The position numbers were made by a program, and so were the translations under genes. A model generated the notes under the pieces. The model did no database searches. It saw only the letters and a program-made list of their open reading frames with translations, and was not told the DNA's origin. Below are positions 1 through 64,000 of a DNA stretch of 64,000 nucleotides, piece after piece. Each line of letters begins with the position of its first letter. The first letter of the stretch is position 1. This stretch comes from Kineosporia sp. R_H_3 (lineage in GTDB: Bacteria > Actinomycetota > Actinomycetes > Actinomycetales > Kineosporiaceae): assembly GCF_002198675.1 (NCBI RefSeq), contig NZ_MWLL01000178.1, positions 62,001 to 126,000 of the forward strand, read 5' to 3'.

Positions 1-3000
1 GACCGGCACTCCGGCGACCTGCGCCCGGAGCACCTGGCCGCCCTCACCGACTGGCTCGACGCGAACGCGGAGGCCGTCGAGCCCGACGGCGCCGGAGACC
101 TCGTCGAGCAGACGGAGCGCTGGGTCCCCGCTGACCTGCACGCGCAGTGGCGCCGGCAGTGGGTCAACGCGTTCGAGCGCGGCACCCGCCAGCTCGTGCC
201 GGCGCTCGTCGACGTCAACAACCCCGGCCTGACCGGGCCGGTACAGAACCAGCCGGACTTCCAGGCCGGCTCGGTGGACCACCGGACGCACTTCGCCGCC
301 GCCGTCCCGGACCTGGTGCGGCAGGCGATGTCGGAGTACTCCGGGCTCACCGGCCGGACGTACGCCCCCGTGCACACCTACGACTGCGACGACGCCGACT
401 ACGTCATGGTCGGGCTCGGGTCGGTGACGGACGACGTCCGCGCCGTCCTGCCGCACCTGCGCGCGCAGGGCCTCAAGGTCGGCCTGGTCGCCGTCAAGCT
501 GCTCCAGCCCTTCCCCGAGGCGGAGGTCGTCGAGGCCCTGCGGGGCAAGAAGGCCGTCACCGTCCTCGAGCGGTCCGACCAGACCGCCCTCACCTCGTTC
601 GTCACCCAGGCGCTCTTCCGGGCCCGGGAGAACGCCCGGACCGGCACCGACCGGCACCCGGGCGTGCCGCCGGCCGACGAGGTGCCGGTGCTGACGACCG
701 CGATCTTCGGGCTCGGCGGCCACGACCTGCAGCCGCGGCACCTCGTCGCGGCGTTCGAGAACATGGCCGCCGGCGCCCCGGCACCGTTGGTGTACCTGGG
801 GTCCCAGTTCTTCGACCCGGGCTCGCGGGGCCGGATGGCCGAGCTCCAGGAGCGGCTGCGGGCGGCGTACCCGGAGACCGAGCTCATGGCGCTGGAGACC
901 GGGCCGAACCCGGTGCTGCTGCCGGAGTCGGCGATCCGGATCCGGTTCCACTCGGTCGGCGGCTACGGCACGATCGCGACCGGCAAGCTGCTCACCGACA
1001 TCCTCGCCGGCGTGCTCGGCATGCACTCGAAGTCCGCCCCGAAGTACGGGTCGGAGAAGAGCGGCGCCCCGACGAACTACTACATCACCCTGAGCCCCGA
1101 ACCGGTGCTGCTGACGAACGCCGAGCTCGAGGACGTCGAGGTGGTCATCTCGCCCGACCACCGGGCGTTCATCCACACCAACCCGCTCAAGGGTCTCGTC
1201 CCCGGCGGCACGTTCATCCTGCAGTCGAGCCTGAGCAACGAGGAGGTCTGGCGCGAGCTGCCGTCGTACGCGCGCCGGACGATCCGCGAGAAGCGGATCC
1301 GGCTGCTCGTCGTCGACGCCTTCAGCGTCGCCCGGCGGCACGCCCCGACCTCGGACCTCGAGACCCGGATGATGGGCATCGCCTTCATCGGCTCGGTCGC
1401 CGCGCACGTCGACCGGGTGTCGGCGGGTGCCGCCGAGGAGGTCATCCTCGACAAGGTGCACGCCCAGATCGTCAAGAAGTTCGGTCGCAAGGGCGACGCC
1501 GTCGTCGAGGGCAACATGGCGGTGATCCGGGACGGCATCGAGGCCACCCGGGTCGTCGACCTCGACTCCCCTGAGCTGCTCGCCCTCGACGACAAGCCGT
1601 TGCCGCGGACGTTGCTGGCCGGCACCGGCGTCTCGGCGTCGATGTGCTCGAGCACGACGGCCGCCGCGTCGAGCGGCCTGTTCGACCCCGCCTACTACGA
1701 GGACATCACAGCCCGCCCGTTCCGCGAGGGCACCATCGGCGAGGCACCGGTGTTCCCCGGCGCCGGGCTCTTCATGCCTGCGGGGACGGCGGCCCGCAAG
1801 GACAAGGGCCTGTTCCGCAGGACGGTTCCGAGCATCGACGTGAGCACGTGCACCGGCTGCATGGAGTGCGCGCTCGTCTGCCCGGACGCCGCGATCCCGA
1901 ACACCGTGCACGAGGTGCACGAGCTGCTGCTCGCCGGGATCGCCGCCGTGGACGTCACCGACGCCCAGCGGGAGGCCCTGCGCGGCCTCGTCTACGGGCT
2001 CGCCGAACGGGTCCGGGCGGCGCTGCGCACCGACACCGAGGGCCGCCCGTTCCACCGGATCGTGGCGGACGTGGCGGGGGTCGGCGACGACGACCCCGTG
2101 CTGGCCCGCAACGTGGCCGCGGTGGTCGAGGTGCTCGCCGGCTTCCCGGTCGCGCGCACCCGGCCGTTCTTCGACGCCCCGGAGAAGGTCTCCCCGGGCA
2201 GCGGCGCGCTCTTCGCCGCCACCGTCGACCCGTGGAAGTGCACCGGCTGCCTGGAGTGCATCGAGGTCTGCGGCCCGGGCGCGCTGACGCCGACGGAGCA
2301 GGACGACGACGTGCTCGGCACGCTCCAGGCGCGCTTCACGTTCTCCGCCACGCTGCCGAACGCGCCGAGCCGGTTCCTCGAGGGCTCGACGACCCCGGAC
2401 GGCGACATCAAGCGCCTGCTGCTCGACCGCTCGAACTACTACGCGACGACCGGCGGGCACGGCGGCTGCCGGGGCTGCGGCGAGGTCACCGCGCTGCGGC
2501 TGCTCATGTCGGTCAGCCACGCCCTCGGCGCGCAGCGCCGTCGCGCCCATCTGCGCGAGCTGGACGCTCTGCTCCACGGGCTCACCGCCAAGCGGGACGC
2601 CCTCGACCCGGCCGACACCACCCGGCGGGAGCGGATCTCCACGATCGTGGCGGCCCTCGAACGGCGGCTGTACCTCTACGAGGCCGGCCCCACCGGGAAC
2701 GGCCCGGCGTCCACGGTGATCGCGAACGCGACCGGCTGCAGCAGCGTGTACGCCTCGACGATGCCGTTCAACTCCTACACCGACCCGTGGGTGAACAGCC
2801 TCTTCCAGGACGCCCAGCCGCTCGCGAAGGGCATCTTCGAGGGCCTGTCCGCCCAGCTCGTCCCCGACGTCCGGATGCTCCGGCTGGCCCGCCTCGAGCT
2901 CGAGGACGCCTACCGTGCCGACCTGCACGACCCGCAGCTGGACATGCTCTCCTGGGAGGAGTTCAGCACCGACGAGCTCGGTCTGCTCCCGACGGTGCTG

Positions 3001-4305
3001 ACGATCGGCGGCGACGGCGCGAGCTACGACATCGGGTTCGGCGCGATGTCCCGGATCCTCGCCAGCGACACCCCGATGAAGGTCCTGGTGCTCAACTCCG
3101 GCGTGTACTCCAACACCGGTGGCCAGGCGTCGACGGCGAGCTTCACCGGCCAGGACTCCGACCTCGCCCGGTTCGGCAGCGCCGCGACCGGCAAGCACGA
3201 GAACCGCAAGGAGCTCGGCCTGCTCGCGTCCTTCCACCCGCACGTGCTGGTCGTCGCGACGAGCACGGCGTTCCAGGCGCACTTCCTGCGCAACGCCACC
3301 GAGCTCGTCACGTACACCGACGGCCCGGCCGTGATGGACGTCTACACCCCGTGCGGGTCCGAGCACGGCGTCCCGGAGGCGGCGTCCAACGCGCGGGCCC
3401 GGCTCGCGGTCGAGAGCCGGATGAACCCGCTGTTCGTCCACGACCCGCGCCGCGGGGCCTCTCCCGAAGAGGCGTTCTCCGTCGAGGGGAACCCGGACCC
3501 GGAGGCGGACTGGACGACGACCACGCTGCAGTACCTCGACGAGAACGGCGACGTGCAGCTCATGACGACGCCGCTCACCCCGGCCGAGTTCGCACTGGGC
3601 GAGACCCGGTTCAAGAAGCAGTTCCGCACCCTCGCGGCCGACCTCGAGCCGGTCGCCGTCCCGATCCACGAGTACGTCGACATGCCGTCCGGGCTGCGCG
3701 CCGGCACCGTCCCGTTCGTCTGGGCGACCGACGAGGAGCGGCACCTGACGAAGGTCGTGTGCTCGTCGTCCGTCGTCGGGCTCGTCGAGGAGCGGCGCCG
3801 CTACTGGCGGACGCTGCAGTTCCTCTCCGGCATGCACGAGACCCGGCTCACCGCGGCGCACCGGGCCGAGCTCCAGCAGCTGCAGGCGCGCTACGAGGAG
3901 GCGGTCCGGCTGCGCGAGGCGTCGCTCGACGACATCGCGCGGGCGATGACCGAGCTCGCGTCGTCGACCGCCGTGCCGTCGGCCCCCGCCGCCGCACCGG
4001 CCGGCGCGTTCGGCGGCCCGGCCCCGGCGGCCGCCGCCGCGACCGCGGCACCAGCAGGGTCGACCGTCCTGACGGCCGGCCCGGTCTTCCTCGACCCGGC
4101 CGACGAGCCGCTCTGCAACGACTGCGGCACCTGCTACCAGGAGCTGCCGCAGTTCTTCCAGAAGGCGACGGTCGTCATCGACGGCGAGGCCCGGACGGTC
4201 GCCCGGATGATCCCCGGTGCCGTCGACACGGTCGAGGTCACCCCGGAGATCCGCAAGCGGATCGACCGTGTGCGGGCGAACTGCGACGCGGAGATCATCC
4301 GGTGA
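1..4305 (+). CDS. 2-oxoacid (pyruvate):ferredoxin/flavodoxin oxidoreductase-like protein, 5' end missing
   Basis: The frame is open from base 1, so the start lies upstream; 1434 residues are visible. Order of the visible parts (numbered from the window start): PFOR domain II (about 60-200), gamma domain with the FHSVGGYGTIATGK signature (about 315-500), a two-cluster ferredoxin domain with CTGCMECALVCP at residue 617 and CTGCLECIEVCG at 747, a CRGCGE segment near 823, and the ThDP domain with GGDGASYDIG near 1003 and the NTGGQAST signature. After an Ala/Pro linker there is an extra C-terminal Cys motif, CNDCGTC at 1372, plus a late Cys. The family oxidatively decarboxylates 2-oxoacids to acyl-CoA and reduces ferredoxin. 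The substrate cannot be read from sequence. The stop overlaps the next gene's GTG, so the two are probably made together. Confidence 0.9.
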   Translation, partial: DRHSGDLRPEHLAALTDWLDANAEAVEPDGAGDLVEQTERWVPADLHAQWRRQWVNAFERGTRQLVPALVDVNNPGLTGPVQNQPDFQAGSVDHRTHFAAAVPDLVRQAMSEYSGLTGRTYAPVHTYDCDDADYVMVGLGSVTDDVRAVLPHLRAQGLKVGLVAVKLLQPFPEAEVVEALRGKKAVTVLERSDQTALTSFVTQALFRARENARTGTDRHPGVPPADEVPVLTTAIFGLGGHDLQPRHLVAAFENMAAGAPAPLVYLGSQFFDPGSRGRMAELQERLRAAYPETELMALETGPNPVLLPESAIRIRFHSVGGYGTIATGKLLTDILAGVLGMHSKSAPKYGSEKSGAPTNYYITLSPEPVLLTNAELEDVEVVISPDHRAFIHTNPLKGLVPGGTFILQSSLSNEEVWRELPSYARRTIREKRIRLLVVDAFSVARRHAPTSDLETRMMGIAFIGSVAAHVDRVSAGAAEEVILDKVHAQIVKKFGRKGDAVVEGNMAVIRDGIEATRVVDLDSPELLALDDKPLPRTLLAGTGVSASMCSSTTAAASSGLFDPAYYEDITARPFREGTIGEAPVFPGAGLFMPAGTAARKDKGLFRRTVPSIDVSTCTGCMECALVCPDAAIPNTVHEVHELLLAGIAAVDVTDAQREALRGLVYGLAERVRAALRTDTEGRPFHRIVADVAGVGDDDPVLARNVAAVVEVLAGFPVARTRPFFDAPEKVSPGSGALFAATVDPWKCTGCLECIEVCGPGALTPTEQDDDVLGTLQARFTFSATLPNAPSRFLEGSTTPDGDIKRLLLDRSNYYATTGGHGGCRGCGEVTALRLLMSVSHALGAQRRRAHLRELDALLHGLTAKRDALDPADTTRRERISTIVAALERRLYLYEAGPTGNGPASTVIANATGCSSVYASTMPFNSYTDPWVNSLFQDAQPLAKGIFEGLSAQLVPDVRMLRLARLELEDAYRADLHDPQLDMLSWEEFSTDELGLLPTVLTIGGDGASYDIGFGAMSRILASDTPMKVLVLNSGVYSNTGGQASTASFTGQDSDLARFGSAATGKHENRKELGLLASFHPHVLVVATSTAFQAHFLRNATELVTYTDGPAVMDVYTPCGSEHGVPEAASNARARLAVESRMNPLFVHDPRRGASPEEAFSVEGNPDPEADWTTTTLQYLDENGDVQLMTTPLTPAEFALGETRFKKQFRTLAADLEPVAVPIHEYVDMPSGLRAGTVPFVWATDEERHLTKVVCSSSVVGLVEERRRYWRTLQFLSGMHETRLTAAHRAELQQLQARYEEAVRLREASLDDIARAMTELASSTAVPSAPAAAPAGAFGGPAPAAAAATAAPAGSTVLTAGPVFLDPADEPLCNDCGTCYQELPQFFQKATVVIDGEARTVARMIPGAVDTVEVTPEIRKRIDRVRANCDAEIIR

Positions 4306-7163
4306 CGGCCGGCCCGCCGCCCGGGGGCCCGGCCGCCGACGCGGTCGGCCCCGAGGACCTGCGGCACTACCTCGACGCCCGCAGCACCCTCGAGCAGACC
4401 CGCGCCCGGGTCGAGGTGCTCGAGCACTCCGAGCCGGTGGAGACCTTCAACCGCCAGCTCGACCTGCTCAAGCGGCGCCTCGTCGCCCAGCCGCAGGCCT
4501 TCCGCGAGATGTTCATCGCCGACGGCATGCAAGCGGTCGCACTGGAGTTCCGGCAGCCCGAGCTGGGCGACGACTTCGTCCGCGCGATGTGGGCGACCCT
4601 GCTCCGCGGCGACGACGCGGCCAAGGTGCTCATGCGGTTCGTGTGGGGCCTCAACCTCGGCATGAAGCGCAAGTTCGTCCGTGGGCTCGACCGCTGCTTG
4701 TCCGAGCGGTACCCGATGTTCGACGGGCTGTCCCGGGACTGGCCGGCGGGCAACAGCATCCCGCCGTACATCCGCGACGCGCAGGAGCGCGAGCACGACT
4801 TCGGGCTCGTCAACCAGGGGTACCAGGGCTACCTGACCCTCGGGTACACCACCGCCGAGGTCGACCTGTTCGTCTGGTTGGAGGCGTTGCGGGACAAGCA
4901 GTGCGAGGAGAAGCCGTGCGAGATCGGCATCCTCCTCGCCGGCCGCCGGGAGCCCAAGGGCGGCTGCCCGGTGAAGATCCACATCCCGCGCGTCCTCGAG
5001 CTCGTCGGGACCGGCCGGTTCCGCGAGGCGATGGAGCTCATCGAGTCGGCCAACCCGCTGCCGGACGTCACCGGCCGGGTCTGCCCGCAGGAGCTGCAGT
5101 GCCAGGGCGTCTGCATCCAGAACAAGATGCCGATCGCGATCGGCCAGCTCGAGTGGTTCCTCCCCGAGCGCGAGAAGCGGCTGCACCCCGATGCCGCGAC
5201 GGACCGGTTCGCCGGCCGGCGCGACCCGTGGGATGTCGCCGCGCGGCCGCCGGTGGCGATCGTCGGCTCCGGGCCGTCCGGCCTCATCAACGCCTACCTG
5301 CTCGGCGCCGAGGGCTTCCCGGTCACGGTGTTCGAGGCCTTCCACGCGCTCGGCGGCGTGCTGCGCTACGGGATCCCCGAGTTCCGGCTGCCCAACGACC
5401 TCATCGACGACGTCGTCGGCAAGATCCGGCTGCTCGGCGGCAAGTTCGTGCCGAACTTCGTCGTCGGCAAGACCGCGACCCTGGAGGAGCTGCGCGCGGC
5501 CGGCTTCTGGAAGATCTTCGTCGGCTCCGGCGCCGGCCTCCCGCGGTTCATGAACGTCCCCGGCGAGCACCTGCTCAACGTGATGTCCGCCAACGAGTTC
5601 CTCACCCGGGTCAACCTCATGCAGGGCCAGCGGGCGGACTACGAGACCCCGCTGCCGGACGTCGAGGGCAGGCAGGTGCTCGTCATCGGCGGCGGCAACA
5701 CCGCGATGGACGCCGCCCGCACCGCACGCCGGCTCGGCGGCGAGGTGACGATCGTCTACCGCCGGACGCAGAAGGAGATGCCGGCCCGCGTCGAGGAGCT
5801 GCACCACGCCCTCGAGGAGGAGATCGCGCTGTCCGTGCTGCGCTCCCCCGCGGAGTTCCTCGGCGACCCGGCGACGAACTTCGTCACCGGGGCCGTCCTC
5901 GACGTCATGGAGCTCGGCCGGCCGGACGCGTCCGGACGACGCAGCCCGGTCGTCACCGGCGCCCAGGAGACGGTGGCCGCGGACCTCGTCATCATGGCGC
6001 TCGGCAACGCGGCGAACCCGATCATCAAGGACTCCGAGCCCCGGCTCCACACCTCGAAGTGGGGCACCATCGACCTCGACCACGACGGGTCGCAGGAGAC
6101 CACGCTGCCCGGCGTCTACACCGGCGGCGACGCCGCCCGCGGCGGGTCGACGGCGATCATGGCGGCGGGCGACGGGCAGGCGGCCGCCCGCGAGATCATC
6201 GGTGCGATCGACCTCGAGCCGGCCGCCGTCCGCGAGATGGTCGCGCGGGCCCGGGAGTACTCCGACGTCGCGGCGACCTCGCAGCGGATCCTGCACAAGG
6301 CCGAGCTGAGCGACGGGATCGACGAGTTCGTCGTCCGCTCGCCGCTCGTCGCGCACGCCGCGCAGGCCGGCCAGTTCGTCCGGGTGCTGCCGTGGGAGCA
6401 CGGCGAGCTGATCCCGCTGACCCTCGCCGACTGGGACGCCGACTCCGGGACCATCTGCCTCGTCGTCCAGGGCGTCGGGACGAGCAGCATCGAGATCAAC
6501 CGGATGGGCGTCGGCGACTCGTTCGCCGGCATCGCAGGTCCGCTCGGCCGCGCCAGCGAGATCCACCGGCACGAGCCGGGGACGACGGTCGTCTTCACCG
6601 CGGGCGGCCTCGGCCTGCCGCCGGTGTACCCGATCATGCGCGAGCACCTGCGCGCCGGGAACCACGTCACGCTGGTGACGGGCTTCCGCAGCGCCGGCCT
6701 CATGTTCTGGCTCGGTCCGGACGAGCGGGTCGGCCGGCTGCAGGCCGAGTTCGGCGACCTGCTCGACGTCGTCGTCACCACGAACGACGGGACGTACGGC
6801 GTGCCGGGCTTCGTCACCGGCCCTCTGGAGCAGATGCTCGAGGCGAACCGGCACGGCGAGGGACGCCGCGTCGCCGAGGTGGTGACGATCGGGCCGCCGC
6901 TCATGATGCGTGCGGTGAGCGACCTGTGCCGGCGGTTCGGCGCCCCCTGCGTCGCGAGCCTCAACTCGATCATGGTCGACGCCACCGGCATGTGCGGCGC
7001 CTGCATGGTGCCGGTCGTCGTCGACGGCAAGATGGTGCGCAAGCACGCCTGCATCGACGGCCCGGAGATCGACGCCGCCATCATCGACTGGGAGAAGTTC
7101 CTCCCGCGGTTCGGTCAGTTCCGCAACCAGGAGCAGCGGAGCCGGGCCCAGCACGGGCTGTGA
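4302..7163 (+). CDS. NfnAB-like fused NADPH:ferredoxin/NAD oxidoreductase (GltD-type plus FNR-type)
   Basis: The GTG start overlaps the upstream stop (GTGA); 953 residues. An N-terminal helical region of about 230 residues is not seen in standard GltD/NfnB. A GltD-type cluster domain follows (VCPQELQCQGVC, near 265), then FAD binding (GSGPSGL near 320), a second Rossmann motif (IGGGNTAMDAARTARRLG near 465) and the GGDAARGGSTAI loop. The last 290 residues resemble NfnA/dihydroorotate-dehydrogenase electron-transfer subunits, with a [2Fe-2S]-type TGMCGAC motif near 897 and a later Cys. In Nfn enzymes the two halves are separate proteins that couple ferredoxin, NAD and NADP. Next to the PFOR-like gene, it probably passes electrons from reduced ferredoxin to NAD(P). 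Direction and bifurcation are not shown by the sequence. Confidence 0.85.
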   Translation: MTAGPPPGGPAADAVGPEDLRHYLDARSTLEQTRARVEVLEHSEPVETFNRQLDLLKRRLVAQPQAFREMFIADGMQAVALEFRQPELGDDFVRAMWATLLRGDDAAKVLMRFVWGLNLGMKRKFVRGLDRCLSERYPMFDGLSRDWPAGNSIPPYIRDAQEREHDFGLVNQGYQGYLTLGYTTAEVDLFVWLEALRDKQCEEKPCEIGILLAGRREPKGGCPVKIHIPRVLELVGTGRFREAMELIESANPLPDVTGRVCPQELQCQGVCIQNKMPIAIGQLEWFLPEREKRLHPDAATDRFAGRRDPWDVAARPPVAIVGSGPSGLINAYLLGAEGFPVTVFEAFHALGGVLRYGIPEFRLPNDLIDDVVGKIRLLGGKFVPNFVVGKTATLEELRAAGFWKIFVGSGAGLPRFMNVPGEHLLNVMSANEFLTRVNLMQGQRADYETPLPDVEGRQVLVIGGGNTAMDAARTARRLGGEVTIVYRRTQKEMPARVEELHHALEEEIALSVLRSPAEFLGDPATNFVTGAVLDVMELGRPDASGRRSPVVTGAQETVAADLVIMALGNAANPIIKDSEPRLHTSKWGTIDLDHDGSQETTLPGVYTGGDAARGGSTAIMAAGDGQAAAREIIGAIDLEPAAVREMVARAREYSDVAATSQRILHKAELSDGIDEFVVRSPLVAHAAQAGQFVRVLPWEHGELIPLTLADWDADSGTICLVVQGVGTSSIEINRMGVGDSFAGIAGPLGRASEIHRHEPGTTVVFTAGGLGLPPVYPIMREHLRAGNHVTLVTGFRSAGLMFWLGPDERVGRLQAEFGDLLDVVVTTNDGTYGVPGFVTGPLEQMLEANRHGEGRRVAEVVTIGPPLMMRAVSDLCRRFGAPCVASLNSIMVDATGMCGACMVPVVVDGKMVRKHACIDGPEIDAAIIDWEKFLPRFGQFRNQEQRSRAQHGL

Positions 7164-7779
7164 GCAGGGCGACCACCTCGTCGTCGCCGACCGCGGAGAA
7201 GTCGTCGTAGTACTGCCCGACGGAGCCGAACCGTCGCGCCGCCCGCAGGCACACGACCTCGTCGGCACCGGGCACCGCCGTCGAGAGCCCCACCGGGGCC
7301 ACCGGCACCGCCAGCACGACGGTCGAGGCCCCGAGCGCCCGGACGGCCTCGCACGCGACCCGGGCCGTGGCCCCGGTCGCGATGCCGTCGTCGACGACGA
7401 CCGCGACGCGGCCTCGCAGGCCCGGACGGGGCCGCCCGCGCCGGAGCCTCCCGACGCGCTCCTCGAGCGCACGCCGTTCGCGGTCCTCCACCGCCCGCCA
7501 CTGCGCCCGGGTGATCCGCGCCCGCGCGACCAGGACCTGGTCCACCACCCGGAAACCGCCCTCCCCGATCGCGCCCATCGCCAGCTCGGGCTGGGACGGC
7601 AGGCCGAGCTTGCGGACGACGACGACGTCGAGCGGGGCCCCGAGGGCGTCCGCCACCTCCGCCGCGACCGGGACGCCGCCCCGGGGCAGCCCGAGGACGA
7701 CGACATCGCGGCCGCGCAGGTGCTCCAGCCGCCGGGCGAGCCGGCGGCCGGCGTCCACCCTGTCGCGGAACTTCTGCAC
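7081..7779 (-). CDS. Phosphoribosyltransferase-domain protein
   Basis: The protein has 232 residues. A PRPP-binding motif (VAVVVDDGIATGATA) lies in the middle, and an N-terminal segment LGLPRGGVPVAAEVA is typical of the stand-alone PRTase family of actinomycetes that is often found with stress and dormancy genes. The GTG start at 7779 was chosen because the upstream 2TM gene stops at 7788, which leaves 8 bases. The 3' end overlaps the convergent Nfn-like gene by 83 bases, so the last 20 or so residues are unlikely to be conserved. The substrate is unknown. It is probably co-transcribed with the 2TM gene. Confidence 0.8.
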   Translation of the reverse strand: MQKFRDRVDAGRRLARRLEHLRGRDVVVLGLPRGGVPVAAEVADALGAPLDVVVVRKLGLPSQPELAMGAIGEGGFRVVDQVLVARARITRAQWRAVEDRERRALEERVGRLRRGRPRPGLRGRVAVVVDDGIATGATARVACEAVRALGASTVVLAVPVAPVGLSTAVPGADEVVCLRAARRFGSVGQYYDDFSAVGDDEVVALLTARAGPGSAAPGCGTDRTAGGTSPSR

Positions 7780-7787
7780 GGTCGCCG

Positions 7788-8093
7788 TCAGCTGCGACGG
7801 ATCTCCGCGTCGACGTCCGCCTCGCTGATGGGCTTGCGCACGAAGGTGTCCCAGAAGCTGAGGACGACCCCCAGGCCCCATCCGCCGATGACCCAGACCG
7901 GCCAGAAGTAGCCCCTGCCCGTCAGGGCCCAGACCCCGACGAGGAAGCTGTTGACCACCACGTAGGCCACGAGCCCGGACGTCCAGGCCCGCTTCTTCTC
8001 CAGGCGCCTGCGCGCCGCGTGGCGGTCATCGCCCGTTCGCAGTGCCGTGGCACCCGCGGTCTCGGGCATCTCGTCGTCGAACTCGTTCTGCAT
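7788..8093 (-). CDS. 2TM-domain membrane protein
   Basis: The product has 101 residues, with a charged N-terminus (KKR) followed by two hydrophobic helices (about 40-60 and 66-84), the layout of 2TM-domain proteins. A strong Shine-Dalgarno sequence (GGAGGTGA) lies at 8101-8108 on this strand. The PRTase gene follows after 8 bases. Its function is unknown; related domains sit in or beside signalling proteins. Confidence 0.75.
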   Translation of the reverse strand: MQNEFDDEMPETAGATALRTGDDRHAARRRLEKKRAWTSGLVAYVVVNSFLVGVWALTGRGYFWPVWVIGGWGLGVVLSFWDTFVRKPISEADVDAEIRRS

Positions 8094-8158
8094 CGCCGGT
8101 CACCTCCGGTACGCCGCGGCGTCCACGACCTGCGGACGCACGCGTCCACCCTCCATCG

Positions 8159-8599
8159 TCACCGGCGCACCGGGCCGTGACCAGGGGCCAACGGTCCACG
8201 GACGGCGACGAGGCCGCGGAGCGCGTCGATGAGCGGCTGGGCGTGGATCGACTTCAGGACGACGGCGTCGACCCCGGCGTCGAGGGCCTCCCTCGTCCGC
8301 GCGGGCGTCAGGTCCGTCGTGTAGATCAGGAGGGCGACGGAGGGGGTCTCGCGCGACAGGGTCCGGCACAGGTCCACCCCGAGACCGTCGGGCAGCCGGT
8401 TGTCGATGACCGCGACGCGCGGGAGGTGCCGCACGATGCTCTGCCGGGCGTCCCGCACGGTGCCTGCGGTGTCGAGCACGCGGAACCCGGCCGCTGCGAG
8501 CGTCTCGGCGACCATCTCCCGGATGCCCCGGTGGTCCTCGACGAGCACGACGCTCGTCGGCTCCGTGGTCCCGGACGGTCGCACGTCCACGTCGCTCAT
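8159..8599 (-). CDS. Single-domain response regulator (receiver only)
   Basis: The product has 146 residues. The receiver fold begins near residue 15 with the acidic pair ED at 21-22, phospho-acceptor Asp66 (VAVIDNRLPDG), the conserved Thr near 94 and Lys116. There is no DNA-binding or output domain after the receiver. The ATG at 8599 was preferred to an upstream start because the extra N-terminus lacks receiver character. No histidine kinase is encoded nearby. With the GAF-ANTAR genes opposite, a role in stress or phosphorelay signalling is plausible but inferred. Confidence 0.85.
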   Translation of the reverse strand: MSDVDVRPSGTTEPTSVVLVEDHRGIREMVAETLAAAGFRVLDTAGTVRDARQSIVRHLPRVAVIDNRLPDGLGVDLCRTLSRETPSVALLIYTTDLTPARTREALDAGVDAVVLKSIHAQPLIDALRGLVAVRGPLAPGHGPVRR

Positions 8600-8884
8600 G
8601 ACGGACCTCGCATCCTCTGGGTCGACGACGACCGGCGATGCGGGATCTGGGCAGCACGAGTCGAACCCGGCCCACGCTAGGCCGCGACGCGGATGTCCCG
8701 GAAGCGACCATTGTCCTAGGCCAGGGCACCGCGAGCGGCGCAAGGTGGCGGGTACGGCGCCGGCGACTTGTTCTCGACGGCCTGCTGGGGTTGACTCGAC
8801 GACGCCGGTCGCGACGCCGGACATCTGCGATCGGAGCACCATGGATCCTCGGGACGAGACCGGTGCCCGGGTCGGAGAACGTCG

Positions 8885-9634
8885 GTGACGCCGCCTCGGC
8901 GCGAGTCGATCCTCGCCGCGCTGGCCGGAGGCGGAACCGGGTCACTGCCGGAGCGGCTGTGCCGTTCGGCGGCTGCGGAGGTACCGGTGGACGGGGCATC
9001 CCTGTCGGTGATGAACCAGACCGTCCCTGCGGGGGCGGTCGCGAGCTCGGACCCGTTGGCTGCACTCCTGGAGGAGCTGCAGTTCTCGTTGAACGAAGGG
9101 CCGTGCGTCGACGCCGCCACGTGGCGCCGGCCGGTCCTCGAACCGGACGTCAGGATGCTCCCGGCCGGCCGCTGGCCGGCCCTGCTCGCCCCGCTGGGGG
9201 ACACCCCGATCCGGGCGGTGTTCGCGTTCCCCCTGCAGATCGGTGAGATCCGGCTCGGCGTCATGGACCTGTACCGCAAGCACCCCGGCCAGCTGTCCGA
9301 CCCCGAGCTGAACACCGCTCTGGCGTACGCCGACGCCGCCACGAACGTCCTGCTGTCGGGCCGGGGCGACGACGACGACGTCCCGGACCTGCTCCTGGAC
9401 CCGGTCCGGCACCGGGCCAAGGTGCACCAGGCCACCGGGATGGTCATGGTCCAGGCCGCGGTGACGATCGACGAGGCGTTCAGCCTGCTGGTGGCCCGCA
9501 GCTACGCGGAGGACCGGCCCCTCATGGACGTCGCCGACGACGTGGTCGCGCGCAGGATGCGCTTCGCGCCCGTGGTCGCCGACCCGTCGAGAGGGCAGCC
9601 GGACCCAGGTGGTGAGGGCAGGGCGCGGTCATGA
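8885..9634 (+). CDS. GAF-ANTAR domain protein 1
   Basis: The product has 249 residues. A GAF-like sensor domain covers about 15-150 (SLNEGPCVDA is a typical GAF-ANTAR signature), and an ANTAR RNA-binding helix bundle covers about 175-230 (HQATGMVMVQAAVTIDEAFSLL). ANTAR proteins bind paired-hexaloop RNA and act as antiterminators. The GTG start is preceded by GGAG at suitable spacing. The stop overlaps the ATG of a second GAF-ANTAR gene. The ligand and RNA targets are unknown. Confidence 0.88.
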   Translation: MTPPRRESILAALAGGGTGSLPERLCRSAAAEVPVDGASLSVMNQTVPAGAVASSDPLAALLEELQFSLNEGPCVDAATWRRPVLEPDVRMLPAGRWPALLAPLGDTPIRAVFAFPLQIGEIRLGVMDLYRKHPGQLSDPELNTALAYADAATNVLLSGRGDDDDVPDLLLDPVRHRAKVHQATGMVMVQAAVTIDEAFSLLVARSYAEDRPLMDVADDVVARRMRFAPVVADPSRGQPDPGGEGRARS

Positions 9635-10440
9635 GCGACGAGCGACCTGACGCAGGGACCTCCACGGCGCGGCGCAGCGCGTCCCGCGAGGAGCAGATCA
9701 CCGACGCCTTCGTCGCCATCGCCGACACGTTGGTCGCCGGGTTCGACGTCGCCGACTACATGGACGCGCTCGCCACCAGGTGCCGCGACCTGCTGCACGT
9801 CGACGCCGTCGGGCTGCTCCTCGCCGATGTCTACGGCCGTCCGCAGGTGGCCGCGACGTCCAGCCACCGGGCACAGCTGCTCGAGGTCTTCGAGATCCAG
9901 TCCGACACCGGGCCCTGCGTGGAGTGCCTGCGCACCGGGGCGACGATCGCCGAGGTCGACGCCGAGGGGACCGACCCGGCCGGGACCGGCCGCTGGCCCG
10001 AGTTCACCCGGCTGCGGCGCGAGCACGGGTTCGGGTCGGTGTACGCCGTCCCGATGCGGCTGCGCGACGACGTGATCGGGGCCCTGAACCTGTTCCGCAC
10101 CAGCCCGACCGCGCTCGACCCGATGGACCTGCGCCTCGCCCGGGGGATGGCCGACCTCGCGGCCATCGGTCTGATCCAGGAACGCGCCATCCACGACAGC
10201 CGTGCCCTGGCCGCCCAGCTGCAGACCGCGCTGAACACCCGGATCCGGATCGAGCAGGCCAAGGGCGTCCTCGCCGAGCGTCTCGGGCTGGAGATGGACG
10301 ACGCGTTCGAGGCGATCCGACGCTACGCCCGCGCCCACCACCTGCGCCTCGCGGACGTCACCGAGCAGATCCTCACCAGCACGCTGCAGGCGCCGATGCC
10401 CGGCCCTCCGGCGCCGGGCCCTGCGGAGCCGACGCCTTAG
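9631..10440 (+). CDS. GAF-ANTAR domain protein 2
   Basis: The product has 269 residues. A GAF domain (about 25-185; DTGPCVECLRTG) is followed by a classical ANTAR domain (RIRIEQAKGVLAERLG, then AFEAIRRYARAHHLRLADV). The ATG overlaps the stop of the first GAF-ANTAR gene, so the two are translationally coupled. The ANTAR part here is closer to the consensus than in the upstream paralogue, which suggests divided roles. Likely a cytoplasmic sensor and RNA-binding antiterminator. Confidence 0.9.
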   Translation: MSDERPDAGTSTARRSASREEQITDAFVAIADTLVAGFDVADYMDALATRCRDLLHVDAVGLLLADVYGRPQVAATSSHRAQLLEVFEIQSDTGPCVECLRTGATIAEVDAEGTDPAGTGRWPEFTRLRREHGFGSVYAVPMRLRDDVIGALNLFRTSPTALDPMDLRLARGMADLAAIGLIQERAIHDSRALAAQLQTALNTRIRIEQAKGVLAERLGLEMDDAFEAIRRYARAHHLRLADVTEQILTSTLQAPMPGPPAPGPAEPTP

Positions 10441-10837
10441 CGGGCCGGGCTTCCCGCCCGGGGCGGACGGGTCCTCGGTCCGATGGACGGCGTCCGTCGC
10501 CGGCGCGTAAGGTCGACACAGGTGCAGGACGCGCGCGTCCCGGCACCTTCCCCGGAGCCCAGATCACGCTCCGACCCTCGACCTCCCCCGGCTGAGCCGT
10601 CCGCGCTGTCGCGCGCCCTCCCGGGTGCTGGTCGACCACGACCGCCGCCGGCAGCGACGCGGGGCCGCCCCCCATGCCCGCTCGCTGCCGGCGGCCCTGT
10701 CCCCCGCCACCCCGGTGGTCCGGCGCCGGTGCGCTCCGCCGGTGCCGGCGTGCGCACGTCCAAGGTCCCCGCCCGGGCGGCCCGCCGAGACCGACGATGA
10801 GTGGTGAGGTCGGCCGCCGGGACGGGAGGGCCGGATC
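10441..10837 (+). other. Intergenic region without a supported gene
   Basis: This is 397 bases of very GC-rich sequence. Open frames on both strands give only Arg/Pro-rich translations with no recognisable domain. A short hairpin (CCGGGC, loop TTCCC, GCCCGG at 10445-10461) follows the GAF-ANTAR stop but has no T-tract. A possible -10 box, TAAGGT, lies near 10508. The right end carries the GGGAGG-type ribosome site of the next gene. Confidence 0.5.
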
Positions 10838-11182
10838 ATGACGTGGGACCTGGGCCTGCGAGGTGCGGGACTGCTGCTTCTCCTGTCGGGGGCGTTCGGC
10901 GTCGCCACGCACCTGGTGTGGGGCCGCCCGGCCCCGCGGTACCTGTGGTCGGCCGCCTGGGCGGCGTACGCCGTTCTCGGTGCGCTCGTCAGCGAGTGGT
11001 GGTTCGGCTGGGCGACCAAGGAGGATCTCCAGCCGAACGTCGACGGCCTCTCGGTCGACGAGACGCTCCTGCTCGGGGGCGTCGTGCCGTTCGCGGTCGT
11101 CGCGCTCGTCCGCGTGGTGGTGCGGCGCCGGTCCCGGACCGCGTCCACCGACCGCGGTCGCGCCGGCGGTCGACGCGCCTGA
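10838..11182 (+). CDS. Small three-helix membrane protein, unknown function
   Basis: The product has 114 residues with three hydrophobic segments (about 7-25, 34-54 and 78-97) and an Arg-rich cytoplasmic tail. A good ribosome site (GGGAGG) precedes the ATG. I do not recognise the family. It stands alone, convergent with the next gene. Confidence 0.7.
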   Translation: MTWDLGLRGAGLLLLLSGAFGVATHLVWGRPAPRYLWSAAWAAYAVLGALVSEWWFGWATKEDLQPNVDGLSVDETLLLGGVVPFAVVALVRVVVRRRSRTASTDRGRAGGRRA

Positions 11183-11209
11183 GCGACTGCGCCGTCCGGC
11201 CCCGCCCGG

Positions 11210-11845
11210 TCAGGAGGCGGCGCGCTCGCGGCCCTCGGCGAAGAAGGCCGCCATGGCGGCGACGTCCGGCAGGTCCTCGACGGGGCGCGCCGCTCCGAAC
11301 GGCGCGTTCCAGAAGTCGCCCGTGCGCAGCGTCCAGGGGCCGACGTAGGCGTACGGCGAAGGGTGGTAGCCGTCGCCCGGCGACAGGCCGTAGTTGACCT
11401 GGTCGAGGGTGATGCCCACGTCGAAGTGCTCCGGCCACAGGATCGGCGACGACTCCGGGGCCAGCACCCGCAGCGCGGCGTCCCCGCGGGCCCAGCAGTC
11501 CGCGAGGTGTGCGGCCGCCGCGGCGTCGACGACGACCTCCTCGTCGGGGTCGATGCCCGTGACGTCGGTATAGAGGTCGACGGCGACGCCGACGTCGACC
11601 CCTGCGGCATCGGCGAGGCCGCGGTAGGTCCCCGCGAGCGGGACGCTCCCGCCGTCGAAGCGCAGCGTCGTCCCGTCGACGTGCAGCGGCAGGTGCAGCC
11701 CGCGGAACCCGCCCGGCGCGACGAGCAGCCGGATCGTGTCGAACCGTCGGTGCTGCGGCCCGGCGACGACCATCTCGGCGACGCCGTGCAGCGAGCGGCG
11801 GGTCGTGGCGAGCACGCCCGCGTCGATCTCGGTCCCGGTGCCCAT
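11210..11845 (-). CDS. Conserved hypothetical protein
   Basis: The product has 211 residues and is predicted soluble, with no signal peptide. The C-terminal half holds a distinctive ILWPEHFDVGITLDQVNYG segment and an aromatic-rich YHPSPYAYVGPW segment that look like conserved family motifs, but I cannot name the family. AGGAGG sits just upstream of the ATG. It is divergent from the Rieske-GltS gene across an 85-bp region carrying an inverted repeat, so the two may share control. Confidence 0.7.
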   Translation of the reverse strand: MGTGTEIDAGVLATTRRSLHGVAEMVVAGPQHRRFDTIRLLVAPGGFRGLHLPLHVDGTTLRFDGGSVPLAGTYRGLADAAGVDVGVAVDLYTDVTGIDPDEEVVVDAAAAAHLADCWARGDAALRVLAPESSPILWPEHFDVGITLDQVNYGLSPGDGYHPSPYAYVGPWTLRTGDFWNAPFGAARPVEDLPDVAAMAAFFAEGRERAAS

Positions 11846-11865
11846 GGTGGTCCTCCTGGAGTCGG

Positions 11866-11931
11866 TGTAACGATCATGCCCCTCACGGGGACGTCGACGG
11901 TGTCGTCCTCCGTCGGTCAGGGAGCGTTACA
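11866..11931. promoter_or_regulatory. Inverted repeat TGTAACG...CGTTACA in divergent promoter region
   Basis: TGTAACG at 11866-11872 and CGTTACA at 11925-11931 form a perfect 7-bp inverted repeat. They flank most of the intergenic region between the hypothetical gene and the Rieske-GltS operon, and the right arm abuts the ATG. Symmetric placement suggests paired half-sites for one regulator. This is an inference from two copies only. Confidence 0.35.
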
Positions 11932-13547
11932 TGAAGAGCACCGCGCACGTGCCGATCGCCCGGCTCGCCGATCTGGTGGACGACGTCCCCGCAGGTGCCG
12001 AGGCCGACGGCGTCGAACTGGTCCTCGTGCGCCGCGGCGGCACCGTCCACGTCTTCGAGGGCCGGTGCCCGCACCGGGGGGCGCTGCTCGCCGACGGCCG
12101 GGTGCAGGGGCCCGACCTCGTGTGCGGTGTCCACGGCTGGGACTTCCGCCTCGACACGGGCGTCTCGGCGTACGCGCCCGAGGAGAGCATCCACAAGTTC
12201 ACGGCCTCGGTCGTCGACGGCCGGGTCGTCGTCGACGCCGCCGACCTCGCGGCCTTCCGGGCGGCGCGGCCGGCGCAGCGGCTCGTGCCCACCTACGACC
12301 GGCTCTTCGACGACCCCCACCAGGACACCCCGGAGGAGCCGTACGTCTCGGAGATCCATGCGCTCGCGCGCAACGGGTTGAGCGGACCGCACGGCAAGGT
12401 CGCGGCGATGGGCGTCCCCCGCACCGAGCTGCCCCGGTGGGACGACCTCCAGGTCCTCACCGCCCAGCTGCACCGTTTTCCGCTGCTGGACGACGCACCC
12501 GTCGACACCGCGGTGACGATCGGCCCGGCGGCGGCGCGGCCGCTGCACCTCGACATCCCGGTCTTCGTGTCGGACATGAGCTTCGGCGCGCTCTCCCAGG
12601 AGGCCAAGACGGCGCTCGCCCGCGGGGCGGAGGCGGCCGGGACGGCGATCTGCTCCGGCGAGGGCGGCATGCTGCCCGAGGAGAAGGCCGAGTCGTCCCG
12701 GTACCTCTACGAGCTCGCGTCGGGGCGGTTCGGATGGGACGAGGCGGTGCTCGACCAGGTGCAGGCGCTGCACCTCAAGCTCGGCCAGGGCGCCAAGACC
12801 GGGACCGGCGGCCACCTGCCGGGGAGCAAGGTCGTCGGCCGGATCGCCGACGTCCGCGGCCTCCCGGAGGGCACACCGGCCGTGTCACCGGCCCGGTTCA
12901 CCGACTGGACGACGCTGCTCGACGCCCGGGCTCTCGTCGACCGGGTCCGGGAGCGCTCGGGCGGGATCCCGGTCGGGGTGAAGATGTCCGCCCAGCACGT
13001 CGAGGCGGACCTCGACGCCGCGCTCGACCTCGGTGTCGACTACGTGATCCTCGACGGCAGGGGCGGCGGCACCGGCGCGGCGCCGACGATCTTCCGGGAC
13101 ACGATCAGCGTCCCGACGATGGCCGCGCTCGCGCGCGCCCGGCGGCACCTCGACGTCTCGGGCGCCCGGCACGTCACGCTCGTCGCGACCGGCGGCTTCC
13201 GCCGCCCGGCCGACGTCGTCAAGGCGCTCGCGCTCGGCGCGGACGCCGTCGCCGTCTCGAACATCGCGCTCCAGGCGATCGGCTGCGTCGGCATGCGGGC
13301 CTGCCACACCGACAACTGCCCGGTCGGGATCGCCACCCAGAAGCCGCACCTGCGCGCCCGGCTCCCCGTGCAGCGGGCGGCCGAGCAGCTCACCCGCTAC
13401 CTCGGCGCGATGACCGAGCTCATGGTCGTGCTCGCGCGGGCGTGCGGCCACGACTCGTTGAGCGGCTTCACCCCCAGAGACCTCACCAGCGCCAGACGCG
13501 ACGTCGCCGACCTCGTCGGCGTCTCCTACGCAGGAGTGACCCGATGA
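11931..13547 (+). CDS. Rieske domain fused to FMN-binding glutamate synthase-like domain
   Basis: The product has 538 residues. An N-terminal Rieske [2Fe-2S] domain (CPHRG near 46, CGVHGW near 65) is followed by a GltB-type TIM barrel (about 140-530). The barrel has the GGGTGAAP loop and CVGMRACHTDNCPVGIATQ, whose C-x5-C-x4-C spacing matches the 3Fe-4S ligands of glutamate synthase. The amidotransferase domain of true GltB is absent. This suggests an FMN oxidoreductase fed or drained through the Rieske centre; the substrate is unknown. The stop overlaps the start of a second Rieske fusion (ATGA), so the two probably form one system. GGGAG precedes the start. Confidence 0.85.
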   Translation: MKSTAHVPIARLADLVDDVPAGAEADGVELVLVRRGGTVHVFEGRCPHRGALLADGRVQGPDLVCGVHGWDFRLDTGVSAYAPEESIHKFTASVVDGRVVVDAADLAAFRAARPAQRLVPTYDRLFDDPHQDTPEEPYVSEIHALARNGLSGPHGKVAAMGVPRTELPRWDDLQVLTAQLHRFPLLDDAPVDTAVTIGPAAARPLHLDIPVFVSDMSFGALSQEAKTALARGAEAAGTAICSGEGGMLPEEKAESSRYLYELASGRFGWDEAVLDQVQALHLKLGQGAKTGTGGHLPGSKVVGRIADVRGLPEGTPAVSPARFTDWTTLLDARALVDRVRERSGGIPVGVKMSAQHVEADLDAALDLGVDYVILDGRGGGTGAAPTIFRDTISVPTMAALARARRHLDVSGARHVTLVATGGFRRPADVVKALALGADAVAVSNIALQAIGCVGMRACHTDNCPVGIATQKPHLRARLPVQRAAEQLTRYLGAMTELMVVLARACGHDSLSGFTPRDLTSARRDVADLVGVSYAGVTR

Positions 13548-15496
13548 GCACCGACCCGACCACCGACGACGGCGCCGGCCGCTGGCACCGGCTGGACGCC
13601 GTCCCCGACGAGGGCCGGGTGCAGACCTCGACCGTCGACGGCCGCAGCATCGCGCTGACCCGCTGCCGCGGCCGGGTCGGGGCGCTCGACAACCACTGCC
13701 CGCACCAGGGCGGCCCGCTCGGCGAGGGCTCGATCGAGGGCGGTCTGCTGCGCTGCCCGTGGCACGGCTACGACTACGACCCGCTGACCGGCAGGCCGCC
13801 GGCCGGGTTCTCGGACGCCGTCCCCGCCTTCCCCGTCGACGAGCGGGACGACGGCACGTACGTCTACCTCCCCGAGCCGCCGGCCCCCGCCCGGACCGTC
13901 TCGGACGTCCTCGTCGAGACCCTCGTGGCCTGGGGTGTCGACGTCGTCTTCGGGATGGTCGGGCACTCCAACCTCGGCTTCGCCGACGCGCTGCGGCGCG
14001 CCGAGGAGCGCGGCGACCTGCGGTTCGTCGGCATCCGGCACGAGGGCGCGGCGTCCTTCGCGGCGTCCGCGTACGGCAAGCTCACCGGCCGCCCGGCGGC
14101 CTGCTTCGCGATCGCCGGCCCCGGCTCGACGAACCTGCTCACCGGGCTCTACGACGCGAAGCTGGACGGCGCCCCGGTACTCGCCGTGAGCGGCCAGGTG
14201 CCGTCGAAGGTGCTGGGGCGCGGGGCCTTCCAGGACGTCGACCTGTCGGCGGTGTTCCGCGACGTGGCCCTGTCGACCGTCACCCTCACCAGCGCGTCGA
14301 ACCATGCCGAGCTCGCGGCGACCGCGGTCAAGCGCGCCGTCGACGGCCGCGGCGTGGCCCACCTCGTGCTGCCCGACGAGGTGCAGGACGTGCCGTCCGA
14401 CGCAGCCGCGGGCGAGCCCGACGGCCGGCGCGCGCCGCGCGCCGTCCGGCCCGACCCGGCCGCCCTCGCCGCGGCGGCCGACCTGCTGCGGGCGGCCCGC
14501 CGTCCGGTCCTCGTCGTCGGCCAGGGCGCCCGGGACGCGCACCGCGAGGTGCGGGCGCTCGCCGAGCGGCTGCGCGCCCCCGTGCTCACGACGTTCCGCG
14601 CCAAGGGCCTCCTGCCGGACACCCACCCGCTCGGCGGCGGCGTCCTCGGCCGGTCCGGGACGCCGGTCGCGTCGTGGCTCATGAACGAGGCCGACCTGCT
14701 GCTCGTCGTCGGTGCGTCGTTCTCGAACCACACCGGGATCGCGCCGTACAAGCCGATCGTCCAGATCGACGACACCCCCGCTGCGATCGGCCGCTTCGAC
14801 GCCGTCGCCGTCGGCGTCCTCGGCGATGCGGCGGTCACCGTGGGCGCGCTGGACGAGGCGACCGCGGACGGCGTCGCGGCGCGCGACCAGCGCCCGGACG
14901 TCGAGGCCCGGTGGCGGATCTGGCGGGCGGAGAAGTCCCGGCGGGCGCACGACGACCGCGGGCGCGGTGTGCCGAGCGCCGCCGTGTTCGCGGCGCTGGG
15001 CACGCACTGCCCGGCGGACGCCGTCATCGCCGTGGACGTCGGCAACCACGCCTACTCGTTCGGCCGCTACTTCGAGAGCGCCGGCCAGCCGGTGCTCATG
15101 TCGGGCTACCTCGGCTCGATCGGCTTCGGCTACCCGGCGGCGATGGGTGCGTGGGCCGCGGACCCGGCCCGCACCGTCGTCGCCGTGACCGGTGACGGCG
15201 GCTTCGGCCAGTACCTCGCCGAGCTGACGACGGCGGTGAAGCACGGCATGGGGATCAAGCACGTCCTGCTCGACAACGGCACCCTCGGCAAGATCAGCAA
15301 GGAGCAGCTCGCCGCCGGCCACCCGGTCTGGCAGACCTCGCTCGTCAACCCGGACTTCGCCCGGTACGCCGAGCTCTGCGGCGCGACCGGGATCAGCGTA
15401 CGGAGCACCGACGATCTGGACGACGGGATGCAGCGGCTCTTCGAGACCGAGGGCCCGGCGCTGCTGCACGTGCACTCGGACGGCGACCTCGTGTGA
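13544..15496 (+). CDS. Rieske domain fused to ThDP-dependent pyruvate oxidase/acetolactate synthase-like enzyme
   Basis: The product has 650 residues. A Rieske domain covers about 1-105 (CPHQGG and CPWHGYDYD), followed by a complete ThDP enzyme of the pyruvate oxidase/acetolactate synthase group: Pyr domain with the catalytic Glu in RHEGAAS, central domain, and PP domain with the GDGGFGQ...LLDN cofactor motif. Enzymes of this group decarboxylate 2-oxoacids; pyruvate oxidases pass electrons to quinone or O2. A fused Rieske centre would provide an unusual electron exit. The start is the ATG overlapping the upstream stop. The partner Rieske-GltS protein is the obvious redox partner, by inference. 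Confidence 0.87.
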   Translation: MSTDPTTDDGAGRWHRLDAVPDEGRVQTSTVDGRSIALTRCRGRVGALDNHCPHQGGPLGEGSIEGGLLRCPWHGYDYDPLTGRPPAGFSDAVPAFPVDERDDGTYVYLPEPPAPARTVSDVLVETLVAWGVDVVFGMVGHSNLGFADALRRAEERGDLRFVGIRHEGAASFAASAYGKLTGRPAACFAIAGPGSTNLLTGLYDAKLDGAPVLAVSGQVPSKVLGRGAFQDVDLSAVFRDVALSTVTLTSASNHAELAATAVKRAVDGRGVAHLVLPDEVQDVPSDAAAGEPDGRRAPRAVRPDPAALAAAADLLRAARRPVLVVGQGARDAHREVRALAERLRAPVLTTFRAKGLLPDTHPLGGGVLGRSGTPVASWLMNEADLLLVVGASFSNHTGIAPYKPIVQIDDTPAAIGRFDAVAVGVLGDAAVTVGALDEATADGVAARDQRPDVEARWRIWRAEKSRRAHDDRGRGVPSAAVFAALGTHCPADAVIAVDVGNHAYSFGRYFESAGQPVLMSGYLGSIGFGYPAAMGAWAADPARTVVAVTGDGGFGQYLAELTTAVKHGMGIKHVLLDNGTLGKISKEQLAAGHPVWQTSLVNPDFARYAELCGATGISVRSTDDLDDGMQRLFETEGPALLHVHSDGDLV

Positions 15497-15497
15497 C

Positions 15498-16400
15498 TCA
15501 CTCGCTCCAGACGTAGCTCCCGGCGGGGACGACGAGGACCGGCACAGGCGTGTACCGGAGGATCTTGGTGGCGGTCGACCCGACGAAGACCCGGGCGACC
15601 GCGCCGAGCCGGCTGGACCCGATGACGAGGAGGTCGTGGTCCTCCCAGTCGACGGAGTGCAGCGCGCCCTCCCAGCCGTCCCCCCGGGCGACGAAGGTCC
15701 GGACGTCGTCGATCCCGTGCTCCCGGCAGAGTGCGACGGCCTCGCTCTGGAGGCCGCCGGCCTGCTCGGCCCATTGGGCCGACACCAGTTCCTCGACGTC
15801 CAGCCCCACCTCGGGCGGGTACATCGTGCCCGCACGCGGGACGAACGTGCCGACGTACAGCGGGGCACCGAACCGCCGGGCCAGGTCGCAGGTCGCGGCC
15901 AGCGCCTCGCGGGACCGGGCCGTCCCCGCGTAGGCGCAGGTGAGCGACGCGAACCGCTGACCTGGTTCGGCGTGGTAGCCCCGGGGCGCGAGCAGCACGG
16001 GCACCGGGGACGAGTGCAGCAGCCGGGTGGCGACGCTGCCGGCGAGCAGCGACCCCTGGACGGCGTCCCGGGCCGACCCCACCACGAGGACGTCGGCGCC
16101 GCAGGACTCTGCGGCCTCGATGAGCCCGGCGGCCACCGACGACGACGCGACCCGCAGGAACTCGATCCTGCCCTCGCCGTCGAGGAAGGCCCGGGCAGCG
16201 GCCTCGGCATCGGCGGCCACCTGGTCGAGCCACATCCGGAACTCCGCGTCGGGCTCGCGGGACTCGAGGGTGTCGCGGGAGGTGAAGGGCAGCACCGCCA
16301 CGACGACGAGTTCGCACCCGACGGTGCGCCGCAGGATCGCTGCCAGCTCGAGCGCCTCCGGGGAGTCGCCCGCGGCCCGGTAGGCGATGACGGCCTTCAC
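15498..16400 (-). CDS. Tandem universal stress protein
   Basis: The product has 300 residues with two Usp domains. Each ends in the ATP-binding pattern (GSARDAVQGSLLAGSVATR in the first half, GSSRLGAVARVFVGSTATK in the second). The GTG start overlaps the stop of the upstream permease gene (GTGA), so its translation probably follows that of the transporter. Usp proteins are cytoplasmic nucleotide-binding stress regulators. Pairing with an APC permease suggests control of transport, by inference. Confidence 0.88.
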   Translation of the reverse strand: MKAVIAYRAAGDSPEALELAAILRRTVGCELVVVAVLPFTSRDTLESREPDAEFRMWLDQVAADAEAAARAFLDGEGRIEFLRVASSSVAAGLIEAAESCGADVLVVGSARDAVQGSLLAGSVATRLLHSSPVPVLLAPRGYHAEPGQRFASLTCAYAGTARSREALAATCDLARRFGAPLYVGTFVPRAGTMYPPEVGLDVEELVSAQWAEQAGGLQSEAVALCREHGIDDVRTFVARGDGWEGALHSVDWEDHDLLVIGSSRLGAVARVFVGSTATKILRYTPVPVLVVPAGSYVWSE

Positions 16401-17839
16401 GGTCCGACCTCTTTGCCGGGCGCGAGGACGGAGTGCGTGCGGGCGTAGGCGAAGTACAGGACCAGGGCCAGCAGGATCCAGAGCCCGACCGCGATCCAGG
16501 TCACGGCCGCGATGTTCGTCGCGGCCCACGCGCACGACAGGATCGACAGCACCGGGATGACCGGGCCGAAGGGCAGCTCGAAGCCCTTGCCGCGCAGCTC
16601 CGGCCGGTCCCTGCGCAGGACGATGACGGTCGCCGAGACGACGATGAACGCGGCCAGGGTGCCGATGCTCACCAGGTCGAACAGCTTGTCGATGGGCACG
16701 ACCGCCGCCAGGACCGCGATGAAGCCGCACGTGAAGAGCACGTTCTTGTCGGGCGACAGGCTGCGCGGGCTGACCTCCTTGAACATCTTCGGCAGCATGC
16801 CGTCGCGGCCCATGGCGAAGAGGATGCGGGTCTGGCCGTAGATGGTGATGAGGGTGACGGAGAAGATCGAGATCACCGCGCCGGCGGCGAGCACGAGGGC
16901 CGGCAGCCGGATCCCCGTGACGTCGGTGAGGATCGCTGCCAGACCGGCCTCCTGGCCCTCGAACCGGTCGAGCGGTTGCGCGCCCAGGGCGCCGACCGCG
17001 ACGAGGAAGTAGAACAGGGTCACGAGCCCGACCGCGCCGAAGATGGCGATCGGCAGGCTGCGGTTGGGGTCCTTGACCTCCTCGCCCGCGGTCGAGACCG
17101 CGTCCACCCCGATGTACGTGAAGAAGATCGCCGGGATCGCCGCGCCCACCCCCGCCAGCCCGTAGGGCAGGAACGGCGTCAGGTTCGCGGAGTCGAAGGC
17201 GGTGAACGAGATGGCGATGAACATCGCGAGCACGCCGAGCTTGACCATCACCATGATCGCGTTGGCGCGCGCCGACTCCTTGGCCCCGCGGAGCAGGAGC
17301 AGGCAGCACATGCCGACGAGGACGACGGCCGGCAGGTTGACGATGCCGGGGTCGTCGGCCAGGGCACCGGCGTTCAGGGCGTGCGGGATCTCCCAGCCGA
17401 ACGCGTCGTTGATGAACGAGTCGAAGTACTCGCCCCACCCGACCGATGTTGCGGCGCCGGCGACCCCGTACTCGAGGATCAGCGCCCAGCCGACGAGGTA
17501 GGCGGGGAGCTCACCGAGCGACGCGAACGAGTAGGCGTAGGCGGATCCGGAGACCGGGATCTTGGAGGCCACCTCGGCGTAGCACAGGGCCGTGAGCGAG
17601 ACGATGAGCCCCACGAGCAGGAACGTCAGCAGCACGCCCGGACCGGCCTCAGGGACGGTCACGGCCATGACGAAGAAGATCCCGGTCCCGATCGTCGCCC
17701 CGACGCCGATCATCATGAGGCTGAACATGCTCATGGTGCGTTCGAGCGTGGTGTCGCCGGCCCGCGACCCGAGCATCGCCGCGACGGACTTGCGACGCAG
17801 CAACGACGTGCTGGCGGCCTGTCCGCTACCAGTGTCCAT
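16397..17839 (-). CDS. APC-family amino acid permease (cationic amino acid transporter-like)
   Basis: The product has 480 residues and about 12 membrane helices. It has the APC signature GVGATIGTGIFF in helix 1 and IFFTYIGVDAVSTAGEE near the sixth, as in the CAT group of cationic amino acid transporters. An N-terminal cytoplasmic segment ends LERTMSMFSL. It is expected to import amino acids or polyamines; the substrate is not determined by sequence. It overlaps the universal stress protein gene by 4 bases. Confidence 0.88.
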   Translation of the reverse strand: MDTGSGQAASTSLLRRKSVAAMLGSRAGDTTLERTMSMFSLMMIGVGATIGTGIFFVMAVTVPEAGPGVLLTFLLVGLIVSLTALCYAEVASKIPVSGSAYAYSFASLGELPAYLVGWALILEYGVAGAATSVGWGEYFDSFINDAFGWEIPHALNAGALADDPGIVNLPAVVLVGMCCLLLLRGAKESARANAIMVMVKLGVLAMFIAISFTAFDSANLTPFLPYGLAGVGAAIPAIFFTYIGVDAVSTAGEEVKDPNRSLPIAIFGAVGLVTLFYFLVAVGALGAQPLDRFEGQEAGLAAILTDVTGIRLPALVLAAGAVISIFSVTLITIYGQTRILFAMGRDGMLPKMFKEVSPRSLSPDKNVLFTCGFIAVLAAVVPIDKLFDLVSIGTLAAFIVVSATVIVLRRDRPELRGKGFELPFGPVIPVLSILSCAWAATNIAAVTWIAVGLWILLALVLYFAYARTHSVLAPGKEVGP

Positions 17840-17979
17840 GGGAACCCCCGGTCGGTCAGGACGCTGCGGCCGGCAGGCCGACCCCGGTCACTGTGTCAGC
17901 AGCACGACGTCGTTGGGTAGCCCCTCGTGGATCCGTCCGGGTAGCCTCGGTGCACCCCGTTACCGGCGGAGGTGCTGCG

Positions 17980-19101
17980 ATGGACGGCACGGCTGCGGAC
18001 GTCGGGATCATCCTGCTCGTCGTCGGGCTCCGGCTGGTCGTTCCGCTGTTCGTCCCGGTCTTCCCGCTGCCCGCCATCGTCGCCTGCCTCGTCATCGACG
18101 GCGTCGACCAGACGGTCTTCCAGACCCAGCTCTCCCCGCCGTTCTGGGCCCAGGTCGAGAACGGGTACCAGGGCTACGACAAGGCGCTGGACGTCTACTA
18201 CCTCTCCGTCGCCTACGCAGCCACGCTGCGGAACTGGACCAATCCTGCGGCAGTGGTCTCCGCGCAGTTCCTGTGGCTCTACCGACTGGCCGGTGTCACG
18301 CTGTTCGAGCTCGTCCACGACGCGGGCGAGCCGGCCTCCTGGCGATGGCTGCTCCTGGTGTTCCCCAACACGTTCGAGTACTTCTTCATCGCCTACGAGG
18401 CGATCCGGCTGCGATGGGACCCGGCGCGGATCCCCGGCCGGGCGGTCGTGGGACTGGTCGTCGCGATCTGGGTGCTCGTGAAGCTGCCGCAGGAATGGTG
18501 GATCCACGTGGCCCGGCTGGACTTCACCGACGTCGCGGCGGCCAACGCCTGGGTGCTGCCGGTCCTCGGGCTCGCCGTCGCCGGCCTGTGCGCCGGCGGC
18601 TGGTGGGCGGTGACGCACCGGCTGCCGCCCGCGGACCACCCCCCGTCGCTCCTGGCCCCGCCGCTGCCGGAGGAACTCGACACCGCTGCGGAGCGCAGCG
18701 CCTTCCGGGCCCTGAACTGGCGGATGCTCGACGCCAACCTCGCGCAGAAGGTGGCGCTCGTCGGGCTGGTCTGCATCGACTTCGCGCAGATCCTTCCGGG
18801 CTCGACGATGACCCCGCTCGACACCGTGGTGTCGGTCGGTGTGCTGCTCGTCGTGAACTCCGCGGTGGGTCTGGCGCTCGCGCGGCGCAGCCGAAGCATC
18901 GAACGGACGGCACTGGCGTTCCTCGCCGTCTGCGGCCTCAACGCCCTCACCGTCGCCGCTGCCAGCCTGCTGAGCAGGCACTTCCACCTGGACCACGCGC
19001 TGTTCTTCGTCCTGCTCATCTCGCTGATCGTCGTGCTCTACGACCGGTACCGGCCCGTGCGGGACCTGCGGATGGCCCGGGCGGGAGCCGTGACGGCGTG
19101 A
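17980..19101 (+). CDS. Polytopic membrane protein, unknown function
   Basis: The product has 373 residues with about 9-10 hydrophobic segments and a soluble loop near residues 220-250. The ATG at 17980 follows a strong GGAGGTG ribosome site, which rules out the longer upstream start. I do not recognise a family. It overlaps the potassium-channel-like gene downstream (GTGA), so the two may act at the same membrane. Confidence 0.75.
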   Translation: MDGTAADVGIILLVVGLRLVVPLFVPVFPLPAIVACLVIDGVDQTVFQTQLSPPFWAQVENGYQGYDKALDVYYLSVAYAATLRNWTNPAAVVSAQFLWLYRLAGVTLFELVHDAGEPASWRWLLLVFPNTFEYFFIAYEAIRLRWDPARIPGRAVVGLVVAIWVLVKLPQEWWIHVARLDFTDVAAANAWVLPVLGLAVAGLCAGGWWAVTHRLPPADHPPSLLAPPLPEELDTAAERSAFRALNWRMLDANLAQKVALVGLVCIDFAQILPGSTMTPLDTVVSVGVLLVVNSAVGLALARRSRSIERTALAFLAVCGLNALTVAAASLLSRHFHLDHALFFVLLISLIVVLYDRYRPVRDLRMARAGAVTA

Positions 19102-19616
19102 ACCGCCCGCTGAGCGGCGCACGGACGCTGCGCTGCGCGGGCGCCGCTGCGGTGCTGCTCACGCTCTACGCCCTCTCGCCGACCCCGCGGGGCTGGCGGG
19201 CCTCGGTGGTGACCCTGGCGATGTTCGGTGCGGCGCTCGTGCTGCTGGCGCTCTACCTGGGCGTGCTCCTGCGGTGGCGGCGCGGGACGCGGTCCGTCGA
19301 CCCGGGTGCGGTCGCGGAGTCCCTCGTCCTCGTGGTGCTCGGGGCCGTGCTGGCGTTCTCGCTCATCTACCTGCGGCTGGCCCAGGTCCCCGGCCAGTTC
19401 GAGGGGCTGCGGACGCACACGGACGCGCTCTACTTCACGGTCACCACGCTGACCACCGTCGGGTACGGCGACATCCACCCGGTCGGCCAGGTGGCCCGCG
19501 CGCTCGTCACCGCGCAACTGGTCGCGAACGTCGTCCTGCTCGGTGCCGTCGTCCGGATCGCGAGCGGGCTGCTGGCCGCCGGGCGCCGCCGGGCCGCCGA
19601 GCAGGAGGACGCATGA
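19098..19616 (+). CDS. Ion channel protein with K+ selectivity filter
   Basis: The product has 172 residues. Membrane helices lie at about 14-30, 36-57 and 73-92; a pore helix and the filter TVGYGD (about 120-125) follow, then a last helix and a short basic tail. This is the Ion_trans_2 type of tetrameric K+ channel. No RCK/TrkA-N ligand domain is attached. The GTG start overlaps the upstream stop, and its own stop overlaps the DUF2252 remnant. Confidence 0.88.
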   Translation: MNRPLSGARTLRCAGAAAVLLTLYALSPTPRGWRASVVTLAMFGAALVLLALYLGVLLRWRRGTRSVDPGAVAESLVLVVLGAVLAFSLIYLRLAQVPGQFEGLRTHTDALYFTVTTLTTVGYGDIHPVGQVARALVTAQLVANVVLLGAVVRIASGLLAAGRRRAAEQEDA

Positions 19617-19882
19617 GCCGACCCAGGACCGCGCTCGACGTCGAGGGCCGGGCGGCCGTGGGAAAGGCCGCACGCCAGGCGGTCCCGCTCGCGGCCCATG
19701 CGGGCTGGGCGCCGCCGTCGACCCGGATCGACCCCTACTACGTCCGGCTGCGCGACTGGAAGGGCTCGGCCGACACCGACCGGATGCTCGTGCCCGGCCT
19801 GAGGCTCTACGCCCGCCTCTGCGGAGGAACGCTCGCGCGGGCCCACGCCCGCTCCGGGGACAGGGTCGGCATCGGGGTCTGA
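19613..19882 (+). pseudogene. DUF2252 family remnant with large internal deletion
   Basis: The 89-residue frame joins two distant parts of the DUF2252 family as I know it. The first 40 residues match the family's N-terminus (GKAARQAVPLAAHAGW then IDP). They run directly into a C-terminal segment (YYVRLRDWKGS, then YARLCGGTLARAHARSGD). Roughly 300 residues with the phosphotransferase-like core are missing, and the frame ends soon after ARSGD. The full family is about 430 residues. It starts by ATGA overlap with the channel gene. It is probably non-functional. Confidence 0.75.
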
Positions 19883-20018
19883 AGGGCACAGACCCCGTTT
19901 GCCGGCGGCCGCGCCGCGTCCGCTGGCGACGGCTGCGCCGCCCCGGGCAGGATGGGCGACCCACTCACGAGCGAACAGGGCACCGGAGGCACCCCCGGTC
20001 ACCCGGCGAGGAGGAACC

Positions 20019-20774
20019 ATGGCGTCGTTCACCCGGTCCGACGACCTGCGGGGGGCGCGGTTCGTCGACGCGGACCTGCACGGCGCCCGCTTCGTCCGGG
20101 GCGACCTGTCCGGTGTCGTCATGCGCGGCGTGGACGTGAACGGCGCGGACATCGACGCGCCGTGGCTGCTCGACGGCGAGGGCTCGCTGCTCGTCAACGG
20201 CGTCGACGTCGCCCCGCTCGTCGACGCCGAGCTCGACCGCCGGTACCCCGGCCGCGCCGACCGTCGCGCGGCGGACCCGGACGGCCTGCGCGCCGCCTGG
20301 GCCGCGCTCGAGCGCACCTGGGCGGCGACGGTGGACCGCGCGGCGTCGATGCCGGCGGGCACCGTCGACGTCTCGGTGGACGGCGAGTGGTCGTTCGCGC
20401 AGACGTTGCGGCACCTCGTCATGGCCACGGACGTGTGGCTGCGGCGGGCGGTCCTGGAGGTCGAGCAGCCGTACCACCCGCTCGGCCAGCCGAACGTCGA
20501 GTTCGAGGCCGACGGCAACGACATGTCGGTGTTCTCCACCGAGGTGCCGTCGTTCGCCGAGGTGCTCGAGGCCCGCGCCGGGCGCGTCGCCATGGTCCGC
20601 GACTTCCTCGCCGCCGTCACGCCCGACGACCTCGCCGTGACCCGCAGGAACCCGTGGGCGCCGCAGTACCCCGAGACGACCCTCTCCTGCCTGCACACGA
20701 TCCTCGAGGAGGAGTGGGAGCACCACCGCTACGCCGTCCGCGACCTCGACGCGCTCGAGGCGCCGCCCGCCTAG
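20019..20774 (+). CDS. DinB-like protein with N-terminal pentapeptide-type repeats
   Basis: The product has 251 residues. The first 45 residues carry A(D/N)LXX-type pentapeptide repeats (LRGARFVDADLHGARFV, DLSGVV). The rest resembles the DinB/DUF664 four-helix bundle, with a His in FAQTLRHLVMATD and HH in EEEWEHHRYAVRDLD that could be metal ligands. DinB-fold proteins include thiol-dependent metalloenzymes; the activity here is unknown. The start follows GAGGAGGAA. Confidence 0.8.
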   Translation: MASFTRSDDLRGARFVDADLHGARFVRGDLSGVVMRGVDVNGADIDAPWLLDGEGSLLVNGVDVAPLVDAELDRRYPGRADRRAADPDGLRAAWAALERTWAATVDRAASMPAGTVDVSVDGEWSFAQTLRHLVMATDVWLRRAVLEVEQPYHPLGQPNVEFEADGNDMSVFSTEVPSFAEVLEARAGRVAMVRDFLAAVTPDDLAVTRRNPWAPQYPETTLSCLHTILEEEWEHHRYAVRDLDALEAPPA

Positions 20775-20839
20775 ACCCCGTGCCCGCGCGGGCCACGGCT
20801 CCGGATGTCGTCCGGGCCCGGGCCGCCGATGATGGGGCG

Positions 20840-22024
20840 GTGCCGACCCTCCCCGCGATCCCCCCGGAGCGGCCCGGCGTGGTGGCCTGGGTGCGCACCC
20901 ACCTCGGGCACCTCACGTGCGACGAGCCCGCCGCGTCCCCGGTGCGCGGCGGTCAGGCCGCGGCGGACGTGGCGCTGGCCGGGCTCGACGTCACCGGGTA
21001 CGCCGCGCGCCGCAGCACCGTGCTGCCCGGGCACGCCCGCGGGGCCACCGGGCTGTCGCCCTACATCCGGCACGGGATGCTCCCGCTGCCCGCGGTGTGG
21101 GACGCCGTCGCGGCCGCGCCGCCGCGCGACCGGGCGAAGTTCCGGGACGAGCTGCTGTGGCAGGAGTACGCGCGGCACGTCTACGCCCGGCTCGGTCGTG
21201 CGCTGCGGCGTCCGCTGCGCTACGCACCGCCGGTCCCGGACGTGCCGTGGGAGGGCGAGCCGTGGCGGCCCGACCTGCCGTGCCTCGCGACCACGACCGC
21301 CGAGCTGCGGGAGAAGGGCTGGCTCGTCAACCAGACCCGCATGTGGCTGGCCTCGCAGCACGGGGTGCGTGCCGGGCACGACTGGCTCGAGGGCGCCGAC
21401 GAGATGTACCGGCACCTGCTCGACGGCTCCCCGGCCGCCAACCTGCTGGGGTGGCAGTGGACCGTCGGCACCGCGACCGGCCGCCCCTACGGCTTCAGCC
21501 GGTGGCAGGTCGAGCGGCGTGCCCCGCAGCTGTGCCGGGCGTGCCCGCTGTCGGCGGCCTGCCCCGTGGAGGACCGGCCCGCGGCCGGGGCGGCGCTGCC
21601 GGCCGACCCCCGGCTGTCGGGCGGCACCACGGACGCCGGGCCGCACGAGCCGCTGGTCCACGGCGCCCCGGAGGCGGTCTGGCTCACCGCGGAGTCGCTC
21701 GGGGACGCCGACCCGGCCCTGGCGGCGCACCCTGACCTGCCCGCGGTCTTCGTCCTCGACGAGCCGCTGCTGGCCCGGCTCCGGCTGTCGGGCAAGCGCC
21801 TGGTGTTCCTCGCCGAGACGCTGGCGGAGCTCGGCGCGGAGGTCCGCCTCGGCGACCCCGCCGTCGAGCTCGCCGGCCGGCCGCTCTCCGCGACCTGGAC
21901 GCCGGTGCCGGGCTGGAAGCGCCGGGCCGCCGCGCTCGACCTCGTCGCCCTCCACCCGTGGCCCTGGCTGCGCCGCCCGGGCTCCGGGTCCCTGCAGTCG
22001 TTCAGCGCTTGGGTCCGGCGATGA
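20840..22024 (+). CDS. Photolyase/cryptochrome-like protein with permuted domain order
   Basis: The product has 394 residues. The FAD-binding helical domain, normally C-terminal, comes first (about 30-235: [47 protein letters not shown]). Next is a Cys cluster ([10 protein letters not shown]). The last 120 residues read as a shortened photolyase antenna domain ([50 protein letters not shown]). The GTG at 20840 was chosen as the first start in frame with sensible family alignment. Its stop overlaps the next ATG. A light-driven DNA repair or photoreceptor role is inferred; the activity is not certain. Confidence 0.75.
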
Positions 22025-22437
22025 GCCCCGCCCCGCCGAGCAAGCCGTGCGCCGTCTGCGGCCGCACGATCACCTGGCGCAGGAAGTGGGCCCGGGACTG
22101 GGACCAGGTGCGGTACTGCTCCGACGCCTGCCGCCGCGCCGGGGTGCGCCCCGTCGACACCGCTCTCGAGGAGGCCGTCTTCAGGCTGCTCGCCGCGCGA
22201 CCCGCGACGGCGACGATCTGCCCGTCGGAGGCCGCGCGGGCGGTCGCCGCGTCGTCGGCACCGGCCGGGGCGCCGGCCGCCGACGACGCGTGGCGGGCGC
22301 TCATGGAGCCCGCGCGCGCAGCGGCACGGCGGCTCGTCGTCCGGGGCGAGGTCGAGATCACCCAGGGCGGACGCGTCGTGGCCGACCCGTCGCACGCCAA
22401 GGGTCCGATCCGGATCCGCAGGCGCCGCACGGGCTGA
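22021..22437 (+). CDS. DUF2256-DUF3253 fusion protein
   Basis: The product has 138 residues. An N-terminal DUF2256 zinc-finger-like segment ([16 protein letters not shown], then YCSDACR) supplies four Cys. A DUF3253 winged-helix-like domain follows ([21 protein letters not shown]). DUF2256 genes often lie beside photolyase/cryptochrome genes in bacteria, as here. The ATG overlaps the photolyase-like stop. A nucleic-acid-binding accessory role is possible but not established. Confidence 0.85.
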
Positions 22438-22468
22438 TCTGCCTGACCTGCCTGATCTGGCTGACCGG
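22433..22468. repeat. Four tandem imperfect 9-bp units (SCTGAYCTG)
   Basis: Units GCTGATCTG, CCTGACCTG, CCTGATCTG and GCTGACCGG run head to tail across the stop of the DUF2256 gene and most of the short gap before the convergent DUF3500 gene. No function is apparent; a slippage-prone spacer is the simplest reading. Confidence 0.6.
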
Positions 22469-22469
22469 G

Positions 22470-23630
22470 TCAGTGGTGCCGTGCGCGGTGCGCCGCCAGC
22501 ACGTCGAGCCCGAAGTCGGTGTCGGGGTCGCGCCACACCGAGTGGGCGTGGTTGGCCCCGCGCTGGGTGTTGTCCCACTCGACGAGCAGGCCCGGCGCCT
22601 GCAGCCGGTAGTAGTGCGGCTCACCGGGTTCGAGGGAGCCGGCCCACGCGACGTGGACGACGTCCAGGGCCGCGGCGTCCTCGTGCCAGGTGGGCGCGAC
22701 GGCGTCCGGGACCCGCCCGAAGTACGTCCCCAGCAGGGCCCGCACGAGGTCCTTCTGCTCGGCGTCGAGGTCGGCGACGGCGACCCCCTTCGGCACGCTC
22801 GTGTACTCGACGGCCCGCAGGTCGGCCTCCTCGAACCCGGCGGCGGCGTCGATGGCGTCGCTGAGGACCTGGAGCCGGGCCGCCTCGGCCGGGTCGGGGA
22901 ACCGCTCGTCGCGCCAGATGCCGGACAGCGGCACCTGGCGGTCGCCGTCGGCGACCCGCGTCCGGTTCGCCGTGACGAGGTCGGGGGGCGCCTTGGGCAG
23001 CAGGACCGCCCGCGCGCGCAGGTCCGCGGGCATGGACCGCACGAGGTCGCGGCCGAGGTCCTCGACGCGGGCCAGCGGGCGGTGCAGCGCGCCGCCGAGC
23101 AGCGGCGACACGGCGGGGTCGGCGCCGACGAAGCAGGGCGTCGTGGCGACGAGGGCGCCGTCCACCACGAGGTAGTTCAGCGAGACGTGGTGCCCGCCGA
23201 AGCGCCACCCCCAGGGCTGCGTCCCCCCGGGCTCGCCGAAGACGCGCAGGTAGTACAGGTGCGGGTCGCGGGCCCGCTCCCGGTCGAACCGGGTGACGAA
23301 CCCCTCCACGTGGTCGAGGACGTTCTCCAGCCCCATGGTCAGGGCGACCGTCACGTAGCCCGCGGTGGACAGCCCGGTCGCGACGAGCCGCATGGCCGCG
23401 CGCTGCTGGGCGGGGCGCTGCCCGTGGAAGGTGAGCCCGCCGTGGTCGGTCGGGGTGTAGAACCAGCGCCGGCGCTCGGCGTCCGTCGCGTCGTCCGCGG
23501 GGACTGCTCCGCTCGCGAGCTCGCGCTGCGCGGCGTCCAGGGCGTCCAGCCAGGCCGCGGCGGCCTCGGCCATCCTCCCCGCCACGTCGCGGCGGGCGGT
23601 CAGGTCCACGGCTCGGTCGGCGGCGTTCAT
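22470..23630 (-). CDS. DUF3500 family protein
   Basis: The product has 386 residues and matches DUF3500 throughout (RRWFYTPTDHGGLTFHGQ, GWRFGGHHVSLNYLVVDG, FVGADPA, and the C-terminal HYYRLQAPGLLVEWDN with HAHSVWRD). The family has no established biochemical role; conserved His and Asp residues suggest a metal-dependent or hydrolytic enzyme. The ATG overlaps the stop of the ThDP enzyme gene, placing it last in a three-gene operon with that enzyme and a class III CoA-transferase. Confidence 0.85.
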   Translation of the reverse strand: MNAADRAVDLTARRDVAGRMAEAAAAWLDALDAAQRELASGAVPADDATDAERRRWFYTPTDHGGLTFHGQRPAQQRAAMRLVATGLSTAGYVTVALTMGLENVLDHVEGFVTRFDRERARDPHLYYLRVFGEPGGTQPWGWRFGGHHVSLNYLVVDGALVATTPCFVGADPAVSPLLGGALHRPLARVEDLGRDLVRSMPADLRARAVLLPKAPPDLVTANRTRVADGDRQVPLSGIWRDERFPDPAEAARLQVLSDAIDAAAGFEEADLRAVEYTSVPKGVAVADLDAEQKDLVRALLGTYFGRVPDAVAPTWHEDAAALDVVHVAWAGSLEPGEPHYYRLQAPGLLVEWDNTQRGANHAHSVWRDPDTDFGLDVLAAHRARHH

Positions 23631-25288
23631 CGCCGGCTCCCCTCGTCTGGCGTCGGTGCGTGACGCGGATCCGGTGCCGGCGCATCGTCGGCGGGCGGCG
23701 CGGGCGTCGTCCCGCGGATGGCGGCCATGACCTGACGGTAGGCCCCCCGGTCGACCCTGGCGTCGACGAGCAGCGGGCCGCGGGGCACCTGCGCCAGCAG
23801 GGCCCGGATCCCGGCGGCGTCGGTGGCGACGCCCGCCGGTACGCCCATCCCTCCGGCGACCGCCGCGAAGTCGGTGCGGCGGTAGGCGACCGGGCGGGTG
23901 TCCACGACGCCCGGCGACCGTTTGAGCTCGATGAGGCTCAGGGTCGCGTCGTTGAAGACGACGACGGCGACGTCGAGGTCGAGCCGTGCGACGGTCTCGA
24001 GCTCCGCGAGGACCATCCCGAGACCGCCGTCCCCGACGAGGCAGACCACCCGGCCGCCCGGCCGGGCGAGGGCGGCACCGATCGCGGCGGGGAGCGCGAA
24101 ACCCATGGTGGCCAGGCCGTTCGAGATGAGCACGTGCGCCGGCCGGTCGGTCTGCCACAGCTCCATCGCGACGAGCATGTGCGCGCCGGCGTCGACCGTC
24201 ACGGGCACGTCGCCGAGCTCCTCCTGCACCGCGCGGACGACGTCCTGGGGGCGCAGGCCCGGGGCCGGCGCGTCGAGGGCCCGCCGGCCCGCCGCGAGCG
24301 CGCCCGCCCCGGCGCCGGCCGGCCACGTCGAGACCAGGTCCGCCAGCAGGGGGAGCAGCGCCGTCGCGTACTCGCCGACGTGCACGAGCGCGCGGCCGCC
24401 GAAGTAGGCGGTGGCGACCGGGTGGCGGTGGAGCAGGACGACGTCGGCCGGGTACGGCCACGGGCCGGGCACCGGCTCGACCGGGTCCACCCCGACGCCG
24501 ACGACGAGGTCCGCCTGCTCGAGCAGCGGGGCCTCGATCCGGGCTCCCGTGAACAGCCCCGCGTAGCCGTGCCACGACTCGGGGACAGCGCCTTTGGCCT
24601 GGTAGGTGGTGAGCACCGGACAGCCCACGGCCTCGAGGACGGCGCGCAAGGGGGCACCGAGGTCGGCGGCGTCCAGCCCGACGACGACGACGGGGCGGCG
24701 GGCCCGGGCGAAGGCGGCCCGGACGGCGTCCGGACCGTCGCCGTTGCCCTCGGTGTCGTCGTCCGTGCGGACCGGATCCACGACGGGGTCCCCGGGGACC
24801 GAGGGGTCGAGCGCCAGGTGGACGGCGCCGGCCGGGGGCCGCCGGGCGAGCGCCGCGGCGGCCATGACGTCCTTGTACGGCGCCCGGGAGCCGAGCAGGC
24901 CGCTCCACCGGGTCAGCGGCGCCGACATCGCCACCTGGTCGAGCCGCTGGTGGGCGGTCCGCTCCGCCTGGTCCTGCGGGACCGTGTCGCTCAGCAGGAG
25001 CAGCGGGTAGCGGTCGAGGCTCGCCTGGGCGAGGCCGTTCACGGCGCTCGTCACCCCCGGCCCGCGGGTGACGACTGCCGCGCCGACCGTGCCCGTGAGC
25101 CGCCCGTGGACGGCGGCCATGACGCACGCGGCGGACTCGGTGTGCGCGAGCACGAAGTCGAGCCCCAGTGCGGCGGCGGCGTCGATGAGCTCGAGGTTCG
25201 CACCGCCGCCCGGCACCCCGAACAGCCGGCGGACACCGGCGTCGTGCAGCGCGTGCGCCACGTCCGCGGAGAAGCCGCTGCCCGTCAT
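23627..25288 (-). CDS. ThDP-dependent 2-oxoacid decarboxylase/acetolactate synthase-like enzyme
   Basis: The product has 553 residues. The Pyr domain has the catalytic Glu in LAHTESAACVMAA and the GPGVTSAVNG loop; the PP domain has VGDGGLGMVLAELE and the cofactor-binding VVFNDATLSLIE. The general fit is with the acetolactate synthase/benzoylformate decarboxylase group. I see no clear oxalyl-CoA decarboxylase signature. It overlaps both neighbours by ATGA junctions. It probably acts on an acyl or aryl 2-oxoacid produced in the pathway encoded around it. Confidence 0.85.
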   Translation of the reverse strand: MTGSGFSADVAHALHDAGVRRLFGVPGGGANLELIDAAAALGLDFVLAHTESAACVMAAVHGRLTGTVGAAVVTRGPGVTSAVNGLAQASLDRYPLLLLSDTVPQDQAERTAHQRLDQVAMSAPLTRWSGLLGSRAPYKDVMAAAALARRPPAGAVHLALDPSVPGDPVVDPVRTDDDTEGNGDGPDAVRAAFARARRPVVVVGLDAADLGAPLRAVLEAVGCPVLTTYQAKGAVPESWHGYAGLFTGARIEAPLLEQADLVVGVGVDPVEPVPGPWPYPADVVLLHRHPVATAYFGGRALVHVGEYATALLPLLADLVSTWPAGAGAGALAAGRRALDAPAPGLRPQDVVRAVQEELGDVPVTVDAGAHMLVAMELWQTDRPAHVLISNGLATMGFALPAAIGAALARPGGRVVCLVGDGGLGMVLAELETVARLDLDVAVVVFNDATLSLIELKRSPGVVDTRPVAYRRTDFAAVAGGMGVPAGVATDAAGIRALLAQVPRGPLLVDARVDRGAYRQVMAAIRGTTPAPPADDAPAPDPRHAPTPDEGSRR

Positions 25289-26508
25289 CCGTCCGTCCCT
25301 TCCGGCGCGCCCCCGGTCGGGCCGCTCGCGCCGGTCGTCGCGCGGGCGGCGAGGACCTCGTCGGTGTGCTCGCCCAGCAGCGGTGCCGGCCGGAAGGGCG
25401 CGCTCGGCGTCGCCGTGAACTTGATCGCCGAACCGGCCACGGTCACGGTCGACCCGCCGGGATGGGGCAGCTCGACGAGCATCTGCCGGGCCCGGGCGTG
25501 CGGGTCGTCGAGGATGTCGGCCGCGGACGCGACGGGGCCGCACGGGATCCGCCCCCCGAGCACCCCGACGACGCCCTCGGTCGTCAGGGCCCGGCTCCAG
25601 TCCTCGATGTGCCGGTAAACCTCACCGGCCCGGGACAGCCGGTCCTCGTTCGTCGCGTAGCGCTCGTCGGTGCCCAGCCCGGGGCGGCCCATCAGCTCGG
25701 TGAGCAGCCGCCAGTGGTGGTCCGAGGGCGCGGCGACCGTGACGAACCCGTCGCCGGTCGCGACGACGCCGTACGGGCACAGCAGCGGGTGGGTGTTGCC
25801 CTGCGGACGGGGCGGCACCCCGGTGATGGACTGCTGGTAGACCACGCGCTCGCAGAGCGAGAGGACGGCGTCGTACATGGCGACGTCGACGAGCTGGCCC
25901 TCCCCGGTGCGTTCGGCGTGCCGTACGGCGGCGAGCAGGCCGACGGCGGCCAGCACCCCCGGGAAGATGTCGCCGACGCCCGGTCCGACCTTCGTCGGGT
26001 GGTCGGCGTCGCTGCCGGTGATCCCCATGAGCCCGCCCATCGCCTGCGCGACGATGTCGAAGGCGGGCCAGGTGGCGTACGGACCGGCCCCGGTGCGCGG
26101 GTCCCCGAACCCCCGGACGCACACGTAGACCAGGCGCGGGTGCCGCGCGTGCAGCGTCTCGTAGTCGAGCCCCAGCCGCTCCATGACGCCGACCCGGTAG
26201 TTCTCCACGACGGCGTCGGCGCCGTCGAGCAGCCGGTGCAGGCCGGCCCGGCCGTCCTCGGTCTTGAGGTCGAGGACGACGCCGCGCTTGTTGCGGTTGA
26301 CGCTCGCGAAGTAGCCGCCGTAGCCGCCCTCGACCGGTGCGCCGCCGGTCGCGGCCGGGTGCGGCCCCCAGGCCCGGGACACGTCGCCCTGGGGCGGCTC
26401 CACCTTGACGACGTCGGCGCCGAGGTCGGCCAGCACCATCGTGCAGAACGGCCCGGACAGGACCTGGGTGAGATCCACGACGCGTAGACCGTTCAGCGGA
26501 CCCGTCAC
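25285..26508 (-). CDS. Class III CoA-transferase (CaiB/Frc family)
   Basis: The product has 407 residues with the family start LRVVDLTQVLSGPFCTMVLADLGADVVKVE, including the nucleotide-binding loop, and the internal NRNKRGVVLDLK segment. Asp in the conserved GDIFPG region is the likely catalytic residue. Members move CoA between carboxylic acids. The GTG at 26508 was chosen because the upstream codons run into the promoter and operator. It is first of the leftward operon and is divergent from the PNPOx operon. Confidence 0.87.
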   Translation of the reverse strand: MTGPLNGLRVVDLTQVLSGPFCTMVLADLGADVVKVEPPQGDVSRAWGPHPAATGGAPVEGGYGGYFASVNRNKRGVVLDLKTEDGRAGLHRLLDGADAVVENYRVGVMERLGLDYETLHARHPRLVYVCVRGFGDPRTGAGPYATWPAFDIVAQAMGGLMGITGSDADHPTKVGPGVGDIFPGVLAAVGLLAAVRHAERTGEGQLVDVAMYDAVLSLCERVVYQQSITGVPPRPQGNTHPLLCPYGVVATGDGFVTVAAPSDHHWRLLTELMGRPGLGTDERYATNEDRLSRAGEVYRHIEDWSRALTTEGVVGVLGGRIPCGPVASAADILDDPHARARQMLVELPHPGGSTVTVAGSAIKFTATPSAPFRPAPLLGEHTDEVLAARATTGASGPTGGAPEGTDG

Positions 26509-26521
26509 ACCCGTGGCCCCA

Positions 26522-26535
26522 AACTGTCGACAGTT
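26522..26535. promoter_or_regulatory. Perfect palindromic operator, copy 1 (leftward promoter)
   Basis: AACTGTCGACAGTT is a perfect 14-bp palindrome. On the minus strand it lies 13 bases after a TAGCAT -10 box (26554-26549), between the probable start of transcription and the CoA-transferase start codon. A second near-identical copy lies 96 bp away. The size and symmetry suit a GntR/FCD dimer; the GntR gene at 28408 is the natural candidate. Confidence 0.7.
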
Positions 26536-26617
26536 GACGGCATCCGCGATGCTAACCCGCGGCCAACTCCTTCGGAAGTCTCGACTTTGGATCAGCCACC
26601 TCATTAGCCTTCCTCGG

Positions 26618-26631
26618 AACTGTCGGCAGTG
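26618..26631. promoter_or_regulatory. Palindromic operator, copy 2 (rightward promoter)
   Basis: AACTGTCGGCAGTG differs from copy 1 only at one central and the last base. It begins 7 bases after a TAGCCT -10 box (26605-26610), again at the probable transcription start, now for the PNPOx-monooxygenase-GntR operon. The matched placement in both directions argues for one regulator closing both promoters. Confidence 0.7.
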
Positions 26632-26663
26632 TGGCCGGCACCGGGACGGAGGACCCAACGGCG

Positions 26664-27182
26664 ATGTCGTTCACCGTGGCGAAGTTCAAGGACGTGCCCG
26701 AAGGCACCCAGGCGGGGCAGTTCACGGTCGGCGACCGCGAGCACGCGCGCAGCCTGTCCGACCTGGACCCCATCTACCGGCAGCTCATCGACGAGCCGGT
26801 CACGGCGACGATCGCGGTCATGGGCAGCACCGGCCGCCCCAACCTGACCCCGGTCTGGTTCGACTACGAGGACGACACGATCCTGCTGAACCTCGCCACC
26901 CACCGCAAGAAGGTGGACTGGCTCCGGGCGAACCCGCAGGCGACGTTCCTCCTCATGAACCCGCAGAACGCCTACCACTGGTTGAGCATCAAGGGCACCG
27001 TCACCCGCGAGGTCTCCGAGGACGACCCGGTCGAGGGCCCACGGGTCGCCGCCCAGCTGAACCGGATCTTCAAGAAGTACACCGGCGGTGACGTCTACGC
27101 CCTGCGGGACCCGTCCTTCGAGGAGCGCCGCGTCCTCTTCGAGATGAGCGTCGACTCGGTCGCCACGTTCGGCCGGCCCTGA
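26664..27182 (+). CDS. Pyridoxamine 5'-phosphate oxidase-like flavin/F420-binding protein
   Basis: The product has 172 residues with the split beta-barrel PNPOx fold (IAVMGSTGRPNLTPVWFDYEDDTILLNLATH, then KKVDWLRANPQATFLLMN). The pattern matches the actinobacterial PPOX class that uses F420 or FMN. The ATG at 26664 is preceded by GGAGGA. It is first of the rightward operon, 25 bases before a monooxygenase gene. A reductase for a pathway intermediate is likely; the cofactor is unproven. Confidence 0.83.
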   Translation: MSFTVAKFKDVPEGTQAGQFTVGDREHARSLSDLDPIYRQLIDEPVTATIAVMGSTGRPNLTPVWFDYEDDTILLNLATHRKKVDWLRANPQATFLLMNPQNAYHWLSIKGTVTREVSEDDPVEGPRVAAQLNRIFKKYTGGDVYALRDPSFEERRVLFEMSVDSVATFGRP

Positions 27183-27207
27183 GGTCGCGGTCGCCGTCGG
27201 GCCGCCC

Positions 27208-28392
27208 ATGGAGCACGCACCGCAGGTCGTCGTCGTCGGCGGTTCCATCGGGGGCCTGACCGCGGCCTGCGTCCTGCGCGACGCAGGCTGCGACGTCGAC
27301 GTCTACGAGCGGTCCGGCAGCGCCCTGACCGCGCGCGGCGCCGGCATCGCCGCGCTCGAGCAGACGCTGCGCTACCCGGTCGGGCGGGCCGGCGTCCCGA
27401 TCGAGCAGTTCTGCTCGACGACGGGGTGGATCCGGTTCCTGCGCGCCGACGGGAGCGTCGCGCACGAGCAGGAGCACCCCTACGTCTTCTCGTCGTGGAA
27501 CGCCGTCTACGGGACGCTCCTGGCGGCCTTCCCGGCGCAGCGGTACCACCTCGGCCACGAGATGGTCGGCTTCGAGGACGACGGCGAGCGCGTGCGGGTG
27601 ACGTTCGCCGACGGGCAGGTGCGCACGGCCGACCTGCTCGTCTGCGCCGACGGCATCTCCTCGGCGTCGCGGCGCCGGCTGCTGCCGCGGGCCGCCCCGC
27701 GCTACGCGGGGTACGTCGCCTGGCGCGGGGTCCTCCCCGAGGCAGACCTCGACGCCGCGACGTTCGACCGGCTGCACGACGCCCTGACGTACCAGCAGGT
27801 CCCGGGCGGGCACATCCTCGTCTACCCGATCCCCGCCACGGACGGCTCGGTCGGCGTGGGCCGGCGGCTCATGAACATGGTCTGGTACCGCAACGTTCCC
27901 GAGGACCGGCTGGCCGACGTCCTCACCGACCGCAACGGCGAGCGGCGACCGGTCTCGCTCCCGCCCGGGCTGGTCCGCGACGAGCCCGTCGACGAGATGC
28001 GCGAGCAGGCGCACGAGCTGCTCGCCCCGGCCGTCGCCCGGTTCGTCACGGCCGTTCGGGAACCGTTCATCCAGGCCGTGTTCGACCTGGACGTGCCGCG
28101 GATGGCCTTCGGCCGGGTCTGTCTCCTCGGCGACGCCGCCTTCGCCGCGCGCCCGCACGCGGCCGCCGGGACGGCCAAGGCCGCCGAGGACGGCTGGGTG
28201 CTCGCCGAGGAGCTGGTGGCCCACGACGGCGACGTGCCCGCCGCGCTAGGTTCCTGGGAGCAGCGGCAGCTGCGGCTCGGCAGCGACCTCCTGGCACGCA
28301 CCCGGGCCATCGGCGACACGTCCCAGTTCGGCGGCGGCCTGACCCCGGGTGACCCGGGCCTGATCTTCGGGCTCTACGAGCCGGGCCGGTGA
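27208..28392 (+). CDS. FAD-dependent aromatic-ring monooxygenase (2,6-dihydroxypyridine hydroxylase-like)
   Basis: The product has 394 residues of the p-hydroxybenzoate hydroxylase class: dinucleotide motif VVGGSIGGLTAACVLRDAG at the N-terminus, LLVCADGISSASRRRL (DG motif) near 150, and the GD motif VCLLGDAAFAARPHAAAG near 310. The GVGRRLMNMVWYRN stretch resembles the dihydroxypyridine hydroxylase branch, so a hydroxylated heteroaromatic is the best guess for substrate. It is in an operon with the PNPOx-like protein and GntR regulator. Confidence 0.85.
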   Translation: MEHAPQVVVVGGSIGGLTAACVLRDAGCDVDVYERSGSALTARGAGIAALEQTLRYPVGRAGVPIEQFCSTTGWIRFLRADGSVAHEQEHPYVFSSWNAVYGTLLAAFPAQRYHLGHEMVGFEDDGERVRVTFADGQVRTADLLVCADGISSASRRRLLPRAAPRYAGYVAWRGVLPEADLDAATFDRLHDALTYQQVPGGHILVYPIPATDGSVGVGRRLMNMVWYRNVPEDRLADVLTDRNGERRPVSLPPGLVRDEPVDEMREQAHELLAPAVARFVTAVREPFIQAVFDLDVPRMAFGRVCLLGDAAFAARPHAAAGTAKAAEDGWVLAEELVAHDGDVPAALGSWEQRQLRLGSDLLARTRAIGDTSQFGGGLTPGDPGLIFGLYEPGR

Positions 28393-28407
28393 CGGGGAGG
28401 AGCGGAG

Positions 28408-29211
28408 ATGGTCGGCGCGACGCGCCCCCGGAGCAGACCGGCGGTCGCCCTGCACCCCGGGATGCGCGGGTCGACGCAGGTCGTCCACGACGACCTCCGC
28501 GCCCGGATCCTCTCCGGTGAGCTGCCCGCGGGCAGCGAGCTGGCCCAGGCCAGGGTCGCCGCCGACTACGGCGTCAGCCGCGGGCCCGTGCGGGAGGCCT
28601 TCCGCATGCTGGAGCGCGAGGGCCTGCTCGCCTCCCAGGTGAACCAGCGCTGCCATGTCATGCCGATCTCCCTGACGGACGTCGAGCACGTCTACGCGCT
28701 CCGGGTCGCGAACGAGTCGCTCGCGCTCACCGTCAGCGTGCCGCGGATGACGTCCGACGAGCTGGCGACGATGGAGGGCCTGCTGCCGGCCCTGTCGGAC
28801 CCGCGCAGCCAGGACTTCGACACCTGGGAGAGCCGGCACCAGCAGTTCCACGCCCTGCTCGTGCACCACGTCGAGCCGCCCATGCGGCAGGTGCTCGCGC
28901 AGTGGGCCGACCACACCTCCCGGTACCGGCGGGTGTACCTCGCCGACGAGACCGGCGGGTGGTCCCAGGGCGCCCGCGAGCACGCCCAACTGCTCGAGCA
29001 CTGCCGGAACGCCGACGTCCCCGCCGCGGGGCGTCTGCTGGCGCAGCACCTGTCGCGGGCCGCCGTGACGCTGCTCGCCTCCATGGACCCGGGGTACGAG
29101 CCCGCGCTCCTGCGGGCCGCCGTCCGGCAGGTGGTGGCCGCGGCGGACGCCGCCGCGCAGCAGGGCGACGACCGCCCGACCCGTCGCCGGCTGCCGACGG
29201 CCGGAGCCTGA
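28408..29211 (+). CDS. GntR-family regulator with FCD ligand domain
   Basis: The product has 267 residues. A winged helix-turn-helix (about 25-90; GSELAQARVAADYGVSRGPVREAFRMLEREGLL) is followed by an all-helical FCD domain with metal-ligand-type His residues (ESRHQQFHALLVHH, REHAQLLEHCRN). GGGGAGGAG precedes the ATG. As last gene of the rightward operon it would control its own expression through the AACTGTCGRCAGT operators. The effector is probably a carboxylated pathway intermediate, by family precedent. Confidence 0.9.
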   Translation: MVGATRPRSRPAVALHPGMRGSTQVVHDDLRARILSGELPAGSELAQARVAADYGVSRGPVREAFRMLEREGLLASQVNQRCHVMPISLTDVEHVYALRVANESLALTVSVPRMTSDELATMEGLLPALSDPRSQDFDTWESRHQQFHALLVHHVEPPMRQVLAQWADHTSRYRRVYLADETGGWSQGAREHAQLLEHCRNADVPAAGRLLAQHLSRAAVTLLASMDPGYEPALLRAAVRQVVAAADAAAQQGDDRPTRRRLPTAGA

Positions 29212-29235
29212 CCGGTCGCTCCTGCAGGCGGATGC

Positions 29236-29251
29236 TCGAACATACGTACGG
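29236..29251 (+). promoter_or_regulatory. LexA/SOS-box-like site and promoter
   Basis: TCGAACATACGTACGG fits the actinobacterial SOS box (TCGAAC-N4-GTTCGG/A) with one deviating base in the right arm. It overlaps the -35 position of a promoter whose -10 box would be TACCGT at 29260-29265. A small gene starts 45 bases further on. The assignment rests on the motif only. Confidence 0.5.
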
Positions 29252-29309
29252 ATCTGCGCTACCGTGGAGGCAGGGTCGAGCCGTTCCAGCGTCTTCCGTG
29301 GAGGTCCTC

Positions 29310-29606
29310 GTGCCCGCCGTCCCCCGCTTCCGCCGTACCGAGCCCACCGGGCCGGTGACCAGGGCTCCCGAGCCGATCCCGGTCCTCGCGACCATCCGCT
29401 GGCACGCCGGTCACGCCACCGAGGAGCAGGCCCTCGCGGTCGCCTGGACCCGGAACGCCGTCGAGGTCACCTGGACCGACCCGTGGGGCGCCGAACGCAC
29501 CGACTGGGTCGAGGCGAGCGACGTCCGCCGCCCCGGCGAGCCCGCCAGGGCCGTCGAGAACCCGGACCGGCCGCCCCGTTCGAGCGGGCGCCGTCCGCGG
29601 TGGTGA
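29310..29606 (+). CDS. Small conserved protein, possibly SOS-induced
   Basis: The product has 98 residues; the core is a beta-rich segment (VLATIRWHAGHATEEQALAVAWTRNAVEVTW, with WVEASDVRR after it). I recall similar short proteins near mutagenesis genes of actinomycetes but cannot confirm the family. The GTG at 29310 is preferred over an upstream ATG because GGAGG lies 5 bases before it and the upstream codons overlap the promoter. No mutagenesis genes flank it here. Confidence 0.65.
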   Translation: MPAVPRFRRTEPTGPVTRAPEPIPVLATIRWHAGHATEEQALAVAWTRNAVEVTWTDPWGAERTDWVEASDVRRPGEPARAVENPDRPPRSSGRRPRW

Positions 29607-29772
29607 CGCAGGGGCCGGTTGTCGATCTCCAGACGTGACCCCGATCACACTTCTCTGGCATCTCGACGGCCCGGGGTCCGACTCGGATAAGGCGACCGGA
29701 GCACAGCCGGATCGTCTCCGTAGTGACGGCAGCACGCAGTGTCGCTAAGTCCGGTTCGTCCCCTCGTGTCGT

Positions 29773-29804
29773 CGATCATGGGCCTCGATGATCGCGCCTA
29801 GGAT
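29773..29804 (+). promoter_or_regulatory. Inverted repeat and -10 box upstream of the SH3 protein gene
   Basis: CGATCAT (29773-29779) and ATGATCG (29788-29794) are a perfect 7-bp inverted repeat around the expected -35 region. A TAGGAT -10 box follows at 29799-29804. The GTG of the secreted SH3 protein is 36 bases downstream. The arrangement suggests an operator-controlled promoter. The rest of 29607-29839 shows no gene. Confidence 0.4.
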
Positions 29805-29839
29805 GTCCGAGTTAACCGTTCCCGAGCGGGAGAGAGTTC

Positions 29840-30790
29840 GTGTCCCGAGGCCGTCACCGCGTGGAGCCCGTCAAGCGCTCGCTCCCGCCGATCCCGCGTC
29901 TCCCGCGTCTCCCGCGTCTCCCGCGTCAGCTGCCCCGCCCGTTCGTCGCCGCCGGTGTCGGCACGGCGCTGCTCGGCGTGACCCTGGGCGTCACCCTCTG
30001 GCCCGACACGAGCACGGGGCCGACGGTCCAGACCGTCGTCGCCGGCGAGCAGGACGCCCTCCGCGCCGCCGACGCCCTCCGGGCCGCGGCCGCACTGCGG
30101 ACCGAGGAGCGGACGAGCCGGGACCGGCCCGCGTCGCCCGCGCCGACGGCTCCCACCGCCACCCCGAAGGCCACCCCGACGCCCGACCCGGTGCCGGCCG
30201 TCGTCCGGAAGATGTGGGTCGAGACCCAGGTCAACGTCCGCTCCGGGCCGTCGGCGAGCACGGACCGCATCGGCAGCCTGAAGGCGCTCGCGCGGGTCGG
30301 CGTCACCGGCGAGACGAAGAGCGGCTGGACCCAGGTCGTGACCGACGGCCGCGCCGGATGGGTCCGGTCCACGTACCTGTCGAAGACGAAGCCCACGCCG
30401 AAGCCGAAGAGCGCGGCCAAGGGCGTGTCGAACGCCTCCTGCTCCATCAGCACGAGTATCGAGGCGCACCTGTCGTCGAACGCCCGCGCCGTGTACCGCG
30501 CCGTGTGCGCCGCCTACGGCAGCTCGGTGTCGTCCTTCGGCGGCTACCGCGCCGGGGACGACGGCGACCACGGCAGCGGCCGGGCCGTCGACATCATGGT
30601 GTCCGGCGACCCCGGGTGGACGATCGCCCGCTACGTCCAGGCGCACGCCCGCGAGCTCGGTGTCACGTACGTGATCTACCAGCAGCAGATCTGGATGGCC
30701 GGCAACCCGACCAGCCAGTGGAAGGGCATGGAGGACCGCGGCAGCCGGACCGCGAACCACTTCGACCACGTGCACGTCAGCGTCTCGTAG
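29840..30790 (+). CDS. Secreted/membrane-anchored SH3-domain protein with C-terminal peptidase-like domain
   Basis: The product has 316 residues. A basic Pro/Arg-rich N-terminus precedes one membrane segment (about 35-53), so the protein is probably exported and anchored. A Pro/Thr linker leads to a bacterial SH3 domain (about 128-180; VNVRSGPSASTDRIGSL). The C-terminal 115 residues (FGGYRAGDDGDHGSGRAVDIMV, then HFDHVHVS) carry His/Asp residues like D-Ala-D-Ala carboxypeptidase-type zinc domains. A cell-wall role is likely. GGGAGAG precedes the GTG start. The 3' end overlaps convergent kdpC by 14 bases. Confidence 0.8.
   Translation: MSRGRHRVEPVKRSLPPIPRLPRLPRLPRQLPRPFVAAGVGTALLGVTLGVTLWPDTSTGPTVQTVVAGEQDALRAADALRAAAALRTEERTSRDRPASPAPTAPTATPKATPTPDPVPAVVRKMWVETQVNVRSGPSASTDRIGSLKALARVGVTGETKSGWTQVVTDGRAGWVRSTYLSKTKPTPKPKSAAKGVSNASCSISTSIEAHLSSNARAVYRAVCAAYGSSVSSFGGYRAGDDGDHGSGRAVDIMVSGDPGWTIARYVQAHARELGVTYVIYQQQIWMAGNPTSQWKGMEDRGSRTANHFDHVHVSVS
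29894..29927 (+). repeat. Tandem 9-bp repeat (CCGCGTCTC, 3.8 copies) inside a gene
   Basis: Three full copies and one partial copy lie in frame and encode a Pro-Arg-Leu repeat just before the membrane anchor of the SH3 protein. Copy-number change would lengthen or shorten the cytoplasmic tail by three residues without a frameshift. Confidence 0.75.
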
Positions 30791-31658
30791 CGTCGTCCAG
30801 CGCGAGGTTCAGCCGGAGGACGTCGACCGTGGGCTCCCCGAGGAACCCCAGGGCGCGAGGGCGCGTGTTCGCGTCGACGAGCGTCAGCACCTGGTCGACC
30901 GTGAGCCCGCGGGCGGTCGCGACCCGTGCCGCCTGAAGCCGGGCGAAGGCGACGCTGATCCCCGGGTCGAGGCCGCTCGCGCTCGCGGTGACGGCGTCGG
31001 CCGGCACGGCCGGGGACGCCGGCGCGTCTCCCCGGACGGGGGTGACCACCGCCCCCGCGTAGTCGGCGCCCGGCTCGGCGCACTCGACCCGGGCTCCCTC
31101 GTACGTCGCGACGAACGGCGTGGCGGGGCAGGCCTCGTTGAGGCTGACGGCCCGGGTGACCGGTCCGGTGAGACCGTCCCGGTGGAAGACGCCGAGCACC
31201 GCACCGACGCCCCCGGTGGTGCAGAAGGGACGGCGTCCGTCGACGCCCTCTCGGGTACCGATCTCGAGGCTGCGCGCGCAGACCCGGGTGAGCAGGCTCT
31301 GCGTGCCGGTGTCCCCGGCGACGGCGGGGTCGGGCAGGGAGTCGACGACGCTCTCCGGACCGAGGTTGGACGCGCCCGACGCGAGCGGGTCGTAGCCGTC
31401 CCCCGCCGCGGACGGTCGGGACTGGAAGTACCGCGGCAGCGCGGCGCCGTCCGCGTCGGTGAACGACTGCCCGACGAGGGCGCTGCCGACCGTGCGGCCG
31501 TCGTGCGTGAGGAGGCTGCCGCCGGCCCGGTCGCGCAGGCCCGGGACCTGCGCGAGGAGCGTGACGAGCAACGGGTAGGCGACCCCGAGGAGCAGGGTCA
31601 GGACGAGCAGGGCCCGCAGTGCTGCGGAGTACTGGGCGATCCAGGGGACGCGACGCAT
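30777..31658 (-). CDS. kdpC: KdpC, potassium-transporting ATPase subunit C, enlarged
   Basis: The N-terminal membrane helix (about 14-36) and family blocks are present (LVGQSFTDADGAALPRYFQSRPSA, NLGPES; DPGISVAFARLQAARVATARGL; VLRLNLALDD at the end). At 293 residues it is about 100 longer than E. coli KdpC. The extra part (about 103-218) lies outside the membrane and carries four Cys (127, 146, 177, 193). KdpC helps the KdpFABC complex bind K+ or ATP tightly. It lies 20 bases after kdpB. Confidence 0.93.
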   Translation of the reverse strand: MRRVPWIAQYSAALRALLVLTLLLGVAYPLLVTLLAQVPGLRDRAGGSLLTHDGRTVGSALVGQSFTDADGAALPRYFQSRPSAAGDGYDPLASGASNLGPESVVDSLPDPAVAGDTGTQSLLTRVCARSLEIGTREGVDGRRPFCTTGGVGAVLGVFHRDGLTGPVTRAVSLNEACPATPFVATYEGARVECAEPGADYAGAVVTPVRGDAPASPAVPADAVTASASGLDPGISVAFARLQAARVATARGLTVDQVLTLVDANTRPRALGFLGEPTVDVLRLNLALDDATRR

Positions 31659-31678
31659 CAGGAGATCCTCACGGGGGC

Positions 31679-33916
31679 TCAGGAGAGCCCGGGGACGAGG
31701 GCGACGAGGAGGTCGATGACCTTGATGCCGACGAACGGGGCGACGACGCCGCCGAGCCCGTAGACGAACAGGTTGCGGCGCAACAGGTCGGCGGCGCTGC
31801 TCGGGGTGTACCGGACGCCGCGCAGGGCGAGCGGGATGAGCGCGACGATGACGAGCGCGTTGAAGACGACGGCGGACAGGATCGCCGTCGTCGGGCTGTG
31901 GAGCCGCATGACGTTGAGCGTGTCCAGGCCGGGGTAGAGGCCGGCGAACATCGCGGGGATGATCGCGAAGTACTTCGCGACGTCGTTCGCGATGGAGAAC
32001 GTCGTCAGGGCACCGCGGGTGATGAGCAGCTGCTTGCCGATCTCGACGATCTCGATGAGCTTGGTCGGGTCGGAGTCGAGGTCGACCATGTTCCCGGCCT
32101 CCTTGGCGGCCGAGGTCCCGGTGTTCATCGCGACCCCGACGTCCGCCTGGGCGAGCGCGGGTGCGTCGTTGGTGCCGTCACCGGTCATCGCGACGAGCCG
32201 GCCGCCGGCCTGCTCCTTCGCGATGAGCGCGAGCTTGTCCTCCGGGGTGGCCTCGGCGAGGAAGTCGTCGACGCCCGCCTCCGCGGCGATCGCCTTGGCG
32301 GTCAACGGGTTGTCACCGGTGATCATCACGGTGCGGATGCCCATCCGGCGCATCTCGTCGAAGCGTTCCCGCAGGCCGTCCTTGACGACGTCCTTGAGGT
32401 GGACGACGCCGAGCGCCCGCGCCGGCCGGCCCGCTCGCTGCTCGGCGACGACGAGCGGCGTCCCGCCCGCTGCGCTGACGGCATCCACCGCGGCCTCGAG
32501 ACCGCGCTCGGAGTCCGTCTCTGCCGACGTGCTCGTGACCCCCGAGGTGGCGTTCTGCTCGCGGACCCAGGCGATCACGGCCGCGGCGGCGCCCTTGCGG
32601 ATCCGACGGACGGCGCCGTCCGGGTCGTCGTGCAGGTCGACGCCCGACATCCGGGTCTGGGCGGTGAACGGCACCCAGACGGCCCCGCGGAGCTCGCCCT
32701 GATGACGCTCGCGCAGCCCGTGCGCCTGCTTGACGTGGACGACGATCGAGCGGCCCTCGGGGGTCTCGTCGGCGAGGCTCGAGAGCTGGGCGGCGTCGGC
32801 GAGGTCGGCCGGGTCGACGCCCGGCGCGGGCAGCAGCTCGCTCGCCTGCCGGTTGCCGAGGGTGATCGTGCCCGTCTTGTCGAGCAGCAGGGTGTTCACG
32901 TCCCCGGCCGCCTCGACGGCGCGTCCGGACATCGCCAGGACGTTGCGCTGGACGAGGCGGTCCATGCCCGCGATCCCGATCGCCGAGAGCAGCGCCCCGA
33001 TGGTCGTCGGGATCAGGCAGACGAGCAGGGCGACGAGGACGACGCCGGTGACGCCGTCGGCGTCCAGCGCCAGGGTGTCCGGGGCCGCGGTCTGCTGCGC
33101 CTTGGCGTAGACGGCCAGCGGCTGGAGCGTCGCGACGGCGAGCAGGAAGATCACCGTGAGGGCCGCGAGAAGGATGTTCAGCGCGATCTCGTTCGGCGTC
33201 TTCTGCCGGTCCGCGCCCTCGACGAGGGCGATCATCCGGTCCAGGAAGCTCTCCCCGGGGCGCTGCGTGACGCGGACGACGATCCGGTCGGACAGGACGC
33301 TCGTGCCGCCGGTCACGGCGCTGCGGTCGCCGCCGGACTCGCGGATCACGGGCGCGGACTCGCCGGTGATGGCCGACTCGTCGACGCTCGCGATGCCCTC
33401 GACGACGTCGCCGTCGCCGGGGATCACCTGGCCCGCCTCGACGACGACGACGTCGCCGGGCTGCAGCGCGGCCGCCGGCACCTGCTCCTCCTCGAGCGTG
33501 TCCGCGGAGGCGCCCGGCGACCACCCGATCAGCCGGCGCGCGGTCGCGTCCTGCTTGGCCCGGCGCAGCGAGTCCGCCTGGGCCTTGCCGCGCCCCTCGG
33601 CGACGGCCTCGGCGAGGTTGGCGAAGACCACGGTGGCCCACAGCCAGGCCGTGACGACCCAGGCGAAGGCCGACGGGTGCAGGACGGCGAGCACCGTCGT
33701 CCAGACCGAGCCGACCTCGACGATGAGCATCACCGGGTTGTGCCACAGGATGCGCGGGTCGAGCTTGCGCAGGGCGTCGGGCAGCGAGGTCCACAGGAGC
33801 TTCGGGTCGAGCAGCCCGCCGCCGACGCGGCGGTGGGCCGTGCCGGCCGGGTCGGAGGGTTCCGGGGTGCCGCCCGGGCGGGCGTCGGCGGGGTCGGTGA
33901 GGACGGGGGTGGTCAT
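31679..33916 (-). CDS. kdpB: KdpB, P-type ATPase subunit of the K+ transporter
   Basis: The product has 745 residues. The phosphorylation motif [10 protein letters not shown], the TGES actuator loop ([10 protein letters not shown]), the hinge [21 protein letters not shown] and the KdpB-specific [18 protein letters not shown] are all present. It hydrolyses ATP to drive high-affinity K+ uptake through KdpA. The N-terminal 35 residues are a hydrophilic extension. The ATG overlaps the kdpA stop. Confidence 0.97.
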
Positions 33917-35574
33917 GACAGTCCCTCCGCGAGGGGGCCGAGCGCGAGCGCGGGCAGGTAGGTCAGGGCGACGAGGACGACGGTGACCCCGACGAGCATC
34001 CCGACGAAGAGCGGCTGGTAGGTCCGCAGCGTCCCGGCGGACTCCGGGACGGGCTTCTGTGCCGCGAAGGAGCCGGCGAGCCCGAGCACGAAGATGATCG
34101 GCAGGAACCGGCCGAAGAGCATCGCCAGCCCGAGAGTCGTGTTGTACCAAGGGGTGTTCGCGTCGAGACCGGCGAACGCGGAGCCGTTGTTGTTGCCGGC
34201 GGAGGTGTACGCGTAGAGCACCTCGGACAGGCCGTGCGGGCCGACGTTCAGCATGGAGGAGCGCGCCGCGGCGAGGCTCATCGCGGCCGCCGTGCCGACC
34301 AGGACGATGGTCGGGGTCGTGAGGAAGTACAGCGAGGCGAACTTGATCTCGCGGGCGCCGATCTTCTTGCCGAGGTACTCCGGGGTGCGCCCGACCATGA
34401 GCCCCGCGACGAAGACCGTGATGACGGCGAGCACGAGCATCCCGTACAGGCCCGAGCCGACGCCGCCGGGCGCGACCTCGCCGAGCATCATGTTGACGAG
34501 GAGCACGCCACCGCCGAGCCCCGTGTAGCTCGAGTGGAAGGAGTCCACCGCCCCGGTCGACGTCAGCGTGGTCGCCGCCCCGAAGACCGCCGACTGCCCG
34601 ACCCCGAACCGGGCCTCGGTGCCCTCGGTCGCAGCGCCCACGGCCTGCGGCACGGTCCCTGCGGCGGCGGCCTGGGCGAACGAGATCGCCGCGGTGCTCA
34701 GCAGGGCGAGGATCGCCATCACCGCGGCGATCGCCAGCCCCTGCCTGCGGTCCCCGACCATCCGGCCGAAGACCCGGGGCATGCTGAACGGGATGACGAG
34801 GAGGAGGTAGACCTGGAGCCAGTTCGTCCACGAGGTCGGGTTCTCGAACGGGTGGGCGCTGTTGGCGTTGTAGAAGCCGCCGCCGTTCGTGCCGAGCTCC
34901 TTGATGACCTCCTGGCTCGCGACCGGGCCGCCCGGGATGTGCTGGGCGGCACCGGCCAGGGTCGTGACATCCGTTCCGCCCGTGAGGTTCTGGACGGCGC
35001 CTGCGGCGACGAGCACGAGTGCGCCGACCACGCTGGCCGGCAGCAGGACGCGCAGGCAGATCCGCACGAGGTCGACCCAGAAGTTGCCGACGGTGTCCGT
35101 CGAGTGCCGGACCATGCCGCGCACGAGTGCCACGGCGACGGCGATCCCGACCGCTGCGGAGACGAAGTTCTGCACCGCGAGGCCGCTCATCTGGACGAGG
35201 TGCCCCATGGTCGCCTCACCCGAGTAGGACTGCCAGTTCGTGTTCGTCACGAAGCTCACGGCCGTGTTGAAGGCCTGGTCCGGCGCGACCGGCTCCCTGC
35301 CCAGGCTCAGCGGGAGCCTGTCCTGCAGGCGTTGCAGGGCGTACAGGGCCAGCACGCCGACGGCGGAGAAGGCCAGGACGCTGCGCGCGTACACGCTCCA
35401 CCGCTGCTCCCCGTCCGGGGAGGCACCGATGCTGCGGTACACCAGTAGCTCGACCCGGCCGTGGCCGGGCGCGGTGACGGCGCGATGCAGCCAGTCCCCG
35501 ACGAAGCGGTACGAGAGGGCGAGCGCCGCGACGAGCGCGACGACGAAGAGCAGGGTGGACGTGTTCGATGACAT
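33913..35574 (-). CDS. kdpA: KdpA, K+-binding channel-like subunit
   Basis: The product has 553 residues with about 10 membrane helices. The selectivity-filter segments of KdpA are recognisable ([48 protein letters not shown]). It is the normal length for the family. It is part of the kdpFABC operon; the stop overlaps the kdpB start. The ribosome site is weak. Confidence 0.97.
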
Positions 35575-35649
35575 CCCATGACCGATGTTCGGGAGCGACT
35601 CGCGTGCGGACCACGCGAGAGGACGGCGGCCGCTCGGGCCGCGGGCGGG

Positions 35650-35739
35650 TCAGAACTTCTCGGGGAACAGCAGCGCCGTGACCACGAAGACCGTCAGCCC
35701 GACGGCCAGGACCAGGCCCACCACGTTCTCGACACTCAT
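35650..35739 (-). CDS. kdpF: KdpF, small stabilising subunit
   Basis: This 29-residue frame, too short for most gene callers, has one hydrophobic helix and the typical end ALLFPEKF, matching KdpF. It sits 75 bases upstream of kdpA on the same strand. KdpF stabilises the KdpABC complex in the membrane. Confidence 0.9.
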   Translation of the reverse strand: MSVENVVGLVLAVGLTVFVVTALLFPEKF

Positions 35740-35754
35740 GCCGGAGTCACCCCC

Positions 35755-35838
35755 TCACATCCGCTCGACGCCGCGCAGCAGCGCGACGAGGGCGGCGAAC
35801 CCCGCGACCACGACGAGCACGTAGACGACGTCGGTCAT
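35755..35838 (-). CDS. 27-residue membrane peptide upstream of kdpF
   Basis: The start codon overlaps the stop of the upstream membrane-protein gene (ATGA), and the frame ends 15 bases before kdpF. The sequence begins MTDVVYVLVVVAGF and ends RGVERM, with a single helix. Similar tiny proteins ahead of kdpF occur in other actinomycetes as far as I recall. It may be a further accessory subunit. Confidence 0.7.
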   Translation of the reverse strand: MTDVVYVLVVVAGFAALVALLRGVERM

Positions 35839-36242
35839 GACGCACCGCCGTCGCGCGCGGGTGACGAGGCGACGGCGCCGAGCGCCGCGCCGAGGACGGC
35901 GACGCAGAGCAGGAGCCCCAGCCGGGCGCCGTCCCCCGGGTGCCAGGTCAGCAGGCCGGAACGGTTCTCCAGGAAGCCGTCCACGAGCAGGAAGGCGACG
36001 CCGGCCACCGCGAGGCCCGCACGCCAGTCCCGGCTCAGGAACGCCACCGCGGCGACGGCGGCGGCCGGCAGCCACAGCCGGGCGGCCGCGGCCGACGGGA
36101 ACGCCCCGGCGCACAGGCAGGCCGCCGCGACCACGGCGGCGCCGAGGGGGGCGGAGAAGCCGAACGGCACCCCCGCCGGAGAACGTGGCACGCTCCCGGT
36201 GACCTCGATGGCCGGGCTTCCGGCCACGGTCCGTCTCGACAT
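35835..36242 (-). CDS. Four-helix membrane protein, first gene of the kdp operon
   Basis: The product has 135 residues with four hydrophobic segments (about 30-50, 56-73, 76-92 and 105-125) and a short NRSGLLTWH loop. The arrangement recalls the four-helix membrane domain of KdpD, but no kinase or KdpD N-terminal domain is attached. The ATG at 36242 follows GAGGTG. It leads the operon and overlaps the 27-residue peptide gene. A sensory or assembly role is inferred. Confidence 0.65.
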   Translation of the reverse strand: MSRRTVAGSPAIEVTGSVPRSPAGVPFGFSAPLGAAVVAAACLCAGAFPSAAAARLWLPAAAVAAVAFLSRDWRAGLAVAGVAFLLVDGFLENRSGLLTWHPGDGARLGLLLCVAVLGAALGAVASSPARDGGAS

Positions 36243-36269
36243 GCTCGACACCTCACGAGTCGTCCGGCC

Positions 36270-36291
36270 GGGGCGACCGTGCGGTCGCCCC
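36270..36291 (-). promoter_or_regulatory. Perfect hairpin in the kdp leader
   Basis: GGGGCGACC, loop GTGC, GGTCGCCCC form a 9-bp perfect stem with a 4-base loop, 28 bases upstream of the first start codon of the kdp operon. There is no T-tract. It lies in the likely 5' UTR and could stabilise the RNA or control expression. Confidence 0.5.
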
Positions 36292-36333
36292 GTCGAGAAG
36301 TGAAGTCCCGCCGTCCGCGCACCGACATGTCTC

Positions 36334-36372
36334 TTCACGCGTTTGCGACGCGCACCCGGCGATTTTCACGCG
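36334..36372 (-). promoter_or_regulatory. Direct repeat CGCGTGAA, 31 bp apart, upstream of kdp operon
   Basis: On the minus strand CGCGTGAA occurs at 36372-36365 and 36341-36334, exactly 31 bp (three helical turns) apart, in an AT-richer patch 100-130 bases upstream of the first kdp-operon gene. Phased direct repeats suit a response regulator such as KdpE. No kdpDE is in the window. Confidence 0.45.
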
Positions 36373-36484
36373 ATCCCTACGCGGGCCCGCCCGCTGGCGG
36401 TCACGCCCCGCACGCCGGCGCGGGACGTGCGGTCCGGCGGGTGATCCCGGACGATGGAGACGTCGCCGGACCGAAGGAGCACGC

Positions 36485-36964
36485 GTGGCAGGGCCGCACG
36501 GGACCGCCGGGGCGCATGAGTTCGACGCCCTCGTCGAACCGGTGCACTGGGGCCGCAGCCGCTACACCGTCATCCGGCTGCCCGCCGCGCTCGTCGCGGA
36601 CGCCGAGCGGCAGGGGACCCGCCGGGTCGCCGGCGACATCGACGGCACGGCGGTGAACCTCGCGGTGACGACGGCGCCGGTCGTCGACGGCCCGTTCGTG
36701 TACGCCGGGGCCTCGGTGCTGCGCCGGATCGGCGTCCGCGCCGGGGACCCGGTCACGTGCCGCCTCGCGCCCGCCGATCCCGACGACGTCCCGTTGGCCG
36801 ACGACGTGCGGGACGCGCTCGTGGCCGCGGACCTGCTCGGCGCTTGGGACGCCCTCACCCCGGCGACGCGGCGCCGGCGGCTGTACGCCGTCAACTGGGG
36901 CGCCTCGGCCGCGACGCGCGCCAAGCGGCTCGCCGAGCTCGTGGCCGGTCTGGGGAGCGGCTGA
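36485..36964 (+). CDS. DUF1905/YdeI-OmpD-associated family protein
   Basis: The product has 159 residues. An N-terminal DUF1905 beta-barrel (VHWGRSRYTVIRLPAALV, then GVRAGDPVTCRL) is followed by the short bacteriocin-protection/YdeI-type helical segment (AWDALTPATRRRRLYAVNWGASAATRAKRL). GAAGGAG precedes the GTG start. Function is unknown; YdeI relatives are linked to stress resistance. Confidence 0.82.
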   Translation: MAGPHGTAGAHEFDALVEPVHWGRSRYTVIRLPAALVADAERQGTRRVAGDIDGTAVNLAVTTAPVVDGPFVYAGASVLRRIGVRAGDPVTCRLAPADPDDVPLADDVRDALVAADLLGAWDALTPATRRRRLYAVNWGASAATRAKRLAELVAGLGSG

Positions 36965-37078
36965 GGCGGCGGCCGACGTTCACAGCGGACGTCCAGGGTC
37001 CGGAGAGCCTGCTGACCGGTCCGGCCCCGAATCTTGCAGCAGTCCGATCCACCCACCTGCTGCGAGAGCGAGAGAACC

Positions 37079-37669
37079 GTGAAGATCCGAAAGACGCTGG
37101 CCGCCCTGGGCCTGGTCGCCGTCCTGTCCGCCACTGCCGCGTGCGGCGCCGCCGCGACGGGCACGTCGTCCGGCTCGAGCACGACGACGACGTCGAGCAC
37201 GTCCTCGGACACCTCCGCGGACACGTCCGGCGCGGCCGCCGGCAGCAACGCCGCGGGCGCCGGCCCGAACGCGGTCGACGTGAGCTCGGTGACGACCGAG
37301 GAGCAGCTCGTCGCCCTCGTCCAGGAGGCCTACGGCGACGCGAGCCTCGGCCTGCACCGTGGTCACCAGCCCGTCGAGAGCGTGCTCGACGAGGTGCTCG
37401 GGATCAGTCACGACGAGCTGCACGTGCGCATGGAGGAGCAGGGCCAGAACCTCGCCGCCGTCGCGACCGACCTCGGCATCGACCCGCAGTCGCTCGTCGA
37501 CGCGCTCGTCGAGTCGTGGAGCCCGGCGATCGACACCCTGCTGGCGAACGGCACCATCACGCAGGACGAGGCGGACGCCTACCGCGCGGCGCTCGAGGAG
37601 GCGTTCACGTTCCGGGTGACCTGGGACGGCCAGGCGGCCACCCCGACCTTCAGCGGCCTCGAGGCCTGA
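37079..37669 (+). CDS. Putative lipoprotein, unknown function
   Basis: The product has 196 residues. A signal peptide with basic start (MKIRKTL) ends in a lipobox-like TAAC (Cys22). A Ser/Thr-rich linker (about 25-60) leads to a helical domain with repeated acidic segments (EEQLVALVQEAYGDASLG, DEADAYRAALEEAF). The family is not recognised. It is 9 bases before the HupE-like gene, so the two may act together outside the membrane. Confidence 0.75.
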   Translation: MKIRKTLAALGLVAVLSATAACGAAATGTSSGSSTTTTSSTSSDTSADTSGAAAGSNAAGAGPNAVDVSSVTTEEQLVALVQEAYGDASLGLHRGHQPVESVLDEVLGISHDELHVRMEEQGQNLAAVATDLGIDPQSLVDALVESWSPAIDTLLANGTITQDEADAYRAALEEAFTFRVTWDGQAATPTFSGLEA

Positions 37670-37678
37670 GCCGCCACC

Positions 37679-38977
37679 ATGCCGCCGCATCTGCTGCGAC
37701 GCCCGTGGGTCGCCGCCGGCGCACTGCTCGCCGGCGGCGCCCTCGCGCTCGCCCCGACCGCCGCCCAGGCGCACAGCCTGACGAGCAGCACGATCTCGAC
37801 CCACGTCACCGGCACCGGCGTCGACGCGACGATCAGCGTCGCGCTGGACGCGCTGGAGGCCGCGACAGGGACGACCTACGACGGCCAGGACGCCGAGGCG
37901 TACGCGGACGATGTCGTCGAGTACCTCGCCGACCACCTCACGGTGACCTCGACGGACGGCACCGAGTGGGCGGAGACGTTCTCCGGGGCCACGATCGAGG
38001 ACGTCGAGGGGATCGAGTCGTTCTCGGTCGACGTCTCCTTCGACACCGCCGGGTCGGACACGTCCGGGTTCGACCTCACCTACGACGCGGTGATCGAGGC
38101 CGACCCGGCCCACGAGGCGGTCGTCGTCCTCACCGACCCCCAGGGTGACGTGACCACCGCAGGGGTGCTCACGTCGTCCGACGACACCCTGTCCGTCGCC
38201 GTCGAGGGCACGACGGCGAGCAGCGACGGCGGGCACGGGGTGCTCGACATGGTCGGCTACGGGTTCGAGCACGTGCTGCAGGGCGCCGACCACCTGCTGT
38301 TCCTCGTGGCGCTGCTGCTCGCCGCACCGCTCGTGGTCGTCGCCGGGCGCTGGCAGCGGCGGGACGGGCCCGTGTCGTCGCTGCGCGGCGTCCTCGGGGT
38401 CGTCTCCGCCTTCACCCTCGGGCACTCGGTGACGCTCGTCGCGTCCGCCCTCGGCTGGGTGGAGGTCCCGACCCGCCTCGTCGAGGTGCTCGTCGCGGTG
38501 TCGGTGGCGGTGGCGGCGATCCACGTCCTCAGACCGCTGTTCCGCCGCGGCGAGACGGTCATCGCCGCCGGCTTCGGGCTCGTGCACGGGCTGGCGTTCG
38601 CCGGCATCCTCGCCGGGCTGGGGCTGGCAGGGACGCCCTCGCTGCCGGCGCTGCTCGCCTTCAACGTCGGGGTCGAGCTGGCCCAGGTGCTCGCCACCCT
38701 CCTCGTCTTCCCCTCGCTGTACGTGCTGGCGCGCAGCCGGTTCGCGACCGCGACCCGGGTGACCGGCGGGCTCGTCGCCCTCGCGGCGGCGACCTGCTGG
38801 GTGCTGGACCGGCTGGGGATCCTCGCGAACCCGCTGGCCGGCGCCGAGGCGGCTCTCGTCGGCCACCCGCTCGCCGTCGCCGCCGGGCTCGCTGTCGTCG
38901 CCGGCGCGGCGTGGGCCGGGGACCGGCGACGGCGTGGCGCCACGGACGGCCCTAGGCTCGAGGGCGCTCTGCGGTAG
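37679..38977 (+). CDS. HupE/UreJ_2-family membrane protein
   Basis: The product has 432 residues. The signal peptide ends near AAQAHS, an extracellular beta-rich domain covers about 30-185, and then come six or seven helices starting with the family signature GFEHVLQGADHLLFLVALLL and including FTLGHSVTLV and GLVHGLAFA. His residues in these helices are the likely metal ligands. HupE/UreJ proteins are thought to carry nickel or cobalt. No hydrogenase or urease genes are nearby. Confidence 0.83.
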   Translation: MPPHLLRRPWVAAGALLAGGALALAPTAAQAHSLTSSTISTHVTGTGVDATISVALDALEAATGTTYDGQDAEAYADDVVEYLADHLTVTSTDGTEWAETFSGATIEDVEGIESFSVDVSFDTAGSDTSGFDLTYDAVIEADPAHEAVVVLTDPQGDVTTAGVLTSSDDTLSVAVEGTTASSDGGHGVLDMVGYGFEHVLQGADHLLFLVALLLAAPLVVVAGRWQRRDGPVSSLRGVLGVVSAFTLGHSVTLVASALGWVEVPTRLVEVLVAVSVAVAAIHVLRPLFRRGETVIAAGFGLVHGLAFAGILAGLGLAGTPSLPALLAFNVGVELAQVLATLLVFPSLYVLARSRFATATRVTGGLVALAAATCWVLDRLGILANPLAGAEAALVGHPLAVAAGLAVVAGAAWAGDRRRRGATDGPRLEGALR

Positions 38978-39005
38978 GGCGGCGGACCGAGCACGGGGAG
39001 GACCA

Positions 39006-39470
39006 GTGACGGACGAGACCGGCGACACCCACGTCCCGGTGACGTACGAGTCGTGGGCGCACGTCGAGGGGCCGTTCTTCCACGGCACCAAGTCGGTGCT
39101 GGGGATCGGCGACGAGCTCGTCGCCGGGTACGGCTCGAACTACCAGGACGGCCGGGTGTCGAACAACGTCTACTTCACGACGCTCCTGGAGACCGCCGCC
39201 TGGGGAGCGGAGCTGGCGACGGCACTGGCCGGGAGCGCCGACCGCGGGCGGATCTACGAGGTGCACCCGACGGGCCCCTTCGAGGACGACCCGAACGTGA
39301 CGAACAAGCGGTTCCCCGGCAACCCGACGCGGTCCTACCGCACCCGCCACCCGCTGCGCGTCGTCGGTGAGGTGGTCGAGTGGCAGGGCCACGACCCCGA
39401 GGTCGTCCGGGGCATGCTCGACTCCCTGGCGCAGCTGCGTGCCAAGGGCCTCGACGTCATCGAGGACTAG
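39006..39470 (+). CDS. arr: Rifampin ADP-ribosyltransferase
   Basis: The product has 154 residues, close to the usual 140-150. Arr hallmarks are present: FFHGTKSVLGIGDELVAGYGSNY, YFTTLLETAAWGAELA, GRIYEVHPTGPFEDDPNVTN and FPGNPTRSYRTRHPLRVVGEV. Arr uses NAD to ADP-ribosylate rifamycins, which confers resistance. The GTG start follows GGGGAGGA. It is a chromosomal, stand-alone gene; it may be silent or natural. Confidence 0.95.
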   Translation: MTDETGDTHVPVTYESWAHVEGPFFHGTKSVLGIGDELVAGYGSNYQDGRVSNNVYFTTLLETAAWGAELATALAGSADRGRIYEVHPTGPFEDDPNVTNKRFPGNPTRSYRTRHPLRVVGEVVEWQGHDPEVVRGMLDSLAQLRAKGLDVIED

Positions 39471-39558
39471 CGTCCCGCTTCGACACCGGGAGCATCGGAC
39501 CTCGCCAGTGCGGCCTCCCGCCCGCGGGACGACGCGGGTTCGTCCGCTGTGCGCTGGC

Positions 39559-39571
39559 TACTGTGACCAGA
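39559..39571 (+). promoter_or_regulatory. -10 box of a probably leaderless gene
   Basis: TACTGT at 39559-39564 ends six bases before the ATG at 39571, and no ribosome site is present. Transcription would start at or next to the A of the start codon. Confidence 0.5.
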
Positions 39572-40275
39572 TGCCTCCCCTCCACGCCGTCAGGCGCTAC
39601 CAGCAGACGGCGGATGCGGTGTGCGGCCCGACGGCGCTCGCCATGCAGCTCTCGTCGGTCGGGTTCGACCTCAGCCCTGGTGAGGTGGTGCGTCGGGCCG
39701 CGGGCTTCCGACGCGCCGGCGACGCCGGGTTCACGACCCAGGAGCTCGCTGCGTTCTGCCTCTCGCTCGGGCTCGAGGTCGAGCTGCACTCGTTCGACGG
39801 CCGGGTGCTGGACTACGCGTGGTCGAGGCTGGACCGGAGCGACCTGGAGTCACGGCTCACGGCCCTGTGCGTCCATCTGCGCGCCTCCCGTCCGTCCACC
39901 GACGCCCGCCTGCGCTACGCGGAGGGCTACCTCTCCCTGGTGCGCGCCGGCGGGGTCCTGCGGATCGCGACCCATCCACGCCGCGCGCTGCTGCTCGACC
40001 TCCTCGACCGGGGGCCGGTGGGAGCCGGGCTGCTCGACAACGTGCTGTCGGGCACCGGGAAGCGCGACGCGTCGGGAGCGCCTGACCCGCTGGACGGGCA
40101 GGTGGGCACGCACAGCGTGCTGCTCGTCGGCGCGGACGCCGACGGCTTCCTCCTGGCCGACCCCGCGCTGCCCGCCGACGCGGCGCTGCGGCGCACGGAC
40201 ACCGAGACGCTGCTCGCCGCCGTCACCGCCGCACAGGTCGACGACGACAACTCGGTGCTGCTCGTGACCCGCTAG
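39571..40275 (+). CDS. C39-like cysteine peptidase family protein
   Basis: The product has 234 residues. Cys18 in ADAVCGPTALAMQ is the expected nucleophile, and GTHSVLLVGADADGFLLADPAL supplies the His and Asp of the papain-like fold used by C39-type peptidases. There is no membrane segment or transporter domain, so it is a free cytoplasmic protein. It could be a peptidase or a peptide-binding relative. Start as given by the -10 box just upstream. Confidence 0.75.
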   Translation: MPPLHAVRRYQQTADAVCGPTALAMQLSSVGFDLSPGEVVRRAAGFRRAGDAGFTTQELAAFCLSLGLEVELHSFDGRVLDYAWSRLDRSDLESRLTALCVHLRASRPSTDARLRYAEGYLSLVRAGGVLRIATHPRRALLLDLLDRGPVGAGLLDNVLSGTGKRDASGAPDPLDGQVGTHSVLLVGADADGFLLADPALPADAALRRTDTETLLAAVTAAQVDDDNSVLLVTR

Positions 40276-40322
40276 GCCCGACGGAGTCACGTTTGTCGGT
40301 GGCGTGTGCGAGCGTGAGACGT

Positions 40323-41441
40323 ATGGCGAGCGGGACCGAGGTGTCCGTCACGTGGCCGCAGGCCCTGGCCTGGCGGGCGGAGCGGCACCTGCTCTCGCCG
40401 GTGGGCGAGCTCCCGGTCGCCGACGTGGTGCGGCGCCTGGGCGCCGTCCTCTCGATGGACGAGTCCCTCGCCGAGCTCGCCGTCCGGGTCCGGCGGCGGC
40501 GCTCCGCCCCGGGCGAGCTCGCCCGGGCGTTCGCCGCCGGTGAGGTGATCAAGGTCTTCGCCTTCCGCGGGAGCGTGCACTACCTCACCCCCGAGGACGG
40601 CGGCGCCTACCTGGCCCTCCGCTGCGCCGGCCGGCAGTGGGAGCTGCCCAGCTGGCAGGACTACTACGGGCTCACGCCGTCCGACTGGCCGCGCTTCCGC
40701 GAGGCCGTCCGCGACGCGCTGTCCGACGGCCCGCGCACCGTCGCCGAGCTCGGTGCGGCTCTGACGTCCCGCGCCGCGTACCGCCATCTGGGGCCGGTCT
40801 TCGACGACGACCCGTGGACGCTCCTCAAACCCCTGACCTGGCAGGGCGACATGAGCTTCGGGCCACCCCGCGGCCGGCGACCCACCTTCCAGCGGCTCGA
40901 CCACGACCCGCGCTGGGCCGGCGTGTGGGACCTCGACGACGCCGGCCGGTACGCCGTCACCCAGTACTTCGGCACCTACGGCCCCGCCGACGCCGACCAC
41001 GTGGGCTACTGGCTCGGCAACGGGCTCAGCGCCGGCGCGAAGCGGCTCCGCGGGTGGCTCGCCGACGTGCAGGACCGCCTGGTCGCCGTGGACGTCGAGG
41101 GCGGTCGCCGCCACGTCCTGCGCGAGGACGTCGACTCCCTGCTCGCTGCCCGGCCGTCCACGGTGGTGCGCTTCCTGCCCGGCCACGACCAGTGGGTCAT
41201 CGGCCCGGGCACCAAGGAGTCGCACGTCGTCCCGCCCGACCACCGCACCCCGGTCACCCGCAAGTCCAACCCCGTGACGGTGGGCGGTGTCGTCCGCGGC
41301 ACCTGGGCGACGACCGCGGACACCCTCACGGTCACCTGGCTCGACCCCGGACCCCCGCCGCGCGAGGACCTCGAGACCGAGGCCGACCGGCTCGCGGGGA
41401 TCCTCGGCCGACCGCTGCGGTGCGTGGTCGGCGCCGCCTGA
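40323..41441 (+). CDS. Winged-helix DNA-binding domain protein (AlkZ-like, HTH_42)
   Basis: The product has 372 residues and matches the winged-helix DNA glycosylase-like family throughout (LAWRAERHLLSP, FRGSVHYLTPEDGGAYLALR, AVTQYFGTYGPADADHVGYWLG, FLPGHDQWVIGPG). AlkZ in this family removes alkylated or crosslinked bases; the QxQ-type catalytic motif of AlkZ is not evident, so activity is uncertain. The ATG at 40323 was preferred to a TTG 30 bases earlier. Confidence 0.83.
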   Translation: MASGTEVSVTWPQALAWRAERHLLSPVGELPVADVVRRLGAVLSMDESLAELAVRVRRRRSAPGELARAFAAGEVIKVFAFRGSVHYLTPEDGGAYLALRCAGRQWELPSWQDYYGLTPSDWPRFREAVRDALSDGPRTVAELGAALTSRAAYRHLGPVFDDDPWTLLKPLTWQGDMSFGPPRGRRPTFQRLDHDPRWAGVWDLDDAGRYAVTQYFGTYGPADADHVGYWLGNGLSAGAKRLRGWLADVQDRLVAVDVEGGRRHVLREDVDSLLAARPSTVVRFLPGHDQWVIGPGTKESHVVPPDHRTPVTRKSNPVTVGGVVRGTWATTADTLTVTWLDPGPPPREDLETEADRLAGILGRPLRCVVGAA

Positions 41442-41458
41442 CGTGCACCCACCGACGG

Positions 41459-41496
41459 TTGACGTACGTGTCGAACTTTCGTCATACTCGTCGAAG
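41459..41496 (+). promoter_or_regulatory. Promoter with paired GTCGAA half-sites, rightward catabolic operon
   Basis: A -35 TTGACG (41459-41464) and -10 TCATAC (41482-41487) have a 17-bp spacer. GTGTCGAAC (41468-41476) and TCGTCGAAG (41488-41496) are direct half-sites exactly 20 bp apart. The promoter at 53111-53072 has the same half-sites with the same 20-bp offset. The ribosome site GGAGGA follows at 41508. Confidence 0.65.
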
Positions 41497-41519
41497 TCGA
41501 CGCCGCCGGAGGACCGACG

Positions 41520-42275
41520 ATGAGGCATGTCCGGGTGGGCCTTGTGGTCCCCAGCTCCAACGTGACGGTCGAGCACGAGATGCCGCTGCTGCTGCGACGT
41601 CACGAGTCCGCGACGTTCTCGTTCCACGCGAGCCGGATGCGCATGGCGAAGGTGTCGCCGTCGCAGCTGGCGGCGATGAACGCGCAGCGCGAACGGTGCG
41701 TCATCGAGCTCGGCGACAGCGACCCCGACGTCATGCTCTACGCGTGCCTCGTCGCGCTCATGGCCGCCGGCCCGGGCGAGCACCAGCGGGTCGAGCACCT
41801 CGTCGCCGAGCAGCTCGCCGCGGGCGGCTCCCGCGCACTGGTCCGGTCGAGCGCGGGTGCACTCGTCGAAGGACTGCGGGCGCTGGGCGCACGACGGATC
41901 GGGCTCGTGACGCCGTACATGGAGCCGCTGGCACGGACCGTGGTCGCGTACCTCGAGCACGAGGGGTTCGAGGTGCCGCAGTGGCGAGCACTGGAGGTCG
42001 AGGACAACCGCGAGGTGGGCCGCATCGCCGGTCACCGGGTCATGGCGGCGGCACGGTCCCTCGCCCTGGAGGGTCTGGATGCCCTCGTCATCTCCGCGTG
42101 CGTCCAGATGCCGTCGCTGGACCTGGTCGAACCGGCGGAGGCGGAGTTCGGCCTGCCGGTCCTGTCGGCCGCCACCGCGGGCGCCTACAGCGTGCTGCGC
42201 GCGGTCGGCCTCCCGCCGGCGCTCCCCGCGGCGGGGCGCCTGCTCCGCCCGGACGCCGCATCTCCCGCCGCCTGA
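41520..42275 (+). CDS. Maleate isomerase-like Asp/Glu racemase superfamily protein
   Basis: The product has 251 residues. Cys76 (VMLYACLVAL) and Cys194 (LVISACVQMPSLDLV) match the catalytic pair of maleate cis-trans isomerases, and PSSNVTVEHEMPLLL is the family start. Maleate isomerase turns maleate into fumarate at the end of nicotinate- and gentisate-type routes. It is first of a four-gene operon. Another substrate, such as a related diacid (arylmalonate decarboxylases share the fold), is possible. Confidence 0.85.
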   Translation: MRHVRVGLVVPSSNVTVEHEMPLLLRRHESATFSFHASRMRMAKVSPSQLAAMNAQRERCVIELGDSDPDVMLYACLVALMAAGPGEHQRVEHLVAEQLAAGGSRALVRSSAGALVEGLRALGARRIGLVTPYMEPLARTVVAYLEHEGFEVPQWRALEVEDNREVGRIAGHRVMAAARSLALEGLDALVISACVQMPSLDLVEPAEAEFGLPVLSAATAGAYSVLRAVGLPPALPAAGRLLRPDAASPAA

Positions 42276-42310
42276 ACCGTCCTGTCCGGTACGAGTAGGG
42301 AGCCTCACCG

Positions 42311-42982
42311 ATGACCGACCTGACCGGCCGACACCTCGTCCGCGGCGTGGACCACGCCGCCTTCCCGACCTTCGACCCCGCAGGGACCGTGACGTTCTAC
42401 CGGGACGTCCTGGGTCTGCCGGTCGTCCACTCGATCTGCGCAGCAGGCTGGGGGCCGGAGGACCACCCGGACTTCATCCACTTCTTCTTCGACATCGGCA
42501 ACGGTGACCGGATCGCGTTCTTCTACTACTTCGGCCTGGAGCGCCCGGAGCGTCTGGACCGGGGGGACTCGTTCGCGCAGTTCGGTTCCGACGTCCCGGA
42601 GTACTTCGTCCGGTCGCGGCACCTGGCCCTGCACGTGGACTCCGAGGAGGCCCTGCTGGAGTACCGGCGCCGGCTCGACGCGAGCAGCTGGCCGGTGGAG
42701 ATGCAGCTGCAGCACGAGACCATCGAGTCGATCTACACGCACGACCCGAACGGCTACTTCTTCGAGATCACCCGCGCGCTGCGGCCGGTGACACCGCAGG
42801 AGGACCTCGACGCCAACCTGACGATCGACGCGCTCGTGGACATCGTCAGCAGGCCCGGTCACACCCTCGACGACCTGCTGGCCCGGAAGGCGGAGCTCAT
42901 CGTCGAGCGCGCCGGGGCCTGGCAGGAGCAGCAGGACGCGGTGCGGCAGAACATCACGCAGCCGAGCGGGGTGCACGCATGA
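42311..42982 (+). CDS. VOC-superfamily protein (extradiol-dioxygenase-like)
   Basis: The product has 223 residues with two beta-alpha-beta modules. Candidate metal ligands are His in RGVDHAAFP, His in RSRHLALHVDS and Glu in GYFFEITR, the His-His-Glu set of the VOC fold. A helical tail of about 60 residues (EDLDANLTIDALVDIV and onward) is an unusual addition. AGGGAG precedes the ATG. It could be a ring-cleaving dioxygenase, isomerase or lyase in the pathway. The stop overlaps the next gene. Confidence 0.8.
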   Translation: MTDLTGRHLVRGVDHAAFPTFDPAGTVTFYRDVLGLPVVHSICAAGWGPEDHPDFIHFFFDIGNGDRIAFFYYFGLERPERLDRGDSFAQFGSDVPEYFVRSRHLALHVDSEEALLEYRRRLDASSWPVEMQLQHETIESIYTHDPNGYFFEITRALRPVTPQEDLDANLTIDALVDIVSRPGHTLDDLLARKAELIVERAGAWQEQQDAVRQNITQPSGVHA

Positions 42983-43224
42983 CCGGGGTCTGGTTCCTCG
43001 ACGTGCCGGAGAACCGGCCGATCGTCGACGTGGTCGCGCAGGACCCGACGGTCCGCGTGACCAGGGTCGGTCCGTACTTCGGGGTGGAGTCGGACGGCGC
43101 CATCGTCATCGACCGCCGCAGCACCGGGGTCCGGCACGCCGTCTGGTACAGCTGCGTCGCCGGTCTGTCCGTCAGCCGCATCACCCAGTGGGACAAGGAC
43201 GCGCTCCGCGTCGAGGCGCGATGA
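42979..43224 (+). CDS. Small conserved protein of the catabolic operon
   Basis: The product has 81 residues, predicted beta-rich and soluble (ENRPIVDVVAQDPTV, VESDGAIVIDRRSTGVRHAVWYS). It overlaps both neighbours by ATGA junctions, so it is translated with the VOC protein and the hydrolase. I do not recognise the family. Its fixed place between two enzymes suggests a subunit or a small binding protein. Confidence 0.75.
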   Translation: MTGVWFLDVPENRPIVDVVAQDPTVRVTRVGPYFGVESDGAIVIDRRSTGVRHAVWYSCVAGLSVSRITQWDKDALRVEAR

Positions 43225-44468
43225 CGGAGGACGGAGCGCTGCGGCTCGGCTCGGGCCGCCACGACGTCCTGCTGCCCGTCCCGGCGGAGACGGTGACGAC
43301 GGCGCACGAGCTGACGACCGCGGACGGCGCGAAGGTCACCGGCGTCCTCCGGGTCCCGCCCGGCTCGCGCTGCGTCGTCACGCTCATGCACCCACGGCAG
43401 GACGTGACGCACCACGCGCTCGTGCCGCACCTGCTCGCCGGCGGGTACGCCGTGTGGACCCAGGGGTCGAGATCGCCGAACAACGACCTGAGCCTCGTCC
43501 ACGAGCAGGCCCTCGTGGACTTCGCCGCAGGGCAGGTCTTCCTGCGGGACAACGGTTCTCGCCACGTCGTCGCACTCGGTCACTCCGGCGGCGGTGCGCT
43601 GACGGCGTTCTACTGCGAGCAGGCCGCCGCGGCTCCTGCCGACCGGTTGGCGTGCGCGCCGTCCGGCAAGCCGGTCGATCTCGCGGCGACGACCATGCCC
43701 GAGCCGGACGGCGTGGTCTTCCTCGCCCCGCACCCGGGCCAGGGCGTCCTGCTGTCGCGGCTCGTCGACCCGTCGGTGACCGACGAGACGGACCCGTTGT
43801 CCGTCGACCCGGATCTCGACGCCTTCGACCTGCGCAACGGGTTCCGGCCGGCGCCGGAACCGAGCACGTACGACGAGGAGTTCCTCGGCCGGTACCGGGC
43901 CGCGCAGGCGGAGCGGATCGCCCGGATCGACGCCTGCGCACTCGATCTCGTCGCCGGGGCCCGCGCCGCGAACCGTCGCTACAAGGCCGGGCAGGACCCC
44001 CTCGACCGACGGGCGGCCATCGCCCCGCGGATCGTCACGGTCTACCGCACGGACGCGGACCCGCGCACCGTCGACCTGTCCCTCGATGCCAACCGACGGC
44101 CGTACGGGTCGTTGTTCGGGCGCCGTCCCGATCTCACGAACTACGGGCTGGTCGGTTTCGGGCGGCTGTCGACCGCGGACGCCTGGCTGTCGACGTGGTC
44201 GGCGAACCACAGCAACGCCGGCTTCCTCCGATGCGCTCCCGCGGTCCGCGTGCCGACGCTGCTGCTGGGGTTCAGCGGCGACCAGGCCTCGTTCCCCTCC
44301 GACCTCTCGGCGATGGAGGCGGCTCTCGGCGCGCAGGACCTCGAGGCCGGGTCGGTCGACGGCACGCACTTCGGCGGTCCGATCGCCCCCGGGCACCCGA
44401 GCGGGTCCGTGCTGGCGGCCGGGGCCATCCTGCGCTGGCTCGCCGAGCGGTTCCCCGCTCGCGGCTGA
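43221..44468 (+). CDS. Alpha/beta hydrolase
   Basis: The product has 415 residues. The nucleophile elbow GHSGGG lies near residue 122, an oxyanion-type segment HPRQDVTHH near 58, a late acidic residue in LLLGFSGDQASFP, and a His in VDGTHFGGP completes the triad. An inserted lid-like region covers about 150-260. It is last of the rightward operon. It is expected to cleave an ester, thioester or C-C bond of a pathway intermediate. Confidence 0.82.
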   Translation: MTEDGALRLGSGRHDVLLPVPAETVTTAHELTTADGAKVTGVLRVPPGSRCVVTLMHPRQDVTHHALVPHLLAGGYAVWTQGSRSPNNDLSLVHEQALVDFAAGQVFLRDNGSRHVVALGHSGGGALTAFYCEQAAAAPADRLACAPSGKPVDLAATTMPEPDGVVFLAPHPGQGVLLSRLVDPSVTDETDPLSVDPDLDAFDLRNGFRPAPEPSTYDEEFLGRYRAAQAERIARIDACALDLVAGARAANRRYKAGQDPLDRRAAIAPRIVTVYRTDADPRTVDLSLDANRRPYGSLFGRRPDLTNYGLVGFGRLSTADAWLSTWSANHSNAGFLRCAPAVRVPTLLLGFSGDQASFPSDLSAMEAALGAQDLEAGSVDGTHFGGPIAPGHPSGSVLAAGAILRWLAERFPARG

Positions 44469-44487
44469 ACGGCGGTGCCGGTACCGG

Positions 44488-45243
44488 CTACCCGGCGTCC
44501 CCCGGGCGCGCGTCGAGCGTCCGCTCGAGGAAGTCCAGGTCGCGACGCAGCATGGCGATCGCGCGGCGGGCCGGGTCGGCCTCCGCAGGCTCCGACGAGC
44601 TGGACAGCACCGAGGCCACGGCGAGGTCGGCGACGGCCCGCGCGACGGCGTCCGCCTCGTCGTCGGTGCCGGGCCGGTGCCACCAGGCGATCCAGTTGCA
44701 CTGGCCGATGACGGAGAGCGCCGCGATCCGCGGGTCCACCGGTCGGAACTGACCGGACCGCACACCCTCGCCGATGACGCCGGCGAACTCCTTGAGGACG
44801 TCGCGGCGGCTCTTGCGGTACGGCTCGACGAGCTCGTTCGGCAGGTAGGCCTCGGAGCGGACCAGCAGCTGGAACCGCTCCGGGTTCCGCGCATGGCCCT
44901 GCGCCACGCGGTAGACCATCTCGTACAGCCGGGCAGCCGGGTCGGTCGCCTCGGCGGCCCGGATGCGGCGCAGCTCGGCGGCCGGCCCGTGGGCGAGCTC
45001 GGCGACGAGCCGGGCCAGGACGTCGTCCTTGCTCTTGATGTAGTGGTAGAGCGCGGGCCGGGTCATACCGGTCGCGTCGGCGATGTCCTGCAGGCTGGTG
45101 CCGGAGAAGCCGCGCTCGGCGAAGAGGCGGGTCGCCTCGGCGATGATCTGCTGCTCGACGAGGTCGCGTCGAGCGGTGCTGCGGGGCCGCTGAGGAGCCG
45201 GCGGGCTGCTGTCGTCGGCTTGCTGGGGGTTCGCCGTCGCCAT
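44488..45243 (-). CDS. TetR-family regulator
   Basis: The product has 251 residues. The helix-turn-helix is at about 30-78 (IIAEATRLFAERGFSGTSLQDIADATGMTRPALYHYIKSKDDVL). The ligand domain is long. It lies 26 bases after the AMP-ligase gene on the same strand, so it is probably last in the leftward operon. It is the best candidate to bind the GTCGAA half-site pairs in front of both catabolic operons and would then respond to an aromatic CoA ester or acid. Both points are inference. Confidence 0.9.
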   Translation of the reverse strand: MATANPQQADDSSPPAPQRPRSTARRDLVEQQIIAEATRLFAERGFSGTSLQDIADATGMTRPALYHYIKSKDDVLARLVAELAHGPAAELRRIRAAEATDPAARLYEMVYRVAQGHARNPERFQLLVRSEAYLPNELVEPYRKSRRDVLKEFAGVIGEGVRSGQFRPVDPRIAALSVIGQCNWIAWWHRPGTDDEADAVARAVADLAVASVLSSSSEPAEADPARRAIAMLRRDLDFLERTLDARPGDAG

Positions 45244-45269
45244 GTGCGTGACTGTACTGGGACGGCCGC

Positions 45270-47021
45270 TCAGTGCCCGGGACCCGGGTCGGCGGCCATC
45301 TGCCGCAGAAGGGCCTTGTTCAGCTTGCCCACCTTGGTCCGGGGGAGGACGTCGAGGCGCTCGACGCGCTCCGGCCACTTGTACTTCGCGACGCCCAGAC
45401 CGGCGAGCCACTCCTGCGCGTCACCCACGCCGAAGGCACGACCGGACACGACGTAGGCGCACGGCCGTTCACCGAGCCGCGGGTCGGGCATGGCGACGAC
45501 GGCGACCTCGGCGACGTCGGGGTGGCTCAGGAGGAGCAGCTCGACCTCCTCGGCGTTGATCTTCTCGCCACCGCGGTTGATGACGTCCTTGATGCGGCCC
45601 TCGATGAGCAGATGCGGCTCGCCGTCGAAGTCCTGCCACCGAGCGAGGTCCCCGGTGCGGTAGAAGCCGTCGGACGTGAAGGCCTCGGTGTTGCGTTCGG
45701 GTGCGGCGTAGTAGCCGGGGATCGTGTACGGGCCACGGCAGCACAGCTCACCGATCTCGCCGGCCGCGACCTGCTGCTCCGAGCCGGGATAGCAGATGCG
45801 GATCTCGTCGAGCGGGCTCAGCACCCGCCCCACGGACCGGAGCCTGGCCTCGCGGGGGTCGTCACGCCGGCTGAGGCAGAACAGCCCTTCCCCCATGCCG
45901 AACAGCTGACCGGACCAGATGCCACGGCGTTCGATCTCCTCGAACAGGTCGTCGGGGACCTTGGTGCCCGACAGCAGGAGGCCGTCCAGCGTCGGGAGCG
46001 CGTCGAGGAAGGCCGGTTCCCCGACCGCGGCGAAGTGCGCGTGCCCCACGAGGGCGAAGGTCGTGCCCTCGCGCGCGAGCAGGGGCAGCGATGCCCGCGC
46101 GTCCGGGGTCCCGAGCACCAAGGTCGCGCCGACGGCATGGCTCGCGTGGGTGGCGCACACGATCCCCGCGTTGTGGATGATCGGGATGAGGTGGGCGACC
46201 TTGGTCTCCGCGGTCCACCCGAGATGCCGGGCGTAGGCGAGCGCGTTGTACCAGTACTCGTTGTGCCGACGCGGTATGAGCTTCGGCGCCCCCGTCGTGC
46301 CGCCGGACAGCTGCAGCGCGGCGATGCTCTCCGGGCCACGGGCGGCCTGGGCCGACCGCACCGCAGCCGCGACGGCGTCGGCCGGCAGTCCCGCCCCGAG
46401 AGACGCCAGGGGCAGCGTCAGGGGAGCATCCTCGGCGGCCGGTGCCGCCGTCACGGGGGCCGGGCCGCCGGGCGGGTCGATCGTGAGGATCCATCCGACG
46501 GAGGGGACGTCGCCCGCGACGTTCCGGGCCAGGGCCACGAGATCGGTCGTGCCGGCGGGGGTGATCTCGACGACGTACGCCCTGGCCGCCGACAGGGCGC
46601 CGATCGCCCGCATCTCGTGCTCACGGTGCGCGGCGAGCGTGGCGACGGGCACCAGCCCCGCCTTCTGGCAGGCGTACCAGGCGACGACCGACTCCAGCCG
46701 GTTGGTCACCTGGAACAGGACCCGGTCGCCCGGCACCAGGCCGGCGTCGAGCATCCCTGCGCCGACCCGGTCGGTCACGGCGTCCAGCTCGGCGTAGGTG
46801 AGACGCCCGTGGGCATCGACGACCGCGGTCCGTCCGGCGTGCAGCGCCGCCGAGGCGGACAGCTCCTCGCCGATCGTCCGTTCGCCCCAGCAGCCGGCGG
46901 ACCGGTAGGCGGCCGCCCGGACCGCAGGGAACGGTGGAGCGAGCACCGACTCCTCGTCCCGCACGACCGCGGCGCCGGCCGCACCGTGCGCTCCGACGGC
47001 CGCGCCGACGACGTCCGTCAT
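45270..47021 (-). CDS. Aryl acid AMP/CoA ligase (DhbE/salicylate-AMP ligase-like)
   Basis: The product has 583 residues. Adenylate-forming enzyme motifs are clear: LQLSGGTTGAPKLIPRRHNEY (P-loop), the aryl-acid-type segment with IPIIHNAGI, YRTGDLARWQ, IEGRIKDVINRGGEKI and the C-terminal Lys in RTKVGKLNK. The SGGTTGAPKLIPR form is that of 2,3-dihydroxybenzoate- or salicylate-activating enzymes. It probably activates the aromatic acid that the neighbouring FMO hydroxylates. The ATG overlaps the FMO stop. Confidence 0.88.
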   Translation of the reverse strand: MTDVVGAAVGAHGAAGAAVVRDEESVLAPPFPAVRAAAYRSAGCWGERTIGEELSASAALHAGRTAVVDAHGRLTYAELDAVTDRVGAGMLDAGLVPGDRVLFQVTNRLESVVAWYACQKAGLVPVATLAAHREHEMRAIGALSAARAYVVEITPAGTTDLVALARNVAGDVPSVGWILTIDPPGGPAPVTAAPAAEDAPLTLPLASLGAGLPADAVAAAVRSAQAARGPESIAALQLSGGTTGAPKLIPRRHNEYWYNALAYARHLGWTAETKVAHLIPIIHNAGIVCATHASHAVGATLVLGTPDARASLPLLAREGTTFALVGHAHFAAVGEPAFLDALPTLDGLLLSGTKVPDDLFEEIERRGIWSGQLFGMGEGLFCLSRRDDPREARLRSVGRVLSPLDEIRICYPGSEQQVAAGEIGELCCRGPYTIPGYYAAPERNTEAFTSDGFYRTGDLARWQDFDGEPHLLIEGRIKDVINRGGEKINAEEVELLLLSHPDVAEVAVVAMPDPRLGERPCAYVVSGRAFGVGDAQEWLAGLGVAKYKWPERVERLDVLPRTKVGKLNKALLRQMAADPGPGH

Positions 47022-48592
47022 GGCACCGGCTCCTGCTCGGACGCCCACGTCACGAGGTCCGTACGGCCGCTGACGAGGGCGTCCGCGGCGAGGTCGCGCC
47101 ACTTCGGGTCGAGGCGTGCGACGACGAGTGCACCGGTCTCCCGCTTCATCCGTTCTCCGATGTCGAACATCGTCAGGGTGGCACCCACGTCGTCGGCGCA
47201 CGAGAGCAGGACGGCGTGCGCCCCTGCGGCCCGGACGGCGTCCGCCGTGCGGGCCACGAGTCCGTCGGCCCGTGCGCCCCACGGCTCGGCGACGTCGACC
47301 TCGAGCCGGACGACGGCTCCGACGAGCTCCGTGAGAGCCGTCTCGGCGACGACGCGGCCGGGGACCTGCCCGGAAGCGAGGGTCAGCGGTCGGGACAGGA
47401 CCCAGTCGACCCGGGCGGAGGTGTCGACGTCGGCGGCGGCGACGTCGGCGAACTGGGCCAGCGCGGCGTCGACGACGTGCGGCGTCCGGGTGGCGAACTT
47501 GTCGATGGAGACCTTTCCGGCGCGGGTCATGTAGGACACGAAGAGCCGTTCCACCGGCAGGTCGAGGCGGGTGGCGAACGAGTCCCACCAGTGCATGCTC
47601 CGGTCGGCGGTCTCCTGCAGGTGCTCCACCCCCGGGCGGTGGACGGCGTCGTACTCCGCGAGGGCCTCCGCGACCGTCGGCTGCTCCGCGAGTGCGCGGC
47701 TCAACGCGATCGCGCCCTCCATCGCCAGCTTCGTCCCGGACCCGATGGAGTAGTGCGCCGTGTGGGCCGCGTCGCCGAGCAGGACGAGGTTGCCGTGGTG
47801 CCACTGCCGGCAGCGGACGGTGCGGAACCGCAGCCAGCGGGTGCGGTTGCCGATGAGCCGGTGGCCGCGCAGCTCCTCGGCGAACGCGTCACCGAGGTAG
47901 GCGAGTGTGGTCTCGTCGCTGTCGTCGACCGCGGTGAGCTCCGTCGTCCGGTCGAATCCCGCTGCCCGCCAGGTGGTCTCGTCGACCTCGACGAGGAAGG
48001 TGCTGCGGTCGGCCGCGTAGGGATAGGCGTGCGCGACGAACGTGCCGTGCTCGGTCCGCGCTGGGGTGAAGACCGCGCTCGGCAGCGCGAACTCGGTGCC
48101 GCACCACACGTAGAGGCTGTCGTGCCACTCGATGTCGGCGCCGAACTCACGCGCGTGCGCCTCGCGGGTGCCGCTGCTGACGCCGTCGGCCGCGATGACG
48201 ACGTCCGCGTCGAGGTCCTCGGCGCGGACCCTGGCCCCGTAGTGCAGCCGGACCCCGACCGCGGCCGCGTGCCGGCGCAGGAGGTCGAGCAGGGCGGTCC
48301 GGCCGATGGCGATGAGGTTGTCACCGGGCAGCTGCACCTTGCGGCCGGCGACCCGCATGGACATGTCGTGCGGCCACGAGGTCTCCAGGATGTCCCGCAG
48401 CGTGTCGGGGTCGGCGGCCTGGAGGTTGCGCTGCGTGCGGGTCGCGAGGCCGACCCCGAACCCGAAGGTCCGGGCCGGGTCGGCGTCCTCGTAGACGTCG
48501 ACCCGGCAGTCCGGCTGGCTGAGCTTGATGAGCCGCGCCGCGTAGAGGCCTCCCGGTCCCCCTCCGACGACTGCTGCGCTTCGCAGTCTCAT
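47018..48592 (-). CDS. Aryl-CoA (salicyloyl-CoA 5-hydroxylase-like) FAD monooxygenase
   Basis: The product has 524 residues. The N-terminal 380 residues match the FAD monooxygenase part of salicyloyl-CoA/anthraniloyl-CoA hydroxylases (VVGGGPGGLYAARLIKL, FGFGVGLATRTQ, VVIAADGVSS, LVLLGDAAHTAHYSIGSGTK). Known members carry a full Old-Yellow-Enzyme domain after this. Here only about 130 residues remain, with a barrel-end-like piece (ETGALVVARLDPKWRDLAADALVSGRTDLV). It is between HyuB and the ligase in the operon. The substrate is likely an aryl-CoA made by the ligase. Confidence 0.83.
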   Translation of the reverse strand: MRLRSAAVVGGGPGGLYAARLIKLSQPDCRVDVYEDADPARTFGFGVGLATRTQRNLQAADPDTLRDILETSWPHDMSMRVAGRKVQLPGDNLIAIGRTALLDLLRRHAAAVGVRLHYGARVRAEDLDADVVIAADGVSSGTREAHAREFGADIEWHDSLYVWCGTEFALPSAVFTPARTEHGTFVAHAYPYAADRSTFLVEVDETTWRAAGFDRTTELTAVDDSDETTLAYLGDAFAEELRGHRLIGNRTRWLRFRTVRCRQWHHGNLVLLGDAAHTAHYSIGSGTKLAMEGAIALSRALAEQPTVAEALAEYDAVHRPGVEHLQETADRSMHWWDSFATRLDLPVERLFVSYMTRAGKVSIDKFATRTPHVVDAALAQFADVAAADVDTSARVDWVLSRPLTLASGQVPGRVVAETALTELVGAVVRLEVDVAEPWGARADGLVARTADAVRAAGAHAVLLSCADDVGATLTMFDIGERMKRETGALVVARLDPKWRDLAADALVSGRTDLVTWASEQEPVP

Positions 48593-48596
48593 CGGC

Positions 48597-50927
48597 TCAT
48601 CCCTGTGCCGCCACGGCGAACCGTGTCACGTCGGCGATGTGGTCCTCGTGCTCGCGGGGCACGACGGAGGAGTACACCGCCGTCCAGCAACCGGGGCAGC
48701 ACAGCTGCCGGAAGACGACGTCGGCGTCGACGTACGTCTCGGGCGCCGAGGTGACCTGCGGACCCGCGTCGCTCGAGGGCCCTTCGTAGACGGCGAGCTG
48801 CAACCGGGTGTCGGTCCGCAGGTCGGCGAGCCGGCGCCCGCAGTGCGTGCAACCGACGGCATGGGCGCTGTCGACGACGAACAGGTTGTCGTCGAGACGC
48901 CGCGCGGCCGACCGGTCGAGCGGTGCGCCACCGTCGACGGACGCCGTGCCGTCCGGCACGGTCGACCGCGCCTGCCGCGCAGCGAGGATCTCGTCGCGGC
49001 GGTGCCGGGTCGCGGAGGCGTCCACCGAGCCGTCGACGAGGACGACGCCGTAGACGTCGCGAGCGGCGGTGACGGTGACCTTGCCCTCGCGGACGTCGGC
49101 CGCGACGGACGCCGGATCGCGCCGGCAGGGGTCTCCGTACCCGCCACCGCCCTGCCAGTGCATGTACAGGACCTCTCCGGGCGCGAGGTACGACGACTGG
49201 TAGCAGTTCTCCAGCTCGAGCTCGACCCCGAGGTCGCTCATCGCCTGCGGGATCGTGCCGGCGGCGAGCATCGCCGCCACGTCGGCGCCGCGGGCGATCA
49301 CCTCGAGACCGGTGTTGCCCGGGTAGCCGCCGGACAGACCGGTGTTCTGGGCGACGGCCTTGCCCGCGGAGGCGAACACCAGCCCGGCCGGCACGTGCGA
49401 CCCGTACAGCGACATGGCCATCGACGCGCTGACACCGCCGCGGTGCGCACCGGGGCCGCCCGAGTCCGGCTCCTCGCGCCGCCAGAGGACGAGCAGCGGG
49501 TAGAGGAACTCGGTCATCTCGACGTCCGGCACGCGGCCCATCGGGATGCACAGCAGGCCACCGGTGTCCATGCCGTCGGTGGTCGGGCGGGCGCCGAAGC
49601 CCCCGGCCATCGGCTCCATGAAGACGTTGAGGAAGGGGACAGGCACCGGCCCGCGCTGGTCGAGACCGGCGATGATCGCGGTGTCCCAGGTGCCGCAGCA
49701 CGCGGCCTGCACGCTCGCACCGAGGTCGACCGACTGGTCGAGCATCTGCGACAGGCACTCGGCGATGAGCTGCCCGGTGAGCCACGCCGGCCCGATCGGG
49801 GCACGGCTGACGGCCGCCGGGTAGGTGGCGTTGTTCAGTGTGCCTTCCTCGGACACCAGGTCGAAGCAGCGCATGAGACCGCCTGCTGACCAAGGGATGT
49901 CGTGGGCGAGGATCGGCAGCAGGGCGAGCATGGCACCGCCACGCATCCCGGCGTACGTGCAGTTGATCATCCCTGCCTGCGGGTCGGTGCCGGTGAAGTC
50001 CAGCGTCAGGTGGTCGCCGGCCTTGGTCATGAGCACCGTGATCTTGTGCAGGTTCCGGTCGCCCTCGTGCGACTGGTCCTGGTAGCCCGTGGCCCGCCAG
50101 CTCCCGTCGGGGAGGCCGGCGAGCTTGGCCCGCATCCGGGCCTCGGCGTCGTTCATCATCCGCTTCATCACGGCCTTGACGGTGTCCGCTCCGTACTGCT
50201 CGACGACCTCGAGCAGCCGACGTCGGCCGACCGTGTTCGAGCCGACCTTGGCTCGGAGGTCCAGCCCGACGAGCATCGGGACGCGCGACCGGCGCACCCA
50301 CAGGTCGGCGACGTCCTCCTGCAGCTCGAAGTCGCGGACGACCTTGACCGGCGGAGTGGGCAGCGACTCGGCGAAGACGTCCTGCGCACCGGGGTTGAAC
50401 GAGCCGAGGCCGGGGCCGCCGAGGTCGGGCTCGTGGCACACGGCACTCGTCCAGGCGAAGAGCTTGCCCTCGATGAAGACCGGCTGGAAGACGATGACGT
50501 CGTTCTGGTGCAGGCCGCCACCGACCCAGGGGTCGTTGCACAGGAACATGTCGCCCTCGCGGATCCCCGGGTTGACCGCGCGGTGCTGCAGCGTCCAGTA
50601 GACCGCGAGGTCGACGGCACCGACGAGCATCGTGTTGTAGAGGCCGACCTGGACCTCCTGGCCGGCCTCGTCGCAGATCGCGAAGTCGAAGTCGTTGGCG
50701 TCGGTGACGATCGGCGAGCCGGACATCTGCTTGAGGGCCTCGCCCATCTCCTCTGTGACCGACCAGAGCCGGTGCCGGACGACCTCGTAGGTCAGCGGGT
50801 CCAGGGCGTCGATCTGCTCCTGGGTCACGGTGTGGACCGGCAGCGACTGCGGCAGCGAGGCGTAGATCTGCTCGGGGCTGACGGGGCGGCTGGAGAAGTA
50901 CTCCGAGCCGGGGACGGCCATCGCCAT
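48597..50927 (-). CDS. Hydantoinase B/acetone carboxylase alpha-like protein fused to a gamma-like zinc domain
   Basis: The product has 776 residues. The first 590 are a HyuB/acetone carboxylase alpha-type domain (FLCNDPWVGGGLHQNDV, ACCGTWDTAIIAGLDQ, ending HWQGGGGYGDP). The C-terminal 100 residues have paired Cys motifs (VGCTHCGRR near 695, LCCPGCW near 742) like the zinc-binding gamma subunit of acetone/acetophenone carboxylases. Such enzymes carboxylate ketones using ATP. AAGGAGAG lies before the ATG, inside the end of hyuA-like gene. Fusion of subunits is unusual. Confidence 0.85.
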   Translation of the reverse strand: MAMAVPGSEYFSSRPVSPEQIYASLPQSLPVHTVTQEQIDALDPLTYEVVRHRLWSVTEEMGEALKQMSGSPIVTDANDFDFAICDEAGQEVQVGLYNTMLVGAVDLAVYWTLQHRAVNPGIREGDMFLCNDPWVGGGLHQNDVIVFQPVFIEGKLFAWTSAVCHEPDLGGPGLGSFNPGAQDVFAESLPTPPVKVVRDFELQEDVADLWVRRSRVPMLVGLDLRAKVGSNTVGRRRLLEVVEQYGADTVKAVMKRMMNDAEARMRAKLAGLPDGSWRATGYQDQSHEGDRNLHKITVLMTKAGDHLTLDFTGTDPQAGMINCTYAGMRGGAMLALLPILAHDIPWSAGGLMRCFDLVSEEGTLNNATYPAAVSRAPIGPAWLTGQLIAECLSQMLDQSVDLGASVQAACCGTWDTAIIAGLDQRGPVPVPFLNVFMEPMAGGFGARPTTDGMDTGGLLCIPMGRVPDVEMTEFLYPLLVLWRREEPDSGGPGAHRGGVSASMAMSLYGSHVPAGLVFASAGKAVAQNTGLSGGYPGNTGLEVIARGADVAAMLAAGTIPQAMSDLGVELELENCYQSSYLAPGEVLYMHWQGGGGYGDPCRRDPASVAADVREGKVTVTAARDVYGVVLVDGSVDASATRHRRDEILAARQARSTVPDGTASVDGGAPLDRSAARRLDDNLFVVDSAHAVGCTHCGRRLADLRTDTRLQLAVYEGPSSDAGPQVTSAPETYVDADVVFRQLCCPGCWTAVYSSVVPREHEDHIADVTRFAVAAQG

Positions 50928-50928
50928 G

Positions 50929-53037
50929 TCAGCTCTCCTTCGTGAGGATCGAGAGGTTGCCGAGGGCGTCGACGGTGCCGGTCATGCCGGCCGGGACGAC
51001 GACGGTGGTGGTGGGGACCTCGATGACGGCCGGGCCGACGATCTGGTGGCCGGCGCGCAGGCCCTCGTAGTCGTAGACGGCCGTGTCGACGTAGCCGACG
51101 CGGACGTCGAGGCACACCTTGCGGGTGCCCTTGAGCGCCTTGGCCGGGTCGTGGGTGCCTGCCTGCGGAAGCCGCGGGAACTCCGGGGAGAAGGGCAGGA
51201 CTCCGGTGGCCCGGACCCGGAAGGTGATGGCCTGGACGCCGGCCGCACTGAAGCCCGTGCCTTCGCCGTACAGCTCGGCGTACCGCTTCTCGAAGTCGGC
51301 GGCGAGCCGGGTCATCGCGTCGGCGTCGACCGGCCCGCCGGGGACGTCGACCTCGATCTCGGCGAGCTGCGCCGTGTAGCGCATGTCGACCGAGCGGGCG
51401 ATCTCGACGCTCTTGTACGTGAGGCCCTGGTCGTCGAGGGCGGCCCGGACCTGCACCTCGAGCTGGTCGAAGTTCGCCGCTGCGCGCGCCGGGTCGACCG
51501 GCATGAAGCCGGGGTCGGACATCTCCGCCGTGAGGACGACGTCGGACGACACCAGCCCGTAGGCGGAGAACGCGGACGCGACCGGGCCGAGCGGGATGAC
51601 GACCTCGCCGGCGCCGACCTCGGCGGCGTACGCGGCGCAGTAAGCGGGTCCGGCGCCGCCGAAGGCGTAGACGACGAAGTTGCGCGGGTCGTAGCCGCTC
51701 TCGACGACCGTCTTGCGCAGCAGGTCGGCGGTCTGCGCGTTCTGGATCGCGTAGATCGCCGAGGCGGCGTCCTCGACCGACAGGCCCAGAGGGTCGGCGA
51801 CCTTGGCCTTGATGGCGGCGCGCGCGGCCTCCAGGTCGAGCTGCTTGCGGCCGCCCAGCAGGCCGCTGGTGGGCAGGATGCCGAGCACGAGGTTGGCGTC
51901 GGTGTTGGTCGGTTCCGCACCGCCCTGGCCGTAGCACGCCGGGCCGGGGTCGGCGCCCGCGCTGCGAGGGCCGACGTGCAGGTTGCCGCCCGCGTCGATC
52001 CAGGCGATCGCGCCGCCACCGGAGCCGATCGCCTCGACGTGCAGCGACGGCACGTTGATCGGGTGGTGGTTGATCACCGTGGTGCTCCGGCGCACCGGTT
52101 CGCCGTCGACGATGAGCCCGACGAGGAAGGTCGTGCCGCCGACGTCCGTGGAGATGATGTTGCGGTGCCCCAGCTGGCGGCCGAGGCGCCCGGCGCCGAC
52201 GAGCCCGCCGGTCAGGACGGACCCGATGGTGCTCATCGCCGAGATGTGCGCGCGGTGGGCCGCGACGGCGCCACCGTTGCTCTGCATGACGAGCACCGGC
52301 CCGGCCAGGCCGTGCGCCTGGAGCCGCGCCTCGAGGTCGGACAGGTAGCTGCGCAGCCCGGGTGCCACCTGCGCGCTCATGATGGTCGTCGCGTGCCGGG
52401 CGAACTCGCGGATCCGGGGGCTCACCTCGCTCGACAGCGCCACGAAGACGTCGGCGTCGATCTCGGCGACGATCTCGCGGATCCGCTGCTCGTGCGCGGG
52501 GTTGCGGAACGACCACAGCAGGGAGACCGCGATCGACCGGACGCCCGCGGCGATGAGCGAGCCCACGGCGGCACGGACCGAGTCCTCGTCGAGAGCCACG
52601 ACGACGTTGCCGTCCCGGTCCATCCGCTCGGTCACCTCGACGACGTGCCGCTTGGACAGCAGCGCGTGCCGCTTCGTCTGCCCGAGCACGGCCTGGAGCT
52701 CGTGCGGCGAGGAACCCAGGTAGCGCCCCTCGACGTTCATGATGAAGATCGAGTCCTGGTGGCCGCGGGTCGTGAGGAACCCGACGGGCGGGACGTTGCC
52801 GGTGACGAGGGCGTTCAGCGAGGACGTCGTGCCATGCGCGATGTGGTGGGTGCCGGCCAGCAGTGCGTCGAGACCGATGTCCAGCTGGGTCGCCAGTGCG
52901 GCGAGCGCGTCGACGACACCGTCGGCGTAGTTGGCCGGGGTCGAGGGGACCTTCGCCGAGATCATCTGACCGGTGTCGTCGTCCAGAACGGCATCGGTGA
53001 ACGTTCCGCCGACGTCGACGCCAATGACAAACGTCAT
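50929..53037 (-). CDS. Hydantoinase A/acetone carboxylase beta-like ATPase subunit
   Basis: The product has 702 residues. The N-terminus has the ASKHA-type phosphate loop (VIGVDVGGTFTDAVLDD), a second loop IISTDVGGTTF, and AFGGAGPAYCAAYA typical of HyuA/oxoprolinase-type subunits that bind ATP. It pairs with the HyuB-like protein 1 base downstream. It is first of the leftward operon; GGAGCTGGGTGAG serves as ribosome site. Likely half of an ATP-dependent carboxylase or hydrolase. The substrate is unknown, possibly an aromatic ketone or phenol derivative. Confidence 0.88.
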   Translation of the reverse strand: MTFVIGVDVGGTFTDAVLDDDTGQMISAKVPSTPANYADGVVDALAALATQLDIGLDALLAGTHHIAHGTTSSLNALVTGNVPPVGFLTTRGHQDSIFIMNVEGRYLGSSPHELQAVLGQTKRHALLSKRHVVEVTERMDRDGNVVVALDEDSVRAAVGSLIAAGVRSIAVSLLWSFRNPAHEQRIREIVAEIDADVFVALSSEVSPRIREFARHATTIMSAQVAPGLRSYLSDLEARLQAHGLAGPVLVMQSNGGAVAAHRAHISAMSTIGSVLTGGLVGAGRLGRQLGHRNIISTDVGGTTFLVGLIVDGEPVRRSTTVINHHPINVPSLHVEAIGSGGGAIAWIDAGGNLHVGPRSAGADPGPACYGQGGAEPTNTDANLVLGILPTSGLLGGRKQLDLEAARAAIKAKVADPLGLSVEDAASAIYAIQNAQTADLLRKTVVESGYDPRNFVVYAFGGAGPAYCAAYAAEVGAGEVVIPLGPVASAFSAYGLVSSDVVLTAEMSDPGFMPVDPARAAANFDQLEVQVRAALDDQGLTYKSVEIARSVDMRYTAQLAEIEVDVPGGPVDADAMTRLAADFEKRYAELYGEGTGFSAAGVQAITFRVRATGVLPFSPEFPRLPQAGTHDPAKALKGTRKVCLDVRVGYVDTAVYDYEGLRAGHQIVGPAVIEVPTTTVVVPAGMTGTVDALGNLSILTKES

Positions 53038-53071
53038 CTCACCCAGCTCCTTCGATGGTGGACTGCCGGGA

Positions 53072-53111
53072 CCGTAAGCGATGTTCGACGCAAGCGTCAA
53101 TAGTTCGACAC
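53072..53111 (-). promoter_or_regulatory. Promoter with paired GTCGAA half-sites, leftward catabolic operon
   Basis: On the minus strand a -35 TTGACG (53100-53095) and -10 TTACGG (53077-53072) have a 17-bp spacer. GTGTCGAAC (53111-53103) and GCGTCGAAC (53091-53083) are direct half-sites 20 bp apart, as in the promoter at 41459-41496. Both promoters also share an 18-bp block TTGACGNNNGYGTCGAAC. Confidence 0.65.
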
Positions 53112-53182
53112 GCTGTTGGTTCATTGGTGACCAGAGTCGTTGGTCCCGCCCCTCCCCACGACGGCCGTTCGACAGTTGCCGC

Positions 53183-53953
53183 GTGAGCGGACACGGTCGC
53201 GCAGCGCCGGCCGGCCTCGTGCTGCGCGAGGCGGGGTCTGCCGACGCGCGCGCGATCCACGAGCTGCTGCTGACGCTCTCGGCCGGGTCGCTCCGTCGCC
53301 GCTTCACCGGCGCGACCCCGACCGCCGACCGGATCCTGCAGCTGAGCCGGGTGGGGGCGGGCGTGGTGAGCGTGATCGCTTCTGCCGACTCCGCGCCGGG
53401 GGAGGTGGTCGGGGAGGCCCGGTTCGTCCGCGGCGACGACGATCCGGACGACGCCGCCGAGCTGGCGGTGGTCGTCCGGGACGACCTCCAGCACCGTGGG
53501 CTCGGGGCGGCACTCCTCGACCGGATCGTCCAGGTCGCCGCCGCCTGCGGCGTCCGACGGCTGCGCGCCGACGTCATGGTCGAGAACTTCCCGATGCTCA
53601 AGCTGCTCAGCCGTTACGGGATGGTCGTGACGACCCCCGCCGAGGACGGCGTCGTCGGCGTCGAGATCTCCACGGACGGCGAGGTCCTCGGCTGGCCCGA
53701 GCACACCTGCGGCCCCAAGGTGCTCGTCGAGGGCGGCTCCTGGGTCGCCGGCCCCGAGATGCAGCGCCTGCTCGCGACCGGCGCCGACGTGCGCCAGTGC
53801 ATCGGCCCGAAGCCGGCGTGGGGGCGGTCGTGCCCGCTGCTGACCCACGGTCGGTGCCGCGCGGTCGAGGACGCCGACGAGATCGTCGTGCGGCTCCAGC
53901 AGGGGGAGAGCGTGGCGGAGGAGATCGCACTCAGGCGACCGCCCCGCCCCTGA
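53183..53953 (+). CDS. GNAT-family acetyltransferase with Cys-rich C-terminal extension
   Basis: The product has 256 residues. A GNAT fold covers about 8-165: acetyl-CoA loop VVVRDDLQHRGLGAALLDRIV near 100 and the strand-helix that follows (VENFPMLKLLSRYGM). The last 85 residues (HTCGPK, QCIGPK, CPLLTHGRC then VEDADEIVVRL) are not part of GNAT and contain four spaced Cys. I cannot name this domain. The GTG start at 53183 is weakly supported. Substrate unknown. Confidence 0.75.
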   Translation: MSGHGRAAPAGLVLREAGSADARAIHELLLTLSAGSLRRRFTGATPTADRILQLSRVGAGVVSVIASADSAPGEVVGEARFVRGDDDPDDAAELAVVVRDDLQHRGLGAALLDRIVQVAAACGVRRLRADVMVENFPMLKLLSRYGMVVTTPAEDGVVGVEISTDGEVLGWPEHTCGPKVLVEGGSWVAGPEMQRLLATGADVRQCIGPKPAWGRSCPLLTHGRCRAVEDADEIVVRLQQGESVAEEIALRRPPRP

Positions 53954-54077
53954 CCACGACGGTGGCATCCACGAACGTGACCAGCCTGTCCAGGTCCCGG
54001 GCATCGCTCTTCCGTCGCACCGCTCACCACGGCAGGCTGGCCGGGCCGGGTACGGACCGAGCCGAGGAAGGGCCGAC

Positions 54078-55067
54078 ATGCGCGTCGTCATCACCGGGGC
54101 CGCCGGTTTCCTGGGCCGCCTGCTCACCGCGCGGCTCGTGCAGGCCGGCCGTCTGGCCGGGCCGGACGGGTCGGCGCAGCCGGTGGACGCCCTGACGCTG
54201 GTCGACGCCGGGCCGCTGCAGGTCCCCGACCTGGCGGCCGGTACGGCCCCGCCGGTCGACGTGCGGCAGGTCGACGTCACGGACGCCGCCGCCGTCGTCG
54301 ACCTGCTCGCCGGCGACGAGCCGCTGACGGTGTTCCACCTCGCCGCCATGGTCAGCGGCGCCTGCGAGCGGGACCCGGACGGCGCCTGGGCGGTCAACGT
54401 CGAGGGCACCCGGAACGTGCTGGAGGCCGCCCGGCACCGCGCCGGCCCGACGCGGCTGGTCGCCACCAGCTCGGTCGCCGTGTACGGGCACGGCGCCGCC
54501 GGCGCGGTCGTGGACGACGACACGCGTCAGGTCCCGGCCACGACCTACGGGATGACCAAGGCGGCCGGGGAGCTCATGGTCGACGACGCGACCCGCAAGG
54601 GCTTCCTGGACGGCCGGACCGCGCGGCTGCCGACCGTGGTCGTGCGGCCGGGGGCCGCCAACGCGGCGGCCTCGTCCTTCGCGAGCGCGATCGTGCGCGA
54701 GCCCGCCGCCGGCCGGCCGTACGCGCTGCCCGTCCCGTGGGACACCCCGATCGCCGCGATCGGCTACCGCGAGGTGGTCGACGGCCTCGTTGCGCTGCAC
54801 GACCTGCACGGCGACGTCCTCGGCCCCGACCGCGCGCTCGCCCTGCCCGGGGTCACCGTGACCCCGCGCGACCTGTACGACGCGCTGGTCCGGCACGTCG
54901 GGATGCGATCGCTCGGCGACGTCACGCTGGACGTCGACCCCGTCGTCCGGCGCATCGCGGACGGCTGGCCCGCCGCGGTCACGGGGTCGCGGGCGCGCGA
55001 CCTGGGCTTCGCGGCGTCCGGTGGCGCAGACACGCTCGTGGCCGCATACCTGGCCGACTTCGGCTGA
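54078..55067 (+). CDS. NAD-dependent epimerase/dehydratase, D-erythronate dehydrogenase (DenD)-like
   Basis: The product has 329 residues of the extended SDR family: ITGAAGFLG at the start, the catalytic SSVAVYG region and YGMTKAAGE (Tyr-x3-Lys). The overall pattern (PVPWDTPIAAIGYREVVDGLVALH) resembles D-erythronate 2-dehydrogenases of sugar-acid catabolism. No kinase or aldolase partner is encoded nearby, so the substrate is not confirmed. GAGGAAGGG precedes the ATG. Confidence 0.8.
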   Translation: MRVVITGAAGFLGRLLTARLVQAGRLAGPDGSAQPVDALTLVDAGPLQVPDLAAGTAPPVDVRQVDVTDAAAVVDLLAGDEPLTVFHLAAMVSGACERDPDGAWAVNVEGTRNVLEAARHRAGPTRLVATSSVAVYGHGAAGAVVDDDTRQVPATTYGMTKAAGELMVDDATRKGFLDGRTARLPTVVVRPGAANAAASSFASAIVREPAAGRPYALPVPWDTPIAAIGYREVVDGLVALHDLHGDVLGPDRALALPGVTVTPRDLYDALVRHVGMRSLGDVTLDVDPVVRRIADGWPAAVTGSRARDLGFAASGGADTLVAAYLADFG

Positions 55068-55080
55068 GTCTGCGGCGCTA

Positions 55081-55111
55081 CGGGCACCGGGCCGCTGAGG
55101 CCCGGTGCCCG
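55081..55111. terminator. Bidirectional terminator hairpin
   Basis: CGGGCACCGGGCC, loop GCTGA, GGCCCGGTGCCCG make a perfect 13-bp stem between the converging SDR and OYE genes. There is no T-tract on either side, but such long GC stems terminate in high-GC actinomycetes. Confidence 0.8.
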
Positions 55112-55117
55112 CGCGGC

Positions 55118-56203
<1,086 letters not shown>

Positions 56204-56276
56204 ATGAATGTTCAACTAGGTGACCGGCAGGGTTCTTCCGATCGCATGAGTGCTGCTTGTCACGGCCCGAGGGCGC

Positions 56277-57134
56277 TCACGATGCGGGCAGTCGGCCGGC
56301 GAGCAGTCCGTGGATCGCGGCGATCGTGTCGACGCCGCAGTCGCCGTGTGCACGCAGCCGCTTCTCGAGTGTCCTGGGCCGACCGACGTAGACGCCGCGA
56401 GTGCTGAAGTCACCACCGATCAAAGGCCAGTCGGCCTCGACGAAACAGAGAACGCCATGGACGGCCACGTCGAGGCGGCTGTCAGCGAGCGCTGCTCGGA
56501 CGACGTCGACCTGGGCGTGGACCCCGTCGACGAGCTTGGTGCAGTCACGCCGTCCTACGACGAGCTTCTCGGACCTGGCACGCAGCAAGCCGCCCTCGAC
56601 GCGCAGCTCGGGTCGTCCGCGGTACCGCTTGGCATCGATGACGTGGACGCCGGTCGGGGTGACCGCGATGTGGTCGATGTTCGCCCGGCTCCGCGGGATG
56701 CGTCGGTCGTGCAGCAGCCGGAGGTCGTCGCCGGCGGCCGCGTTGAGGCGAGCGGCGAGGCGCTCCTCACCGCGGGCGCCCGAGGCCCACGCCTGCGTCG
56801 ACTGCGGATCGTCTGTGAGTGCAAGGATGAGCCCGCCGATCCTCGGATGTGCGGCACGGATCCGGTCCTCGCGCCCTTGGCTGCGACGCTCGTGGATCCG
56901 GCGGGCGGAGGCTCCCGCAGTACCGATCACCGGTACCGAGCCGTCATCGGCCAGACCCACGGCGCCGCACGCGGTGCACGTCATGGCCTTCGTGGCTGCG
57001 TCGTAGTGGACCGTCGCCCCTGCCGGTAGAGACGACGCGCAAGAGCTGCAGCGGCCGGGGTACCTCAGCCGTATCTGCCTGCCACGGTCATCCCTGTTCG
57101 GCGGGTCGCCGCCGGCAGTCTGCTGCTCCGTCAT
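56277..57134 (-). CDS. NERD nuclease-related-domain protein with N-terminal zinc ribbon
   Basis: The product has 285 residues. A zinc-ribbon-like N-terminus has two CxxC pairs (CSSCASSLPAG, CTACGAVG) at about 28-60. The NERD domain covers about 120-250: RANIDHIAVTPTGVHVIDAKRYRG (the Asp and D-A-K catalytic-like motif) and the C-terminal HG(V)LCFVEADW. NERD resembles archaeal Holliday-junction resolvases and restriction-type nucleases. GGGAGG precedes the ATG. No partner gene is in the operon. Confidence 0.85.
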   Translation of the reverse strand: MTEQQTAGGDPPNRDDRGRQIRLRYPGRCSSCASSLPAGATVHYDAATKAMTCTACGAVGLADDGSVPVIGTAGASARRIHERRSQGREDRIRAAHPRIGGLILALTDDPQSTQAWASGARGEERLAARLNAAAGDDLRLLHDRRIPRSRANIDHIAVTPTGVHVIDAKRYRGRPELRVEGGLLRARSEKLVVGRRDCTKLVDGVHAQVDVVRAALADSRLDVAVHGVLCFVEADWPLIGGDFSTRGVYVGRPRTLEKRLRAHGDCGVDTIAAIHGLLAGRLPAS

Positions 57135-57234
57135 GGGCGACCTCCCTCTCTCTCGTCGACAGCCCACGCGGGGATGTGAGCATCGCCGGGCCGCCCGGGG
57201 GATGGGCAGGAGGTCGTGAGTAGGGTGCGTCGAC

Positions 57235-59058
57235 ATGGCGCGACGCAGAGCCGCTGTGACCGCACGGCTCATCCTGATCCCGGCACTCTGCGTGAGCGCG
57301 GCGTGCTCGAGCGGTGGCTCCTCGACCGGAACGAAGACCTCCAAGCGGCCCCGGCCGTCGCTCACGGTGGCGTCCACGACGCCACCCACGCCGGCGACCA
57401 CGGCGCCCGCAGTACCGGCAGCCAGCACGTCCGCGGCAGGCGCGGACACGTGCCCGGTCTCACCGAGGTCCGGGCCCGTCGCGGCCCCGCGGTTCGTGCG
57501 ACGGATCCCGACCGGGCAGACCGGCTGGTTCTCCTCCCCCTCGCTGGCCGATCTCGACGGCAACGGCACGCTGGAGATCGTGGCTCCGTTCTACTCCACC
57601 TTCGTCGTCGACTCCCGTGGTCGCCGGCTGGGCACGGGCACGGCGACCAAGGGTCGGGTGTACGCGCCGTCCGTCGTCACCGACCTGGACGGGGACGGAG
57701 CCGTGGACATCGTGGTCGGCGGGGAGGGCTCCGTGGCCGCCTACACCTACCGGTCCGGCAGGCTCGTGCTCAAGAAGGGATGGCCGGCGTCCGTCGTCAG
57801 CGGCGGGCAGACACCTGAGGTCCGCGGCCTGGCTGCGGCCGACCTCGACGGCGACCACCGGGTCGAAGTCGTCGCGACGACGACGAACACCTCGCCGACC
57901 GGCGCGCAGGTCTTCGTGTTCACCGCGTCCGGCCGGCGCTACCAGCCTGCCGGTGTGCCGTGGACGGCGTGGCCCCGGTACAACACCGCGCGAGGTGCCG
58001 GCGGCGACGCTGCCTTCAACGGCGCCGGGAACCACGGCTACGGCGCCTACGGCCTCAACGCCGGGATCGGCCAGCTGGACGACGACCCGCAGCGGGAGAT
58101 CGTCGTCACCTTCGACAACCACCAGATCAACGTCTTCAACCACGACGGCACCTCGGTGCTCGCCTCCAAGTACTTCACGAACCGCGAGTCCGCCTTCGCC
58201 GGGCGACGCCTCGGCTGGGGCCAGTTCATCCGGTGGGCCTCGCCGGCGGTGGAGGACCGGCACATGCACGCCCACAGCGGGCCGTGGCCCGACGTGCGGA
58301 CGACGCCCTGGCTGCAGTGGACTGCGTCGCCGCCGTCGATCGGCGACCTCGACGGCGACGGCCGCTCGGAGGTCGTCGGGGTGCCCAACGTCGAGAAGAA
58401 GGAGCCCTACGAGACGCAGGCGCACGCCGTGATGGTGCTCGACGGCGCACAGGGCGGCGGGACCCGCTCGGCCCGACGGCACAAGGGGTTCGAGACACTG
58501 CCCCTGACCGGGAAGCCGGTCGTGCGGGCGGACGGCGACTGGTACCCACCGAGCGGCGTCCCGGCCCCGAGCCTCGTCGACCTCGACGGCGACGACCACC
58601 TCGACATCGTCGTGCCGGGGAACGACGGCTCCATCTACGCCGTCTCCTCGACGGGGCACCGGTTGTGGCGGACCGGGTACGCCCCGGGAAAGGCCCGGAC
58701 CTTCGCCTCCGAGGTCGTCGCCGCAGACCTCAACGCCGACGGCCGCCCGGAGCTGGTGTTCGGGGTGTACGGATCGGCCCCCGGCAGCGGCCGCCTCGTC
58801 GTGCTGTCCGCCGCCGGGAAGGTGCTCTCCGACACCCGGTTGAGGAATCAGGGCAGCGACGGCAACGGCATCGGCATCGCGGCCGCGCCGTCGATCGGCG
58901 ACCTCGACCACGACGGCCGTCTCGAGATCGTCGCCACCACCTTCGACCACGGCATCGACGTCTTCACGGTCCCCGGGTCGCGGGGCGGGTGCCTGCCGTG
59001 GCCCACCGGGCGAGGGTCGGTACTGCGGTCGGGGACCGTCGCTTCGATCAAGGACTAG
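57235..59058 (+). CDS. FG-GAP/VCBS repeat lipoprotein (beta-propeller-like)
   Basis: The product has 607 residues. Signal peptide with lipobox VSAAC (Cys24), a Thr/Pro linker (about 30-70), then repeated Ca-binding-like loops D-x-D-G-x-G-x-x-D/E-I (LADLDGNGTLEIV, VTDLDGDGAVDIV, AADLDGDHRVEVV, IGDLDGDGRSEVV, LVDLDGDDHLDIV, IGDLDHDGRLEIV) at 40-70 residue intervals. It is a surface-anchored propeller. A TAGGGT -10 box ends 8 bases before the ATG, which suggests a leaderless start. Function not known. Confidence 0.85.
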   Translation: MARRRAAVTARLILIPALCVSAACSSGGSSTGTKTSKRPRPSLTVASTTPPTPATTAPAVPAASTSAAGADTCPVSPRSGPVAAPRFVRRIPTGQTGWFSSPSLADLDGNGTLEIVAPFYSTFVVDSRGRRLGTGTATKGRVYAPSVVTDLDGDGAVDIVVGGEGSVAAYTYRSGRLVLKKGWPASVVSGGQTPEVRGLAAADLDGDHRVEVVATTTNTSPTGAQVFVFTASGRRYQPAGVPWTAWPRYNTARGAGGDAAFNGAGNHGYGAYGLNAGIGQLDDDPQREIVVTFDNHQINVFNHDGTSVLASKYFTNRESAFAGRRLGWGQFIRWASPAVEDRHMHAHSGPWPDVRTTPWLQWTASPPSIGDLDGDGRSEVVGVPNVEKKEPYETQAHAVMVLDGAQGGGTRSARRHKGFETLPLTGKPVVRADGDWYPPSGVPAPSLVDLDGDDHLDIVVPGNDGSIYAVSSTGHRLWRTGYAPGKARTFASEVVAADLNADGRPELVFGVYGSAPGSGRLVVLSAAGKVLSDTRLRNQGSDGNGIGIAAAPSIGDLDHDGRLEIVATTFDHGIDVFTVPGSRGGCLPWPTGRGSVLRSGTVASIKD

Positions 59059-59083
59059 CGCGAGTCTGCTGCGGACAGAACGG

Positions 59084-62000
59084 TCAGGCCACTGCGGCCG
59101 CGAAACCGGCGTAGAGATCGCCTGGCAGCCGGTGCCGCAACCTCCACGTCACGGCCATCGGACGGCTCCCCCGATGGCTGACGTAGTCACACGGCCCGAG
59201 GAACCAGAACGCGGGATCCGTGTCGTGCGACCTCACGAAGAGCTGGACCGACGAGCCCTCAGACCGATGGCTCCTGTATCGCCGCCCCGTGGGGCTGTCG
59301 TCAGACGTCGTCGACTGGCTCTCCCAGTGGAACAGCTCGGGGGAGATGGCGTAGTCCTGGTAGCGGGTGGTCGGCGAGAAGCCCCCGCCCGACTTGTCGA
59401 GCGTCACGACGAACACATCCGTCCTCAGCTCGGGAATCCATCGGACCCCTTCTCGCCACGTCGGGGTGAGCGCCTGGTCGCGTCGGCCGGCGCCGAGCCC
59501 TGCCAGGATCTCCTGGCGCGAGTAGCGCGCGTGGATCTGCAGCGGCGAATCAGCGTCCACGGCTGCCTGGACATGGTCGACGCGATCCCGGAGGACGGCC
59601 ATCAGAGCCTGCAGCTCGGCGATGGGTCTTGGGTGCTGATGCAACAGGTCCCACGCTGCCTCCAGCCGCACATCGGATGGGAGGCCCAGCTGACTCATGA
59701 GAGTGGTCGTCAACATCCGGGCCAGTCTGCGATCACGTTCGGTCCCCCGGCCGACGCGCTCTGCCCCGAGTGCGAGAAGTTCCCGGTAACCCACCAGGCG
59801 GACGCTGTCGTCGACGTGGCCCAGTCGCGCGACGCCGCGCAACAACGCGACATCATGCGGCCCGGGCGCGGGCACGGGAAGGCCGGCGGCCTCACGCAGC
59901 GCTGTCCATGAACGGCCGCCGCGGTAGACGTCGTCGAGGTCGAGCCCGGACTCGGCAAGGAACTCCGGAAGATCGACGTCCGGGCGCGTGCGGGACATCG
60001 CGCGAAGCTCCGCGACTTTCTCGGGCCATCTCGACGGGATTGCTTCGCGAATGCTGCGCAAGACCCGTTCCTGCGCGACATGGTCCAGCCGGAGCGAGCA
60101 TCCGGCCGGCAGGAAGGGGAAGCCCGCCGTCACCTGCCGCTCCAGGTCTTGCCGGCTTCCGCCGAGCAGGGCACCGAATCGACGGTCGAACCGGAACTCC
60201 TTGCGGTGGTTGGCCACGAAGTCGAGGACGGTGCAGATGTGCTTGCTCGGCGATCGCCGCAACCCTCGACCGAGCTGCTGGAGGAAGAGAACCGGGCTGT
60301 CCGTGGGCCTGAGGAACAGCACGGTGTCAACGGCCGGGATGTCGAGACCTTCGTTGAACAGGTCGACGGAGAACACTGCACGAACCTGGCCGGCCTCCAA
60401 CGCCGAGAGTGCTGCTCGCCGCTCGGCCTCGGGCGTCTTGCCGGTGACGGCGACCGCCGCAAACCCGGCTTTCGAGAAGTGCTCCGCCATGAACTCTGCA
60501 TGCGCGACGCTGACGCAGAAGCCGAGGACGCGCGCGGACGACAGGTCGACGTGGCTCATCACTTCGTTCACGACCCGCCGCGCCCAGGCGTCGTCCGAGG
60601 TGAAGATGTTCGTCAGGGCGTCCACGTCGTAGCCTCGTCCGCGCTGCCACGGCACCGTCGTGAGGTCGGTCTCGTCGGCGATGCCGTAGTACGCGAACGG
60701 CGTCAGGTAGTGCTGATCGATCGCGTCCCAGAGTCGTAGCTCGGCGGCGATGCGGCCACCGAACCATTCCAGGATGGGCTCACCGTCGCTGCGTTCAGGG
60801 GTCGCGGTGAGACCGACCAGCTCTCGCGGCTCGACCCGCGCCAAGAGCCTCCTGTAGGTCGCCGCGGCGGCGTGGTGGAACTCGTCGATGATGACCACGT
60901 CGAAGTGCTGCGGGTCCAGGTGCGCCAGGCCGTTCGCGTCGAGACTCTGGATCGACGCGAACACGTGGTCGAAGGCAGCCGGCCGGCGCCCTCCGACCCA
61001 CAGTTCACCGAAACTGCCCTCACGCAGGACGTGCCGGAAGGTCGCCAGGCTCTGTTCGAGGATCTCCTGGCGGTGCGCGATGAACAGGAGCCGGGCCGAG
61101 GGAAGCTCTGCACGGAGGCGGGCGTAGTCCGCGGCCGCCATGACCGTCTTGCCCGTCCCTGTCGCCGCCACCAGCAGGTTCCGGTGGTAGCCGAGCCCAC
61201 GCGCCACTGCCAGCCGCTCCAGGAGGCGCTCTTGGAAGGGTCTCAGAGTGACCTCGACCGGGCTCAGGTAGGTGACGAGGCGCGGCACCGCCTGCCCCAG
61301 CTCCCGTTCGAAGGACTCGGGGTCGTAGTCGATGAAGCTGTCGCCCTGCCAGTAGGCCTCGAAGACGGCACCGACCTTGTCGATCACTTCGGGGTTGCGG
61401 GCGCCCGAGACCCTGACGTTCCACTCGAGTCCCGCCACCTGGGCGGAGTGCGTGAGGTTCGACGACCCGATGTACGCGGTCGAGAAGCCACTCTCGCGAT
61501 GGAACAGCCATGCCTTCGCATGCAATCGCGTCGTCGTGGTGTCGTAGGAGACCCGGACCTGCGCCCCCAGCTGAGTCAGCGCGTCGAGTGCTGCTTGCTC
61601 GGTCGATCCCGTGTACGTCGTGGTGAGCACTCGCAGCCTGCGTCCCCTGCTGCAGTGCCGCGCGAGGTCCTCCTCGAGCGAACGAATTCCGCTCCGCCGG
61701 ATGAACGCCATGACAAGGTCGATGCCGTCCGCGCCCTGGATCTCGGTCGCGAGTTGATGCCCGACGCTCGGCTCACCCGGCGAGTTCGTCAGGAGGGTCG
61801 TGTCCAGCAGCGGGATCATCGGCGAGGCGACCTGCTCGGGCGTTCCGTCAGGACGCCTCCGGAGGATGGCCCGCAAAACCCTGCCTGCGTCGTCCGGCCG
61901 CTCTGTCGAGACGCCCACGGCGGGGTACTCCTGGGCCAACCGATCGACGATCTCCCGTGCGACTGCGATAGCAGCCTGCGTGCGGCTCCCCTCGTCGAAG

Positions 62001-62173
62001 GAGGAGACGACCCGACCGACGACCTTGGACACCAAGAGGCTGATGCGGTCTGCAGCTTCCGCAGCACGCAGTGGCTGCGTACTGACCAGGTCTTCAGACA
62101 GCGACGCCAGACCTGCCGCAACCGCCTCCGTCACGAGAACCTCGAACAACCCTGGTTCCAGCGGTGCCGACAT
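59084..62173 (-). CDS. PLD nuclease-helicase-DUF3427 protein
   Basis: The product has 1029 residues. A phospholipase D-type nuclease site is at about 213-245 (RLHAKAWLFH with GSSNLTHSA); a DEAD-like helicase core follows, with Walker A ATGTGKT (337-343), DEFHHA (430-435), LTATPER and QQLGRGLRRS. The DUF3427 region makes up the last 350 residues. Proteins of this build are widespread, and some are suspected to act in phage defence or DNA repair. The gene stands alone, 200 bases from a tRNA-Arg fragment. No ribosome site is seen before the ATG. Confidence 0.88.
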   Translation of the reverse strand: MSAPLEPGLFEVLVTEAVAAGLASLSEDLVSTQPLRAAEAADRISLLVSKVVGRVVSSFDEGSRTQAAIAVAREIVDRLAQEYPAVGVSTERPDDAGRVLRAILRRRPDGTPEQVASPMIPLLDTTLLTNSPGEPSVGHQLATEIQGADGIDLVMAFIRRSGIRSLEEDLARHCSRGRRLRVLTTTYTGSTEQAALDALTQLGAQVRVSYDTTTTRLHAKAWLFHRESGFSTAYIGSSNLTHSAQVAGLEWNVRVSGARNPEVIDKVGAVFEAYWQGDSFIDYDPESFERELGQAVPRLVTYLSPVEVTLRPFQERLLERLAVARGLGYHRNLLVAATGTGKTVMAAADYARLRAELPSARLLFIAHRQEILEQSLATFRHVLREGSFGELWVGGRRPAAFDHVFASIQSLDANGLAHLDPQHFDVVIIDEFHHAAAATYRRLLARVEPRELVGLTATPERSDGEPILEWFGGRIAAELRLWDAIDQHYLTPFAYYGIADETDLTTVPWQRGRGYDVDALTNIFTSDDAWARRVVNEVMSHVDLSSARVLGFCVSVAHAEFMAEHFSKAGFAAVAVTGKTPEAERRAALSALEAGQVRAVFSVDLFNEGLDIPAVDTVLFLRPTDSPVLFLQQLGRGLRRSPSKHICTVLDFVANHRKEFRFDRRFGALLGGSRQDLERQVTAGFPFLPAGCSLRLDHVAQERVLRSIREAIPSRWPEKVAELRAMSRTRPDVDLPEFLAESGLDLDDVYRGGRSWTALREAAGLPVPAPGPHDVALLRGVARLGHVDDSVRLVGYRELLALGAERVGRGTERDRRLARMLTTTLMSQLGLPSDVRLEAAWDLLHQHPRPIAELQALMAVLRDRVDHVQAAVDADSPLQIHARYSRQEILAGLGAGRRDQALTPTWREGVRWIPELRTDVFVVTLDKSGGGFSPTTRYQDYAISPELFHWESQSTTSDDSPTGRRYRSHRSEGSSVQLFVRSHDTDPAFWFLGPCDYVSHRGSRPMAVTWRLRHRLPGDLYAGFAAAVA

Positions 62174-62312
62174 GCCAGTTGAGTATGGCCTCAGCGGCCC
62201 TCCGAGCGCCCAGAACCCGCCGCGCAAGCGCCGAAGGCTTCCCGGCAGCGGCGGGATCAGCCATGGAGGCGTCGGTGTTGGGACGACCCCGGCCCAGACC
62301 CGGGAACCAAAT

Positions 62313-62348
62313 CGGCCTCCGTCCCACGTTTCCGCAGGTCGGAGGCCG
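62313..62348 (-). terminator. Terminator downstream of the tRNA-Arg fragment
   Basis: CGGCCTCCG (62313-62321) and CGGAGGCCG (62340-62348) form a perfect 9-bp stem with an 18-base loop. On the minus strand it lies 23 bases beyond the 3' end of the tRNA-Arg fragment and is followed by GATTTGG, the usual spot for the tRNA transcript's terminator. Confidence 0.55.
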
Positions 62349-62370
62349 TTTCGGTCGCTGTCTCAACGAG

Positions 62371-62412
62371 TGCGCCCGAAGGGATTCGAACCCCTAACCT
62401 TCTGATCCGTAG
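62371..62412 (-). other. 3' fragment of tRNA-Arg(ACG), putative att site
   Basis: Read on the minus strand, the 42 bases comprise anticodon loop CTACGGA (anticodon ACG), 3' anticodon stem TCAGA, variable AGGTT, T-arm AGGGG-TTCGAAT-CCCTT, acceptor strand CGGGCGC and discriminator A. The matching 5' half is absent: the bases beyond the loop do not pair. A 3' tRNA fragment is what phage or ICE integration into a tRNA gene leaves at the far junction. By that logic the intact tRNA-Arg and the element lie to the right. Confidence 0.8.
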
Positions 62413-63354
62413 GCCGACTTTGACTCGTCGTCGGATCTGTCGCTGACCTGCAGCGATGACGTCCCAGCCGGTCGAGCATGCTCGACTTGGGGGCGCATTT
62501 GGGGCAGCCGCCGGTCAGGTCGTCCAGGTCGAGGAATCGGCGCGCCACGTCGCGACGGCGCCGAGGTGGGCGCTCAGCGCCGGATCGGAGAAGCGGGCCA
62601 TGCCGTGGACCACGCCGCGAACGAACCAGGAGCTTGGCGGCATCCGGTCCGAGGCAGCGTCGGTACGAATCGAAGACGGTCCATCGGGTGATGCCGTAGT
62701 TGTGGAGGACGTCGCACAGCGGCCGCAGATCGACCCCCCGGTGGTGGGACGTCGCGGCCAGGGCGGTGGGGGGACGCCGTGAGTACGGGTCAGCCCCGCA
62801 ACGGTCGTACACGGTGACTGATCGTGTTTCGGCGACACCGCCGCACGCGGGATCCCGCTCGGGGGCCTAGCCGGCCGCCGGCCACGAGGCGGGTCTGGAT
62901 CCAGACGTCGGCGCCGTCGCGGACCCGGCTGTTTCCGGCGCCGAGTTGGTCGGCGGCGCCGAACTTCTCGGCCAGTACGACGGGCATCGGCATCGGTACC
63001 CCTGGACGCGGACCGATGGCTGGCGCGGCAGCAGCGTCGGGTTGCCCACGTTGACCGGCGGCGGCGCGACCGCCAGCAGCATCCCGCTCTTGAGCAGAAG
63101 CAGCTCGGCGTGATCGCTCAATGCCGTCGTACGAGAAGGAGCTTCGGGACGTGCATCACCACACGGTCTGGGTGGCCAGGGCGCCAACACGGCGCTCGAG
63201 GTCTGCCTCCGCCGCTGCCCAGCGCGCCAGCCCTGCGCTCTCACCCTCGGCATCGACCTGCCCGAGGCGCACCGACGCGTCTAGCTACCACATCATCGCG
63301 ACCCGCCGGGTACTACAGCTTGTAATACGTCAGACGCCATGGAATCCTCTAGCC
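62413..63354. mobile_element. End of a putative integrated element, decayed coding region
   Basis: No intact gene is supported. On the minus strand, coding-like pieces appear in different frames: LRPLCDVLHNYGITRWTVF (near 62700) and FLDLDDLTGGCPKCAPKSS (near 62500), and near 62950-63060 a piece PVVLAEKFGAADQLGAGNS joined to KSGMLLAVAPPPVNVGNPT only across a frameshift. This looks like one or two broken genes. Composition is somewhat less biased than in the neighbouring chromosome. Assignment to an integrated element rests on the tRNA fragment at its left edge. Confidence 0.4.
63314..63324. promoter_or_regulatory. Palindrome TACAGCTTGTA upstream of the basic membrane protein
   Basis: TACAGCTTGTA has 4-bp inverted arms (TACA/TGTA) around a 3-base centre, in an AT-rich patch 31 bases before the ATG. 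It might be an operator or part of the promoter of the next gene. A single copy, so weak evidence. Confidence 0.3.
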
Positions 63355-63705
63355 ATGACGAACGCCACCGTGGTAGCCGCCGCGCGCGAGCTCACCCACC
63401 ACATCCCCGCCAACCTCCCGGTCTGGGCGACCGCCGGAACCGTCGCGATCATGGCGCTCCTCGAGCTTGTGCTGTGGTACTGGTTCCTCGGCCGCATGCT
63501 CGCGAAGGTCCCGAGCGCCACCCTCTCCGAGGTCGCCCAGGTCATCGACGCCTCCAACCGGCGCAAGCCGACCACGTCGGCGACCGCGACCGAGCAGGGA
63601 AAGCCCGACGAGATGCCGCCCAGGCAGAAGGAGGCGGAGCAGGGCGGCCACCGCAAGAAGAAGTACAAGAAGGGCAAGAAGAGGCCGCACAAGATCAAGC
63701 GGTAG
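63355..63705 (+). CDS. Small membrane protein with strongly basic C-terminal tail
   Basis: The product has 116 residues. One membrane helix lies at about 25-47 (VAIMALLELVLWYWFL), then a linker, and the last 30 residues are Lys/Arg-rich (HRKKKYKKGKKRPHKIKR). I do not recognise the family; the tail suggests nucleic-acid or membrane-lipid contact. The ATG at 63355 is chosen, since the upstream in-frame codons look non-coding. A strong terminator follows. It probably belongs to the integrated element. Confidence 0.65.
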   Translation: MTNATVVAAARELTHHIPANLPVWATAGTVAIMALLELVLWYWFLGRMLAKVPSATLSEVAQVIDASNRRKPTTSATATEQGKPDEMPPRQKEAEQGGHRKKKYKKGKKRPHKIKR

Positions 63706-63745
63706 GCACCTACGGCACAACCGAACAAGACCCTTAGCCGCGAGC

Positions 63746-63774
63746 AGGGCCCGGGCCTCATAGGCCCGGGCCCT
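63746..63774 (+). terminator. Strong hairpin terminator after the basic membrane protein
   Basis: AGGGCCCGGGCCT, loop CAT, AGGCCCGGGCCCT gives a perfect 13-bp stem with a 3-base loop, 41 bases after the stop. It is followed by CGTCATTCC rather than a T-run. Stems of this type are common in actinophage and actinobacterial elements. Confidence 0.85.
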
Positions 63775-63874
63775 CGTCATTCCATCGCGACCTAAGGCCC
63801 GGCACGCGGGGCTGACGACCGAAACACCTCACGACGCGCTGAACGTCGCGTGCTCGGCGTGAGGGGTCGTGACG

Positions 63875-64000
63875 GTGGCGTTCCGGGAGGTCGATGTGAT
63901 CGAGGTCCGTGAGGTCCTGCGGGGCTGGCTCGACGGTGGCGGGCTGCGCACTGTCGCCGAGCGCGCGGGGGTGGACCGCAAGACCGCCCGCCGGCACGTC
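63875..64000 (+). CDS. N-terminus of an IS21-like (IstA-type) transposase, cut by the window end
   Basis: The 42 visible residues (MAFREVDVIEVREVLRGWL, then GLRTVAERAGVDRKTARRHV) form the helix-turn-helix N-terminus typical of IS21-family-like transposases of actinomycetes. The GTG at 63875 was chosen; another GTG two codons earlier is possible. The partner IstB-like gene would lie to the right. A 7-bp inverted repeat (CCTCACG 63827-63833, CGTGAGG 63858-63864) precedes it. Confidence 0.65.
   Translation, partial: MAFREVDVIEVREVLRGWLDGGGLRTVAERAGVDRKTARRHV

Follow-up and report, generated by a model that had tools for sequence, protein, structure and literature searches.

The question raised by this locus is how the 3' half of a tRNA-Arg(ACG) gene came to stand alone in the chromosome of Kineosporia sp. 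R_H_3. The stretch of DNA that we analyzed (the window; 64,000 nucleotides) corresponds to positions 62001-126000 of contig C88 (NZ_MWLL01000178.1), and the half gene lies at 62371-62412 of the window, close to its right end.

Orphan and intact copies of the tRNA 3' half

The orphan half, CTACGGATCAGAAGGTTAGGGGTTCGAATCCCTTCGGGCGCA, is read on the minus strand from 62412 to 62371 and comprises tRNA nucleotides 32-73, that is, from the anticodon loop (anticodon ACG) to the discriminator; the 5' half is absent. This bears out a previous sequence-only reading, which had recognized only the bases from the anticodon loop to the discriminator on this strand. ARAGORN found no complete tRNA in the window, and a search of Rfam at a permissive threshold gave no more at the orphan than a tmRNA T-arm match, whose 19.6 bits fall below the gathering score of 70. 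When a 41-mer core was searched for throughout the 7.26-Mb genome, with up to three mismatches allowed, it occurred in exactly two places, both perfect, namely (i) the orphan and (ii) an intact tRNA-Arg(ACG) on the minus strand of contig C153 (22721-22794), which is thus the sole other copy; a reversed control pattern of the 41-mer had no match in the same genome. Base-by-base extension of this identity defined a 59-bp direct repeat (the att core), located at 62354-62412 on the minus strand of the window and identical to C153:22705-22763, with the identity running 17 bp past the discriminator. An intact tRNA-Arg with a matching core had been predicted to lie beyond an element, and one was indeed found in the predicted orientation, but the shared repeat is 59 bp long rather than the 42 bp expected. 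We consider it very probable that the orphan is the displaced original 3' end of the tRNA gene, situated at a chromosome-element junction of the attR type.

Downstream of the orphan, a hairpin resembling the host tRNA transcription terminator occupies 62306-62355 on the minus strand. The fold is strong (-40.5 kcal/mol; z = -4.7), in line with the terminator that had been noted after the half gene, though no U-run follows it. Across 12 aligned copies, drawn from several genomes, the hairpin is kept, and two of its pairs show changes on both sides. The intact copy on C153 is followed by a similar hairpin of different sequence (-51.4 kcal/mol). Moreover, the orphan-side terminator is of the same type in the window's genome (G000), in its sister species Kineosporia sp. 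A_224 (G001), and in G002, whereas the intact-side terminators differ between G000 and G002. A host-type terminator at the orphan together with a different one at the intact copy, as in G000 and G002, would be expected if each element had brought in both a tRNA 3' half and a terminator of its own.

Two flanks of a single insertion site

C88 ends at 130171, which places the intact tRNA on a different contig. In A_224, both copies reside on one contig (NZ_MWLN01000231.1, at 19784 and 31847), with the orphan on the left and the intact tRNA on the right, in the same orientation and 12.06 kb apart. The sequence left of the window's orphan is 94.7% identical to that left of the A_224 orphan over 5.6 kb, and the sequence right of the intact tRNA on C153 is 94.5% identical to its A_224 counterpart over 11.9 kb, whereas the interior between the copies differs, the sister genome having another element here. 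Because both outer flanks match a single A_224 contig, this synteny shows C88 and C153, as judged from aligned sequence, to bracket one occupied insertion site, and the element extends rightwards from 62413, the direction proposed in the sequence-only reading.

Directly outside the element, the left chromosomal flank contains a PLD/ResIII helicase/DUF3427 gene (59084-62227, minus strand; Pfam and PADLOC), in the flank that is 94.7% identical in A_224. Its product gave a strong PADLOC mREase_IV match (845 bits). This flank is absent in G002, where the left flank differs beyond about 95 bp. In the right flank, two genes that we named by reading the sequence as GTP-type phosphoenolpyruvate carboxykinase-like (C153:23347-25242 and 31158-32981) lie 6 kb apart and encode proteins that are ~76% identical; the pair is also found in A_224.

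The first 1.6 kb of the element interior lies within the window (62413-64000), and the element continues to C88:130171 and then through C153:1-22704. The last 60 bases of C88 (130112-130171) are an exact repeat of C88:128544-128603, and the first 33 bases of C153 are an exact repeat of C88:129849-129881, both of which fall in the same 1.34-kb stretch of the element; neither repeat occurs elsewhere in the genome at E <= 0.001. The end of C88 does not exactly overlap the start of C153, but the simplest reading of these repeats is that a tandem repeat of about 1.3 kb broke the assembly and that C153 would directly follow C88. If the contigs are joined in this way, the element would measure 5759 + 1245 + 22704 bp, or about 29.7 kb; no contig spans it whole, and we infer about 1.2 kb of its sequence.

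These contig-end repeats also bear on whether more than one element is present. Accretion at tRNA-Arg genes is documented: several AICEs have accreted in one tRNA-Arg gene in Streptomyces (PMC9513070), S. avermitilis provides a further case, AICEs of Frankia occur in tandem, and tandem elements in tRNA-Arg genes are described (PMC3218068). Elements might likewise be stacked at the tRNA here, the orphan of the window having been left by an older element beside the one on C153, and the unusual order of integrase and cargo on C153 would fit such an arrangement. The genome holds just two copies of the core, however, 28 kb of element sequence contains no third T-arm signature, and the contig-end repeats tie C88 to C153, all of which make stacking improbable.

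Orphan and intact copies were both found in seven of the 13 genomes of the family (G000, G001, G002, G005, G009, G010, and G012), i.e., in 6 of 12 besides the window's own; in G005, they are on separate contigs. In each of these seven genomes, the orphan's identity with the tRNA ends at or just past the anticodon. Empty sites with a single tRNA exist as well, since G011 matches both flanks of the occupied G009 site and G007 matches both flanks of the occupied G012 site. All three genomes of the window's genus are occupied, and both empty sites are outside the genus. As is characteristic of a tRNA-gene integrative element, then, the repeat is the 3' part of a tRNA with one copy completing an intact gene, a single site is bracketed, and relatives have the site empty. 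Decay of a tRNA gene copy or its accidental duplication, without any integrative element, would account for there being only half a gene accompanied by its terminator. Such an origin was contradicted already by the synteny with the sister genome, and it is made extremely improbable by the break at the anticodon that is shared by every orphan examined in relatives, by the syntenic flanks, by the mobile genes between the copies in relatives, and by the empty sites.

The orphan is thus almost certainly one end of an integrative genomic island that entered tRNA-Arg(ACG) in its 3' part. We propose that a circular element carried its own tRNA 3' half and terminator hairpin, and that a tyrosine recombinase would have crossed this circle with the tRNA gene of the chromosome. 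The half gene brought in by the element would then have restored a working tRNA (the one on C153), while the original 3' half, together with its terminator, would have ended up at the opposite end of the element, in the window.

Integrase and cargo of the element

An integrase had been expected to the right of the orphan, and the element does encode a tyrosine recombinase (C153:4566-5675), the sole integrase found in it; the enzyme is, however, truncated at its N terminus and is not in the usual place beside attL, so that the expectation is borne out only loosely. It lacks about 100 N-terminal residues that its relatives have, in which at least 80 residues, and mostly 100 to 120 or more, precede the start of the alignment with the C153 protein (one contig-edge fragment excepted). 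An IS110 transposase is encoded just upstream of the truncated start. Furthermore, 17 kb separate the gene from the intact tRNA, and its C-terminal end points away from that tRNA, unlike in most relatives: a tRNA is near the C-terminal end of the integrase in 24 of 29 relatives, with the tRNA 3' end facing the integrase in 22 of these 24. Position, orientation, and truncation together rule out the C153 integrase as a canonical tRNA neighbor. Because the only integrase found lacks its N-terminal part, lies 17 kb from the intact tRNA, and has the wrong orientation, the element is probably defective, its present immobility being, like the recombination event itself, something that we infer. A complete integrase is typical of mobile elements, whereas a defective or trans-mobilised one can do without it.

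We also considered whether the C153 integrase itself made the insertion before insertion sequences disrupted and relocated its gene, which is a question within the island explanation rather than a rival to it. The prevalence of tRNA neighbors among its relatives, one of which (L045) adjoins a tRNA-Arg(ACG), and the IS110 transposase beside its start are consistent with this role. Its distance from the tRNA and its reversed orientation speak against it, as does the fact that tRNA-Arg(ACG) is also occupied by another integrase family (in G012, G010, and G005) and by the family of the A_224 integrase. We also looked for a third att copy next to the C153 integrase and found none. On balance, its agency is quite possible, although we lean somewhat against it, and the gene may be either a remnant of the inserting enzyme or a separate arrival.

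Among the cargo genes, MAD7 scored above its NCBIfam cut-off (440.7 versus 410; C153 part of the element), MAD6 fell just under its cut-off (449.7 versus 460, 2% below), and the MAD8 match was weak. The element therefore has homologs of both MAD6 and MAD7 of the methylation-associated defence system (MADS). Neither a methyltransferase nor MAD1-5 was found among the genes called in the element sequence examined, which differs from the complete eight-gene set and indicates a partial or variant MADS. These genes have an operon-like arrangement at C153:7721-19620 (locus L004), which encodes a HerA/DndH-like ATPase, MAD7, a MAD6 kinase with a NERD domain, and a UvrD-like helicase. Insertion-sequence genes are present in the element as well, and its C153 part also encodes a MoaA-like radical SAM protein and a HelD/HelR-type motor, the latter of which, an RNA polymerase motor-like protein (C153:20088-22592; L005:88-2592), is the element gene nearest the intact tRNA. 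The C88 part encodes an rve (integrase-core) transposase (C88:126178-126816) and a NikA-like protein (C88:129400-129786), both to the right of the window, and a DUF6082 protein. Pfam matches among the called genes of the element included no phage structural or packaging genes, which sets it apart from prophages.

The element resembles AICEs, which reside in tRNA 3' ends with repeats reaching past the tRNA, in that integration at a tRNA 3' end yields a complete tRNA gene on one side and an orphan 3' repeat on the other, and in its use of tRNA-Arg, a hotspot for AICEs (PMC9513070, PMC3218068). It differs from them in that its cargo consists of defence genes and in that no RepSA-type initiator, TraB/FtsK, or excisionase appeared among the Pfam matches of genes called in the element sequence examined.

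A shared tRNA site in the Kineosporiaceae

The elements of relatives at this tRNA vary in both cargo and integrase. The A_224 element carries Wadjet type II JetABCD (L010, 4915-13569), a DUF4143 ATPase, and, next to the tRNA, an integrase. In G001, G003, and G210, an integrase of this family directly adjoins the 3' end of the tRNA, the G003 enzyme being 62% identical to that of A_224. The G002 element (C417, L013) carries a related Wadjet type II JetABCD with 79% DNA identity to that of A_224, and no integrase was found among its called genes. A_224 and G002, the nearest relatives of the window's genome, are two species of its genus. G012 shows an AICE-like gene order with an integrase beside the tRNA, as named by reading the sequences. 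These observations raise the tentative idea, which we think unlikely to be correct, that integrase-poor defence islands at tRNA-Arg(ACG), such as the present one with its truncated integrase and that of G002, are moved in trans by AICEs or other elements sharing the attachment site in the Kineosporiaceae.

For E. coli, a map of the defence islands is available (PMC10121019). As in tRNA-anchored defence islands, related strains have different defence systems at a shared chromosomal position, which in the present case is tRNA-Arg(ACG) in hosts of the family Kineosporiaceae. The island junction in the window is a well-documented, ordinary kind of event, and the general understanding of such integration is unchanged. 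For this genome, the finding locates the boundary of an element that is not contained in any single contig and sets two contigs of the draft assembly side by side. For the family Kineosporiaceae, it shows that phage-defence cargo (MADS-like and Wadjet) and AICE-like elements have entered repeatedly at one tRNA gene.
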